Source: Gaertneriomyces semiglobifer (taxonomy: Eukaryota > Chytridiomycota > Chytridiomycetes > Spizellomycetales > Spizellomycetaceae). Taken from it: DNA of 64,000 nucleotides. Under the pieces are notes generated by a model, which worked only from the letters and a program-made list of their open reading frames with translations, ran no database searches and had not been told where the DNA came from. How positions within the stretch are numbered: position 1 is the stretch's first letter; each line of letters opens with the position of its first letter. Position numbers and translations under genes: made by a program. Location: positions 310,001 to 374,000 of the forward strand of contig JAHLKF010000008.1 of the NCBI GenBank assembly GCA_025558075.1. The letters are read 5' to 3'. Below are positions 1-64,000 of the stretch, piece by piece.

Positions 1-174
1 GTTCTCCTACCCACTGAATGTGTTTTACCGTTCTTTGCGTAAGTGTTACCGTTTGCCTGCACAGACCTGAACAGAAGGATATACTGAACAGGTTCCTCGT
101 TCCTTAAACAGCCTCGCATCCCTTCTCACTACTACAAAAGTCACGGAAGGAATTCACTGGCCCCTCTGTCCCAA

Positions 175-776
175 ATGGCAGCACCAAACTGGCATCCTTT
201 GGCTCCGTTGTCGACTTTTTTAACGACGAACCGGACAACACTTGATCCATCCAATCCGTTACCATACAGCTGCAAGCAGCTCTCGTTACCAGCTCTTCCC
301 TCACGCCCAGACAAAGAGCGAAGCATTGCGGTCTTTTATCGACCCGATGAGAGGAAGTTGTATGCAGTCTCAAGCGTCTGCCCTCACCAGGGTGGGAATC
401 TTAGTAGAGGACCGATGATGGATATTGAAGATATGGGTGTGAAATGGGGATGTGCAGTTGTTTGCCCGTTACATGGATGGTGAGTTACATTGCTTTCCTC
501 CCGCCGACGAAGCCCACAGAAGTCTTTGCTATCGCTTGAGTTTCGATGTTCACCTCTCATTCCTCGCCCAGGGTATTTGACCTAACAACAGGCCAGTGTG
601 ATCGGTCGTCCTACATGCTCGATGTCTACGACGTGCGAATTGGTGAGGTACTGACCGAAGACGATGCACCAGACGCTACTAAGGCGACCTCGAAACCTGG
701 CGGAATTGTACCAGAGAACTATGATGGGGATCCCATGGTGTATGTCAGCTTTGAGCCGAGGAACAGGGGGAAATGA
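175..776 (+). CDS. Rieske [2Fe-2S] domain protein
   Basis: Two exons (175-479 and 572-776) encode 169 residues. The intron (480-571, GTGAGT...CAG) splits the second cluster motif, and splicing restores CPLHGWVFD. The two Rieske signatures CPHQGG and CPLHGW supply the Cys-His pairs that hold a 2Fe-2S cluster. The length and the absence of any catalytic domain resemble soluble Rieske ferredoxins (RFESD-like) or the small NirD-type subunit, which pass electrons to an oxygenase or reductase. No partner gene lies nearby. There is no clear signal peptide, although the first 60 residues precede the domain and could hold a targeting sequence. The ATG at 175 is the first in frame. Domain assignment is firm; the redox partner is unknown. 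Confidence 0.8.
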
Positions 777-1087
777 ATTGAAAACACCGTCGATCTTGAT
801 GACGGAAGAAGGCTGATACTCACGCTTGCGAATGGCAATCTGGTTGCGAACCATGCGAGATGCAATGTACGGATAACTTAAATTTAATTTATAGACCTGG
901 AGCGACGTTTCCAGCAACAGAGTTGTGTGACATGCCGAACTGTCCATGCCAAAATATGGTTATATCTCCCGCTGGTGCGACTGTTTTCCCATAAGGATAT
1001 CATACATCCACCATCTTTCAGCCACATCTCTCTAAGCATCCTACCCCGCTTTGTACATTTCGGAATATCCTCAACCGCCAAACTCAA
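777..1087. other. Intergenic, convergent 3' ends
   Basis: This stretch lies between the stop codons of the Rieske and EVE-domain genes. I see no coding pattern or repeat in it; it probably holds the two 3' untranslated regions. Confidence 0.5.
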
Positions 1088-1888
1088 TCACTCTTCTGCG
1101 TTCTCAAGCGAGAGAATGAAATCCCACTGCTCTTTGGTGACCCTTTGAACACTCAACCGCCCTCGTTTAATGAGCTGCATGTCCGACAATTCGTCGTATC
1201 CTTGTAACTCCTTCAAGCCAATTGGCCTACGCAGATTTCGTACGAATTGCACATCCACTTTGAACCATTTTGGTTTGTCCGTAGTACTTTTTGGATCGTA
1301 GTATGGGTTGCCCTCTTGATATTGCGTTTCGTCGACAGAGGGCTCACCGACAACTTCGCATAGGCCTACAATACCAGGTTTGCCACAGTTGGAATGGTAG
1401 AAGAAGCATTGGTCGCCGAGTTTCATTGACTGTAGAATGTTGCGGGCTTCGTAATTACGGATTCCCGTCCATGGCTCGCTTTTAGGGTATATTGATTCCA
1501 AGTTCTCGATGGAGAAGGATATGTTGTAACCGTTCTCGTACCGGGGAATAGGTTCGGATTTTATCAGGAAGTAGGAAACGTTCTTCGATTTATGGGCGGC
1601 AGGTGAAGATGTTGAAGTTACACTGACAGGCGCTGACGAGGAGGACGAGTCGCCTTTCGCAGCACTTGAGAGGGCCGCCTTATTGGAGTTGACCGCCGTC
1701 CGAGGCCTCTAAAAAGGGTACTTTTGTCGTCTCATTGACTGTCTGCAGCGTGCCGCTCCAGAACTAGAACGAACCTTGGAACTTGACCCGGTTGCATTGG
1801 GAGTAGCCTTAACACCGTCGCTTGTTATTGTCTCTTCGACGTGCGAGTCGGATAGCGTCCGCTTCGATTTGCTTCTTGTGGTGACCAT
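1088..1888 (-). CDS. THYN1: EVE-domain protein, THYN1-like
   Basis: The minus strand encodes about 244 residues in two exons (1888-1775 and 1708-1088), with a short intron at 1709-1774 (donor GTTCGT). The N-terminal 90 residues are Ser/Thr/Lys-rich and begin MVTTRSKSKR, a plausible nuclear-localisation tail. The rest is an EVE domain: YFLIKSEP opens it, followed by WTGIRNYEARN, GDQCFFYHSNC, GIVGLCEV and the closing WFKVDVQFVR. EVE proteins of the THYN1 type bind modified bases in DNA or RNA. I chose the ATG at 1888 because it gives the usual basic start. It is divergent from CSN4, with about 200 bp between start codons. Confidence 0.8.
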
Positions 1889-2094
1889 ATCTTGGCCTGG
1901 GTGATGACTTACGGGAATGTGCTTCGTTACCACCACCACGAGCCCAAACTTCGGCTCCTACCAAGCTATTCTCAGTAGCGAACCTCCACAACCAGTATTT
2001 GCAGGGCGATAGCTTTTGGAAAGTCAGATCCTAACGCGCGCGATTCTTTCACCCTTTTGATACAAATACGAACGAATGCCTGCAAAGAACGATC

Positions 2095-3439
2095 ATGTCT
2101 GCTGCAACCTCCCAACAATTGCAGTCTATAGCAACAGCAGATCTCAAAGATCGTCCGGTCTTGTATCGGCAGCTTCTTGAGTCCGTCCTTGGCTCGTCTA
2201 GCACACTAACACAAGATGTCATTCAAGCCCTGCAAGTGTTCATAACGCATTCCTTGGAGGAAAGTGTGGGATTGGTGGTCTCACGGCAGCTCCTCGGTGA
2301 CTTTGTGAGCCTCTTTGGAGAATGGAGTACTGGAAAGGATGTGGAAGCTACAAAGGAGATGTGGAAATATTTGCTGGACCAAATGCAGGGACGAGCGGTT
2401 GCGTTTGAGGAGCAGGTATGCACTCCCGTCCGGTCATACCAATTCCGACATAACCTAATGAAGTGACATAGATATCATCCGTACGGGAAAAGCTCGCTGA
2501 CATCCTGGAGGAGCAAGAAGAATTCTTGGAAGCCGCTAGACAGTTGCAAGGCATACCACTCGACTCAGGCCACCGACCAATTTCTGAGAACTACAAATTG
2601 CAGATATACATAAGAATCGTAAGGCTACTTCTGGAAGAAGATGATGCAGTTACCGCAGAGGCCTATCTCAATCGAGCAGCCTTGTTGATTGTCAACAGCA
2701 CAGACCCTGTCCTACCAATACATTTCAAGCTCTCGCAAGCGAAAGTGTTAGATTTCAAACGCAACTTCCTACAAGCTGCTTCCAAGTACCACGAGTTGTC
2801 TTACATCCCCATGATCGACGCGGGAGAACGTCTTCAACTACTGACCAAAGCCGTGACATGTGCGGTGTTAGCCGGAGCCGGTCCCCTTCGCAGCCGTATG
2901 CTTGCGACGCTCTACAAGGACGAACGGGTGCATGATCTACCTGTGTATGGGATCCTGCAAAAGATGTACATGGATCGTGTCCTGCGCAAAAGCGAGGTCA
3001 AAGAGTTCGCCGCCACACTTGAACCGCACCAAGTCGCCAGCCTAGCAGACGGAACAACAGTACTCGACCGGGCAGTGATTGAGCACAATTTGCTGTCTGC
3101 AAGCAAGCTCTACAACAATATTACTTTTCAGGAGCTTGGCAACTTGTTAGATATCTCGGCGGAACAGGCGGAGCAAGTTGCTAGTAAGATGTGTGGAGAG
3201 GGCATCCTACACGGTAGCATTGATCAAATCGATGGACTGGTGCACTTCAAAGATGCAGGAGATCTAGCGTCGTGGGATTCGCAGATTGCGGGCCTACTGC
3301 ATCACCTGGACGGAGTAGTGGAAAGTGTCCAGACCAGGTGAGCACTGCAAAACGTTTTGTTTTGAGATAAGAAATCGTATTTTGACGAGTGAGGTACAGA
3401 TATCCAGAATGGGCCGCAGCGCAGATGTCTCGAGCGTGA
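2095..3439 (+). CDS. CSN4: COP9 signalosome subunit 4
   Basis: Three exons (2095-2415, 2472-3337, 3400-3439) give 408 residues, close to the roughly 400 usual for CSN4. An N-terminal helical (TPR-like) region is followed by a PCI domain; the PCI winged helix is visible in [18 protein letters not shown]. The tiny last exon restores the conserved CSN4 C-terminus YPEWAAAQM, which supports the gene model. CSN4 is a structural subunit of the COP9 signalosome, which removes Nedd8 from cullin-RING ubiquitin ligases. S. cerevisiae has a strongly reduced complex, so a canonical CSN4 suggests a fuller one here. Confidence 0.92.
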
Positions 3440-3716
3440 CCGCCTGCGGATTACTTTTGTCAACAACGGATATCCTCCAACTATTACTTTACAATATGTG
3501 AATAACATAATGGTTCCGATAAGCTCACTTCCACCGCACCATCAGTTGAGGCCGAGTTAGGTACAATATTTCGAGTTCAGTTTTGTTTTTTAAGTGATGT
3601 TACGACAACAAAACATATTCGCAAGTCTATCTGAATCTGCCTGCGGGACCTATGGAAAACTAGCCAAAAACATATACAGTCTATGAAGAACGCAGGGCAT
3701 CTGCGAAAGCGGGTAT

Positions 3717-4322
3717 CTACGAAACCAGGATAGGTTGTTGACTTGCCGCTAGACCACCGGGGATTCTGTCCCTCTCTGTACTAATGGATGCAGTCGATGG
3801 CCGTGCGGGCGCGGGTGATGGCTTGCGGATAATTACAGGAGGTGAAGCCTTGCGGGTAACAGGCGAAGTCCTGTACCCATTCGAAGAACTCGAGACAACG
3901 CTTGAACGACTACTCGGGGACATGGCGACGCCCAGTGTTACCGCTTCTGCATTGATGCGTTCGAGTTGTGGACGATCTTCCCATATGACAGTGGGATACC
4001 CGTGGTCGCCGACACGGTAGGTGACGCTGAAAGGGTCCACCCATAATACGTATTCCTCAGGAAAGCTGGACATCAGAACATCAATGCCCAATCCGCACTC
4101 ATCAGCGGCGTTCATCAATACTGGGTCCGGCTTTCCTCCCGAAATATTGATTGCGCGATAAGCGTTTCCCGCAAGAGGTAACGTTGGATTCCAATGCGCA
4201 TCAAACTTTAGGGTCATCTGGCGTTGAAGAGAGGCTTGGAAAGCTGAGCGCTGATCCGGTGGAACCGAGGCAGACAGATGCGTCGAAAGGAAAGTAGACG
4301 CGGCCGAAATCTCGTTTAGCAT
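3717..4322 (-). CDS. BTG/Tob family antiproliferative protein
   Basis: A single exon encodes 201 residues. Residues 1-115 form a BTG domain: MLNEISAASTFLSTHL, HWNPTLPLAGNAYRAINI (matching the family GSAYRCI block), DPVLMNAADECGLGIDVL and LWVDPFSVTYRVGDHG. The remaining tail is rich in Ser, Pro and Arg and looks disordered. In animals BTG/Tob proteins bind the Caf1/Pop2 subunit of CCR4-NOT and promote deadenylation; a similar role is inferred here. The family is absent from the common yeasts, which fits an early-diverging fungus. The ATG at 4322 starts exactly at the domain. Confidence 0.85.
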   Translation of the reverse strand: MLNEISAASTFLSTHLSASVPPDQRSAFQASLQRQMTLKFDAHWNPTLPLAGNAYRAINISGGKPDPVLMNAADECGLGIDVLMSSFPEEYVLWVDPFSVTYRVGDHGYPTVIWEDRPQLERINAEAVTLGVAMSPSSRSSVVSSSSNGYRTSPVTRKASPPVIIRKPSPAPARPSTASISTERDRIPGGLAASQQPILVS

Positions 4323-4626
4323 GGTTCCCTTTGCTTTTGATATGGCGGCAATGTAAAATCACTATGTCCGCGGCTGACGTTAAGCTGTGAGCTAACTGTG
4401 TCGTAGACAGCCTCTTTATACACTGACGGTTGCCAGTTTTGAATAGGTCAAGCAGTTTGAACTAAATATATCTTTGCAGAGGATGGCAGTGCCGCTTTCT
4501 TATTCTAAACACTGTGTGCTACAAAGATTCGGAGCTCTTGGAGATTCAAATTAAAGCAAACAATGATAGATATTGTTTGTTGACGAAGTGATCCAACTCT
4601 GAAGCTCCTGACCCTGGGGTTGGCCC

Positions 4627-4875
4627 TCAACCTGCATTTTTAAGACAATTCATCAGAGAGAGGCGCTGTGAACGAGGAGCGGCAGGTGGCATGCTTGCTG
4701 CTGCAACTGTGGATAGGATATGATATTCAGCTTCAACAAGCCTCGGAATGACCGAGAATAGCATCGTGGCTTCGCGTAACTGCCACAGATATCTGTGCCA
4801 CTCATTATATGACTGTGCCTTCACGCGTGAGGGCACGATTGCTGTGCCAGACTGTTCCAACAGGGTAGTTGACAT
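4627..4875 (-). CDS. Small hypothetical protein
   Basis: An 82-residue reading frame starts with ATG at 4875 (MSTTLLEQSG). The sequence is largely helical and amphipathic (EWHRYLWQLREATMLFSVIP), with no signal peptide and no motif I recognise. It may be a complete small protein or one exon of a larger gene. About 300 bases (4323-4626) with no visible feature separate it from the BTG gene. Support is only the open frame and protein-like composition. Confidence 0.3.
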   Translation of the reverse strand: MSTTLLEQSGTAIVPSRVKAQSYNEWHRYLWQLREATMLFSVIPRLVEAEYHILSTVAAASMPPAAPRSQRLSLMNCLKNAG

Positions 4876-4929
4876 TTTATTCAATCCTAGAATGTCGAAC
4901 TGAGCGGGTATGAAATAGAGGCATCTCAC

Positions 4930-7685
4930 CTCTCATCGACTGTCGTCCTGTAACCCGGCATTGCGCCATCCTCTGTGTATTTCAGGTGGCACGCAACGAC
5001 TTGCGTAGAGCAAGCTCGTTTGCTCAGATTTCGTGGAAGTGTGGCTATATACAGCCTTCAACTCGACCACAGGCACTCCATGCACCAAAAAATGCTGTAT
5101 GCGGCGACACATGGCATACTACGTATGCCAGTCGCACGACCAGCACAAGTACGAGCTCGCCATCAAGGTGCATGCTGAGCTGGCTGATGCTGATTTCTGA
5201 TGAGACTCAGTCCGCGGATGAACACAAGACCCCCCGACAAGAGGCGGGCGGTGGCGGGAAAAATGGCATTGCGATACTTGGATGGCAATCGGTCCGACCA
5301 GGGAGGACTGATGTAGATCTTCAATCGCACCGGTAAGACATCCGATTTTGAAAAACCCCCAGCAGCGACATGACCGCATACCGGTTTTGCAGACTTCGAT
5401 GAGGAGGTATTTACAATCGACGCCAATTTTGGAGACCAGCATGATGACGTCCGATCACGCCTGGAGAGCCACGAATCCTCTACTTGTAGAGTAGAGATGG
5501 CGTATCCGATGGTATCGGAGCACCTGCCGCAATCGCTCGCAGTGTACGATTTCCGGGATGAGAGCATTGCCAAAGCCGTTCCGGGTCGCAGTGGACTGTC
5601 GCTGCAAGCAGCAGCATTCAGAGTACTACGTACTCTCATCGGCGACTGCCAAAACAGCACGGCTGTTTTGGCAGTGGCCCACTCGGAGGCTTGTTTCGGT
5701 TTACCGAATTAGTGTACTTATTGTTATTGATAATGGTAACAAGCCATATCAAGAAGACACTTGGCCCTGGCTTCCTCCTTCCTTCCCAAAATTCACACGC
5801 ATCCGCCATCGCCGCCATCACTGGTTCATAGTCCCCGTTGTAGGTCGGCAGGTTTCAGGTATGTAGGGCTCTTTCATGGACCTCTTTCTCGTTCTGCTTT
5901 TGATTTTATGTTTTCGACATAGGGCTTTTGTCTTGGTGTCCAACGGCGCGCTGGATGCCGAACATGTGATCCAGCAGGTGTCCTGAGCCTTCAACTGTCT
6001 TGTTGTCGACACACGCTTGCCTACCTGCCCTCTTCGTTGTTCACTGGAGAGGTGTCAGTTAACCTTGCTTTCTTGGTGTCGGACACCACCTGCCCGCTGA
6101 CCGCTCCCCTGTCGTGGTGAACACGTTCGAGGGTGATGTGTATGGCTCCCGGTGAAAGATCTTGAGAGGGGGACCTTGCTGATCTCTCTGGGTCTAATGA
6201 ATGTTAGCGGCATTTGTGTGGAGATCTCGATGGGTCGGCAAAGGATCTCTGGTGCATTAGTAGGGGCTCTCAAGAACTTAATATCGCACGCCTGAGGATC
6301 TTGACAGGGTTAGCGAATCCTTGTCCCATAGGACCATCACCATCAAGCTGAGAGAGGACGAGCTTCATTGGGCCAGCAAAAGAAACCAGCAAGTTTTTCA
6401 CAAAAGCCTGGTAGTTGTGCTACAGGTCATCCTTGCATACCTAACACCGAACACGAGCCTTAAAGTAGAGCCACAATCACTGATAGAGAGCGTGAGCTTT
6501 TATGGAGCAGACAGGGAGATGAAAATACCGAGAGTTTTGCGCAGGTAGTGCATGATAGTTGTGTTACTACCAGTCATCCTTGCATTCTTAACATCCCGAA
6601 TTATTTATGTAGTCCTGATACGTCCGGACGACCATGCATGTGAAATATGGGGCGGGAGGGCGCAGGCGATATGGTCATCGGTCAAGGCTACGCTGATTGC
6701 AATCCTTTGTGATGGAAAATACATTTGGTCACCGCCTGTGTTAAATTTATATTCAGACTCGTTACCTGAGCCCTCAGCAGCAACTGCTTTCTCTATTAAG
6801 GATTTGGTACGCAACAGCGTTTGCACTTGTCTATCATCTTCCATCCCTGCCCCCGTCACCTCAATTGATTTACATTTAGATTTAGTATAGTGACTATTGT
6901 CTAACCCCGGACTACCAAACTTACACGTACGCGTGTAGTCAGTGAGAAAATGCGAACAAAATGAGATACACCAAGCGGAACAAAGAGGGATAAAGAGGGA
7001 TAGGATGCGATAGCGATCAAGCGTGTGAATTGTCGTTTAAATCCACGGGTGCATGCAGGGTGGGTTTCCCACCCTCAACGACAACAACATCCACAAAAAG
7101 GCGAAACACGCCGAGTAAAAACTAACGGGTTGGCGCATCGAGATCCAAAAGGGTTTGCCCCCCAACTTAAAGAAACACAACATTTCCCGATCATACATCA
7201 ATGCGGCAGACCAAAAACACGTACAAAAATGTCTCGCATTCAATGATCCTTCGGTCAAATGCTGTTCTGATGAGCAGGATCGCTAGATCTACTCAACTTC
7301 CAGTTCCCTACCGGCTGGAATTGTTTTAAAATGTCTGTTTGTTGTGCTGCTCTAATTGTACGTGTTACAGGCACTTAGAACGAGTTTTTCCTGCCAAACA
7401 CGTAGCGGATACCTATGAAATGGCTCCAAGTGGTAGAAACTGGTATCACAAGGTGGATATCACTAGGAAACCACTAGTAGCAACATTGGCATCAATGGGG
7501 AAGAAATATATTCCAATGGCATCATGGCGTGTAAAGCTAATTAGTACTCCCACCAGTGTGCACCGGAGAATTTCTGTACATCTATTCCAATAATAGGCCG
7601 CACACAAATCCCCGAATTCTAGCGTCGGGAGTTCAGATGCTCCTGTCGCTTTCTTCTGCCAGCTCGGCTGTGATCAGCGTGCAAG
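4930..7685. other. Gene-poor stretch with coding-like fragments
   Basis: No complete gene can be assembled here. On the plus strand about 5017-5200 reads as a Cys/His-rich segment (CTKKCCMRRHMAYYVCQ, then HDQHKYELAIKVHAELA), and 5391-5712 reads as about 104 residues after a plausible acceptor (TTTTGCAG), ending in a stop at 5712. These could be exons of one gene or remnants of a decayed element. At 6412-6456 and 6554-6600 a sequence of about 45 bp (TCATCCTTGCAT core) occurs twice, imperfectly. From 6600 to 7685 I see only short chance frames. Confidence 0.35.
5645..5675. repeat. Perfect 14-bp inverted repeat (hairpin)
   Basis: The arm ACTGCCAAAACAGC is followed after three bases (ACG) by its exact reverse complement. 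It lies inside the coding-like frame that ends at 5712. It has no T-tract, so it does not look like a terminator. Confidence 0.8.
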
Positions 7686-9714
7686 ATGTATTCACGCTCC
7701 GAGCGCAAGTTCCTCGCGACTCCAAAGGACCCACATCTGGGCCCCGGGAGCTATGATCCTGATACACCCGCCGTTCCCGTTGGCAAGTCCCGCGGAAATG
7801 AAGGGTAAGTAAGAAGCAGGTCCGCTAACAAAGCCATCCGCTAGGAGGCTATATAGAAAATAAACTAAGGGTATAACACTTGTCACAGATATGCTCCATT
7901 TACGTCTCTAACGCCCCGTACATCGTACTTTGACGAGATCACCCGCCTCACGGAAGCACCGGCGCGACCCGCACCAGGGGAATACCGGACTGAGTTGTTA
8001 AAGCTCGCACTGGATAAGCCTTGGAAGGCGCCGCAGTGGGGTAAAAGTACCGTAAAACGGTTCGACAATTACGACCGCAAGAAAAGCGAGGTACCTGGTC
8101 CCGGATGGTATGATGTCAATGAGGGAATGAAGCCGAAGCAAGGCCATGATGACGGAGGAGATGTGCCAAACGCACTCAAGTTGATCGTCCGCGAGAGTAA
8201 AGTGCATCCTTTGATGAACCGGCCGGTGCCGGTCGATGAAGAAGGATATCAATACGACTTGGAAGAGCGTGAGAATAAGCTTCTAGCGAAGCAAGATGCG
8301 CCTGGAATGGCTCCACGCCCCAAGATTGTATGGAAGAGAAAGTTTGGGGCACCTAGCATCCCAGGACGAGATGCGGGAGGATTTGAAGAGAGAGAAGGTA
8401 GGTTTTTCGTCCAATCAGCGGGACGTTCACTCGGAAAGCGCAGCTGAACAACTGCTAGATGGACAGCTCCATCCCCGTCCCAGAATTCCCCCACCACGGC
8501 CGAAATCCGTATCCGCTCCTAGTTCGATCTCAATAAAAAGCGGCCCCACCTTCGCTCGGGCACACAAGTCATTGTCGCTCACGCTTCCATCCGCCTCAAC
8601 ACCGGCGCCCAATAGCTATAATCCGTTACAAGCGTCTATCCCGGTTGAAAAGGAGAAGACGCGACGGGTGGGCTTAATGGGGCTGAGCCCCTGTATGCGT
8701 TTGACAGACGAGATATTAAAGACCGAGAAACGAAATGGGATACCAGGTCCCGGTTCTTACGAAGTGAAGGATTTAAAAGGCTCTGGGAAAGCGAAAGGCG
8801 GGCAGCGTTGGGATTTGGGAGGAACAGGGCATGAGCTGCCGAGCCACATGCATGGGGAACAAATGTATACTCCAGGACCCGGGGCATATGATGTGGATCG
8901 AACGCGACGCTTTGAGGACAGAGAGCAACGAGAACGTGACAGAACTGCACCGTTTGCAACCACGACTCCTCGATTCCCCCAGCAACACGATAGCAGGCCT
9001 GGACCGAATGCGTACAATGTCGCTGAATCTGAAGAGAAGCTGTTGAACCAAAGCAAGTCTCTGAAGGGGCGAGTTGTTGGTGGCTTTGGTAGTGTCAGCG
9101 AGAGATTTCAAACTGCACGATCGGAAAGGGCGCCTGCACCAACCACCTATCAGCAAGAAATCCAAATGTCAAAACCCAGTCGCCCGCAGACCCGGATGTC
9201 AGCGCTGCAAACGCACGGGCCATTACCGATTACTCTTGGAAACATCATTGTCAATCCGGCCAATGCCCGAATTCCTGTGTTTGGGAGTCAGACTGATCGC
9301 TTCCCCGACCATGCGGGTGATATCCCGAGTGTTGGAGCATATGAAGTGGAGCGGGCATTCAAGAAATTGGTTGGGGAAAAGGGTGTATGGAAGAAACCTG
9401 GAGCTGCTTTAAGTTTAGCAAAGGAAAGCGGAAGGAGGGACATTTTCAGCGGTAAGCATCCATGTGTTTGACCTTTTTTGATGCCCAGACTCATCTCAAA
9501 TGAACGGATTTCAGTCAAAGAGCGCCTGCCTGCACCCAATCAGTACACACCTATGGTGCTAACGCGGCGTGACGTTCATCGAGGAGAGGGATTCTTAAGC
9601 GTACCTCGCTTTGAAGACTTGCCAAAGGACAAGGTGCTGGTTCCCGGACCAGGGAGCTACGAGACCCCAGCCGACTTGGTTCGAAAAACTTACAATGTTA
9701 CATTAGCGGTTTAG
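7686..9714 (+). CDS. Sperm-tail PG-rich repeat protein, STPG2-like
   Basis: Four exons (7686-7804, 7889-8397, 8444-9451, 9515-9714) encode 611 residues; the introns are 84, 46, 63 nt long and the splice phases agree. At least nine copies of the PG-rich repeat are visible: LGPGSYDP, APGEYRTE, VPGPGWYDV, IPGPGSYEV, TPGPGAYDV, RPGPNAYNV, APNQYTPM and VPGPGSYETP among them. Repeats of this type occur in proteins of axonemes and sperm tails (STPG1/STPG2 and relatives), some of which lie inside the lumen of doublet microtubules. Presence of the family implies a motile flagellated stage. The ATG at 7686 places the first repeat at residues 19-26. Human STPG2 is somewhat shorter. Confidence 0.88.
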
Positions 9715-10133
9715 ACTTTGAAGCGGCAATTTACAAACTAGTTAATCATAGTAATTGTACAGTTCTACCCGGTTGAGGCATAACGTTCTTACTTAAGTGC
9801 TTATACTGTCGGAGTAAGACTCGTTTGCTTACTAAGCAAGCCTGTAATTTAAATCTAATCTTCTGACTAAGCAGGTTGCGCGACGCGCAATTCCATTGGC
9901 CTGCGATGGGTTGCTGTCGATGGCATCTCCCAAATGTTGGTTTCGCTTATAAAAGGCAGGCATGAGTGGCGGGGGCAGGTAGAATAGACAGACAGAGAGT
10001 AGGCAGTGTAGGAGTCAAAGTAGAGGTGCGACGGTGTATATAAACTGGACGAGACCAGGGTGCCGCCTCTCGGCCTGCCTTACAACCAGCATTCGCATCG
10101 TTGCATCGCTGATACAATATATATAAACGAGTA
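9715..10133 (+). other. Intergenic, promoter side of the MET10 fusion gene
   Basis: This contains the 3' region of the PG-rich repeat gene and the upstream region of the MET10 fusion. A TATA-like element (9948-9955) and an inverted CCAAT box (ATTGG near 9893) are the only sites noted. Confidence 0.45.
9948..9955 (+). promoter_or_regulatory. TATA-box candidate
   Basis: TATAAAAG lies about 185 bp upstream of the ATG at 10134, with an ATTGG (CCAAT) element about 55 bp further upstream. The match is exact, but the function is inferred from position only. Confidence 0.45.
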
Positions 10134-13100
10134 ATGGTGGCAACAAGCGTAGAGCTTGCGCCAGTAGCGCGCGGTGGTGCATCATTGATACTTACCTGGA
10201 ATATTGCCGGGCGGTGAGTTGGGTCGAGCGGATGTTTACCAAGTGTCTTGCACCTCTGACAAAGTTGTTCTAGTAATGTTCTGGTCGTCGGGGGGAACGA
10301 CATTGCAGCACAGCGGGTATTCTTTGCGTTGGAGGCAGATTCTTATGTGACTGTTGTCGCACCAGAAGATCAGTTGTCTGCCGCGTTAAAGGCTCGGGCC
10401 CATCGTGGAGAAATTCAATGGTTCAATCGGCACATAGAAGAGCGTGATTTGGATGGGAAATCTATTGTCTTAATTGCAGCGGAAGATCATGTAGAGTGCC
10501 GCCGTGTGGCCCACCTTGCCAAGCAAAGGCGGATACCCGTTAACGTCGCTGAAGCCCCGGAACTTTCTGACTTCTGGTTCACATCTACACATCGTGATCA
10601 TGCCATTCAAATAGCCGTATCTTCCAATGGAAACGGACCGAAAATTGCCAGCAAGATTCGTCAGTTGGTCGCAAACGCGTTGCCCACGAATGCCGGGCTC
10701 GCTGTTCAACGACTTGCTGTTCTTCGTCAGAAGTTACGCGAAGTGGATCCGGCTGCGGCCGCTAGAAGGCAAAAGTTCGTCACCCAAATCTCTGAAACAT
10801 GGCCTTTCGATAAGCTGGCAGAGTTGACGAATGAGGAGATGGAAAGCATTGTCAAGCGTTACCTTGCCGGTGCTGCTGAAGTTAGGCCTACCAAACTTGC
10901 CCGTGGCACGTTGAAGTTCATCGAGGCGTCTATCGATGTGGAGCAGTTGACCAAAGCTGCTTATAGCGCTATTGGATCAGCAGATGTTGTAGTCGCTGAC
11001 GCAGATGTGTCTGACGAAGTTCTTGCGCTTGTGTCTGGACAGCTCGTGGTTTTGCCGGAGGGGACAACCCAAGGAGAAGTATTTTCCCACCTTGATGACA
11101 TGACAGAATCGGTTCATGAAGGTCGCCATGTTGTCAGGCTCGTTGCAGCCGATGCCATTACTTTTGGTGAGGCCGCCGTCGAGATTGCCTATATTCGCGA
11201 AAGTGGACAAAGCGTGCAAGTTCTTACAGGAGCATCGCCTGTATTCAACCTGCTTGCGTCTGGTGGTGTCCAGCTTTCGGGAAATGTTACCCTCATTCGG
11301 GCTCAATCCGACAACTATCCCGTATACGCTCCAGGCGCGACCTTGGTGTTGGCGTTGACTTCGGATCGCATCCGCCATGTAGTCAAGACACTTTCGGACG
11401 CTGGATACCCGGCCGCCTGCGGGGCCTCCTTCCTTCAAGGGCACGAGGTCCTTAATGCAACTCTGGAATCCATTATCCTCGCAATCAAGAAGGCTGATAT
11501 TTGTGGCTCCGGGCTTTTGGTTGTTAAAGGAAATGGTGCAGCCGTCAAGCATCAGCACGTTACTAATGCTGTGGACCACAACAGCCAATTGGAAAAGAAG
11601 ATTTCTTCAGTAGTTGCCATTCGGAAGCCCCATTCTGCAGCCCTTCTAGGTACACTGAAGCTTGTGAGCGGTTATACTGCCGCGGCACACGTGGCCTATG
11701 GACTCAGCGACATATCCTTCGTCTACCCGGTTGGAACATCCGCGTACCGTGGTGATGACATTTTCCGGTGGTGCACTCAGGGAGTGGTTAACGCTCATGG
11801 TCAATCACATAAGGTGGTGTCCATGTCGACTCGTGCTGGGGCAGCCAGCGCAATCCACGGTGCTCTGTCCACGGGCGCTAACATCAGCGCTATCCTCTCA
11901 TCCGAGGCACTGCCTCTTATGGTCCCTTCGATGTACGGCATCGCTCGCTCTGGCAAGCCGGCCGTATTTCACGTGGCTGCTCAAAAGATCGACCACGCCT
12001 TTACTGTTTCCCACGACTATTCTGACGTTGTCTCGGTTGCGCACACCGGCTTCGGTCTCTTGAGCTCGACAAGTGTACAGGAAGCGCATGACATGGCGAT
12101 TGTCGCGCACATTGCCGCTTCGCTATCGAACTCTCCAATTGTGCATTTCTTTGATGGTGCTCGAACTGCACAGGAGACCAGTAAGATTCAGGTGCTCGAG
12201 TACTCAGAGGTGAAAGACCTGCTTCCCAAAAGCGCCGATGGACATATGAACCTGTACGATGCTGTAGCCACCGCGATGACGACACTTGGTGAGGCATGTG
12301 GTCGCCAGTATAAGCCTTTGGAGTACACTGGTCCCAAGGACGCCGAGCTGGTTGTCGTTGCAATGGGCCCTTCAGTGCACCTTGCACAGGAGGCCATCAT
12401 TAAAACCGGAATCAAGGCGGGTATCCTGAACATCCGCCTTTACCGTCCGTGGAATCCCCAAGAGCTTGTACGCCAGTTACCGAAGAATGTTAAGAGGATT
12501 GCCGTCATTGATCAGACTCGTGGCTTGTTGTTTCTGGATATCACCTCCGCTTTTTACACCGGCCATTGGGAGGGACGTATTCCTCAAGTGGTTACTGGAC
12601 AATTTCAGACAGGCGTACAGAGCTTTTCTGTTGAAGCGGTGGGAGACTTCATATCTGCTGCTGAGAATGGGAAAGTCTCCAGACAGCACGCTATCACGGC
12701 GTCCAGTGGCAACGACGACGACACCTCAGCCAACGTCCATCAGGCTATCTTCTGGGATGTTCAAAATGCTGGTACCAGGGTTGTTGCTGAGAAAGCGCTT
12801 GCTCGCCTGGAGGCTGGTTTGGCAGGCCATTACGAGACTCTGCAATCGGTCACTGTTCATGAGGATGTTCATCTTGAGCCTATTAGTGCAACACACGTTC
12901 GCTATGGCACCGAGAAGACCGCGCTGGCCAGCCTTGTCAAAAATGCTGATTACGTTGGCGTACACTCCTTGGAAGTCTTTCAAAGGGTCAATGTGGCGAG
13001 AAGTGTGAAGAGAGGCGGATCTCTAGTCGTCAACACTGGCTTGTCTCAAGCGGATTTGGAAAAGGAAATCCCTGCCTCAGTCAGATCAGAGCTTTCAAGA

Positions 13101-14696
13101 CGCAATGTGAAAGTTCTCGCTGTAGATGCCGACGGCATCGCGAAGAACTTTACGCTCTTCAAGGGTCCCACCAAGGACTACATCAACAATATCCTATCAG
13201 CGGTATTCTTCAAGCTTGCGAAGGGAATTGATTTCGGCGGTGTGATGAAGACGTTCGGAGCAGAAATTGTCCATGGGCAAGCTGACCGCAGCATTGTGTA
13301 TACCACCTTGGGTGCCGTGAAGCGTGGACTGGAGAGCATCCGGGAGATGCACTTGACGACCACGGATGAGGTTTCTGAGGAGCTCCCTACTGTTCTCTCT
13401 GGATCTATCGGGTCCAAAAAGCTCGAAGTGAAAGAACCTGAAGAAAGCACCGTCCGCCATGTGGCCAAGTACCACGAGATCTGTTGGCCGGTCATTTTCC
13501 CAGAGACATATCAGCTCAAGAAGCATCTTCGCCCGGACGTTGAAGATGCATATTTGGTGAAGGTAACCGAAAACCGTCGGGTGACCCCGGAAAACTATGA
13601 CCGTAACGTGTTCCACATGGAAATGGACATTAAAGGCACAGGGCTCAACTATGCCATTGGTGAAGCGCTCGGTGTGCATGGACACAATGATCTGGAAGAT
13701 GTGTCTCAGTTCCTGAAGAACTATGGGGCCAACCCTCACTCCATTGTGTACGTGACAAGAGAGAAAGCGGATGGCACGAGTGTCTCGGAGGCCCGGACCG
13801 TTGAACAGATGTTTACCCAAGTCCTGGACGTATTCGGGAAACCCGGCCGCAAGTTCTACCAAGAACTACTCAACTACGCCAAGGGTTCGGAACATGAGCA
13901 AATTCACGACTTACTTTCCGATGCTGATGCCATGCAAAAGTTTACCGATGAGGAAACTCCTAGTTACGCTGATCTTCTTGAGATATTCCCGAGTGCACGC
14001 CCATCCATTGATGCATTGATGGACATGATTCCTGAGATAAAGCCGAGACATTACTCGATCTCGTCCGCACAAAGCATGCATCCGGACTCGGTTCACCTAT
14101 TGGTCGTGCTTGTGGACTGGAAGACGAAAGGCGGAAAGGCAAAGTATGGTCAATGTACGCGATACTTGTCTCGAGCCAGCGTGGGGCAGACGCTCACAGT
14201 CACTATCAAACCGAGTGTGATGAAATTGCCTGCAAGCCATCAACAACCGGTCATTATGTCCGGTCTGGGAACTGGTATGGCCCCGTTCCGCGCATTTATC
14301 GAAGAGCGTGCCTTCCAAAAGTCGAAGGGCATCAAGGTCGGACCCATGGTGCTCTACTTTGGATCGCGATACCGTGCTATGGAATACCTCTATGGTGAAG
14401 AGATGGAGGCGTACCACCTTGACGGTGTGCTGACGCACCTCCGGTTGGCCTTCTCTCGCGATCAGAAGCAGAAGATCTACATTCAGCACAAGATTGAAGA
14501 GGATCGTGAGCTTCTGAAGGAATACATGATTGACCAGGAGGGAGCGTTCTACCTCTGCGGCCCTACGTGGCCGGTGCCGGATGTGAGAGACGCACTCTTG
14601 TCGTCGTTTGAGCTGGGCGTGGGAAGTCGCGACCGCGCGGCGGAATTGCTGGAGGAGCTGAAGGAAGAGGAACGATATGTATTGGAGGTCTACTAG
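10134..14696 (+). CDS. MET10: Siroheme-synthase-like / sulfite reductase flavoprotein fusion
   Basis: Two exons (10134-10213, 10274-14696) encode 1500 residues; the 60-nt intron joins the N-terminal strand so that it reads TWNIAGRNVLVVGG. Residues 1-235 match Met8/CysG dehydrogenase-ferrochelatase (NVLVVGGNDIAAQ, VTVVAPED, VNVAEAPELSDFWF, then its dimerisation helices). Residues 237-448 follow the CysG/SUMT methyltransferase pattern (SADVVVADADVSDEVLAL, HVVRLVAADAITFG). From about 480 onward it is Met10: pyruvate-oxidoreductase-like domains, an FAD domain with RHYSIS (about 1284) and an NADPH domain with GLGTGMAPFRAF (about 1355) and YLCGPTW (about 1453). The C-terminal half should feed NADPH electrons to siroheme sulfite reductase. 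The N-terminal modules look catalytically impaired: GGN for GGG, Glu120 where Met8 has its essential Asp, and no GGDP or SAM loop. Yeast Met10 is only about 1035 residues. Confidence 0.88.
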
Positions 14697-14831
14697 GACT
14701 GCATCTAAATCTATTTACTTGTCACCTATGAATATGAATGGTATTATACATTACCGCACATGCACAGTTTGTTCTTAGCAAGTATATTTGACAAGATTTG
14801 TGACAAGAGTTGTGCTATGGACCTAAGAAGT

Positions 14832-15632
14832 TTAAGCGGACAGAGGAACTTTCGGCTGGACCCTCTTGGCAAACTCGGCAAAAGTCTTGCCTTGAATTTC
14901 TGCGATTTCGAGCTCTAGAGCGGAAGGCTGCCTGCTGCCGTCACCACCAGCAATGGTGCCCGCGCCCCAGGCGCTACCACCGCGAACGTCAGTAAGACTA
15001 GTAAATTGCTGGAATGTGTTTGCGTAACCCAGGGGCACGTAAATGACACCGTGGTGAGCGAGAGTAGACATGAACGTCAAAGCGGTAGTTTCCTGGCCAC
15101 CACCGAGGGACGCGGTGGAGAAGAAGACACCAGCGATCTTTCCGCTAAGAGAACCTTTGGCCCAAAGCTGACCTGTCGCGTCCCAGAACGCACGGACTTG
15201 AGCTGCGCAAAACAAAAATGAAGGGAATCAGTTTTTTTAGCATTTGCAGAGCGCATAAAAACGGATGCATCTCTGAATGTGACACATTCCAACGTACCAG
15301 CCTGGTTTCCGTATCGGGTCGGCATCCCGAAGATGAAGGCGTCATACTGAGCGAGCGTCTCAACGGTTGCAGTAGGCACGGTGGCGTCTTTGGGCGGGGC
15401 ATGCATCTTTGTCAAGATCTCTGGAGACTGCAGTATACGGGTGAGTACCCTGCTTCATGGATCACCATGTAATGCATATCGTTGCGAACAGAATACCAAC
15501 CAATGTTTCAGGGATCTGGTACAGGTTCGCTGTCAGGCCTTGGGCCTGTACACCCTTTTGGATTGCCTTGGCCAAAGTGCCTACATGGCCATACATGGAG
15601 TAGTAGATGATGGCGACCTTGCTGATACCCAT
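14832..15632 (-). CDS. NAD(P)H:quinone oxidoreductase, WrbA/Pst2 family
   Basis: Three exons on the minus strand (15632-15501, 15427-15298, 15202-14832) give 210 residues. The start [20 protein letters not shown] is a flavodoxin-type FMN phosphate-binding loop; [37 protein letters not shown] and the closing GGQETT and GYA blocks are typical of the WrbA family (yeast Pst2, Rfs1, Ycp4). Members reduce quinones by two electrons and protect against oxidative stress. Both introns fall in the same phases as the protein alignment demands. It is convergent with the MET10 fusion gene, 135 bp apart. Confidence 0.9.
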
Positions 15633-17944
15633 GATGGCTACTTTTAGTTGATGATCTGGGGCGTTGTGTGAAAATACGATAGATGGATCTGGATACCTGA
15701 CCAGTGTTGTGAAGAGGAGGCAGCCCCCTTTTATACGCTACTGCGTACGCGTCATGGCAACTCCCAAGCACGATCTTCGAGAACTCCGGTCGGCGTTCTG
15801 ACTAATAATAAGGCGGGCAGCATTGCAGCAGCCTCGGAACATGCAATTGAAACGTGCGTCCACTGTGGAGCTGTGTGTGTGCGTGTGTCCGTGGGAAGCT
15901 ACTCCATCGGATCTGGATCTACTTAATGCACATCAACAGCCAAAGGTGCAAGCTGCATGCCGTTCGAGGCTTACACTTTCGACACTGATACGAGTCTGCA
16001 ACACTGATTGCACTGCAGCAGTGAGTTGGTGCATAATTAACACACAAGAGTTTCTTCCTTATTTAATAGTTCACCGGGAGATCCCCCGAAGGAGACTCCC
16101 AAAATCAAAAATTATTCCCCCACGCCCCTCCGAAGAGAGGGTGCACCCCAGGCCCGCGAACGTTGGTGCAATGTCGCAGTCCCGAGATGAGCGCCAGCCT
16201 TGATGATCACCGAACGCTTGGGACAGGTAAGTATGAAAAAGAAACGAGGGGAGCCGGGGAGCGCACGCCTTTTATACTGGCAGCGAGCGCCTGTGCCACC
16301 GATACCATGACAGTCATATGATTTATTCGTCCGGCACAGTCATACAAATTTCACAAGCCACACTGTGCCACTATTGTATTTTTGCTTTTCGCCAGTTTAC
16401 AACAAAACTCCAATGCAGAGACGATCTTGGAAACGAAATGCTTTTACTTAACCACCGATGTTCCTATGCGTCTCGGCCGATACTCAAGGTAAGCATCAGA
16501 GTCCGCTCATGAGCGCAAACGTCTCTATCAATGATGAAAAGATGACCTATATCGCTCGGAACGCCCCATGTCGAAAAACGTCTTCATTATAAGTTTCAGC
16601 CTTGTCAGAGATAATACGTTTGCGCTTGTCGAGCTGCAGCACATCCGTCTTCCGTGCTGTAATATTTGCTAACCCGCTGGATTTCTGTCCACAGGTACTC
16701 GTAGGTCTGTTGCCCTCGCTGAAGCCTCATGAGGCCTTGACTTCATCTCAGGTGAGCATCAGCGCCAACGAGAGAAACTTAGAGGAAAGATGAATCTATA
16801 TAGACGGGCGGACGGAAACGTGGTCGTACAACCACATTATTACAATGTCGAATGTCTATCTGCTGACCTTTGTGTGCGAGATGGGAAACTTGGTGATGTC
16901 AACGACTGCACCGAGTGCCTTTGCTAATCTAGTCTGTTGCAGATGCTCATCCTGAGAAGAATTCAAGACTATCGCGGTTTCTGCGTGTGTGCAATCATAC
17001 CATCGGTACGTAAACGGCCTGAGAATGGGGACCGGATGGGGCACATGTCATCGAGATGATTAGTGCATTTACATGGGAATCTCTCAGACCACTTCATGGT
17101 GATCCAACAATGTTCGGTTCATCAATGATCGATGCTGTGCCCCACACCGGATCTCTTTGAGGCGTATCGTTTGTTTATCATGAGGTCGCATCTGGCTCCG
17201 CTTTACCTGATTCCACTGCTTGCCCACCTTTGGTGACCCAGCACTGGAGTCGGTGATGCAGGGCCGTTTCTAGTGACCCGCTGTACATAAGTTCTACTTG
17301 GTACCTCAAATCACGAGAGGTACCTAGTTTTGAAGCGGCGGTAAAACAATCTGGAATATGTCGGGCGATGGCTTGCCTATCACAGCTGTTGCCCATAATT
17401 GCAGCCAGTACATACTTCCATCTGCGCCATTTGATAGCGAGCCCAGCGTCCCATGAATTCGATATTGGCGGCACCAGTATCCAGATACACAAATTCGTAT
17501 CCACAGACGCGACCACAAGCTGGTGGGAAACCCACCTGCGAACCAAACATGTTTGACCCGTTGCATTAGCAGCTACTTGGTGAGTGCTGCAGAAAGCCCA
17601 TTCAATTGTCAAAATGTCAAGGGCAGATGAAGGATGCCGCCCGGCAATTACTTGGGTCCTGCAGCAGGGGATAATGCCATGCGTTACTCTGCCCGCAAAA
17701 TGGAGGTTACGAACCGAAAGGAGAACTCTAGCCACTGCATGTTCCGTTTGCTAAAACTCAAGACCTCGCACGAACAGAGAAAGGAAGTCCGGCCACATCT
17801 GGCAGTCTGCCGCAAACTCTAACACAACTGAACTTTCGAGTAATAATTCGCGTTGAATTCGAAGTGTTCACAATAAAATCGTGTTAACTTCAGTGGTTGG
17901 CTTGGAGAGCGTATGTATGAGCAGTGTGGTTCCCTACCGCGGCG
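15633..17944. other. Gene-poor stretch, 2.3 kb
   Basis: No gene could be assembled. There is a short GT-rich run near 15872-15890. A near-perfect hairpin sits at 17300-17324 (GGTACCTC, then GAGGTACC). On the minus strand, 16856-17044 and 17178-17735 contain open frames with protein-like pieces (for example VIGKPSPDIFQ near 17360), but the frames do not join convincingly, so this may be a decayed gene. Confidence 0.4.
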
Positions 17945-20593
17945 ATGGGAACAGAGCCAGTGGCCTCTATCAAGGCCATAGATTCAAAGTCAGTGCATAA
18001 GATATGCTCCGGCCAAGTCATCACTGATCTAGCTACGGCAGTGAAGGTAAGGCCCCAGTCAAATTGGTCTGGCTAGCGGGGAAGAGGTTGCTTACTTGGG
18101 ACTATTACAGGAATTGATCGAAAACGCCCTGGACGCTAGGGCGACAGCAATTGAGATTAGGCTCAAAGAGTATGGATTGGAAGGGATCGAAGTGAGTGGT
18201 CCGTAGTCGGTTCTCCCCACTAGTTCACCAGAAAGTGACAATTGCCTAATTGATGAATTGTACTCGCGAAGATAATGGCTCCGGAATCGAAGCAAAAGAC
18301 TTTTCGGCCTTAGGTGAGACATCAACTAAAGTTTGGGTTTCCGTGATGGGCTTCTCAAAGTTTCTTGACTGCAGCCCTGAAGCATCACACATCAAAAATC
18401 GACTCTTTCGAACATGTCTACTCTGTCACATCCTTTGGCTTCCGAGGCGAGGCTCTCAGCTCATTATGTGCGATGTGCAACCTGACAGTCATCACAAGCA
18501 CCGAAGCGTCCGCGCCGTTGGGCACCAGACTCACCTACGATAGCCGCGGCGCCCTCCTTGCTCAGGCGCCAGTTGCACGATCTCGTGGAACCACTGTGAT
18601 TCTCTCGGATATCTTTCATTCTCTTCCGGTGCGGAATCAAGAGCTTAAACGTAATGCGAGAAAGGAGTACACCAAGTGTCTAGACTTAGCTCAGCAGTAT
18701 GCTCTCATCAGTGAAGATGTGCGGATATCAATGGTACATTGCACTGGAAAGGGTTCGAACAAAGTAGTTGGAACATTAGGAACGAAGATGAAGGAGAATA
18801 TTCTTAGCGTGTTTGGAAGTAAAGTGCTCCAGCTACTTGAGCCCTTCCAAATTCAACATCCGTCTCAAGACACCGCGGCGCCAGCGCAGCCGGAAACTGA
18901 GGAGGATCGTGATTCAGTTACATTTTCTATCGTTGGCTACGTTTCAGCACCGACTGCCGTCTCATCACGCAACTCATCGGACCGCCAGTTCATTTATCTC
19001 AATGGACGACCTTGTGATATGAGAGAGCTCAACAAAACTATGAATGAAGTTTATTCAAGTTACGTTCGTGACAAGTATCCAATACTTGTGCTTAACCTCG
19101 AAATGAAAACCGGCTGGGATGTCAATATTACCCCCAATAAACGAACTGTAATGCTCGTGCAAGAGAAACAAGTGCTCGACGTAATACGGGAACGATTCGC
19201 CGCATGGTGCGAAGGATTTCTAGGTCAAGTTGGAGGAAGTGCCAATCGCTTTCCAGTTGCGGAAGTTGGTCGATCGATGAGCCAGCGATTAGTGGATTTC
19301 AGTCAGTTCGCTAGCAGTAACGGCAGATCACAGAGTGGATCACAAGCGTCCACAGACTCTGAGGTGGAACCATCGCTTGGTTCGCGCACACCACATACCC
19401 CACACCAGAGCACGCTTTCATTTGTGCCTGTCCAGCCAAGACGTGTAGATGATGAGGCGGCAGAACCTATGGGTTCCGTTCTATTCTTCGCCGATGAAAG
19501 TGATGAGGCGCAGGCTGCAAGCTCATCCATGCAAAATTGCCCGGAGAGTGTGAATCCGCAAGATTCCCGTATGCCGTGCCCGTTGATGAACCCTGTACCC
19601 TTGGACTGCAACGTGGACCATGCACAGGAGGCTGTAATGGAAGCCAGTGACGTCGACGACAGTCCCCAACAAGCGGTGACGGTTGAGATAATTGACTTGG
19701 AACACTTGCGGGGCAAGAAGCGGTCATCGACAGATGACAATCCAGGCAGGGCTGCGCCGGATACCGCGATGTATCAGAACGGACATTCGTCAAGAACTCG
19801 GAGTAATGAACGATCTTCGGGCGTTTTCTCGCGAAATCGACCTGCAGAAACTAACTCCACCTACCTTTCGTCAATTGCAAAATCTGCAACAGTGCCTTTC
19901 TCGGTGAATGCGGCCTTAGCGCATAGGCCTTTCGCGCCACCACCAATATCCAAAGCCTCCACCTCTGGTACCCTGCCGACGCCAACGCTTTCCAAACCCG
20001 ACTTTCATGAAATGCAAATCATTGGACAGTTCAATTTGGGATTCATTATAGCACGGCTGGGCACAGATCTCTACATCATTGACCAACATGCTTCTGATGA
20101 AAAGTACAACTACGAGAATTTGAAACGGACTGTTCGAGTGGAAAAGCAACAGCTTGTGAATCCTTTAGGGATGGAGCTAACGCCTGGCCAAGAGTGTGTT
20201 GCCATGGAAAATTGCGATATTTTGGCATCGAATGGTTTTGTTGCCGACTTCGACGAGAACCTGCCGCCAGGGCGCAGAGTGCGGTTACTTACTCTTCCGC
20301 ACGCGAAAGGGCATCACTTCAATACCAAAGATTTTGAAGAACTCATTCACAAACTGGGTGACAACCACCCCAAAGATGATATCCGATGTGAAAAGCTGGA
20401 GAAAGTGATTGCGAGTAAAGCCTGTCGGACAAGCGTTATGATCGGGATGCCATTGGATAAAGGGTTGATGAGTAGAATTGTTAGACAAATGAGCACCATG
20501 GATCAACCGTGGAATTGTCCGCACGGGAGGCCGACCGTACGATATCTCGGAAGACTAAATTCTGACTCTGACAATGCGGAGTGCGAGACGTAA
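17945..20593 (+). CDS. PMS1: DNA mismatch repair protein, PMS1/PMS2 family
   Basis: Four exons (17945-18046, 18111-18198, 18272-18313, 18375-20593) encode 816 residues, near the usual length for MutL-alpha endonuclease subunits. The GHKL ATPase is at the N-terminus: ELIENALDA (35-43), DNGSGI (64-69) and FRGEAL (about 98). A long low-complexity linker follows. The C-terminal domain keeps the metal-binding endonuclease motif [12 protein letters not shown] (about 647), ACRTSVMIG and CPHGRP (about 792). These identify the nicking subunit that partners MLH1, not MLH1 or MLH3. The exon 2 donor GTCCGT is non-consensus, but only it yields VSDNGSGI. Confidence 0.93.
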
Positions 20594-21232
20594 ATTTCTG
20601 AACCCAGACGCGGAAGCAGAGAAAACTTGGTGGATTTCTGACTGGTGAACCAGTAAAGGAACTCCACGGAGGGCATTAGCCGTAAGGAGAGAAAGGGCGA
20701 GCAACAGAACATATGCTGCCGAGCTCGTTCTGGCCGTGCTGGTTGTGGAAAATGGTTCGTCACCTTTGATTTGAGGGGTGAAAACGGATGGCGCTAAGCT
20801 CGTGACGAACACTTGATCAGGAAACCATTCGGTGGCGTCAGGATACGCCCGCACTGTACTATCACCTGATTAACGGCGATCGTGGTCCTTTCAAAGGCGC
20901 TACCTGGCGGCAAACAAATGCCAGCATTGAGATGTGGAGTGGAGAATGCTTATTGTAGCTACTCGAGGAGTCGCAAGCTCCCGCGAGAAAGGCAAATAGC
21001 AGTGTAGTGGGCCTCTTCATAGGCCGTCAATAATAAGAACAAGGGCTGCACAGGTCCAGCGCATCCATGTTCCATCCAGAGTACTAGTTACCCGTGCAGT
21101 ATCATACTTGAAGCGTTGAATCTTGCAGCAAGCGATAACGCACGACCCTAACCCTGGCGGGTCTCAACTTGCAGCGATCTTCCCTTAACAGAAGACAATT
21201 AATGGCAGACTTTGCAGTCCACAGCCAGCAAG
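20594..21232. other. Intergenic, PMS1 3' side and NUDT21 promoter
   Basis: No gene is visible. The only site noted is the telomere-like box at 21145-21155 near the NUDT21 start. Confidence 0.45.
21145..21155 (+). promoter_or_regulatory. Telo-box-like element
   Basis: ACCCTAACCCT lies 78 bp upstream of the NUDT21 start codon. It is nearly two copies of the CCCTAA telomere repeat, the type of site bound by TTAGGG-repeat (Tbf1-like) regulators in fungal promoters. A second one lies at 25832-25845. Confidence 0.4.
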
Positions 21233-21981
<749 letters not shown>

Positions 21982-22518
21982 AAAAGGAGCGACGAAGTAC
22001 TAGTGGAAGGCTATGTGGGAGGCCGTGAAGAGTATTCAAAGGACCCGATCCGGTTGCAGAACAAGGCATCCGATGCGGGCGAACAGATGGGTGCATCGTT
22101 CGGCCTTTACCTGGCGCGGGTGTGACAATCCCAAAGGACAGTCACGAACCGAGAACGAAGCAACCTCGAGTTGACGTTTACACGTCAACTTGCGCCATGG
22201 TGCAGCTCATCCATCAACGGGCATAAATATGTTTATTTGCTCCAAGACGCTCAGTCGCCCATTTGACACAGTGAATACAGAATATAAAGACAACGTTGAT
22301 GCGCCCCATAATGCTGGTGAAAGTCGTAGCAGTTCGGATCTTGAATTTTGATGGTAGGGATTGAAAAGAAATGCTATAATCTTAGGCGGCTTCCGCTTGA
22401 GCTGCCAAATTTCTTTTCTCGTACTGTGCCATCTTTTGCATGGTGTCTTCCCTTAGCCTTTGTCTGTTTCAAGCCAATAAATAAGTATGTGTCCCCTTTA
22501 ACATCGCCACGTCACTAC
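21982..22518. other. Intergenic, convergent 3' ends, with CRE-like palindrome
   Basis: This lies between the NUDT21 and mS23 stop codons. At 22169-22190 the arm AGTTGACGT is repeated in inverse after four bases, giving two TGACGT half-sites back to back. No gene is recognised. Confidence 0.4.
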
Positions 22519-23308
22519 TCACGCTTCCATCATCTTCTCTGCATACTGAGCACCCTGCGCCAAGCTCTCCTGCTCCCACTCAAGGAATCGGGCCGAGTGT
22601 GGATGACACTCTTTCCATGCCTCCTCAACTTTTTGCAACCGTTCTTTCCGGTTGAGCTCATCGAGCTCTTGAGTAAGTCTTTCAAACTTTTCAGCGCGCT
22701 CTCGGCGTTCTGCTTCTTCAACCGCGGCTCGCGCTTCGTAGAATGCAGACAGTGCGAGTTTGTATGCTTTGTGGCGAGAAAGTTTTTGAGCTTGCATCAA
22801 GAAGAGCGTATGCTGGACCACACTGGTACGAGACAAATGTTAGCTAGTGAAAGAGGCACCCGTACAGCATACAAGATACCCACTGCTCGCCCGTCACAAG
22901 TTCCTTGGGTCGCCCGCCGAAGATGGTACTCCAATCCCGTTGTACATTCTGCCTAATTTCCGTTTCACTCATCACCAGCGTTCTCGGTATGTTCAACTCT
23001 AGTGGATGCCACTTATAGAAAGCATCTCGAATAATGTCTTCTTCGTAAACGATCTTCTCGGGTTTTGTAAAATAATGTGGCTTGTACGTTTGCGGATGTT
23101 GTCTCTTCACAGTATCACGCATTATGGTTATTTCTGGTTGGAAGGCGCCTGTATGGGATGGCGGAAGGCCTTTTGGAGGGAGAGGCGTGGTAGGAACGAG
23201 GTGGAGTGCGGGATAAGACGGTGGAAGGTGCTTGACTCGACCGGCCGCTCGGAGGCGGTTGATGTTCTGCAGCAGCGTATACGGATTGTTACGCAGCGGT
23301 GGTGCCAT
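22519..23308 (-). CDS. RSM25: Mitochondrial ribosomal protein mS23 (Rsm25)
   Basis: Two exons (23308-22884, 22822-22519) encode 242 residues. The family pattern is clear: IVYEEDIIRDAFYKWHPLEL (compare the yeast D..R..F...HPWEL block), then DWSTIFGGRP and, after the splice, GEHVVQHTLFLM. The rest is a charged coiled-coil-like helix (ARAAVEEAERRERAEKFE). The donor GTGGGT is required to keep frame. mS23 is a small-subunit mitoribosome protein, so mitochondrial import is expected. It is transcribed away from the bL19m gene. Confidence 0.85.
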
Positions 23309-23519
23309 CTTGCTGTCGTCGTGCGTCGGCGTATTCTTCCGTCGCCTAGTCCAGTTTACAATTCTTCATTTACCTTGTGGGTCAAGATCCTGGCGTTGTT
23401 GCTAGGCTTGAACGCGTTGCTAGGCCTGAAGTTTGGAACCATTGAATGGAACCAATGAATGAACCCACCACCATCAATTGCAGACTATATCGAAGCAACT
23501 CCACAACTGGCTTGATACA
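23309..23519. promoter_or_regulatory. Shared divergent promoter of two mitoribosomal genes
   Basis: The start codons of mS23 (minus) and bL19m (plus) are 211 bp apart. Two adjacent tandem duplications sit here: GTTGCTAGGCxTGAA at 23398-23412 and 23416-23430, and GGAACCAxTGAAT at 23435-23447 and 23448-23460. They are candidate binding sites for a shared regulator. Confidence 0.5.
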
Positions 23520-24286
23520 ATGAACATCGTACGGTCGAGATTATTGAGGACGCCTATGGCGCTTGTGCCCACCCCAGTGCATTTGTCTGCTGGTAAACCC
23601 CGACACTACGCTGCTCCAAGGACGGGTGAGTTTAAGTCTGCAGAAAGAAATGTCCAACAACCAATTGAAGTAATACTGATAAAATTGTATGGCTTATAGC
23701 GAATCAAGAAGATGAAGTCCTGCCCGCATTAGGCCCATACTATCCTCGTCCCGCCAGCTCACCACTTCCATCACTCAAAGGGCAAACGTCCAAAGATCTT
23801 TCTCTTCCTCACGATCCGCGAGGTCACAAGTCTCATTCTCATCAGCTTCTTCGCCAAATCGATGTTGACATGCGACAGCGCCTGGATATCGACAACCGCG
23901 CAGATCTCTTCCGTAAAAATCACCCGAACGCACTGCAGCCTGGGTCAATCTTGCTGATTGAACAAATTACCTCACGATCCCGCCCGAGATCACAGGTGTT
24001 TGCTGGTGTATTGATAGCCATTCGGCGTAAAGGTGTCATGACGAATATTGTTCTGCGAAATTATGTGCTTGGCACCGGTGTCGAAATGGTTATTCCGGTG
24101 TTTAGCCCTAGTGTAAAAAGAATCCGGGTGCTGAAGAAGGTGACAGATATGACAGAGGGCGATAACATTTACTGGCTAAGGGACAAGCCGAGCAGTAGTC
24201 CGATGGCATTCACGAAGATTGACGAAATGGTTGTCAGGGATAGGGAACAAGAGAGAAGAGCAAGAAAGGCGAGCAGTGCGAGATAA
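23520..24286 (+). CDS. IMG1: Mitochondrial ribosomal protein bL19m
   Basis: Two exons (23520-23625, 23700-24286) encode 230 residues. The start MNIVRSRLLRTP is Arg-rich and amphipathic, a likely mitochondrial presequence. The bL19 core is seen in LQPGSILLIEQ, RPRSQVFAGVLIAIRRKG, NIVLRNYVLGTGVEMVIPVF and SPSVKRIRVLKK. bL19 sits at the subunit interface of the large subunit. In-frame sequence continues upstream without an ATG, so the start is the first ATG. Confidence 0.88.
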
Positions 24287-24682
24287 GAGGTGACATTTCA
24301 ACCAAATAGACATCTGTAGCGAGTTAAGCATGATTGCGCTGGGTCATTATCGAAAACGTATTTATTTTCGCAGAAGAACCGTTAATTACACTTCACCTTC
24401 CGCGTAATCAGCGAAGATTGTGCATTTTCAATAAAAACTAATCAAGTGATGGGAACCATCGATCTAACCAATCTACAGATCAACCAATCCCCGATGGGTC
24501 GTTCTAACCCGATCTACCGCCGGCTCGCGTCCGAAGCTAACCTTCATCGGTACCGGCAATCGCCCTTCCTTCAGGGAATGTTGATACTCATAAACATAGG
24601 CACATAGTTGCTTGATAACCGCTCAATTAGATGGTATGCACAATCACTTCGTTCACAGTTACAGTCCCCGTATGTGCTGAAA
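24287..24682. other. Intergenic, convergent 3' ends
   Basis: This lies between the bL19m and GLRX3 stop codons. I see no coding pattern, repeat or RNA structure beyond AT-rich 3' UTR-like sequence. Confidence 0.45.
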
Positions 24683-25726
24683 TCATCCTTCGATGACTGC
24701 CTGTAGCTCGCCCTGTTGCACCAGCTCTCGCACAATATCCAATCCACCGACCAATTCTCCATTGACATACAGCTGGGGATAAGTCGGCCAGTTGCTGAAG
24801 CTCTTCAATCCTTGTCTAACTTCCTCGTCTTCCAAGATGTCAAAAGTATCATACTTCACACCTTGCTCGGTAAGCAATTGTGTGATTTGTCGGCTAAATC
24901 CACATTTGGGTACCTCTGGATTGCCTTTCATGAAGAGCACCACTGGCGACTTGCTGATCAATCGCTTGAGTCGTTCCTCCAGAGATTCCTCCTTCGGAGC
25001 CATCTGTTGGAATTCCCCGCTCGACACCATTTCCTTCAAAATGTCTACACCACCAATGAGTTCCCCATTGACATAAATTTGTGGAAACGTAGGCCAATCG
25101 CTTAGTTGCTTCAATCCCTGCCGCACTTCGTCATCCGCCAATATGTTGAACGAGCCATATTTGACGCCGGATTCCGCAAGAAGTTCGATTGCCTGACGGC
25201 TGAAACCACAGCGTGGTGTTGACGGGGTTCCTTTAATAAAGATCATGACCGGGTGGGAATTGATCAATGCCTTGAGTCGCGTATTCAGGTCATGCGTAGC
25301 TGCTGGTACCGCATGTTGCTCGTCCGCGAACGTGCTAGCATACTTTTCGACCAAACTCGTTAACCCAGAAGCATTGGCGCCTTCGATTCTCCCAACCACT
25401 TTGGTATCCTTGACAACAACGAAGGTCGGTACAGCCGCTACCTCATAAGTTTCACTAACATCTGGGAAGTTCTCGGCTTCGATGCTGATAAACTGGAGTG
25501 CCGGATATTTGCGTGATAACTCTGCGAAGACCTCATTCATGTCTTTGCATTGTTCTGCCCATGTTGCCCAAAAGTTCAAAACGGAGATGCGGCGGGATGT
25601 CAAAAGTGTCTGAAGATGTGTCTCATCGTTTGGCGCTAAACAGAAACGCATCAGCCATGCGCATTCAAACTTAAACTAGAATGCTGGATTCAACTTACTG
25701 TTAACGTTGTGCTTCGTTGCGGACAT
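24683..25726 (-). CDS. GLRX3: Monothiol glutaredoxin 3 (Trx-Grx-Grx)
   Basis: Exon 1 (25726-25699, 28 nt) and exon 2 (25635-24683) encode 326 residues. A thioredoxin-like domain (10-115) has WAEQC (35-39) in place of WCGPC, so it keeps a single active-site Cys. Two monothiol glutaredoxin domains follow, each with the CGFS motif and the WPTFPQ/WPTYPQ-YVNGEL-GG glutathione-binding block. Such proteins bind bridging 2Fe-2S clusters with glutathione and deliver iron-sulfur and iron in the cytosol and nucleus. Yeast Grx3/Grx4 have one Grx domain; the two-domain layout is that of animal PICOT. It shares its promoter with the SLM-like gene. Confidence 0.93.
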
Positions 25727-26033
25727 CTTTCCCTAATTGCTGCTTTCTTCCCCCGTTGCTCGCTTTTCCTTTTGCTAGGTTGAATCCCACAGGTTTTATA
25801 ACAACTTCGGCCGAAGTTTGTGGTAATGCCCTAGGGTTAGGGTTTCACACGGTTCTGGTCTTGGCCCCGCCGCTGCCCGTTGCTCTTTTCCAAACCGAAA
25901 GCGATACACGACAAAGGCGGAAACAAGGCAACACGCAACGGCGGTAGGAGGAGGGAGAACGAACTAGCAAGGACGAACTAGTGGCCGCATTTGGGGAGCG
26001 GAGGGAGGTAGTGGCAAACGAACAAGGAGTAGA
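25727..26033. promoter_or_regulatory. Divergent promoter with telo-box
   Basis: There are 307 bp between the GLRX3 (minus) and SLM-like (plus) start codons. TAGGGTTAGGGTTT at 25832-25845 holds two TTAGGG-type units, about 106 bp upstream of GLRX3. A small palindrome (CTTCGGCCGAAG, 25805-25816) lies next to it. Confidence 0.45.
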
Positions 26034-28289
26034 ATGATGGTGACCGTTAGGGAAGGTGAAGCATCGACTACCCACAATGGAAGACCGCGACTACAGGCTC
26101 CGTTTGCGGATAACCCGACGAATGGTTTAGTGCCTTTAAGTGTTACGGAGGTAAGTCGCAATGATTGTTCTTTCTCTTGGACTCTTTGCGATTGGTTTGA
26201 CTTGTGCGATTAGATATTCCTGCAACGTTTGGCCGGCTGGGCACAGTTAGTGAAGCGGTTGATTTTACAATTCGAGTTGATTGTAGATCATCAAAGAAGG
26301 CTAGCTGATGTATATGGACGTTGTGCGAGAGAGTTCATGATCCCGATAACAACAAAAGATGGCGCAAACGTATTCGGAAATGATGAGTCTTCTATGGTTT
26401 GTGGCTGCTTGGGCTCTAAATTGAAGCCATGCGGTCTTCTGATTATTTCCTATTTACAGAGCGTGTTCGGTGGTATGCAAAAGGCACACGTCAAATTGCA
26501 GAACGAAAATGCAGAGTTTGCCTCCATGTTGGAAACGCATGTGCTCCCGAAGCTGCGCTCGCTTCTAGCAGATCTCAGAAGAAAGGCAGCGGATACAGAT
26601 AAAGAATGGATATCCTTGGATCGCGAGCTTGCTAGAGACCGCGACGTTTACGTTAAGCTCACCGAGCAACTGAAAGCAGCCTTGGATACCCATTCTGGAC
26701 TTGCCATAGATGATTCCAGCACTGAAGTTGTTTCCATGACTGACAAGGACCCGTGGACGGCAAACTTGGCCGTCCGTTGCCATGTAGCTACATGTTTGTA
26801 CAAGCAGGAACATTATCACTCGTCCATTCTATCACAACAGGATCACTTTGCAACTTTCGAAGGCACCATCATACAAACCCTCCGCGTATCCCTTTCGACT
26901 TTCTTTGACTGGCAAACTAAGGACTTGACGTCCTCACTGGACATGTTCCGCAAGCTGAAGAACAGTCTGCACGAATTGGATCCGGTGAAGGACTGGACAT
27001 CTTTCCGCCAGCGCCACAATGATCGTATTCTCTCTCTCACCGCGCCCAAGCTGGTTTCCGAAAACATTTGGTATGAAGGTCAAAAAGACGCGTTAGTGGC
27101 ATCCCATAAAGAAGGACTCCTGTACAGAAAGGACGGAGGCATGCGCTTGGGTTTCAAAAGGTCATGGAAAGAGACATGGGTAGTAGTGAGCTCAGCTGGG
27201 TACCTGCACGCATTTCCGCCGAACGTACGGCCGAATTCTATTCGCCAAGGCGGTGATGAGGAACGGGAAAATTTGGAACCAGAGCTATCGCTTTATTTGC
27301 CGGATTGTGTAATAGGACCGATGATGGCCAACGAAAAGGAACCCGAAGAATTCGTGGTACAGGAGAAAAGTACCGGATTATTTGGAGGAGAGAAGAAGCA
27401 CAAGGTATGCTATGCTGTATATGTACCACAGGTTACCTTTGTGTCCTGTACTAACCCAATTTGCGCAAAGTTCAAGGGCGCGGATTTGAACGAGTCAGTA
27501 CAATGGTGGGGTTATCTATCTGAACGTGTCCGAACCACTGTGAACCGCAACGACCCACTAATTTCGAAACCATCACGCCGTTCCATGGAGCAACGAAAAT
27601 CCCGCAATTCAGTCTCCAGTGTTGGCTCAAACCCTACCGTCAATGATCCGTTAGGTGCAGCTCCTTTAGCCGCTGTCAGAGAAGCAACAGAGAAAGAAAA
27701 GAGAAAGCCTGCCGACCCGCTTGGGGTTGGGGTTGTAAAAGCTGCTGCGGCTAGGAAACCAGTTAGCGTGGGCCCCGTTGCGGAAAGCCATGTAACGCCT
27801 GTGGCCGCCAGCACACCTGCGGCAAGACTTACCCAAACCCCGCAAGCGGCCGACGAGTTTGGAGACTTCGAGAGCTCCCCCTCACATCTGCATGATGCTG
27901 CCGGGAAACCAAGTTCGCCGCCGCCTCATCTTTCACCTGTTTCCGTCCAGCCGACTTTGCCGCAGAACTTGGAGTACATATCACCGTCTCTTTCATCCCC
28001 GTATGTTGCCCATTCCGATTTGGAACCCGATGAAGACGAACCGCCGAAAATCAACATTGACCCATCACTATCTATGGCGGAGAACATGGATCGCGCCTTG
28101 TCTAGCTATCCAGACATGGATGCGAAGAGTCCGGTACCGGACGGGGATGACCCGTGGGGTAGCCCTTGGGGTGGAGAGGATAATGGGCTTGGTGGTTTTG
28201 ACAATGTGAGCAGCGGTTTAGGTGGCAGTTTGCAGAGAGCGGCCAGATTGGGCGACTTTGATGAGATTGGAGGTGGAGCATGGCAGTAG
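26034..28289 (+). CDS. F-BAR/PH protein, SLM1/SLM2-like
   Basis: Four exons (26034-26150, 26214-26396, 26460-27404, 27471-28289) encode 687 residues. After a short tail, a long helical region (about 40-310) reads as an F-BAR-type membrane-curving module; a PH domain follows (GLLYRKDGGMRLGFKRSWKETWVVV, ending in VQWWGYL). This order is that of yeast Slm1/Slm2, TORC2 effectors that bind PI(4,5)P2 at eisosomes. The tail is Pro/Ser-rich and acidic, with a DEFGDF motif and Gly/Trp-rich ends that may bind adaptors. The introns at 26397 (63 nt) and 27405 (66 nt) are multiples of three without stops, so retention would keep the frame. Confidence 0.8.
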
Positions 28290-28541
28290 TGCCGGGGTAT
28301 ATTTTATGCGGAACTATTTTGGAAACTGGTTTCTTTTTTTGGATAGGCTATAGGCATAGGCTGCATCTACGTAGAGATTCTGCTTGCTTTTTCTTTAGGA
28401 TAGTTTGTGCGGGGACCATCTACGCAGACCGTTCCGGTTGGCAACTTTTATATTTGAAATGAATGGTCTTTACGATAAACCGTGAGGGCGTCTTGTGTGT
28501 ATCATACACCCCAACCAAAAAAGGCTATTGTACCATCCTTC

Positions 28542-29671
28542 TTATCTCGCAGTTTCCGTTCCCTTTGTGCGTTCCCAAACCTTCTCGACTTGTCCTTTGC
28601 ACATCTCTAGCCACTTAACGTCCTTGCCGTCTTTGTCTTCACCCGATTTTTCGTGTCGATCGGCGACCAATTTTGCGGTATTGACAATCTCCTTGCAGGT
28701 GCTTACGACGTTGGAGAGATCTCCAACTATATCATTCATAGGTATCGGACAAGTAAACAAACTCGCCATGTCGTCGAGATGTCTCGAAAGGTCAGAGGAG
28801 AGAGTGGAGACTGTGTCTAATGCCGTAACATACTCCATATCAACGTCCTCAGTTTTGTGGGCAGGTTTGTTCAAAATGGATAGGATCTTCTTCAAAAGCA
28901 TGCGTCCAGCCTTCGAGATTATCAGACTGTTGTTCACAAGCTCTTTCTCGAGAGCACTGAGCGCAGTCTTTTCTTCCCCATCGGTGATGTGGTCGTCCTC
29001 GTTAATAAGATCATCCCATCCGTCATCAAGGTCGTCTATGTCGTCTCCATTCAAAAACCCTTCAATTTCTTCAATGCAGTCGCACACCAACGCTTCGTTT
29101 CGTCGCACAACCTTCTGCACGCACTCGGCATTGCTCAAAGACACCGATTCCAGTTGTTTACATATGTCCCATATCAGCCCTGTGCTTCCAAGGTAGTCTA
29201 CCCGTGTACCACCCCCAACTTCACGTGGCGACTCGAGAAAAGAGTTGGCAAAGCGAACGGTGGAATGGAGCAACGTTGTGGTTACTGAACTTAATTCAGT
29301 GCGTACTGTGTTACCGGCTGCTGCCGGGACGGACATAACACATGCCACGACATGTCCTATCACCTTGGACAGTTCCTTGGCAAGCTTGGGTGCGTCTTTA
29401 GAACCGGTCTTTCCCACTAGCGACAACTAAGTGTCCCATTTGTGTGAGTGGTCTAAGCAAGGTCACACGAGAAAAGCATGAGCGGCACTACCTTGGTGGA
29501 GTAATGTCCTAAGACTTTCCCTGAATCAGCTAATTGTGTACGAAAGAACTTCTCATCGTAAACTACATCGCTGGACGCTGTCGCCGATGGACTTTCTTGA
29601 AGCGTTTGAATGTAGCCAAGAGCAGTGTCAATGAGGGAGTTGAGAGCAGCGTCGAGCTCGGGGTTTGACAT
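28542..29671 (-). CDS. GCIP/CCNDBP1-family protein
   Basis: Two exons (29671-29492, 29426-28542) encode 354 residues. The all-helical sequence, the acidic middle (EGFLNGDDIDDLDDGWDDL) and the C-terminal IVGDLSNVVSTCKEIVNTAKLV resemble the GCIP domain of cyclin-D1-binding protein 1 (Grap2 and cyclin-D-interacting). In animals this is a nuclear helix-loop-helix-type regulator; its fungal role is not established. An upstream in-frame ATG at 29797 would add 42 residues of less protein-like sequence; I prefer MSNPELDAAL. Confidence 0.65.
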
Positions 29672-30312
29672 CCTGGTACTGTAGACTGTGCGAAAGATAT
29701 CAGACTGAGATAAATGGCTGATTCCCAAGTCGGACGGTTGGTCACCGGAAAAAAGAAATAACTGCGACAAGAAACGCGCGCTCAACACGGCCGCCATCGT
29801 CGAATCCTCAACGCACTTTCGGCAATCGCCGGTTCTGATAATCGCTGGGACGGCATTGGGTTGTGACAGTGGAGAGTTGAGGGGTTGCTGTTAAGCATGA
29901 TCATATGCAACTACTGCGAGCAAACTGCAAAGCCATGAACGCTTCCCAGTTCGAAGCACCTACCGTCAACGGCCACGACTGTTGTGTCCGAGGTAATGAT
30001 TTAAGTGTAGAGCTTGAAGGGCGCTTAACGGGGCGCCTCCAGAAGTACCGCAAGCAATAGAAGTCAAGTTGTGAACTATGGGTGAGTGTGAAGGGCAGAT
30101 AATGTGATATAAGTGCTTGATAGCATGGCTATCATGTCTGTCCCACTTTCCCAGATACTCTCTATATACTGCTATTTGGCGCTTCATCTGCTTGGTCGTA
30201 GTCGTCGCTTTAACTCAATACTAGGATGGCAGACTGGCACACTGAACAGAGTGATGAGCTGCCGTGGAACAAGGACCACCTTGCCAGAGAGTCTGAACAA
30301 GCCTGAGCTGCA
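29672..30312. other. Intergenic
   Basis: This region lies upstream of the GCIP-family gene and downstream of the next minus-strand gene. Only short chance frames are present. Confidence 0.4.
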
Positions 30313-31108
30313 CTATCGCTTTGTAAGCTCTAAAGTAAGTCCAGGCATCTCTTCAAAGACCCTGCGTATATCTTCAAGTGGGGCGTCCGTCACCATGCAA
30401 GTAGGATAGTTCCTGCTGCCCCATTTCGGATGTAATATGATTTTACATGCTCCTATCTGAGTTGTCGGATACTTCAAGAACTGGACCGCGGATTCGACAT
30501 CGGGAAAAAGTGATGGGCCAGAGCGGGTGTAGTACGGCAGCCCAGTTGGGGGATCGGAGATATCAGTAAAATTTGGAGAGAGAGATTGGCGCACATGGTC
30601 GGTGAAGGCGTATGTCTACCAAGCCGGAGATATAGGTCAGTTACTACCAGACGATGATGCGTAGGCCCACGACAATAGGTACATATTCCAATAATAAATC
30701 CCGTTCCCATGATGTTTCATCATTCACGGCAACAAGATCATAGCAACTACGCTGAAAAAGCTGTATCACTTTGACGGAATGCCACGGCCGCGGCCGTTCC
30801 GATGAGCCGCTTGTAGTGCTGGGCTCGATGAGCTCCTGTGCCGTTTGGTTGTCTTTCTCCTCTTTCAGCTCCACCCAGACAGCACTGATCTCTCGCCACA
30901 GTGATCTAGATATGCTGTGTACGCTGTATTCCAATATTGTGGCATTTGGCGGAATTTGCAGACTTTCAATTCGACAGGTATGAAAAGCAGGGTAGTGTGG
31001 AGGATGAGGTGACCGGACCTGTTCTTCAAGACGATCAGCCCCGCGAAAACTTAGGTTCAACAAGGTTGGGTGAATCAATATCTCCGAACGGCGAGAAGGT
31101 GGCGACAT
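30313..31108 (-). CDS. Hypothetical protein with JmjN-like segment
   Basis: Two exons (31108-30683, 30615-30313) encode 242 residues; the intron (30616-30682, GTACCT...GGTAG) keeps the frame. The N-terminus is basic (MSPPSRRSEILIHPTLLNL). The region SLFPDVESAVQFLKYP followed by IGACKIILHPKWG resembles the JmjN pattern (F..P..YI.......GICKIVPP..W) found in front of some JmjC demethylases, but no JmjC domain is present. The likeness is weak and could be chance. No signal peptide or membrane span is seen. Confidence 0.5.
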
Positions 31109-31220
31109 GAATATCGGCGTAGGTCATAGAGAGAGGAATAAACATGTACCTCGGAAAGTTACTGAGAAGTCCAAAAGGAAAACCATCTACGCGTCCTGTC
31201 CGATCTTATGTAAGCCATAA

Positions 31221-31228
31221 TCACGTGA
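31221..31228. promoter_or_regulatory. E-box palindrome TCACGTGA
   Basis: A perfect 8-bp palindrome lies 92 bp upstream of the RPS11 start codon. CACGTG is the site of Cbf1/USF-type bHLH factors; use at this ribosomal gene is inferred. Confidence 0.4.
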
Positions 31229-31319
31229 TACTTTGGATTCCCTTCGTCGCCTTCACGAACGCATTTGTTGAATTCTTTTCACATTTACTTTTTCCGCATA
31301 CCAGGGGCTAGGATCAAAG

Positions 31320-32206
31320 ATGGCTGAACAGGTCAGTATTGAGTGTCGGTGCACGAAGCTTGTAACGACGAGGAGGCCAGGTGGAAATTTTTTTGAGGTG
31401 ATTGGGCCAATGAATGCGGAAGTTAGGATTTCGAAGTGGAGAAACTGTGGCAACATACGTTTCGCCCGTGATTATTGACATCCCACCGAAAGTCGTATTT
31501 TGTGTTGGTGGAGTTGATGCAGAAATTCAATGAGGAGGCGTCGACGTTGATCACCGATGCCGAAGTGTTGTTCTGGCGGCTTGAGTGATGACAAGCGCCG
31601 TGATCACAGATGGGAAACACGCGGCACACAACCGCCGCAAACGCTTGCGTTGTACATGTGGCTAACCTGGATGCATACAGACCCAAAAAGCCTTCCAGAC
31701 CCAGGTCGGAATCTTCCAAAACGCTAAGCTTCTCGGCAAGAAGAAGTCAGTCGCAAAGCGCTGGTACAAGGATGTTGGTCTTGGCTTCAAGACTCCCCGT
31801 GAAGCAATTGAAGGTCACTACATCGACAAGAAGTGCCCCTTCACCTCCGACAAGGTCTCCATCCGTGGCCGTATCTTGACCGGTTCCGTCGTCTCTGTTG
31901 GCAAGATGGAGAGGACGATCATCATCCGTCGTGAGTACTTGCACTACATCCCCAAGTACAACCGTTACGAGAAGAGGCACAAGAACTTGGCTGCCCACAT
32001 GTCCCCTTGCTTCATCGGTGTCGAAGTCGGTGATGTCGTGACTGTCGGTCAATGCAGGTGAGTGGTTGGATTTTGATTCACGCGTCGCTGTACTGGCCAC
32101 TCATTCCCGCTTTTCCGACAGGCCTTTGTCAAAAACCGTGCGGTTCAATGTCCTCCGGGTTCAGAAAAAGGTTGTCAAGGGAGCCAAGTCATTCCAGAAG
32201 TTTTGA
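31320..32206 (+). CDS. RPS11: 40S ribosomal protein S11 (uS17)
   Basis: Three exons (31320-31331, 31681-32057, 32122-32206) encode 157 residues, one fewer than human RPS11. The first exon codes only MAEQ and is followed by a long 349-nt intron, a layout common for ribosomal protein genes. Conserved blocks include [50 protein letters not shown] and [20 protein letters not shown]. It is a core small-subunit protein that binds 18S rRNA. I looked for an intronic snoRNA and did not find a convincing one. Confidence 0.95.
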
Positions 32207-32718
32207 GTCTCTGTCGATGGACGACAGGAATCGCAGGGAAGGAACAACCCCTTCTCGGGTCCTGTGATTCGGATGGGCGAGAGCACCTATCTCTCAGCGT
32301 CAATTTATTTGATGTATATGCGAGAACCGCTTGATAGCTTTACATGACAATGGTCGGGGCAATGCCTCGCACGATTTGAAGGATGCCAAAGTCAATTTCT
32401 GAAACAGTGAACCTTTCAACATGACGCATGTCCTTCTGCCTTTTACAAGTTGAATCGTAGGCTTTCTCTCTTATTAAAGCATCAAGACCACTGAGTTTCT
32501 CGCCCGCCCGATCTTTCGAATATCCGTTATGTCGGCATCGCGTTAACTCTTCTTGACTGGAGCCGGCGCGTTAAATCGTGTAATCGATAACCAATAGTCG
32601 CCAAGCGCTTCCCCGTTTCACTCCGTTTCTTTTTTTTTATTTTGGTTCTGTTTGCCGAGAGCATCTCGAGATCGCCATCAGCAACCGCAGCATTACGAGG
32701 CAGCTAAGGCAGGGCAAG
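32207..32718. other. Intergenic, GUA1 promoter
   Basis: This is the RPS11 3' region and the upstream region of GUA1. A T-rich run (TTTCTTTTTTTTTATTTT, about 32626-32643) lies 75 bp before the GUA1 start. No gene is seen. Confidence 0.45.
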
Positions 32719-34650
32719 ATGGCTTCCACGCAAGACCTCGAGGTGTCCCAGCAGTACGACACCATCCTCATTCTGGATTTCGGGTCTCAGTACACTCACT
32801 TGATTGCGAGACGGATCAGAGAACTCGGAGTCTACTGTGAGCTCCAAGCATGTACTTACAAGATTAAGGATCTCAAGTTCAAGCCCAAAGGTACGCCATT
32901 CTATTTCGCGACTCCCATGGGGTGAAGTGAGAATGGGCGGTCTTCGTGAGAATTGCGGGAACGTGTGTTGTGGGGGTTGTCATCCTAGGAGGATGCGCAT
33001 TCATGATTGCTTAGTACTTGATTGTCCATTGCTCCGAAAACATTGAATTGTTTCGAGCGCAATTGGCTCATGCAAGCCTGCCTTTCCATTCAGGTGTTAT
33101 CCTGTCCGGTTCACCTTACTCTGTCTACGACGCGGACGCCCCTCATGTTGATCCTGCGGTCTGGACTCTTGGTGTACCGATACTCGGTATCTGCTTTGGT
33201 TTACAAGAGATTGCATGGACCAAGGGCGGCAAAGTAGAACCTCACGATAAGCGCGAATACGGCCATGCCACTATTCACATCAACGCCGGTTCCAAGCTGT
33301 TCGACGGCCTTGGCAAGGATATGATTGTTTGGATGTCTCATGGGGACCAACTGAGCGCTCCTCCTACTGGATTTGAAGTTAGTGCGCACACCGCCACCTC
33401 CCCATTTACCGCCATCGAGAATCACGAGGCGAGAATTTACGGCATTCAGTTTCACCCAGAAGTCTCCCATACACCGAATGGGACCGCTTTATTCAGGAAC
33501 TTTGCTATTGGCATTTGCGGAGCCAATGCCAACTGGACCATGGTTAGTTGCGCGCCTCTGCCCTTTTGTGCGATCGAAAATCAAGTTGACCACCAGATTT
33601 TATCTAGGCTTCTTTCGTTGACAAAGAAATCGCTCGAATTCGTGCTCTTGTCGGTCCGACTGCCCAAGTCATTGGCGCCGTCTCCGGTGGAGTGGACTCA
33701 ACCGTTGCCGCTATGTTGATGACAAAAGCCATCGGGGACCGATTCCACGCCATTCTGGTTGACAACGGTGTCATGCGTTTGAACGAATGTCAAACGGTGA
33801 AACAGACGTTGGACGATCACTTGGGTATCAATTTGACTGTTGCTGATGCTGCAGACCTCTTTCTTGGTCGTCTCAAAGGAGTTACGGATCCGGAGAAGAA
33901 GCGCAAAATCATCGGCAACACTTTCATTGAGGTATTTGAGGCGGAGGGTGCAAAAATCGAAGCCCAAGTTGAGCAATCTGGACGCGGAAAGATCGAATAC
34001 TTGTTGCAAGGCACGCTCTACCCGGATGTTATTGAATCTATTTCATTCAAGGGCCCCAGTGCCACCATCAAGACGCACCACAATGTCGGCGGTCTCTTGG
34101 ACGACATGAAGTTGAAGGTTATTGAGCCGTTGCGTGAATTGTTCAAAGATGAAGTGCGTGCTTTAGGAAGCATTATGGGCATCGACGACGAGCTGATTTG
34201 GAGACATCCTTTCCCTGGACCCGGTATCGCTATCCGAATTTTGGGAGAGGTTACAAAGTCGCAGGTTGAAATCGTACGACAGGCGGATCACATCTACATC
34301 GAAGAGATTAAACGCGCAGGGCTCTACCGTGAAATTGCACAAGGTACGCATAATGTCGCATTCCTATGAGTTAGGTTTTTTTGGGCCAGCTTACCCATGT
34401 TCTTGTCGCAGCGTACGCGGCCCTTTTGCCCATTCGTTCCGTGGGAGTCATGGGCGATAAGCGCACTTACGAGCAAGTTATTGCTCTTCGAGCGGTAGAA
34501 AGTAGAGATTTCATGACCGCAGATTGGTATGATTTCCCGACTGCGGTTTTGAAGAGGATAAGCAGCCGCATCATCAACGAGGTGCAAGGGGTCAATCGTG
34601 TGGTTTATGATGTTAGCAGTAAGCCCCCGGCTACGATTGAGTGGGAATAA
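32719..34650 (+). CDS. GUA1: GMP synthase (glutamine-hydrolysing)
   Basis: Four exons (32719-32890, 33094-33542, 33608-34343, 34412-34650) encode 531 residues; yeast Gua1 has 525. The class-I glutamine amidotransferase domain carries the nucleophile in GICFGLQ (Cys91) and the His-Glu pair in FHPEVSHT. The ATP pyrophosphatase loop is SGGVDST (from residue 233), and the C-terminal dimerisation domain ends with PPATIEWE. The enzyme converts XMP to GMP in the cytosol. The first intron is long (203 nt) by local standards. Confidence 0.96.
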
Positions 34651-35043
34651 TGTGGACTTTAGCCAAGGAGATTGCCAGGAAAGCGTGGCAGCTGATTCGT
34701 GACTCATGGACATAGAGTGTGTGCAGTAAGCTTCTTGTTCCAGCTCTTTAACTGTACATGGACGAGAATGGGGCTCCAACGAAGGCCATTCTGATTGAAG
34801 ATTTACTCTACATTGCATTCGAATACACTGTATTTGGAGCCAAGTTTATTTACTCTGCTTGGTGATTTGCGACGGATGCTTACCCAGCGCGGGGATGGGC
34901 AGGCAATCTTGAAAGTGAATGCGCTCGATGTAATTGAAGTCTCAAGATCACGAGTAAGGTAGATGTCATTTCCAAAAACCCAGTTATAATACACGTAATA
35001 CAAATTAAATGCTATGCTAATCGTCGACTACGGCGCCTACTAT
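34651..35043. other. Intergenic, convergent 3' ends
   Basis: This lies between the GUA1 and BAG-protein stop codons. I see no coding pattern or repeat here. Confidence 0.45.
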
Positions 35044-37035
35044 CTACACTGCCTCCCACTCCCAGCTGTTTCGTCTCTCTGCTGAATCCGGTGTCCCACT
35101 GTCACTTTGTTGTTCGTTTTGACAAGAATCCCCTGTTGAAAGCTGGGGTAAAGAGACGGCACTGTCCCTTTTCAGGGACGGAACGTCCGACGGTGTTGCC
35201 GGTGTTGACGCTTCGGAAGATTCAGAGTTATGGGGCTCGGAAGGGGAAGCGGTTGGAGACTCCGTCAAGACGTGCTCTTCATGTGATGCCGATGAAGAGT
35301 CTGTCTGCGCCTCTGGGTCGGAGGAAGGTGATGCCTCGTTTGCAGAGGTTGCAACCGTTGGTTGAGCAGTAGCTGTCGAGTCGGGTATCATCTGAGAAGT
35401 GGACGCGTTTGTAGACGCCTCGACCGGCGGTTCTTCTGTAGAGGCCTCGGTTACTTGCTTGTCATCCGAACCTAACGTCGCTGAGAGTGAGCGCGTTTCG
35501 TCACCCTCCCGTGGGCCGGTATCTCGCGGTGGTAACTCGGCTTGACCTTCCACTTCTTTGTTACTGTTGGATTGCGTTGTTAATTGTGACGGTTGGACGT
35601 CCGGAGGAACCTGATGTTCGTTCACGTCTATGTGCACAAATGAACTCTGCGGCTCATCTTCCATATCCGTGTGCGGGGCACGCTCTACCATGCAGGAACA
35701 TGGCTTTATGATGTCCACTTGTATCCCGATAGACTGAGTCTTCGGCTCCTGCGGCAGTTCGGTTGCAGACTCCGTAAACGCTTCGTGTTCCGCAGAAGGG
35801 GGAGAGGGATCAACTGAGCTTGTGTTGTCAGTTGACGACACCTCTTGAACCGGTTGGTCGACTACCATTGCTTCAGAGGAGGAGTTACTTGTCACGACAA
35901 TTTGTTCCGTCTCTTGGATCGCGTCAGTTGCAGGTTTCGTTTGAGCGTCGTGTTCAATTTGCTGTCGCGCAATATCCCTCTTCGCAACCGCCTGTTCAAT
36001 GCTGCTCTTCCGCCTTTCATCCAATGATTTCAACACTAACTGCACCTCCTCAATAAACTTCCTCCGTCGGTCTCTGACGCAAAGTTTGCCTTCGCTGTTG
36101 ACTTCATCCGCTTTCACAAGGAGTCGCAAAAGTGTTTCTTCGTAGTAGATGAACGGCTTATTGTGATGCGGCAATAGTTGCGGCTGGCCCGAGTCGCCGA
36201 AAGTGATGTCCAGTTCGGTGTTAAAAGCACTTGACTCAAGGGTTTCTTTGGCACGTTTGAGCTCGATGTACAGTTGCTTCAAAGCAATCAGTTTAGGCCG
36301 GACGACTCTGAAATGAGATTGAAGTGTCTTGGCGGCACGACGTTGCTTGAACGACTTTACGGGATCGACCGGTACAGCGACGACCGGACGAACCTGTTTG
36401 ATCGGAATTTGAACAGGAATCTGCCTCGTGGTCGCCTTCTTCGAACGCTTGTTCCTTTCCTCTTCAAGAAGGGCTTCAACTGCCATTCGACGATCCCTTT
36501 CTCCTTCTTCTTCAAGAAGTTTTTCTTGATCCTGCTGTTGCCTGATCATCTTTCGCTTCCACTCCCGTTCCAGTTCGCGCTTCAAGACTTCCTCTTCTTC
36601 CTTCTTACGCTTAAGCATATCCAACAGTTTCATTTCCCTGTCCTCCCTCACCAGTCGTTCCTGCCGGTCTTGCTCTCTTTTTCTCTTCAAAGCCTCCAGC
36701 ATTCGTCGTTCTTTTTCTTCCCGCGCCAGTCGACGCCTTGCTTCCTGACGCAACTCCTCCTTTTCAATTTCACGGCGACGTTGTCTCAAGAACTCCTGGT
36801 ATGCATCGTATTCCTCGTCGGAGTCGTATCGTGAACTTTGGCGACACCACCTGGAAGGAATACGCTCGTCTTGCAATGCTTGCCGGTACAACTCACGTTG
36901 CCTCTCTCGTTCAGCCTCGCGGAGTGCTTGCTCATAGTAGCTATCGCGAGGCATTACATTGTAACCTGGTGGAACCGCATAAAAAGTCTGCGGAGCCGAG
37001 TAGTATGGCGTTGGGTGCGGGTGAACGTAGTACAT
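35044..37035 (-). CDS. BAG-domain coiled-coil protein
   Basis: A single exon encodes 663 residues. A Tyr/Pro-rich start (MYYVHPHPTPYYSAP) precedes a long charged coiled coil (about 45-240, Glu/Arg/Lys-rich), an IQ-like helix (AAKTLQSHFRVVRPKLIALK) and a BAG domain at about 300-370 (LLRLLVKADEVNSEG, then VRDRRRKFIEEVQLVLKSLD). The C-terminal 270 residues are acidic, Ser/Thr-rich and probably disordered. BAG domains act as nucleotide-exchange factors for Hsp70. An in-frame ATG-less extension continues upstream to 37182, but an acceptor-like TCCGCAG just before the start suggests a 5' UTR intron, so I use 37035. Confidence 0.75.
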   Translation of the reverse strand: MYYVHPHPTPYYSAPQTFYAVPPGYNVMPRDSYYEQALREAERERQRELYRQALQDERIPSRWCRQSSRYDSDEEYDAYQEFLRQRRREIEKEELRQEARRRLAREEKERRMLEALKRKREQDRQERLVREDREMKLLDMLKRKKEEEEVLKRELEREWKRKMIRQQQDQEKLLEEEGERDRRMAVEALLEEERNKRSKKATTRQIPVQIPIKQVRPVVAVPVDPVKSFKQRRAAKTLQSHFRVVRPKLIALKQLYIELKRAKETLESSAFNTELDITFGDSGQPQLLPHHNKPFIYYEETLLRLLVKADEVNSEGKLCVRDRRRKFIEEVQLVLKSLDERRKSSIEQAVAKRDIARQQIEHDAQTKPATDAIQETEQIVVTSNSSSEAMVVDQPVQEVSSTDNTSSVDPSPPSAEHEAFTESATELPQEPKTQSIGIQVDIIKPCSCMVERAPHTDMEDEPQSSFVHIDVNEHQVPPDVQPSQLTTQSNSNKEVEGQAELPPRDTGPREGDETRSLSATLGSDDKQVTEASTEEPPVEASTNASTSQMIPDSTATAQPTVATSANEASPSSDPEAQTDSSSASHEEHVLTESPTASPSEPHNSESSEASTPATPSDVPSLKRDSAVSLPQLSTGDSCQNEQQSDSGTPDSAERRNSWEWEAV

Positions 37036-37809
37036 GTTGAAACGTTGGAATGGAATGAGTTCGAGAATGAAATGCGCTGCGGATGTAATACCTAGTGACG
37101 TTGAGTTAATTGCTGTGCTGGGGTGGAAGGCAGGCCGGGAGCTTTTTATATTATGGTTTCGGTATGATTCCTTCGTTTTCACGTTTGAAATCCCGCTGGA
37201 AGCACTCTCGCGTTACGTGGCTGTGCCACCCGCGCGTATGTTCGCGGAACGTCGACAAGGTTCTTGAAGATTCGCGGGTCGCGTAGCAAGTGCGAAGGAT
37301 GCATTTGGATGACCAACGGGCGGTGTTGGCGGGGCAGTTATGCCAATGGTTAAATCCTAGAACGTAGTGTCGAGGTATCCTTGGTAATGGTGATGGACGG
37401 GTGACTCGGGCGATATCTTGTTCCTAGTAGCCACTGACGATTTTTCCAGCGGATTGCAGATCAGAGGTTAAAGTAGATACACTGTACACAAAAGCATGAT
37501 GCTCGCTTTGCTATTGGTGGTTAGGCTCAATGCCCTGTAATCTGCGCCTTCTTGTGCATGGAGGACGATTACACCAGCTAACGATGTCAGTGAAATTTGA
37601 CATATCGAGAGATATGAAAACAAACAGATGTGTCCAATTGCAAAAACCAAAGAATATTTGACGACAAAGTTAAACTATTGGGCGCAACAATACTAAACCG
37701 GTATCGAGAATCCATGTTCATATATTACAAAAAAATAACATCCTACTATACTCACTAAGTATGTTCTCAGAATGTCCAAAAATTAAAATTAAAGGTTGGA
37801 AACTGGAAA
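37036..37809. other. Intergenic, BAG-gene promoter side
   Basis: This is the upstream region of the BAG gene and the 3' region of the AIFM2-like gene. It is AT-rich between 37650 and 37800. No coding pattern is seen. Confidence 0.4.
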
Positions 37810-39291
37810 TCAGACCTTGTTTCCACACCACTCCCAAGCTCTTCTCGCTCCGACGTTCACTGAAAATTGCTTTTGCACTAACCACGTCCCAGCTACATAC
37901 AACCTGCCATTGTACTCCAGTTGGCACAACCCTACTCCAAGTCCCAAGTACAAGAAAATTTGAGGGCGCGAAGGTTGTATCTGCGTCAGCGAGGGGGTGG
38001 GAGTGCTGTCACCACTCTGCTTTTCTTTTTGGATCATCGCTTTGATATTATTTACCACCACGAAAGAATGTCTGAACGCACTGGCTCCGGTTTTAATGTC
38101 CTGCGAGTATGCCACATCTCCTATCGCAAAAATGTTGTCGTAGCGATCATCGGCAATCTGCATTGTAGGGCGAACAGCAACGAAACCACTTTGATGGATA
38201 GAATCCGGGGAGAGCGTGCGGAGAACATGCGAGTTGGGTGTTAATCCGGTGCACATCAATGCCAGATCACATGACAATTGACGACCGGATGTTGTCTTGA
38301 GCACCATTGGTGCCGATGGGTTGTAGGGAAAGCCCCCTGTAGGAATCACTATTCTCTCTCCAAGAATTTGCGTGATGCCCAAACTATTCATGACATCGTA
38401 AATTCTCCTCCCCAATGATGGCTTATAGTCCTGTAGGTACGTCGTGCGAGAATGTACGAGAGTCACCTCCTTGTTAGGATAATGCTCTGCAATCTCTGTT
38501 GCAACCTCTATTCCGACAGGTCCGCCGCCGATGATTATGATTTTTTGTGCCGCAGCAATGCGAGAGGCATGACCCGACAAGCGCGAGATGGCGTCGTCCT
38601 TGGTTAACGCAGAGGACAAATATCCTGGCTCCGGGTGCTGGGCCCCTGCAGCGTACACCAGGTATGAGTATGGAATCTGTGTGCCGAAATCCGGAACGAC
38701 TTGATCGAGTGTGACAGAGTCCGGGGTGATCGCAGTAACACGCGCATGCACGAATTGACCGGCGGCGCCATCAGCGAACTGATTGAGTGGCACAAAAAGG
38801 TCTTCCCAAACCTCCGGCATTACCACGGCACGGGGAAATGCAAAAATATGGTGGAAATGCGAATGGCAATCGATCAAGATGATACGATACCGAATTGTGT
38901 TGTCATGTCCTTGACTTGCGTTGATAGCTTGAAGAACGGGCTTCAGATGTAGAGTAAGAGAAATCCCAGCAAGACTTGCTCCAATGACGACAATGTTTTT
39001 CCACTCCACGTCTTCTATTGACTCTATTGCGCTATCGATCTTGTCGCTGGTTGTTGAAGCACTCAGTTCTTTGGTCGTAGCGGTGGTGGATGACGACGAA
39101 AGCCTCTTAAACGCCTCGGCTAATTCCCCTGCTTTACCTACATCCCGTCTCAACCCAAGTAAATATCCAACCAGGAGTTTGACAGTTTCTATCGTCCCAT
39201 AGCCCCTGACCGCAGCTCGCACGCTTACGAAGAAATCTGCGATGTCGGCGAGTAACAGAGACCGACGGGAAATGGGATACGGCGAGGACAT
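37810..39291 (-). CDS. AIFM2/FSP1-like NAD(P)H oxidoreductase
   Basis: A single exon encodes 493 residues. Two Rossmann folds are plain: the FAD-binding VVIGASLAGISLTLHL (about 108) and the NAD(P)H-binding IIIIGGGPVGIEVATEI; FAIGDVAYSQD closes the FAD site. This is the class-II NADH dehydrogenase-like flavoprotein family that includes AIFM2/FSP1 and yeast Aif1. Such enzymes reduce quinones; the N-terminal 100 residues are a non-conserved, partly hydrophobic extension that could anchor it to membranes. Start at the ATG 39291; a GTG at 39309 is less likely. Confidence 0.82.
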   Translation of the reverse strand: MSSPYPISRRSLLLADIADFFVSVRAAVRGYGTIETVKLLVGYLLGLRRDVGKAGELAEAFKRLSSSSTTATTKELSASTTSDKIDSAIESIEDVEWKNIVVIGASLAGISLTLHLKPVLQAINASQGHDNTIRYRIILIDCHSHFHHIFAFPRAVVMPEVWEDLFVPLNQFADGAAGQFVHARVTAITPDSVTLDQVVPDFGTQIPYSYLVYAAGAQHPEPGYLSSALTKDDAISRLSGHASRIAAAQKIIIIGGGPVGIEVATEIAEHYPNKEVTLVHSRTTYLQDYKPSLGRRIYDVMNSLGITQILGERIVIPTGGFPYNPSAPMVLKTTSGRQLSCDLALMCTGLTPNSHVLRTLSPDSIHQSGFVAVRPTMQIADDRYDNIFAIGDVAYSQDIKTGASAFRHSFVVVNNIKAMIQKEKQSGDSTPTPSLTQIQPSRPQIFLYLGLGVGLCQLEYNGRLYVAGTWLVQKQFSVNVGARRAWEWCGNKV

Positions 39292-39567
39292 TGCAAAGTC
39301 GCACGGCACGTCTTCTACGAGCGAGCGCTCCTACAACCACCGCCGCTGTCTATATATATCGTACCGGATGCCATACTTTTGGCTGTCGTAGAGAAATAAC
39401 TCTAAAAACATCGCGGAAACGTACAACGAATCGGAGCTGCCCCGGACATGACTGTGCCACCTGGTGAGAATGTTGTGGGAAAAACGGTGGGAAAATGGCA
39501 GTAACAGGGGCAAAAAGATGACGGATAAGGAGTACACATCGTATTGGGTGCAGAGAAAATAGGCATA

Positions 39568-42500
39568 TTAAAACACAACTGCGCCAACCCGCTCCTCTTC
39601 CAGCTTCACGAACTTCTTTGACTCGCTGTTTCCCGAGCCTCTCCCACCCTCATTCTCAGCAGCATCTCGTTTGCGTTTCCCGGAAGGTGAATCATTTTTC
39701 ATAACTGGACTGGGCGTCGATGCCTGGTGCGGCGTGGATGTCGGCATCGTAGGGGTAGATACAATGGGTGCTGGGCTGTCTCTTTTCTCATCCTTAGATT
39801 TAGCGTTCTTCACTGCCGGTGGCAAATCGTCAAAACACGTCTGGTGATAGAGCTAAATGGGCACAACAACACGAGGGTCAATAATGAATGCAGATGTCGC
39901 GTAACCAATTATGGGGCACCTACTTTCCCACCCTCCCGCAGACATCCCCTGAGCATCCACTCTTCGCGCTCTTCGTCGTAGAACCGTTCCAATGCCTCAA
40001 GACATACTGAGCACTTTGGATTCATCTCGCTGCCGGCAGGAGTATTCATCACCTCCTCCACAACTGGCTCCTTCCCATTTTTCTCTTCCCCGTCACCAAA
40101 TAGGACACCCGCGCCAACCTTCGCAGTGTTAACATCCACCTCACCCTCTCCGACCCAATCGTCTTCAGAAATGTACCACTCCCGACTTATCGCTTTGCGG
40201 TGCTTTTCCTTCTGTCGCCGGTTTTGCCTGAAATGCCAGTCAAGATGCGCGTCCATCTTCTGGTGTCCCACGGGAGTGCGCTCGAAACGGTGCCCGCATT
40301 GGCGACACTGAAGCGATAGCGCAGTGTATATAAGCGAAGCACGCGATGCAAAAGGAACGGACCTAAAGAGTAGCAACATCATTAGAATTGGATGGGTACA
40401 AATATCCAATTGTCTCACGCACTTATTGTTTACGTCTTCGGTGCACAATCGTATCCTCGGAAGATCGCTCATACTTGTAATTTCTCTTGGCATCTGATGC
40501 CCACCGCCACCTAGGTGCCCTCCCATACCCATATTGTTCCCTATATTCATATTGATATTCCCACTATCCGTTTGTACACCAGTCATGCCAGCGCCAATGT
40601 TGCCATACGCCATTGAACTTGCGAACGGCGTAGAGGACCAAGGGTTAACCGCACTAATCCCCACTCCCAAGGTCCCAACGCCTACTCCACCGGCATCCAC
40701 CGGCATAGGATAGTTGGTTCCAATATTAAAAGCGTTCACACCGCCAGCGGGACCAAGCGGTTGCGATGCGATGGACGGAAAAGCAGTAGCCATTAGGGCG
40801 GGGGATATGTACGTTCCCGTCACACCGCCACTAGATAAAGCACTACTGACCCCATGACCAGGCAATACGTTGGGGCCCGCTAAAGACGCCGGCGCGATTG
40901 CGGCGCTTGGAATTGCGGATTGTAGCTGTCCAACTACTTGAGAAATCTGATTCAAACTGGAGGTATTATAAGACGCGGGTGATTGTAGGGACTGCAGTAG
41001 CTACGAGGATAAACAAATGATTAAGAAGAAGCAATCCAGGACGAACCACAGCTGCTTACAAACCTGGGTCAGTATCTGCACCTGCACAGCAGCAGCAGCA
41101 TCATTTGAACTTGTCCCGAGCACGGGATTGCTCATCTGCGATTGTCGTTGAGTCAGTAATGCCTGAATTTGATGCTGCAGTTGATGGACTTGGGGCGCCG
41201 TATCTATAAATCATCAACCAATAAACATCACTCCCTGCAAGGACAGCAACGGGAAGGTTGATATATACCTTCATGTCGTAAAGCCGAGGATGGGTGTGTC
41301 GCCAACTACGCAAAAGAGGAACAGAACGCATGTCAGAACATAACCCTTACAAGCGGTGAAGTATGCTGAAGCCAGGCTCGGCCTCATCATAAAAGGATCG
41401 GGAACGGGAGTGCTATGCATATGTACATCTAACAGGATATAGCCGTACAGTCTAGGTTTATGACAAAAATCCATTCTCTTCATGACCAATGAGTGCTGCA
41501 GGCGTTTCTCAAGCCACAGCACTGATACATCCAACGCGCTGTGCGGCTTCCACATCAACAGCGGCATAATCAAGGTCATGCCGGTGCGTAGCTCAACATC
41601 CTGCAACTGAATACAAAACGCAACTACATCACACATAGCTGCACATACCTGACTTCTGGGCTCGGGGATGGACGGTGACCGTCGCGTATGACGGGGATCG
41701 TGTCGCGCTATGTTGGCTTGTTGTCGGTGTATCGCAGGGTGATCATAAGGCACAGGCCGTTTATTCGGATTGATGTGTACGTTTGGTGATACTGGACCAT
41801 TCTGCTGTAGGTTGACACAAAGTATCAGGGCGCTGTTACTGAAAGGAATATTCGAGGCTTTACTCACACCCACAAAATTCGGATTGACATGTATACTACC
41901 CAACGACAGCCTCCTCGCATCCGCGCTTTTCTGTTTCTGTATAAATCCGTCCAAAGCGCTTCGTATTTGCGCATTGAAAATCGGTCCAGTGGGGTTGTGG
42001 TTCCAGGTTCCCAGAACGCGCGCGAATCGGTCCTTGTCAGGCGGCGGCACGGCTACGTACGCAGATGTGAAGGCTTGATATATGACTTGCTCAAAAAGGG
42101 CTGTGTATGGCTCGCCGACGTTTTTTAATATTGAATCAACGAGATAGAAAACCGGGAGTTTTTGCTTGGGTTGGGCCTAAAAATCAAACGCTTGTAAGTA
42201 TCAAAGAAAAAATAAAAATTCGAAGGCCTCTATGGGATTAAGGTAGCAGCTTTCTAACTGTTGAAGGCAAAGCATCATGCCAATGATTCTCAATCTTCAC
42301 TTCCACCGCAAAAATCAAAGTGATCGCGGACGATATCTTCTAGCCCATCTCCATGGATCACGCGACGAGCCAACTATCTTTCAAAGGCACTCAGGTACTT
42401 ACATTTCTCAACTGGTCCTCAATGACTTTCACGATCACGCCAGCGGCGGTCTTATTCACATCGGCGAACATTGTTAAACTGTTGATGATCGGCTTGGAAT

Positions 42501-42585
42501 TAAACGTCAAGTCCGCCAAGGAACTCCGATAATTCTGACGGATCGTCTCCAGATGATCGGACATCATAGTTCCTGTAGCTGTCAT
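39568..42585 (-). CDS. PCF11: Pre-mRNA cleavage complex II protein Pcf11
   Basis: Eight exons give about 704 residues: 42585-42403, 42176-41868, 41804-41649, 41305-41269, 41203-41064, 41000-40423, 40362-39924, 39840-39568. The CTD-interacting domain is at the start (YRSSLADLTFNSKPIINSLT, then KQKLPVFYLVDSILKNVGEPY). A Gln-rich helix follows, then a Gly/Pro-rich linker. The C-terminal Pcf11 signature has LCTEDVNNKSVPF, a zinc site (CRQCGHRF with HLDWHFRQNRR), WYISEDDW and a second zinc motif (CSVCLEALERFYDEEREEW). It binds the RNA polymerase II CTD and couples termination to cleavage. An extra 72-nt exon at 41529-41600 would also keep the frame; I cannot decide. Confidence 0.88.
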
Positions 42586-43254
42586 GCTCGCTTCGAGCTG
42601 ATCAAGTTGACGATTGGAAAGTGCTGGCGTGCTTTCCAAATCACTTTACCACCAAACCCACCGAAAGCCGAGCACTCTGCTGATTGCAACAAGGCAGAGA
42701 CGCCGGGATGATAAACCACAAACTTTTGATTGCTCACAGAAACAGACCCCCAAAACGTTCAGAAGCTTTTTTGTTAATAATGACAGGAATAGGAATAGCG
42801 GTAGTCGTTTGTCTTTTTGGAAATGTATTTGTTTCGACCTCTTGGTTTCTCCTTGAACGTTCACCCAATCACTTGATTTAGGTTTTCTTGACGCAAGCTG
42901 CGTCCCTTCTCCGGTAATACCTCGTCAACCAGGACGTTCCAAAATTCGCCAATCCGCAACGTAATCCTCAGTCTACCTACAAAGTACAAAATCCCAGCCA
43001 CTACAACTACCGGGTGTCGCTGTAAAGGGTTGCTTCTCGAATCGCCTTCTGCTTGGCCTCCCTCTCTCTCCCTCTCTGTGGCGTACGTCGGGTATCTATC
43101 TGTATTTAGACCGTCAATCACTGGCTGTGGGAGAAGGCGAACGACAGGGGGGGCACGACATGTCGCTCCCCTTTTTATATCTTTGCCTCAAAATAGCATC
43201 ACCCCGATGACTCACGGGGGTTAGGGCAGTTGCACCAGATGCAGGAACTACTGT
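42586..43254. other. Intergenic, divergent promoter region
   Basis: This lies between the PCF11 start (minus) and the membrane-protein start (plus). A CT-rich run (about 43050-43080) is present. No gene is recognised. Confidence 0.4.
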
Positions 43255-43884
43255 ATGAGGATCTCGCAGCCAACTAATATGCTACAGAACGAACAAACTA
43301 CCAGCCATTATAACATCGGTGAGATGACGGTCCTTTGGAATTCTCTCATCATCATTCAACTTTGTCTCGCTCTTCATGCTCGTCATGCGTCCTCAATTTT
43401 CGTGGTCTTGTTGATCGTGGTTGTTCCAGCCTTCTTCCCCGGCGCTCCCATCGCAGCGGTTTATATGCTGCAATGCTTGTTTCTGCTGCAACTGTACATC
43501 CGAGTTCGCAGCCTATGGAGAAAACCACCGCACGGATTTCCGGCTGCTCTTCAAATGCATCCTGGCGCGAGGAGTTCAGCCATCGATTCTCATTTTGACC
43601 GAGTCGTTGAACGTGTAGATAGATGGGTTCGTTTGTGTGATGACGAGCACATCAGATTAGAATACCGCATTTCAAGTGTTGATAGTGGACTTTGGCATCT
43701 CGAGGTGCTAAGTCCCTTCTTGGGGTTGGTGACAGATGTAGGGATCCAAGCCGTGGCTGTGGAAAACGGGACCAGATTGGAAGTCAGCCAGTTACCCAGG
43801 TTAGGAATCGGTTTTCGTCCTACCGATGAGGCGAGAACCGAACAAAGGTTGAATAGTTTGGTGCGATGGGTGACGGGACAGTAA
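43255..43884 (+). CDS. Small membrane protein, weakly DUF1499-like
   Basis: A single exon encodes 209 residues. Two adjacent hydrophobic spans (about 26-42 and 47-80: SSIFVVLLIVVVPAFFPG and AAVYMLQCLFLLQLYI) are followed by a soluble domain: DSHFDRVVERVDRWVRL, then SPFLGLVTDVGIQAVAVENG and LEVSQLPRLGIGFR. The latter faintly recalls DUF1499 (FvDDv.i....g....RS.SR.G). In-frame ATGs at residues 9 and 24 are alternative starts. Function unknown. Confidence 0.55.
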   Translation: MRISQPTNMLQNEQTTSHYNIGEMTVLWNSLIIIQLCLALHARHASSIFVVLLIVVVPAFFPGAPIAAVYMLQCLFLLQLYIRVRSLWRKPPHGFPAALQMHPGARSSAIDSHFDRVVERVDRWVRLCDDEHIRLEYRISSVDSGLWHLEVLSPFLGLVTDVGIQAVAVENGTRLEVSQLPRLGIGFRPTDEARTEQRLNSLVRWVTGQ

Positions 43885-44057
43885 GCGGGGACTGAGTGGC
43901 ATACTGTGGTGACTACAACCACCACTGGACTGGTAACCTTGGTCTTCACTCATTGGCGGAATATGGCGCAGAGGCTACTGAACTACGGGATCAACTCTAT
44001 GACTTCACATGTCTACATTTTGCTACTTAGTCTATCACTACCACACGGCGCATGGGC

Positions 44058-47036
44058 TCATACTCTCAGACCGATGCGTATGTCCCCGTACGATTCACCT
44101 TGGATTGGGATGACAATTTTTCGAGAGGCAAGCACGAGAACTTCAAACGATTCATGCGGGCAACATCAAAGCCTGCGCTCAATCGTGGGCAAAAGCAAAC
44201 GTTTTCACTCACCGTGATAGAAGGCTTGGCTAGCCGCGGCTTTTGTGGTCGCACTCGTTGGCAGCAAGTCGAAAAAATGCACTACAACAAGAAGCGTACG
44301 TGAAACAATGATTATCTTTGTCGCATGGCCAAATAATTGTGACGATCGCTCGCGCACCATAGTTTGTGTCTGCATCTTGTGCGATACCTCGAACATAGCT
44401 GTCCGCGTATCCCCGTGTTAGGTCCGAGAAGCAACCTGCACAATGCGATACTGCCCACGATACCTTAAGAACTGTGACGTGTCTCTTTCGACGCTGCTCA
44501 TGGTGATCTCTTCTTCATTGAAAGGAACACCATCATCTAGTGCAAATGTGAGTCATTCGACGATACCACTTTCAGCAGGTAGGACCGTGTGCATACTCAG
44601 GAATTGGTCGTCGAGACCCAAGTCTGCCAGTGGACTAAAACTACGGTCTTTCTCCCGACCCTCTCTACTGGCGAAATCGTATCCAAAGCTGTCCGCCAGC
44701 GACGTGGAGTCGCGGAGTGGAGTTCTACGCCCTGAGCGCGATGATCCGACCGAGCCAGCTCGGGATGTGCGTGAAGGCGTGCGGTGCCACGGCATGATCT
44801 CGGATTTACGTTGCTCGGTTGCCCGAAAGAGTTCAACGGAATTTCCGGATGTGTCAAACTGTTGTTGTCGTGGGAAACCGTCAATGAGAATCACGAGTCT
44901 ACATTATGCGCATCGTACTGACCGACAATCCGCCTTGGTCGTCCAAGTTGAGATCATCTTGACCAGTTTGGTGGTACTGCTGGTCGTAATAGCTGGTGTC
45001 GAGCCCATCCGTGGCATGAAGATGAGTAGCTCGCTCCCCGTTCCCATGCACGTGAGCCTTCTTATTAGACGTAGCAGCCCCATCTACAGAGTATACCATG
45101 GTGAGACCGCTTGGTCATCGATTAGACGGCCTATATTGCACTTACCCCCGAGCCGTTTTCCATGTACAATATGTTGCCAAAAACTGCTCAGGCCCCGTCC
45201 AATGTCTGGAACAACAGATCATCAGTCAAGTGTACCATCGTTACAACTTTCAGCAGCCAGACCTAACGGCGGTACGCGGATTGCATGCTTCAAAAAGTCT
45301 TTATCAGCCCTCTGTCGTTTGCGAAATCGTTCTTGCAGCTCTGCCAAGTCTAAATCTGTGGATGCTTGGTTACGCATCGCTACCATCTCTTCGTGGGAAA
45401 GCTCAGTCTGGTGATCCGTCCGTGACACACGAGCACATAGCGCCTATTTAATAAATAGACCCAGTCAAGCCGACAAGCAGCTTCCTCACCGTACGATCAA
45501 TCAAGTGGGCATGATGCTTGCGCTTTCGAGTTTTGTCGCTTGATATTATCTCAACAGGGTCCGTTTCTAGCGTTGGCAGATAGTGCTGATCAGGAACGCT
45601 CCGATCCGAGCGGATAGGTGACGGTTGTGGCACGGATTGTTCATCCACTGGATGCACAGGGAGTCCATCGGCGTCATGCTCAATGTTGAAATCTAGGCCA
45701 GACATGTCGTGCTGTGGGAAGAACGGATCATATATCGTGAGCCAGGATGTGATACTGCAAAATTCAAGACTGATCGCACCAGTTCAATGCGTTTTGTAGA
45801 AGGGACCTGCTGGCCATGGTCTTCTCTAATATCTGCAAAAAGATCAAAATCTCCGTCCGCCAATAGAAAGGAGTGAGCACCATCTCCTCCAGCTGAGTCG
45901 TCACCCAAGTTGACGCCCATGTTCACATCATCAAGGTTGATGTCACCTAGCATCGAATTCGTGCTCCACCTTGACTCGCCAACAGGGCGTTCCTGCAAGG
46001 TAATTGAGCGGATGGTACCTGTGTGTGATGGAGTCCCATAGGAGAGGACACCATGCGTCATCGACGCACGGCTTCCGGAGGTTGGAGTCTGAGGAATAGG
46101 TGAAGCTGCATTGCAGCCAAAGCCAGCGGCTGTTAGCGGAGATGGAGGTATAGGGCGATGTTTCTACATACCCATGCTCATCGTACTACTGTGGGCGTTT
46201 TTATCTGTTGATGGGACGACCCAACCCAGTCCAAGCTGGCGGTCAAGCTTCGGGTGCACGAACAGAATAATCAGTGGTTAATGATGTTGGAAAGCGGTCA
46301 GAACAGCATGTACCTGTGTGTCAGTTGCCAAAAGGAGCGATTGTTCCCTAGGTACGTCTGCATCTTCATCAAGCGGGACGGTAATTGCATCGTATCTGTT
46401 AGCGCGGACTAAAGGTGAGAGACGGTTCACGACTGCGTGAGCAGACGTTCCCATAAGGACCTAGCTTCCGGCATTATCATATCCAAATCGCCCGATTGGA
46501 TGTCTGCCCATGCACGCTTGATTCGTGTGAAAACTTGATTTGCCTCCGCTGCAATGGTGTTGATCGTCAGCAGTGGAAGTACCTGTTTACCACCAAGCAG
46601 GCACTTACTATAAAGAAAACTTGTTTGTTGAGAGTAAACCCGAGTAACACCGATCATGAGGTTTGATCTACCAAATAAGGAGTGTCACTCTTCGGCCCAA
46701 CGCAATCAACAACAACAAATGTTCTAGAGTACATTAACCGCAGCGCCATCGGCTCCGGTGGGTGTTGCAAGAAGTCGCTGTAGAGCAACAAGGATGATAT
46801 AGCTGCCCAACAAATAACGATGGCCTGCGTCCATACCATGCTTTCACCACATCGACACCGTTGACTTCTCGTTTGGACAACTGGGGCAACAATTTATCAA
46901 ACGGATCCGAATAAGCATGAGCACTTCAGGTTCTCACCTTTTTGAATGAGTGCTTCGATCCTAAGGTTGCAGCCAACCAGGCAACGGCCAATCCGGACTG
47001 CCTTTTGGATGTTAAAATATCGTGCGAGTAGAACAT
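44058..47036 (-). CDS. REC8: Meiotic cohesin alpha-kleisin Rec8
   Basis: An intron-dense gene of roughly 16 exons, read from the ATG at 47036 to the stop at 44058-44060. The N-terminal SMC3-binding domain reads MFYSHDILTSKRQSGLAVAW, then PPEPMALRLISNLMIGV and TRVYSQQTSFLYTEANQVF; the VYSQQ block favours Rec8 over Rad21. The middle has a basic KRKHHAHLID and TELSHEEM. The C-terminal winged helix that binds SMC1 is split over three exons: SQFLSYVRGIAQDADTNY, VHFFDLLPTSATTKAAASQA and VLVLASRKIVIP with ESYGDIRI. Its last acceptor is an unusual AAG in TTTGAAG. Rec8 holds sister chromatids in meiosis and is cut by separase. Exon edges in 44400-46400 are only partly resolved. Confidence 0.85.
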
Positions 47037-47768
47037 GATTGACGTCCTGGATCTAACGGGCGTTCATGTACAGAGCTCCCAAACCTGCTTCAACTATTCT
47101 GCTCTGATTTGGTTTACCTTGCCCGTCCTGCTGGCTAATCACCCATTCAATGTCTGCAGTAATGTTAACCGAGAGAAAGCATGGTCCGTTTGCCACCAGT
47201 GTCTCGTCCTCCAAGCTCCGATCGTTGAAGTTATTTGACGCGTTATTACACACAGAGTTTCTCACTGAGATACTGAACAGCATGACGGATAGCTTGTGCT
47301 TTCCCAAAGGAAATGGAACGATGCGAGATTGTCATCTCACTAGAAGAATGAAGAAGTATAGGGGCTTGTGCTTTCCGAGAGAAAATTGAACTATGTGGGA
47401 TAATTTTCCCACTGGAAGAATGAAGAAGCATGGCGGGACAGCTTGTGCTTTTCGAGAGAAACCGAAGGATGTGACATCGTTATCTCATTAGAAGAACGAA
47501 AAGCGTGGCGGAATAGCTTGCTTTGTCCTGAGAAGGTGAACTGTGCGTTCATGGCCTCACCTGGCGAGTCAAGACCATGACGAGATATATTCCGTAATTT
47601 CCTGACCTTGATGAACTTGTGAAACTGAAGACAGCAGTGGCGACAGTGAAGATGAAGGGGATCGACATGACAAAAACGTTCGTTGCACAATGCACATAAC
47701 TCATTTGAACTGTCTTACTATCTTTGCGCCTATTGCTACTTGCTCGCTCTCTGAGGGTCTGCCATTTC
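47037..47768. other. Intergenic with tandem repeat
   Basis: This is the region between the REC8 start and the chitinase stop. It holds the repeat at 47291-47560. The minus strand at 47600-47700 has a short Cys/His-rich frame (CALCNERFCHVDPLHLHC) that I could not connect to a gene. Confidence 0.4.
47291..47560. repeat. Degenerate tandem repeat, unit about 75 bp
   Basis: Four units begin with AGCTTGTGCTTT-like sequence at about 47291, 47363, 47440 and 47515 (spacing 72-77 bp). They share CTTGTGCTTTxCxxAGAGAA and a GAAGAATGAAGAAG motif, with clear drift; the last unit is truncated. Confidence 0.65.
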
Positions 47769-50597
47769 TTATGGGTTAGCGATGCGCTCGCTCCGTTCAC
47801 GTTTCGCCTGGCCCTCGGGCATTGGATGGAAGAACCATGGAGAACCCTTCGATACGACAGGGAGCTGCACAGCACCTTGCGTCACACCCCGCCGGCCTAA
47901 TGGCGTAAGCTTGGGCATAGACGGAAGGATGAGATCAGTTGGCTGAACGATGATCCTGGATGTAGTGGCGGTGGGGGTAGGGGCAACAGTCGGTGCTGCA
48001 CTGGAGCGAACAGGTTGGGCATCTGCGAACCTCTTGAAGAGCCCGGCAAACTCGTAGTCCAATTGCGCAATCTGACTGCTAGCATAGAGGGGTCCAAAAG
48101 CACTCACATCTCGGTTGATGCTCCAGAACGACAACTCAACTACCCAGTCCCTCTCCAAGGCCCAGGTTACTAGAGTCTGGCCGTCGACTGCCCTGAATAT
48201 TTCCCCGGCAACGTCATTTTGCCCAATCATCGGGGTGATACCAATGCGGCTGGCAAGGCCAACTGACTCGGCCTGGGCTTTTGTAGCCTCAGCAGCTTGG
48301 ATAGCGTATGAACCCATTTCAGTGGCACCATTGGGAGCCGCGGCGGACCCGTAGTCCATTGCCATGATGTTAATGACTAGTGCAAACGCGTTGGAAGCAC
48401 GCACACATAATATAACGTACCCACATGAGAGACCACGTACCGTCAACCCTCACGCCAAACTTCTTAGCGCTTTTGAGCAAATTGACTCCCTCTGGTGAGA
48501 GACCTGTCGGTAACACAGGCAGAGTGTACGAGACAATGAGGCTCGGATTGGCTTTTTGAAGGCCAGCAATCGCCTGATTCCGGCGATCCACTGCAGCTGC
48601 ATTTGGTAAAGCTGCGCCTTCGATGTCAAAGTCCGCCCACGTAAGGCTGTAGGTGTCGATAACGGCTTGATATTTCCTTTGGAGTACATTGGCGTCGGTC
48701 ACTACCGTTCCAAGCTCGTTACCTGTTGGGAACGATGAGTGATACTGGCTGGAAACGTTGCTCACAGATTATCTATAACACGCGAACCCACCAACGGCGC
48801 CCCCAAAGGAGATTATGGCGTCACCGCCTGCCTTTCTCAGCCTCGTCAATATGTCCAGATAAAATCTGCTTGTTATGGATGTAATGCCTCCCCAAGCCGG
48901 GTTCTTTGCATTGTCGGCCGTAATGAATCCAAGAGTAAATTGCTTGACACCAGTCTTCGCAGCGACAGCCGAGATGTCCAGCGTCGGCCATAGCAAGACG
49001 TCAACATAGGGAGCAAAGGTGCGTGGCAGCCATTTTGAACCCGCGACAGGGGTATAGGTGGGGCTGCTCACTGCTGTGCGTGTGGAAGCAGTTGAAGAGA
49101 GGGTGGGAACTTGGGTACTCTCAGGTGGGATAATGGCCCCGTCCTCAAAATCCTTGAAAATACTACTGAATTCGTAGTCGTTCTGCGCAATCTGACTGCT
49201 AGCGTAGAGTGGGCCCTTCTTCGAGGTATCCCTGGCTACACTCCAAAAAGACAGCTCAGCAACATAGTCCACGCTCTTGGCCCATTGCAAGACCTGCTTT
49301 GCGTCCGGAATACGGAAAATTTCACCCGCAACATCGTTCTGACCAATCATTGGAGTTATACCAATCTTAGCGGACTTCAGTCCGGCCGCCTGAGCCTGCT
49401 TGTAAGTGCTTTGGGCGGCCGAGATGGCATAATTGCCCATCTCACTGAGGCCGTTCGGGGCGGCGCTGCCACCGTAGTCCATGGCCATAATGTTTACAAC
49501 TGCGAAAGCACTTATCAAAGCTAGTTGAAGCACCACAGGCCCGGTGTCACTCACCGTCAACCTTGACTCCATTGGCTACAGCGGATGTTAGTAACTTTAC
49601 CCCTTCTCCGGTGAGCCCCGAAGGTAGAGCAGGCAGGGTGTAGCTGACAATCAACCCCGGGTTGGCTTTTTGCAGTTGTGCAAGGGCTTTGTTCCGTCTG
49701 TTTACTGAAGCAGTGTCGGAGATTGCGGCTCCTTCAATATCCATATCGATCCATGTGACTTGATACAGGTTGATCACGGATTGATACTTTGCCTGTAACG
49801 TGCCAGCATCGGTCACGGCTTGGGCCAGCTCTGTCCCTATACGAAATTGTCAATTCGCTACTTGGTAGACAATTCAATCCGCGCTTAACATACCAGTTGC
49901 TCCGCCGAAACTAACAATAACGTCTCCGCCCTTCTTCCGTAACTTATCCAAAATTTCGACATAGAAGCCCTGTGTCGTAGGAGTGACTCCACCCCATGCA
50001 GGATTTTTGCTTCCGTCCGCAGTAATAAAAGCCAATGTAAAATGCCTTATGCCGGTTACGTCGGAGATTGCCGAAATATCGGGAGTTGGCCACAACATCA
50101 CGTCAACATAAGGTGCGAATGTTCTGTTTTTCCAAGTTCCAACCGCAGGCATGGCTGTAATGGCTCCGCCAACTGTTCCGCCTGCGACCGGGGCGCCTCC
50201 AGCAGTGTTATCTGCGCCGTCGGATGAGACCACTGTTCGTTCCGAATGATGAGCATTCAACGCACCCAAAACGGATCCGCCAATCGGCTCCCAAAGAGAT
50301 GCACAGCATCCAGGATACCAATCTAGTTGGGCGACATGTGGTTGAACAACTCTGAACCGAGCGCCATTGTATGTAACCGTTTGCCCAGTGGTGTATTTGG
50401 CACCAGCTGTCCACTTGAGGTCTGTGGCAGCACATTAACTAATAATCAATTGAACCGACAATACATTTTCTCATGACCTCACCTTCATTTTGGGAGGCAG
50501 GTGCTGCAGAAACGCCACCAGCAGCAAGAACAATCAGCAGGGTAGTCACTGATACCACATAGATCACAAAGTTGCGCGCAAGTTGAGAAAATCTCAT
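47769..50597 (-). CDS. Secreted chitinase: CBM5/12 plus two GH18 domains
   Basis: Six exons (50597-50483, 50421-49894, 49836-49555, 49499-48792, 48722-48441, 48376-47769) encode 840 residues. A signal peptide is seen at the start (hydrophobic VVSVTTLLIVLAAGGVSA). A chitin-binding CBM5/12 module follows at about 40-85 (WTAGAKYTTGQTVTYNG and WYPGCCASLWEPI). Two GH18 domains of the bacterial chitinase-D-like type come next, each with APYVDV.LWP, FGGA and the catalytic strand WIDMDIEG (Glu249) or WADFDIEG (Glu579). Both keep the acid Glu. The C-terminus is Ser/Thr/Pro-rich, then basic. It should degrade chitin outside the cell or remodel the wall. The two domains are an internal duplication, introns included. 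Confidence 0.9.
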
Positions 50598-50877
50598 TTT
50601 TTAGCAGAGAAAAATGCAGCAATATAGATGAAGAGGCTAATCATACAGTTTGGAACTTGCAGAACTCGTGAGCATGAATGCGTACTCTTGTCGTATGAGG
50701 TATGGCGATAGTCTGATCAGGAAGTGCCCGACACGCTGTCGGACTTGCTTATGTGAGCATTTCCGTCCCAGCTTAGTCGATAACACTTTCGAGAGGCGTT
50801 ACCCACACAATCTTGGATTTTTAAGTTACAAAAAACTATGCTATCTACATGTCTATAAAATGAATTACGCTCCGACC

Positions 50878-52068
50878 CTACGTCAAAACACTTCGGTACG
50901 GCCTGGGAAATGTAGCATTACCAAATGCCAATCCATAGTGATCTTCCAAATAATCCAGGACAGCCGGAATGGACGTTAGGCAGTTGAACATTTTCTTTTC
51001 TGAGTTGTTCATGCTCTTGCCAAGCATATACATCAAATGGTGGTGAAATATGAAGTGATTCGTCCCATATCCTATGGCCAAACGCACATAATCTTCGACT
51101 GCACTCAGCGGCGTGAATTGGTGGCCCGCGAACAGTGCAGGGTTCTCTAAAAGCCCGCGAGCTGACATCACACCGTCTACTCCGGTGCGCTCAACCACAC
51201 TGTCAGCGTCTTGTCGCGTATATATATCACCGTTCGCAAAGACAGGCACGTTGATATTCTCTTTCACTAGCTTAATAGCTTCATAATCCACAGGTTCCGT
51301 GTTTCGCTGCCGCCGGGTTCGTCCATGAACGGTAATCCAGTCGACGCCCACCTTTTCAGCCCTTCGCGCAAACTCAACCGTCTTTTTTAAGTCATTGTGA
51401 ATGCGAATCTTTATGCTCACAGGAAAATGATCCCCATCCGCCATCCGTACTCCAGCAGTCCGCTCTTTCGTTTGTCGAACCATCTCTTGGACCATTTCTG
51501 GGTGCTCCATCATGAAAGATCCAAGCTTTTCTTGTATTGCCCATTTCTGAGGGCATCCACAATTCAGATCGACTCCGGATGCGTAGGGTGACGCTAGGAG
51601 TGAAGCATCGGCGAGGTCGCTCGGCGAAGAAGCAGCGAACTGAACAATAACAGGATCATCGTTGCGGTTAGTCCGGAATTCGAAGGAGCGAGATACATGT
51701 GAATGCTTATAAACGCCGGCAAGGATCATAGGAGTATAGCAGACATCAGTTTCGTACCTACAGAAGCGCAGGTAACATGAACAACCAGCAAACAGCTGCA
51801 TCCCAGGCCTGATCATGGAGAAAACCTACTTTCGAACGATTTCCCTGAAGGGCAGCTTACTGTACCGAACCATAGGAGCACAGATAGTTACATACTTCCG
51901 TCCGTCCTTGTTGGCCAACCGGTCGTCAATTATCCGCAACGCAGACCGACGAGGGGGAATGCACTCTGCGTCCTCATTTCCGACATCAGGTTGAATCGCC
52001 CCATCATGCTCATCTACTGCGTCCCCATTTACGTCCGCTCGGCTGTAGGGTAGGTCTTCTATAGACAT
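50878..52068 (-). CDS. DUS4: tRNA-dihydrouridine synthase Dus4
   Basis: Two exons (52068-51830, 51757-50878) encode 372 residues. The TIM-barrel start APMVRYSKLPFRE, the FMN-site NCGCPQ with its catalytic Cys, SIKIRIH, WITVHGRTRRQR and VFANGDIYTRQDAD are Dus hallmarks. APMVRYSKL and the length fit Dus4/DUS4L, which reduces uridine at positions 20a and 20b of tRNA D-loops. The N-terminal 50 residues are acidic and not conserved. It is divergent from the FAM210-like gene, with 135 bp between start codons. Confidence 0.9.
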
Positions 52069-52203
52069 CCAGTGCACTATGTCAGTGACGAAACCGAGCT
52101 ATGGAAGCGAAAATGACAAAAGTGTCAAGAAACGTTTCACGCCACAAAATTCAGTGGTGTTCGCCATCAATCATCATTGAAGCCTATACAGATACCCTCA
52201 AGC

Positions 52204-52890
52204 ATGCATGGCAGCAAAGTGATATCAACGACCATATGCCAACATTACACTTCCGCTTTCCCTTGCTGGAAACGGAATCTTTTAGGAAGTCGCTGGCCCG
52301 TTAGGATACCTCACCGAAGCACAACTACCAGAGTGGATCCAGATACGCAGCTTTCATCATCGAAGTTCTCTAAGTCTCTCCGAACAAGTTCTGCCGACAT
52401 CCGTAAACAGTTACTTTCTCACCCAGCGTCCTACCTGGTGTCCTTCACCATTCTGCATGAACTTACAGCCATCGTTCCTTTGCCCGCGTTCTACTTTCTG
52501 TTCAAGCATTCCGATCTCGCTGAAAGCGCCATCAATCTTCTTGATGTCAGCCCAGAACTGCTGGCAGAGGGGCAGAGGCGGATGACAAAGATGATGGGTT
52601 ATCTTGGATATAACCAAGATAATTTAGCAGATGGAGTTGCGCGAGAAGTAATGACGATACAAAGTGGCAAGATGATGTTCGATCTTGTAGCGACGTATGT
52701 TGCTGTGAAGGTGCTGATGCCCGTGAGGGTCGCCATTAGCTTGGGCTTAACACCATGGTTTGCCAGGTAGACGTACTCGGCGTTATACATTACAAGCCCT
52801 TGCTAACAGCCATGGGCGTTTAGGACAATTGTGATTCCTGTGCAACAAGCCTTCAAGAGGGTCCGCGACCTTTCAAGAAGGAGCACTTAA
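52204..52890 (+). CDS. FAM210/DUF1279 mitochondrial membrane protein
   Basis: Two exons (52204-52766, 52824-52890) encode 209 residues. The start MHGSKVISTTICQHYTSAF and the Arg-rich following segment look like a mitochondrial presequence. The DUF1279 core is HPASYLVSFTILHELTAIVP, LPAFYFLF, then VATYVAVKVLMPVRVAISLG, LTPWFAR, giving two membrane segments. Human relatives FAM210A/B are inner-membrane proteins linked to mitochondrial translation and haem metabolism. The short second exon supplies a basic C-terminus. Confidence 0.82.
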
Positions 52891-53009
52891 TTCATGTAAT
52901 ATTAGACTACCGGAGAGTATTTCAGTGGATGAGCTCAGGGAAATCTTTCGCCTCACAGTCCGGTCGTATCGGGAAGGTATCGAAAAGCCGCACCAGCTGA
53001 CGGCATCAC

Positions 53010-54247
53010 TCATGCGTTAACCAAATCAAACTCAACGACATAGAATACATCGCCTTTGCTAAGGCTCTTTGACATCATGCGTATAGGTTGGCCGTTGAGG
53101 TATTGTAACAGGTTAATATTGATGCCCAGAGTGAGGTCGAAGGTGTTGAGGTCGATAAATGGCGCGAAAATCTACGAACATACATGCGTGAGCAACCATG
53201 ACTGTGTGGTAGTGAGGAAGGATAAGTGGCAGCAGCATACCTCAGTCTGGTATACGTTATCCGGTTTGAATGTTACGGCTTTTCGCTCTTCCTCTGACTG
53301 GAAGTGCCTCCGACGCTCGGCGATGCCTTCTGGTGGAAATGGGAGGTCGTCGGCATCGTCCAACAATAAAGACGTGTTCTCCGTGAGCTCTTCAGTCCCT
53401 TTCCATTCGCATAGAACCTCATCTGGATGTGGTTCCATTTTGATCTCACTTCGATGTTTTGCAACAGCTTTTGAACTAGTAGTAAAAAGTTTCTCTGCCT
53501 TGGCTACATTGACGATGTTCATAGCACAGAGGACAGGACTCCACAGCCAGGGCTTCTCGGCGTAAACGTCGGTTTTCAAAGCTGGGTCGATCAAATTGGC
53601 AAACTTGATTGCAACCCAGGCCCCTGTAGGAGGAGCGACCTTCTTTTCGAACTCGGCCCCGAATACGACATCATCCGCTGTGTATTCTTTCTTGAACCGA
53701 CCGGTTACTTGAATGCTGAAAACCCGGCGTTTGTTCTCGAAATATGGCAGATCTGAAATGGCTGCCTTTCCTGATGGAGTTATTCCGTTGAAGTCTGGAA
53801 CATGGCGGGGAATTAGCGATATGACTAAAGCACAAGGCAGAGTGGGTTGCCATCCAATCGTTGGCCGTGTCAAATACATCATGAGACGCAAATCACCGCA
53901 TCTGCGGGCATCAGCAGCGAGAATTACGGCTACTATCTCCAATGCGCGCAGTCGTCTGCGGTTTCACGCGCCAATCATGTTTCCACAAAATACTCTCCAG
54001 CAGCAACATATGTGCAAGCTCGATTCGCTTGTGTTTCCAGTCTGTAGTCAATATGGGAACGATATCTATACTCACTCTTAACCCTGACCGCCACATATCC
54101 AGTGAAATGTTCGGAGTCCACAAAAACAGGATCGTTTTCGTCATTGACATTGGCGACCGTCAAGGTTTCAAGGTTGGAACCTATCCGACAACGCAACTTT
54201 CGCTTCCCGACAGCGGCAGAGCCACTCGCGCCAAAGAAATACTCCAT
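53010..54247 (-). CDS. UPF0590 (DUF1769) family protein
   Basis: Three exons (54247-54076, 53794-53241, 53171-53010) encode 295 residues. The family block PYFENKRRVFSIQVTGRFKK is followed by VVFGAEFEKKVAPPTGAW, IDPALKTDVYAEKPWLWSP and MNIVNV, and the last exon gives FAPFIDLNTFDLTLGINI with NGQPIRMM. UPF0590 proteins are widespread in fungi and have no settled function. The ATG at 54247 starts the recognisable domain. Only 36 bp separate it from the first plausible ATG of the divergent AAA ATPase gene. Confidence 0.82.
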
Positions 54248-54283
54248 TGGAATGCTTAGAGAGTGGAACCTTCGTTATGCAAT

Positions 54284-56610
54284 ATGGAGGCCCGCGTCGA
54301 AACTCTCCGAGATAGAGGTGCGCCTGTCAAGTGGCCTTCTCGCGCGCGTGCGGTCTAAGATGCAGAGAAACCCAAGTAGCTGCCGTCGTATACTCTCCAG
54401 AATCACAACCTTCAAGGGAAACACAGGAGCCCAAACTGGATTCTACCCAACCGATGGTCTTCACCATGGATTGTCTATCAAAGTTGCCTGTCATTACCCG
54501 TTTGTATGCACCTCCGATGGGCGTGAATTAGGTGGCACAGTCACAATCTGAAGTGGCACGGTCATCGAACCCTCGTTTGAACAGTTCCGCGACAGACTTT
54601 TTGGGCTTCCCATATTCTGTAAACCAACGATCTGGATAATGCTGCACGGAGAGCAGGCTGGCTTTGGTTGCAGCAGCTATTCACAATGCAATGTACCAGA
54701 CCTCAGCCTCCTGCTAGCAGCGTTCGGTGACGCCGCACGAAGGCATGTCAATTCCAGTACGCACAAATGTTTCTAGCGACTGATCTGGTGCATTATTCAT
54801 GAAATAGTTTGGCAACGATTGTAAGATGCTTTCTGAACGGCCTCGATGCGACACAAAGCGTGTGCATTACTGGGTCAAGTGGGGCTGGCGGACCCGAACT
54901 GGCGAGCAACATCGTCCGTGTGCTCGCTGAAGCGAGCCGGCAGCCTGTTAAAGTATGCCTATGACATGCTGTGCGCTGGCCGATGAGCATTCTACCTTAC
55001 TACCCAATGTATAGATTCATGAGATTCGACGGGGAGAGGAATTAGATGCACTTGTTAAGGCACGGAAGAAGAGCACGAGCTCTGAGGTGCCCACGGCCGA
55101 GATAGGTTTGTGTCTTTCTCGAATGGGGTATACTTTTGACGGTAGTCTCATTGAGTTGAAATCCGTCTAGTCATTTTACATGTGGACAACATTTCACTTT
55201 CACCGGTATCCATTCAGTCTCTCTACCTTTTGTTTACCCACGCCGCCATAAACGGCTCGCCCCGCCAACTTATTGTCGGGCTTTCCCAACCCCGCACCAC
55301 GGCGGGTTCATGGCGTGGCGTGAGCTTCGAGGAAACCATTTCTATCCTTTCGCCGACGCCTATCGAAAGAACGTACATGCTCAACCTTGCGTTAACCCTC
55401 TTGCAAGTGCCGCATACGTTATCGTTCGATGAAATGAAACAAATTGGAGAGCTTTGCAGAGGCTGTATGTGGTGTGATATCAGATCTATTACATTGCGAG
55501 CGTACGGATTTGTTGGCTTGGATGGATCGACTAATAACGTCGCACTGGGGTGGCCAGAAGTTGAGAAGGCAGTGAAGCATTCACTTGGGCGAAAGGTCGC
55601 AAACGCTGGTGGTAACAACATTGGCCGGAAAGCGGACTTTGAAGGAGGGACGGCGATTGGCACCGGTGAGATCGAGAAAGCACAGTGGTCAGATGTAGGA
55701 GGATTGGACAAAGCAAAGGTATGGCGAGACTATTTTGCACGCCCAGCAAGTGCTTCCAACTCAACGATGCTGATTTTCTAGCAATTACTTCAAAATGTTT
55801 TGCCGGTAACCAGACCAGAGCTTCAGAGACTTGGCATCAAACGTAGCAAAGGCGCATTGCTGTGAGTGGTGTTTCAAATTTGCCCAGCAGGTCAATCCGA
55901 GAATCAACTCTGATATTGCTCTACCAGATACGGTCCACCAGGGACTGGCAAAACTCTTCTCCTTCGGTCACTTCTCTCACTTCCATCATCTGCTGGTATA
56001 ACCTTTCTCCCTTTGAGCATCCCACATCTCATTCATGGCTCCGTCGGCGAGTCCGAAAAGACCATCATCCGCACATTCACCCATGCCATGCGACATGCAC
56101 CTGCGGTGATCTTCATTGATGAGCTGGAGGCTATGTTCGGCAGACGCGACGAGATGGGAAATGTCGGCAAAGGCGTACTGACTGCTTTGATAGGCCAGCT
56201 GGACGCGCTGAATACACAAAATGAACCTGTGAGCGTCATCGGTGCAACGAACTGGATATCAAAAGTGGAGTGGACATTATTGCGACCCGGTATGTCTGCT
56301 TGACCATAGAATGACCAAAACTCCATAATGAAACTAGCTGAATAATGCATTTATTTACGTAGGACGTCTTGACACGTTAATCCCTGTTTCTCCGCCAGGT
56401 TCTCATGCACGTGCGACTATCCTTAAATCTCTTTTGCGCAACGTGCAGCTGGATGAGGATGTAGATCTTGCTGCACTGGCGCAAGAATTTAGATGTACCG
56501 GAGCGGAACTAAAAGAAGGTGTGCGAAGGGCTGTGGTGAAAGGTGCGGGAAAGGTTGGGATGACGGAGCTGTTAGACGGATTCCGCCATCTCGCTACCAG
56601 TCAAGAGTAA
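54284..56610 (+). CDS. AAA ATPase with degenerate D1, AFG2/SPATA5L1-like
   Basis: Supported exons are 54808-54952, 55015-55105, 55171-55718, 55782-55861, 55928-56289 and 56363-56610 (stop at 56608). The 5' part (54284-54807) has coding-like pieces (VAAVVYSPESQPSRETQEP; FEQFRDRLFGLPIF), but its splice sites are unresolved. The second AAA domain is intact: WSDVGGLDKAK, Walker A GPPGTGKT, VGESEKTIIRTF, Walker B VIFIDELEA and GATN. The first is decayed: its Walker A reads CITGSSGAGGPELA without the Lys, and the Walker B position reads VILHVDNI. The family is the Cdc48-related AFG2/SPATA5L1 group, which acts in ribosome maturation; that assignment is tentative, and a Pex1/Pex6-type origin is possible. 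Confidence 0.7.
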
Positions 56611-56882
56611 CTGTGGTAGCCTTAGGTTACAATGGAACTAGTGTCGATGGGTTTTTGAACTAGGTCACCATATGCGTTGTATCGAAGGGATTTCCGGTCA
56701 TCGTGGTAGTGCGCAATGGCCCGCGAAATGGGTTTTTGCTGCTGCCGCCATGTGGAAAACAGTTGCTTTAGACAATTTCCAACAAATGCGAAGCTCGTCT
56801 CTAGTGCCGTCGCACTGAGACAACGTATCAATATGTAAATACGTACAATCAGTAGATTCATTGGAGCACTGTAAAGTTAACT

Positions 56883-59800
56883 CTAGAACGCCACCCGATT
56901 CCTTCCGTCTTCTACCTTCCGCGCTACTTCCATTGCGGTTCTTTCCATCTCCTCTGCCAAACCTCGTCGTGCTTCCATGGCGAGCCCGCTCCACATTTCA
57001 CACAGGTCCCCATCAACAACATTTCGAACAGGTATGAAGCTTCCTCTGAAACGTAAATGATCGTTTCCACACAGTGGTGGAAGCTTCTGCCTCATTCCCA
57101 TCTCGAGTGTCTGGAAGAAATCCACATCGTCCTTTGACGTAAACGGGATCAGTACGCCGATGGATCCAAGGAGGGTCGTATACAAGATCACTTCGCGCGC
57201 GCCGGGCATGAGAGATGTTTTGTGGAGGGATGTAGGTATGGAACTGAGGTAAAACTGTGCGACGTGTTCAAGCTTGTGTGGTGCCCCTTGTAAATATCCT
57301 CTATCGTATACCAACTTGTTTCCGGTAGGATCATCGTCCACTTCTTCGCTGACATCTTGTGGTAATCTTGCCACCCATATATTTCCAAATTTATCCCCTC
57401 CAGCAACTGTATCGTAGTCCAGCATGGTTGTACAAGTAGACCACCGGGGTGTAGTATCGTCTGCAAACACCACAATTCGGTTATCAAATCGTCTGTAGCT
57501 GGCGTACATGACACCTTCTTGAACATCTCCAATAATGATACGATCCCCTTGAGTATGCAAAGATAGGATGTTATTTGGTAAGGACTTGTTTTCACATTTT
57601 CGCAGTAACTTCTTACGACCCACGTCGTAAATACGTAATGTTTTTCCTAGACCAACAAGTAATCTTCCTTGGAATGGACACAACGCCATAGGTATGTCTT
57701 CAAGTTCGGTTACATGCATCAGCTCCAGTGCACCAGCGTCGGTAGCGCGGTACGTTCTCAAAAAAGCCTTGGTGCAAGTTCGAGGAGCGAGTGTAACGTC
57801 CTTAGCCGTGCCAACAATAACAAGCCACTCTCCCGGCGTAGAACTGCCTGCAAACTGACAGGCGACAATACTGAAAGCAGCTTCATTGTCATCCAGTTCT
57901 TCCTCCCACAAGGTTTCAAGCGTTGTAGGATGAACTAATCTGATTTTTGACGCCCATTTCCCGGCCTCGGAGGTGTGCGGATGACCAAATTGCTCCGGTG
58001 GCAACTCTATAAGTTCTTCGCCGTCTTCCATCATCCGAGTAGATCCAAAAGCTTCAATTCGTTTACGTTTTTCACTTGGGCAATACACCCCGTGGTCTGA
58101 CTCGATGATCAAAAAGGCGGAACTCTGTGGATGCAGCACAAATCGGCGGGGTGTGTACGTCAACGGAACTGAGACGTGGTTGAAGATATTGCCAAGTTTC
58201 TCGACGGTTAGGATATGCAAATTGCTCCCTTCTATCGCAACTATTCCTTCGAGACATTGTTCGCTTTCAAAGCCGCATCCAAATTCCAGTGGCGGGCTCG
58301 AGAGTGGAATGAGTTTCAGTTGTCCTTGCCATGTGAAAAGAAGCCACGGTCTTGAGCTCAAGCATAAAACAGCCGACTGTCCTTGGATCCTGACGTGAAA
58401 CAGCTTAACTGGTCGCGATCCCAAAAGTCTAACGCGGGTATCAGTAAGCTGCCCAGTAATACTATCTACTGATGTTCGCAGCAACAATCCGGACTGTAAA
58501 CCAATGGTCAAGTACAGGTTGGATTGTCCTGAAGAGGAATCGTTTAACTCCACAAGCTGCAGGGACGTTGGAGTGTAGTTGACAGCCTGCATGGATAAGC
58601 TCTGCAAGCAAGTATCGGGGTCCAAAGATACAACACGAACTGTGTTGTCTTCACATCCCACAGCTAAAAATGGACTGCGCTGTCGACCTTCAGGAACCTT
58701 GCCGATGCTCAAGCAGGTCACATTCGAAGCCATCTCCTTGCGCTCTTGGTATTCGTTTAATTGACCGCTTAAATCCAGTTCGAAGTAGACTACTTCTCCC
58801 CCGGATAGAGCGACCGCCACTTGTCGCTGGTTGCATACGGCCTGAACGATAGTTTTGTTGCCAGGAGCTTTCCATTCTGATACACGTCGGTCAGCACGAA
58901 TATGGCGAATACCGCGAGGATACACTTGCACCAAGGCATCATCTCCGATTTGAGCCACGGTCAAGGTTGGTGTGGAGTTCAGAAATCCGGTGTCTGTAAC
59001 TTCTTCAACAGTTTCTCCAATTGACAGCACCAGGGTAGCGTCGATAAATGATACAACAATAAACGAATCATACGCATCCCTGGAAGTCGCTTTGACGGTC
59101 CATACGGCGTTGGGATTTCCAGGAAGCTCACTGACAGCCATTTCTGAAACCTCGAGGCCATGGCGCATGACCCTGAACGTGCTTCGCGCTCCCCGTCCAC
59201 ACAGGGCGTATATTTGCGGCGTTTCATCTTGCCCCAAGTTCAGCACCTTTGCATCGATGAGAGGCGCGGAAGACTCCATTTCATCAACCAGTGCTAAGTT
59301 TCTGAGGCCGCGTGGATTGAAGTAGACCGTTACGTCCTCGTCTTGAGGTAATGTAGCACTCTCAAACTCAGTTTGCTCCTCATCATCGTCTCCAAGATTT
59401 TCAATCTGATAAAGGTAATGATTTCCAATTTCACTTGCCAAGAAGAGAAATCCGGTCTTGAGCAGGCACATGGAATTAGCGACCGACAGAGTATCAAAAT
59501 ATTTGATGCGCAAATTTTGAATTCCACCAATAACACCATCCGCCCCAGCTTCGTAGTCCAGAGTAATCTTGAAAATGTCACCTTCCTCAGTTTGCGCAAG
59601 TATGAAGAATCCCCTTTTCAATTTGTGCGTGACTGCTGAGATAATTATGATTCCTCGCAGAGAATCACTGTCTTCTCCATTTGCGCCTCCGACTGGATTG
59701 TATAAAGGCCCTGGCCTTCTAGGAATTGGTACTCTTGCTGCAGGGTAATCTGGATGTCTCCATGTAATGTAGCCTTCCGAGCAGACAAGAACGCCGCTAG

Positions 59801-60657
59801 GGCCGTCGACCCCACCGGGCACCTGAATTAGCATATTACTTCGTGGATCCACGGGATCACTCCATTTACGCACGACATGATTAAGCCCAAGATCCAACTC
59901 GTAATATGTCAGCACCTTTTCCGAGCTTTGGAATGCCTCCCCAGTCGGATCTTGATCAACCTCACTGTAGTCAACCTCGATTGCTGCAAACACCGGGTTT
60001 TCAAATCCCACATCCACGCCAACAAGATCATGCACCAGGGTAGAGGATTTATGCGCCTCCAGCGGCGATGATATTGTCAGACGAGTTGTGGCATCGCGGT
60101 TCAGGATGTAAACCAGTTTCTGTTTCTCAATTGCGCCTATACGCTAGCATTAAAGAATGGAATTTAGGACTCAAAGCACAGCGTGGGAGCTCACCAATCA
60201 TCACCGCTCTTCCTTTCGGATCCGCTGCGAGATACTGTCCTGGCACAATACGTCGACATCCGGTCTTTCCGTATGTTTCTTCGTGTATTTTGTCAAACAC
60301 ATTTTTGTCGGGGTTATACTCGAATATTACAATTCTCCCGCTATCTGATCCCACTACGATATAATCTAGAAGGGGTATTTTAGCGAAGTTGTTTCATCAT
60401 TACCAGATTATAAGCAATGCCATAGACGTACCTTTAGAACCACCGGTCAAGCGAAAAGCTTTGAGGCTTCTAATTACTCCAAAAACACAAGTCTCCACTA
60501 GACTCTCTACTTTTCCCGTCGTATGATCTGGTCTCAACAATTCCAACCAGGTGTCCCGAGCGACAAGAACTTCTTGCTGTTTTGTACCAGAGAAGTTACC
60601 AAGCACAGCGGCAGTTATAGCGGTCGGCGCAGATAGGGACAGGTTATATAAGTGCAT
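56883..60657 (-). CDS. RSE1: Splicing factor 3B subunit 3 (Rse1/SAP130)
   Basis: Three exons (60657-60432, 60365-60195, 60136-56883) encode 1216 residues against 1217 in human SF3B3. The three beta-propeller architecture of the DDB1/CPSF160 family is retained, and SF3B3-specific blocks are near-identical: [76 protein letters not shown] and [20 protein letters not shown]. It is a scaffold of the SF3b complex of U2 snRNP, next to the branch-site pocket. The start MHLYNLSLS matches the family start. It is divergent from the multi-span membrane protein gene. Confidence 0.97.
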
Positions 60658-60739
60658 GGTTGGTCTACCACCCGGCTGCGTCCTCAATGAGCGTTTCCTT
60701 GTAGAGTTTTCGACGAAGCGAGCATCTTTCAGACTGTGG

Positions 60740-62281
60740 ATGGATCATGTCAACGATAACAAGTGTCACGTGGCCTACAATTTCTTTATCGATGTCACTG
60801 AGTCTGAACAGGTCGTGTTGAAGTTCAACTGCAAGTCGCTCAAGAACGTCTTAAAGGCGAAGCTAATCTACAAACATGGCATAGAATATCCTCTCCTTCT
60901 CAGCAACCCATATGCAAGTAACTGGGACGAGGTTTCGTGGGCAAAATAGTAGAACGGATATAAAGGAGCGCGTAGATGGAAATGACACTATTGCGATATG
61001 CAACGACGAACATGATATTATGGTAGTACTCTTGGAGAGTTATGCAGTCTATCTGTATGAAGGCTACTCACCGGACTCAGCGACCAGTCCGATTTGGCGT
61101 GCAAACACTTGCATTGCCTTCGCAGCTTGCATCACGGCCTTTATCTACTTGCTTCACTTCTTGATGACCCGATATATTCTGAGCAGCGAGGAAAGGAAAC
61201 CGCTCCGTTTCCTAAACACCGTGAGGCTCATTTATGCTGGCGTTACCTTTGGGAATACCCTTCCCGCTTGTCTGTATCCCTACATTTTGAACGCTGGCGT
61301 GTCATGCGAGGTCCGTGGCGGAATCATCACCTTCCTGAAGATCGTCGAAATGTGTGGGTTTGACTGTTATATCGCTCCTACCTTGAAACTTCTGATGGAG
61401 CTTATGCATCCTAAATTATTCATTTGCTACGGCCATCTATGTGGGCGTTCTGGCCGTCTTACCTTTCCTGACAGTACTTACATTGTTCGCTGGCGAGCGG
61501 TTTGTGTGGCGAATCAAGGCACCTTCTCGGGCTGTAATTTAATCTGAAAGCCTTCGGTAGGTTTCGACTGTCAGGTAAAACGGGGGCAAGGCTTCGGAAT
61601 GGCACTCTCTTCGGTGTAATGCTGGTGCAACTTCTGCTTATGGCCGCTGAACTGGGAACATCAGAAATTCTGGAGACTTCATGGGGGTGAGTTTTGGGTC
61701 CTTTCAAAGCTGTGCCGCAGCAAGAAACCAAATCAAATCGGACTTGGGATTGTATCCATTTATCTATGGCAATTCATCAGCAAATATGTATCTTTGGGGC
61801 ATCGTTCTCTATGATGAGTGCGTGATAGTTTCTGATAGTTCAGGACGAAAGTCGCTTGAACACCATCACGCCGTGTATATCCTTTCTCATGCGCGACTAC
61901 TTGATAATGTTCAGATTGCAGAGCCGCGGCCTCGCTTACTTCAGCTTGATCAACGGTAGAGCCTAGGCTAGTAATTCCCTTTATGCAGGCACCATCTACG
62001 TGATATTCAATGTCACCGCCTTCGCTACCGCGTTTATTAGTACGGATGCTGAGAGTTTCGACCGTGTTGCGGCAGTAGCGACGATGTTGTCAACGTGCGG
62101 CTTGCTGATGCACATGTGGTGCCTAATAATCGACAGCGGGACGACACATCGAGTTGTGATGTTCTCCCATAAGGCAGACAAATTGGGGAGCACGACGCAT
62201 ATTGATCTTCAGATGGTCGTGTCTGCAGGGTTCGCCTGCCGCAAACCCAGATTCACTTTTGGCGTCGACAGCAATAGGTGA
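60740..62281 (+). CDS. Multi-span (about 7 TM) membrane protein, receptor-like
   Basis: Seven exons keep frame throughout: 60740-60917, 60976-61351, 61401-61499, 61561-61686, 61721-61787, 61844-61955, 61989-62281, giving 416 residues. The first 95 residues are soluble and strand-rich (HVAYNFFIDVTESEQVVLKF), with a possible N-glycosylation site NDT. About seven hydrophobic helices follow, among them CIAFAACITAFIYLLHFL, YVGVLAVLPFLTVLTLF, LFGVMLVQLLLMAAELG, IGLGIVSIYLWQFISKY, YVIFNVTAFATAFI and VAAVATMLSTCGLLMHMW. The tail is about 45 residues. I do not recognise a family; the layout recalls a GPCR. Introns of 33, 34 and 49 nt are very short. No signal peptide is visible, and the start could be 60912 instead. 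Confidence 0.6.
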
Positions 62282-63110
62282 CAGTTCCAAAGCCACGCCT
62301 GGATCCGTAGGAAGAGCGTAGCGAGAAGCAGCAAGAGCACCGCAAAGCAGGTACGAGAGACGTTGAAAGTGCATCTTCGTCCGTCAGCGTGCTCCCAGTG
62401 AAATAGAACCGGCATGTAAGGCCAGATCTAGGTTACAAGTGAGGGGACGGTGAAGCGTCTCTATTTATGTTCGTCGGTCAAGATGCCGAGGTTGTTGGTG
62501 ACGCTTGGTTGCCTTGGAATGTTGTGGATATGTAACGTATCTGGTTAGAGTAGATGTGTTGCACCGAGAGGTAGCTACATCAATCTATATTCGGTGGCTG
62601 CAAGATACACGCCGGAACGAATTCTGACGGGAACCTGACGGTGGGCAGACGGATTCCCTTTGCAAAACTTGCTATTGACTGCAGTCTGTATCCCGTCAGG
62701 TCAGCAACGGAAGGGGGACATTTGTCGGAGTGCCGTCTGCACGTTGAACCAGGATACTGTCTGCACTGACGTTTCGTGCACCTATGTACATGCCATTCTA
62801 CTCTGAATCTGAAGCAAAAGCACTGACCTCAGAGAAATCCGAACGGCTATCAGATTCTACAGAAGCATTATCCACCCTAAACTCACTCAAACTCCTGTTG
62901 ACACGCACGTTTCCTAGCTTCTTTCCATCAAATGCAAGTTCAAAATTCCTTTGAATCTCTTTCATTCATCCAGAGGCCTGCGTCGCACTGATTCTCTCCA
63001 ATCCGCCAGCAACTGCAACTTGTTGTACCAATGCAGGCAGCGTCTGAATCTACAGGTGGTCGACACTCACTTACTTTGAGTTATAATTAGAGCGCCAGTC
63101 CAAAATAAGG
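62282..63110. other. Intergenic
   Basis: This lies between the membrane-protein stop and the tRNA gene. No coding pattern stands out. Short related phrases (CTGACGG, CAGACGG) recur at 62630-62770 without forming a clear repeat. Confidence 0.4.
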
Positions 63111-63193
63111 GACGGTGTAGTCAAGTGGTCTACGACGTTAGCCTCGAAAGCTAATCCTCTTTGAGGGCGCAGGTTCGAATCCTGCCACCGTCG
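63111..63193 (+). tRNA. tRNA-Ser (anticodon CGA)
   Basis: A class-II tRNA of 83 nt without intron. The acceptor stem pairs GACGGTG with CACCGTC. The anticodon arm GTTAGC-CTCGAAA-GCTAAT carries CGA, which reads UCG serine codons. A long variable arm (CCTC TTT GAGG) is diagnostic of Ser. The T arm GCAGGTTCGAATCCTGC contains the B box. A run of five T directly after the discriminator G (63194-63198) is a polymerase III terminator. Confidence 0.95.
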
Positions 63194-64000
63194 TTTTTAT
63201 CTCTTTCCCAGTTTGTACGCGGATTCTCCGTTCTTTGGAGCGGGTTTGGGCCAGACCATCACGCTGCCACATTTTGAGCTGGGGGCATAAGCAACAATGA
63301 GTTATGGATGGCTTACATATACACACGTTCCAAATATACGGAAACCTTTTCGTCGTGTGTGAGTGGGAAAACGGCAGCAGCTCTGGTAAACTTGTGACGG
63401 TTGTTGAAAAGCTTCAGTCACCTTGTACCGTCTGACTGTTCGGCAGCCTGTAGAGCTTTGAACCATTTGGTAATTTGGAGGAGAAACAACCACGGGTCAG
63501 TGAGAGTAACGTCATCAGTATGCATTGTAAAGCATAGATGAGGTTAGTTCCTCTTGGTAAAATAAAGGTGGACTACTACCACGTCCGCCACTACGACGGA
63601 CCAACTCATGACCGCATAGGGCCCAGGTAAGATCCGTTATTGTGCCCTTTCAAAGTTCTGGTAATCGAAAACATATTCCAAGTACTGGATGTTCTTTGGC
63701 GAAACGATATCATGGTACTGACGCAAGCCGTGGCTATCACCTGTTCAACTGCCTTTCTTGAGGCGTCATTAAAGAGATCTAAATAGCTCATGCAATATTA
63801 AGCATTGCTCAATTCATTGCCAGTTTCTGGGAGTGTTACGTTCCCACTTCGTGCCAATACCCGCTGTTGCCGTTAGGTAGGGTTGGGCTTCATATTAAAT
63901 ACATATGCCATCCGGCATACGGTGGAGGGAGAGTTTGCCGATCGAAGATGACAATGTAATCATCCTAAACAGATTCCAGACCCAATAATCCGTTAACCCG
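63194..64000. other. Right end of window, no clear gene
   Basis: Only weak signals are present. On the minus strand an ATG at 63791 opens MSYLDLFNDASRKAVEQ, which looks like a real N-terminus; beyond a 23-nt GT...AG gap a frame YHDIVSPKNIQYLEYVF runs to a stop. The gap is too short for a normal intron, so I do not call a gene. Confidence 0.3.

What the first reader, a model, noticed from the sequence alone, without database searches (positions are those of the whole stretch)
10134..14696. Triple fusion: degenerate siroheme synthase on the sulfite reductase flavoprotein
Seen: one continuous frame joins a Met8/CysG-type dehydrogenase-chelatase module (about 1-235), a SUMT-like methyltransferase module (about 237-448) and a full Met10 (about 480-1500). 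Siroheme is the cofactor of the partner sulfite reductase subunit, so the fusion joins cofactor-synthesis modules to the enzyme that uses the product. Key residues look lost: the dinucleotide loop reads GGNDIA in place of GGGxxA, the essential Asp of Met8 is Glu120, and the SUMT GGDP motif is AADA with no N-terminal SAM loop. Inference: a pseudoenzyme platform that could bind or deliver siroheme, or a regulatory sensor. I know of no described protein with this layout.
Basis: partly seen in the sequence, partly recalled or inferred. Interest (0 to 1): 0.88.

Follow-up and report, generated by a model that had tools for sequence, protein, structure and literature searches.

The report
Cofactor-making enzyme relic fused to its user
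In chytrid fungi the sulfite reductase subunit carries at its front an old, catalytically damaged copy of the enzyme that makes its cofactor (siroheme); the copy has kept most of its cofactor-binding pocket, so it may hold or hand over siroheme rather than make it.

Summary
Confirmed. One gene (exon 1 10134-10213, 60-nt intron, exon 2 10274-14696) encodes a 1500-aa protein, identical to NCBI's Gaertneriomyces semiglobifer model: a Met8/CysG-type module, a degenerate SUMT-like module and a complete Met10. It is neither a join nor a one-off: 26 proteins from 23 chytrid species have the layout, the 22 fused Met8 modules in the tree form one clade (100/100), and 17 of 51 other N-termini hold remnants. 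This genome, and 13 of the 23 species in all, has a listed stand-alone siroheme synthase, so the fused copy looks redundant for synthesis. In fused modules the third NAD-loop glycine is lost in 22 of 22 and the catalytic Asp (CysG D104) in 15 of 22, while R140, R162, P133 and a basic residue at 27 stay in 23 of 23 and N101 in 21 of 22. The Met8 module is nearly as constrained as in stand-alone enzymes; the SUMT part is eroding. Best reading: an ancient pseudoenzyme that binds the tetrapyrrole and presents siroheme to Met5, the only siroheme-reductase protein found in this genome. Binding and delivery are inferred. Ten paper searches found no description.

The parts
10134..10213 (+). exon 1, residues 1-26 and part of 27
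   Evidence: N-terminus conserved in Spizellomyces P0002
10214..10273 (+). 60-nt GT-AG intron
   Evidence: splice reproduces the NCBI protein exactly
10274..14696 (+). exon 2, single frame through all modules, stop at 14694-14696
10191..10862 (+). Met8/CysG-B-like module, residues 20-223 (NAD_binding_7, Sirohm_synth_M, Sirohm_synth_C); the intron lies inside
   Evidence: model of residues 28-232 pLDDT 92.7, matches CysG, SirC, Met8p
10296..10298 (+). N35, equivalent of CysG G21 (third Gly of the NAD loop)
10551..10553 (+). E120, equivalent of the catalytic Asp CysG D104
10935..11408 (+). degenerate SUMT-like (TP_methylase) module, residues 248-405; motifs lost
   Evidence: C-terminal half modelled below pLDDT 50
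11691..13238 (+). Met10 PFOR-like part: POR_N, PFOR_II, POR (residues 500-1015)
13542..14567 (+). Met10 FAD/NADPH reductase part (residues 1117-1458)

Best explanation
The protein is the single Met10 (NADPH-sulfite reductase flavoprotein) found in this chytrid genome. Its N-terminus is an ancient, vertically inherited siroheme-synthase pseudoenzyme. Shown: one gene, one clade, change of the NAD-loop glycine in every fused species with that position and of the catalytic Asp in most, retention of most tetrapyrrole-contact side chains, separate siroheme synthase genes in the genome, and Met5 as the only NIR_SIR protein found there. Inferred: the Met8-like module still dimerises and binds siroheme or sirohydrochlorin without needing to turn it over, and because it is covalently part of the sulfite reductase complex it holds the product of the stand-alone synthase next to apo-Met5 and helps load it. 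The SUMT half has no catalytic role and is being lost; its N-terminal part persists, probably as spacer or docking surface.
For: (1) One origin: the 22 fused Met8 modules form one clade, support 100/100; its branching broadly follows chytrid taxonomy. (2) Dissociation, 23 fused species against 32 stand-alone proteins: G21 lost 22 of 22 against 4 of 28; D104 lost 15 of 22 against 0 of 32; R140, R162, P133 kept 23 of 23; basic 27 in 23 of 23; N101 21 of 22; S/T128 22 of 23; basic 166 22 of 23; basic 175 21 of 23. In CysG these contact the tetrapyrrole, P133 as platform (PMC7018833, section 7 and passages); [quoted passage not shown] (3) Constraint: fused Met8 module 70% identical between Gaertneriomyces and Spizellomyces, as is the stand-alone one; SUMT 37% against 71%. 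Over 45 pairs of ten species 45% against 51%; SUMT over 36 pairs 30% against 62%. (4) Clade-specific fixed changes (CysG 109 Cys to Ser 22 of 22; 179 Trp to Phe/Tyr 23 of 23) suggest a new constrained role. (5) One Met10 and one siroheme-reductase protein found in the genome.
Against: No binding or transfer was measured. Kept arginines may serve folding or dimerisation. Enrichment of contact positions among conserved ones depends on the list: strict side chains 5 of 6 (0.067), with P133 and G130 7 of 8 (0.014), but with the other backbone-contact positions 113, 118, 132, 134 only 7 of 12 (0.27). W179 and R260, which touch the ligand in CysG, are replaced. Four of 28 stand-alone proteins also have N at G21. 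In Rhizophydiales-type proteins the module is much altered (Boothiomyces and Kappamyces lack most contact residues), other lineages hold only scraps, and yeast-type Met10 proteins lack it, so it is not universally needed. Seven of 22 fused species keep D104, so chelatase activity there is not excluded. (After the 7-of-12 recount I lowered confidence from 0.50.)
Confidence: 0.45

Rival explanations
1. Structural scaffold: the Met8-like module is kept only as a dimerisation or docking domain that holds flavoprotein subunits together; the pocket is a passenger.
For: The helical part of CysG is called its dimerization domain (PMC7018833 passage); fold predicted with high confidence although chemistry positions are changed; N-half of SUMT kept without motifs; contact positions as a whole are not clearly enriched (7 of 12).
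Against: The charged contact side chains are among the best kept (R140, R162 23 of 23, basic 166 and 175 in 22 and 21 of 23), which a pure scaffold does not obviously require.
Confidence: 0.28
2. Docking partner of the active synthase: the fused module pairs with the stand-alone siroheme synthase (C2 type). In CysG the tetrapyrrole site is built from the Rossmann part of one subunit and the helical part of the other, so a mixed dimer could put one working active site on sulfite reductase.
For: Helical contacts R162, 166 and 175 are kept in fused modules while G21 and D104 of the Rossmann part are lost; two-subunit site in CysG (section 7); stand-alone gene present.
Against: Fused and own stand-alone modules are only 23-39% identical in ten species, so interfaces may have diverged; Rossmann contacts N101, R140 and 27 are kept too.
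Confidence: 0.12
3. Reduced enzyme: dehydrogenase lost, chelatase retained, a terminal iron-inserting domain attached to the user, at least in lineages that keep D104.
For: D104 kept in 7 of 22 fused species, with P133 in all.
Against: D104 is absent in 15 of 22 (Glu in this window); D104N in CysG has 200-fold lower chelatase activity (PMC7018833 passage).
Confidence: 0.09
4. Relict in decay with no function.
For: SUMT part degenerate in 26 of 26 fused proteins and truncated in 20; module shrunk or reduced to scraps in several lineages.
Against: Met8 module constraint close to that of stand-alone enzymes (45% against 51% over 45 species pairs) and clade-specific fixed changes.
Confidence: 0.06

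Closest known systems
CysG (siroheme synthase, Salmonella/E. coli)
   Different: NAD-loop Gly, Asp104 (Glu here) and the SUMT motifs changed; fused to a sulfite reductase subunit
Met8p (S. cerevisiae bifunctional dehydrogenase/ferrochelatase)
   Different: Met8p is a separate active enzyme; here catalytic positions are changed
Met10 / CysJ-type NADPH-sulfite reductase flavoprotein
   Same: PFOR-like, FAD and NADPH domains
   Different: of the named non-chytrid Met10 N-termini tested (such as Lichtheimia, Helicostylum, Phytophthora, Naganishia, Lachancea) only Mycoemilia had a module match
Fungal stand-alone Met8-SUMT proteins (C2 type, e.g. Spizellomyces P0024)
   Same: same two modules, nearest group to the fused copy in the trees
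   Different: D104 in 32 of 32; SUMT motifs present in the ones shown, C2 and P0024 fully and P0053 nearly

Membership tests
Met10 (NADPH-sulfite reductase flavoprotein) | PFOR-like, FAD_binding_1 and NAD_binding_1 domains in order | tested here: met
   POR_N found only here and in Met5
Met10 (NADPH-sulfite reductase flavoprotein) | partner Met5 hemoprotein encoded in the genome | tested here: met
   POR_N + flavodoxin + NIR_SIR ORF on contig C13
Met10 (NADPH-sulfite reductase flavoprotein) | sulfite reductase activity with Met5 | not testable with these tools
   needs protein
Siroheme synthase (CysG/Met8, active enzyme) | Met8-type Rossmann plus helical fold | tested here: met
   NCBIfam cysG_Nterm above cut-off
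Siroheme synthase (CysG/Met8, active enzyme) | GGG NAD loop | tested here: not met
   N35; 22 of 22 fused species lack the third Gly, though 4 of 28 stand-alone proteins do too
Siroheme synthase (CysG/Met8, active enzyme) | catalytic Asp (CysG D104) | tested here: not met
   E120 here; kept in 7 of 22 fused species
SUMT (uroporphyrinogen-III methyltransferase) | GAGPGD loop and GGDP motif | tested here: not met
   neither present here; none of 26 fused proteins has the whole set; below NCBIfam cut-off
Siroheme-binding pseudoenzyme | tetrapyrrole-contact side chains kept | tested here: met
   exceptions: W179, R260, and R137, which stand-alone fungal proteins lack too
Siroheme-binding pseudoenzyme | binds siroheme, lacks turnover | not testable with these tools
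   needs purified protein

The most novel reading that the evidence does not exclude
A dedicated siroheme carrier built into an enzyme complex: a siroheme synthase was fused to sulfite reductase at or before the base of the chytrid lineage (possibly earlier, as the Kickxellomycota protein P0091 carries a related module), lost its chemistry and became a siroheme-loading domain. I recall no known siroheme delivery factor, and the two searches aimed at one (listings seen) showed none by title or start of abstract, so this would be the first.
Probability: 0.36. Interest if true: 0.88.

Novelty: new variant of a known kind. Interest (0 to 1): 0.76.

Why it matters
How siroheme gets from its synthase into sulfite and nitrite reductases is, as far as I know (recalled), unsettled. 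A natural covalent link between a catalytically changed synthase with a largely kept pocket and the enzyme that uses the cofactor makes the question testable: bind, mutate the pocket, measure loading. It is also a broad example, across a fungal phylum, of an enzyme turning into a non-catalytic partner, with stages from full to half to trace in living species.

Tried and rejected
Rejected: assembly join or two genes (26 proteins from 23 species); active trifunctional synthase (motifs); recent or species-specific fusion (trees). The TTG start at 10329 given by the ORF listing is residue 47 or so of the real protein; the residues ahead of it are largely conserved in relatives.

Not settled: whether Mycoemilia scoparia (Kickxellomycota, P0091) shares the same fusion. 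Its module falls inside the fused clade on a very long branch; placing it outside (AU 0.12) or with zygomycete stand-alone proteins (AU 0.065) is not rejected. It has the fused-type Ser at CysG 109. The Met10 core tree (quick, SH-aLRT only) puts it with Mucoromycota, so an older or an independent fusion is possible. Some short N-termini may be gene-model or contig-end artefacts.

Dropped or partial rows: of 88 proteins with a Met10-type FAD core, 26 were the clear fusions, 51 had more than 30 residues ahead of the core and were tested for remnants, and 11 that start within 30 residues were not. The 51 include one non-Met10 flavoprotein (P0021) and some diverged Met10s in which the stretch tested is partly core. 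One search counted one protein per species (P0007, P0034, P0052 dropped) and left out remnants; the trees used 22 fused rows (C. hyalinus also left out). Weak hits P0078 and P0104 lie inside the shuffle range (best of 1020 shuffles 1.6e-5) and were not counted. One search listed 120 of 423 hits, so distribution counts are lower bounds. G21 was 86% conserved in stand-alone proteins and so not in the 45-position table. SUMT identities include linker in truncated proteins. The Met8p G22D result that I recall could not be checked (one search found nothing; paper not held).

Full report
What is there. The window is C8:310001-374000 of a 20.9-Mb genome in 66 contigs. The spliced protein equals NCBI's Gaertneriomyces semiglobifer BC832DRAFT_583897 letter for letter; the species is a chytrid of the order Spizellomycetales. 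Exon 1 (10134-10213) and exon 2 (10274-14696) join over a GTGAGT...CTAG intron into 1500 codons. Pfam finds, all over cut-off, a complete Met8-type module (20-223), a weak TP_methylase match (248-405) and a full Met10 (500-1458). Everything after residue 27 lies in the single frame of exon 2.

The genome around it. Besides the window, the genome has a 630-aa Met8-SUMT protein on contig C2 with GGGKEA, the Asp, GAGPGDPGLL and RLKGGDPF, and a 444-aa protein on C19 with a SUMT domain above the NCBIfam cut-off but a degenerate Rossmann half and no Sirohm_synth_C hit. NIR_SIR and NIR_SIR_ferr hits fall in one ORF, Met5 on C13, which also has POR_N and flavodoxin domains. POR_N occurs only in Met10 and Met5. 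So, within the limits of a six-frame search that scores exon by exon, Met10 is single-copy and Met5 is the only siroheme-reductase protein found.

Distribution. Two N-terminal searches found 5 and then 8 fusions. A third search with a combined query listed 120 of 423 hits. Of the retrieved proteins 88 have a Met10-type FAD core; a Met8-module profile marks 26 of them, from 23 species, at E 4e-50 or better. They include Spizellomyces, Geranomyces, Powellomyces, Thoreauomyces, Rhizophlyctis, Cladochytrium, Nowakowskiella, Synchytrium, Quaeritorhiza, Chytriomyces, Rhizoclosmatium and Siphonaria. Thirteen of the 23 species also have a stand-alone Met8-SUMT protein, counting the own genome's C2 and names listed. 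A profile of the 26 N-termini found remnants at E below 1e-6 in 17 of 51 other N-termini, among them Boothiomyces, Kappamyces, Polyrhizophydium, Irineochytrium, Dinochytrium and Phlyctochytrium planicorne, three unnamed proteins that group with Hyaloraphidium (P0075, P0096, P0102) and the kickxellomycete Mycoemilia; the best of 1020 shuffles reached 1.6e-5. In the Met10 core tree Irineochytrium, Dinochytrium and P. planicorne nest among fused ones, which points to loss (quick method, SH-aLRT only). Hyaloraphidium itself starts at the core and was not tested.

One origin. In the Met8-module tree the fused rows form one clade: 97/99 with remnants and outgroups, 100/99 with Mycoemilia inside, 100/100 for 22 fused against 22 stand-alone rows. 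The clade is separate from the chytrid stand-alone enzymes, and its branching broadly follows chytrid taxonomy (orders recalled).

What was lost, what was kept. In CysG numbering (one protein per species, gaps set aside): the third Gly of the NAD loop is replaced in 22 of 22 fused species (D 10, N 7, T 2, S 2, C 1), against 4 of 28 stand-alone proteins (all N). D104 is kept in 7 of 22, against 32 of 32. By contrast R140, R162 and P133 are kept in 23 of 23, a basic residue at 27 in 23 of 23, N101 in 21 of 22, S/T128 in 22 of 23, a basic residue at 166 in 22 of 23 and at 175 in 21 of 23. R137 is kept in 1 of 23 fused and 0 of 32 stand-alone. These residues hold sirohydrochlorin in CysG (PMC7018833, section 7 read; passages). 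Of 45 positions at least 90% conserved in stand-alone proteins, 21 are unchanged in at least 90% of fused ones. Among the 45, strict side-chain contacts are kept in 5 of 6 (hypergeometric 0.067); with P133 and G130, 7 of 8 (0.014); with the remaining backbone contacts, 7 of 12 (0.27). So the dissociation of chemistry from charged contacts is clear, but a general enrichment of all contact positions is not shown. W179 is Phe or Tyr in 23 of 23, and R260 is not conserved. On the tree D104 changes at least four times, SUMT length at least twice and G21 at least three times.

Constraint. Gaertneriomyces against Spizellomyces: fused Met8 module 70%, its SUMT 37%, PFOR part 50%, FAD/NADPH part 75%; stand-alone Met8 module 70% and SUMT 71%. 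Over 45 pairs of ten species the fused Met8 module averages 45% against 51% for stand-alone (fused at least equal in 6 of 45); over 36 pairs SUMT averages 30% against 62% (0 of 36). The Met8 module is thus held nearly as strongly as in stand-alone enzymes, the SUMT part is not.

Mechanism. Shown: fused, old, chemistry positions changed, charged contacts kept, constrained, redundant for synthesis by motif. Inferred: it binds siroheme or its precursor, dimerises, and helps load apo-Met5. [quoted passage not shown] Rivals are a dimerisation scaffold, a docking partner of the active C2 enzyme, a leftover chelatase where the Asp is kept, and a functionless relict. After the recount I lowered the carrier reading from 0.50 to 0.45 and the novel case from 0.40 to 0.36, and raised the scaffold from 0.25 to 0.28.

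Prior work. Ten full-text searches of open-licence PMC papers gave no description of such a protein in what I saw. I saw passages of PMC4102429, PMC7018833 (and section 7), PMC5068951 and PMC6240589, and only listings of the rest. Subscription papers are not covered. Databases hold the proteins under automatic names such as 'siroheme synthase domain-containing protein'.

Verdict. The pseudoenzyme reading is supported, binding is plausible by sequence, delivery is untested. Real, conserved, apparently undescribed; a new variant assembled from known domains.

Noticed in passing
window 8296-9471 (+): Upstream ORF with SHIPPO/PG-rich sperm-tail repeats (PF07004, E 3.8e-12), fitting a flagellated (zoosporic) fungus.
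   Followed up: partly
window 14832-15600 (-): Downstream minus-strand gene that looks flavodoxin/WrbA-like by eye; no Pfam match for the 126-aa ORF scanned.
   Followed up: partly
L003 1459-2793 (own genome, contig C19): Second SUMT gene with a degenerate Met8-type Rossmann half lacking the helical-domain hit: another partly dead siroheme-synthase module.
   Followed up: partly
P0091 (Mycoemilia scoparia): Kickxellomycete Met10 of 1071 aa with a Met8-like module; an older or a second fusion.
   Followed up: partly
P0047, P0089: Siroheme synthase models of 1312 and 1068 aa with extra Pfam domains (PF07859, PF01876); probably merged gene models.
   Followed up: no
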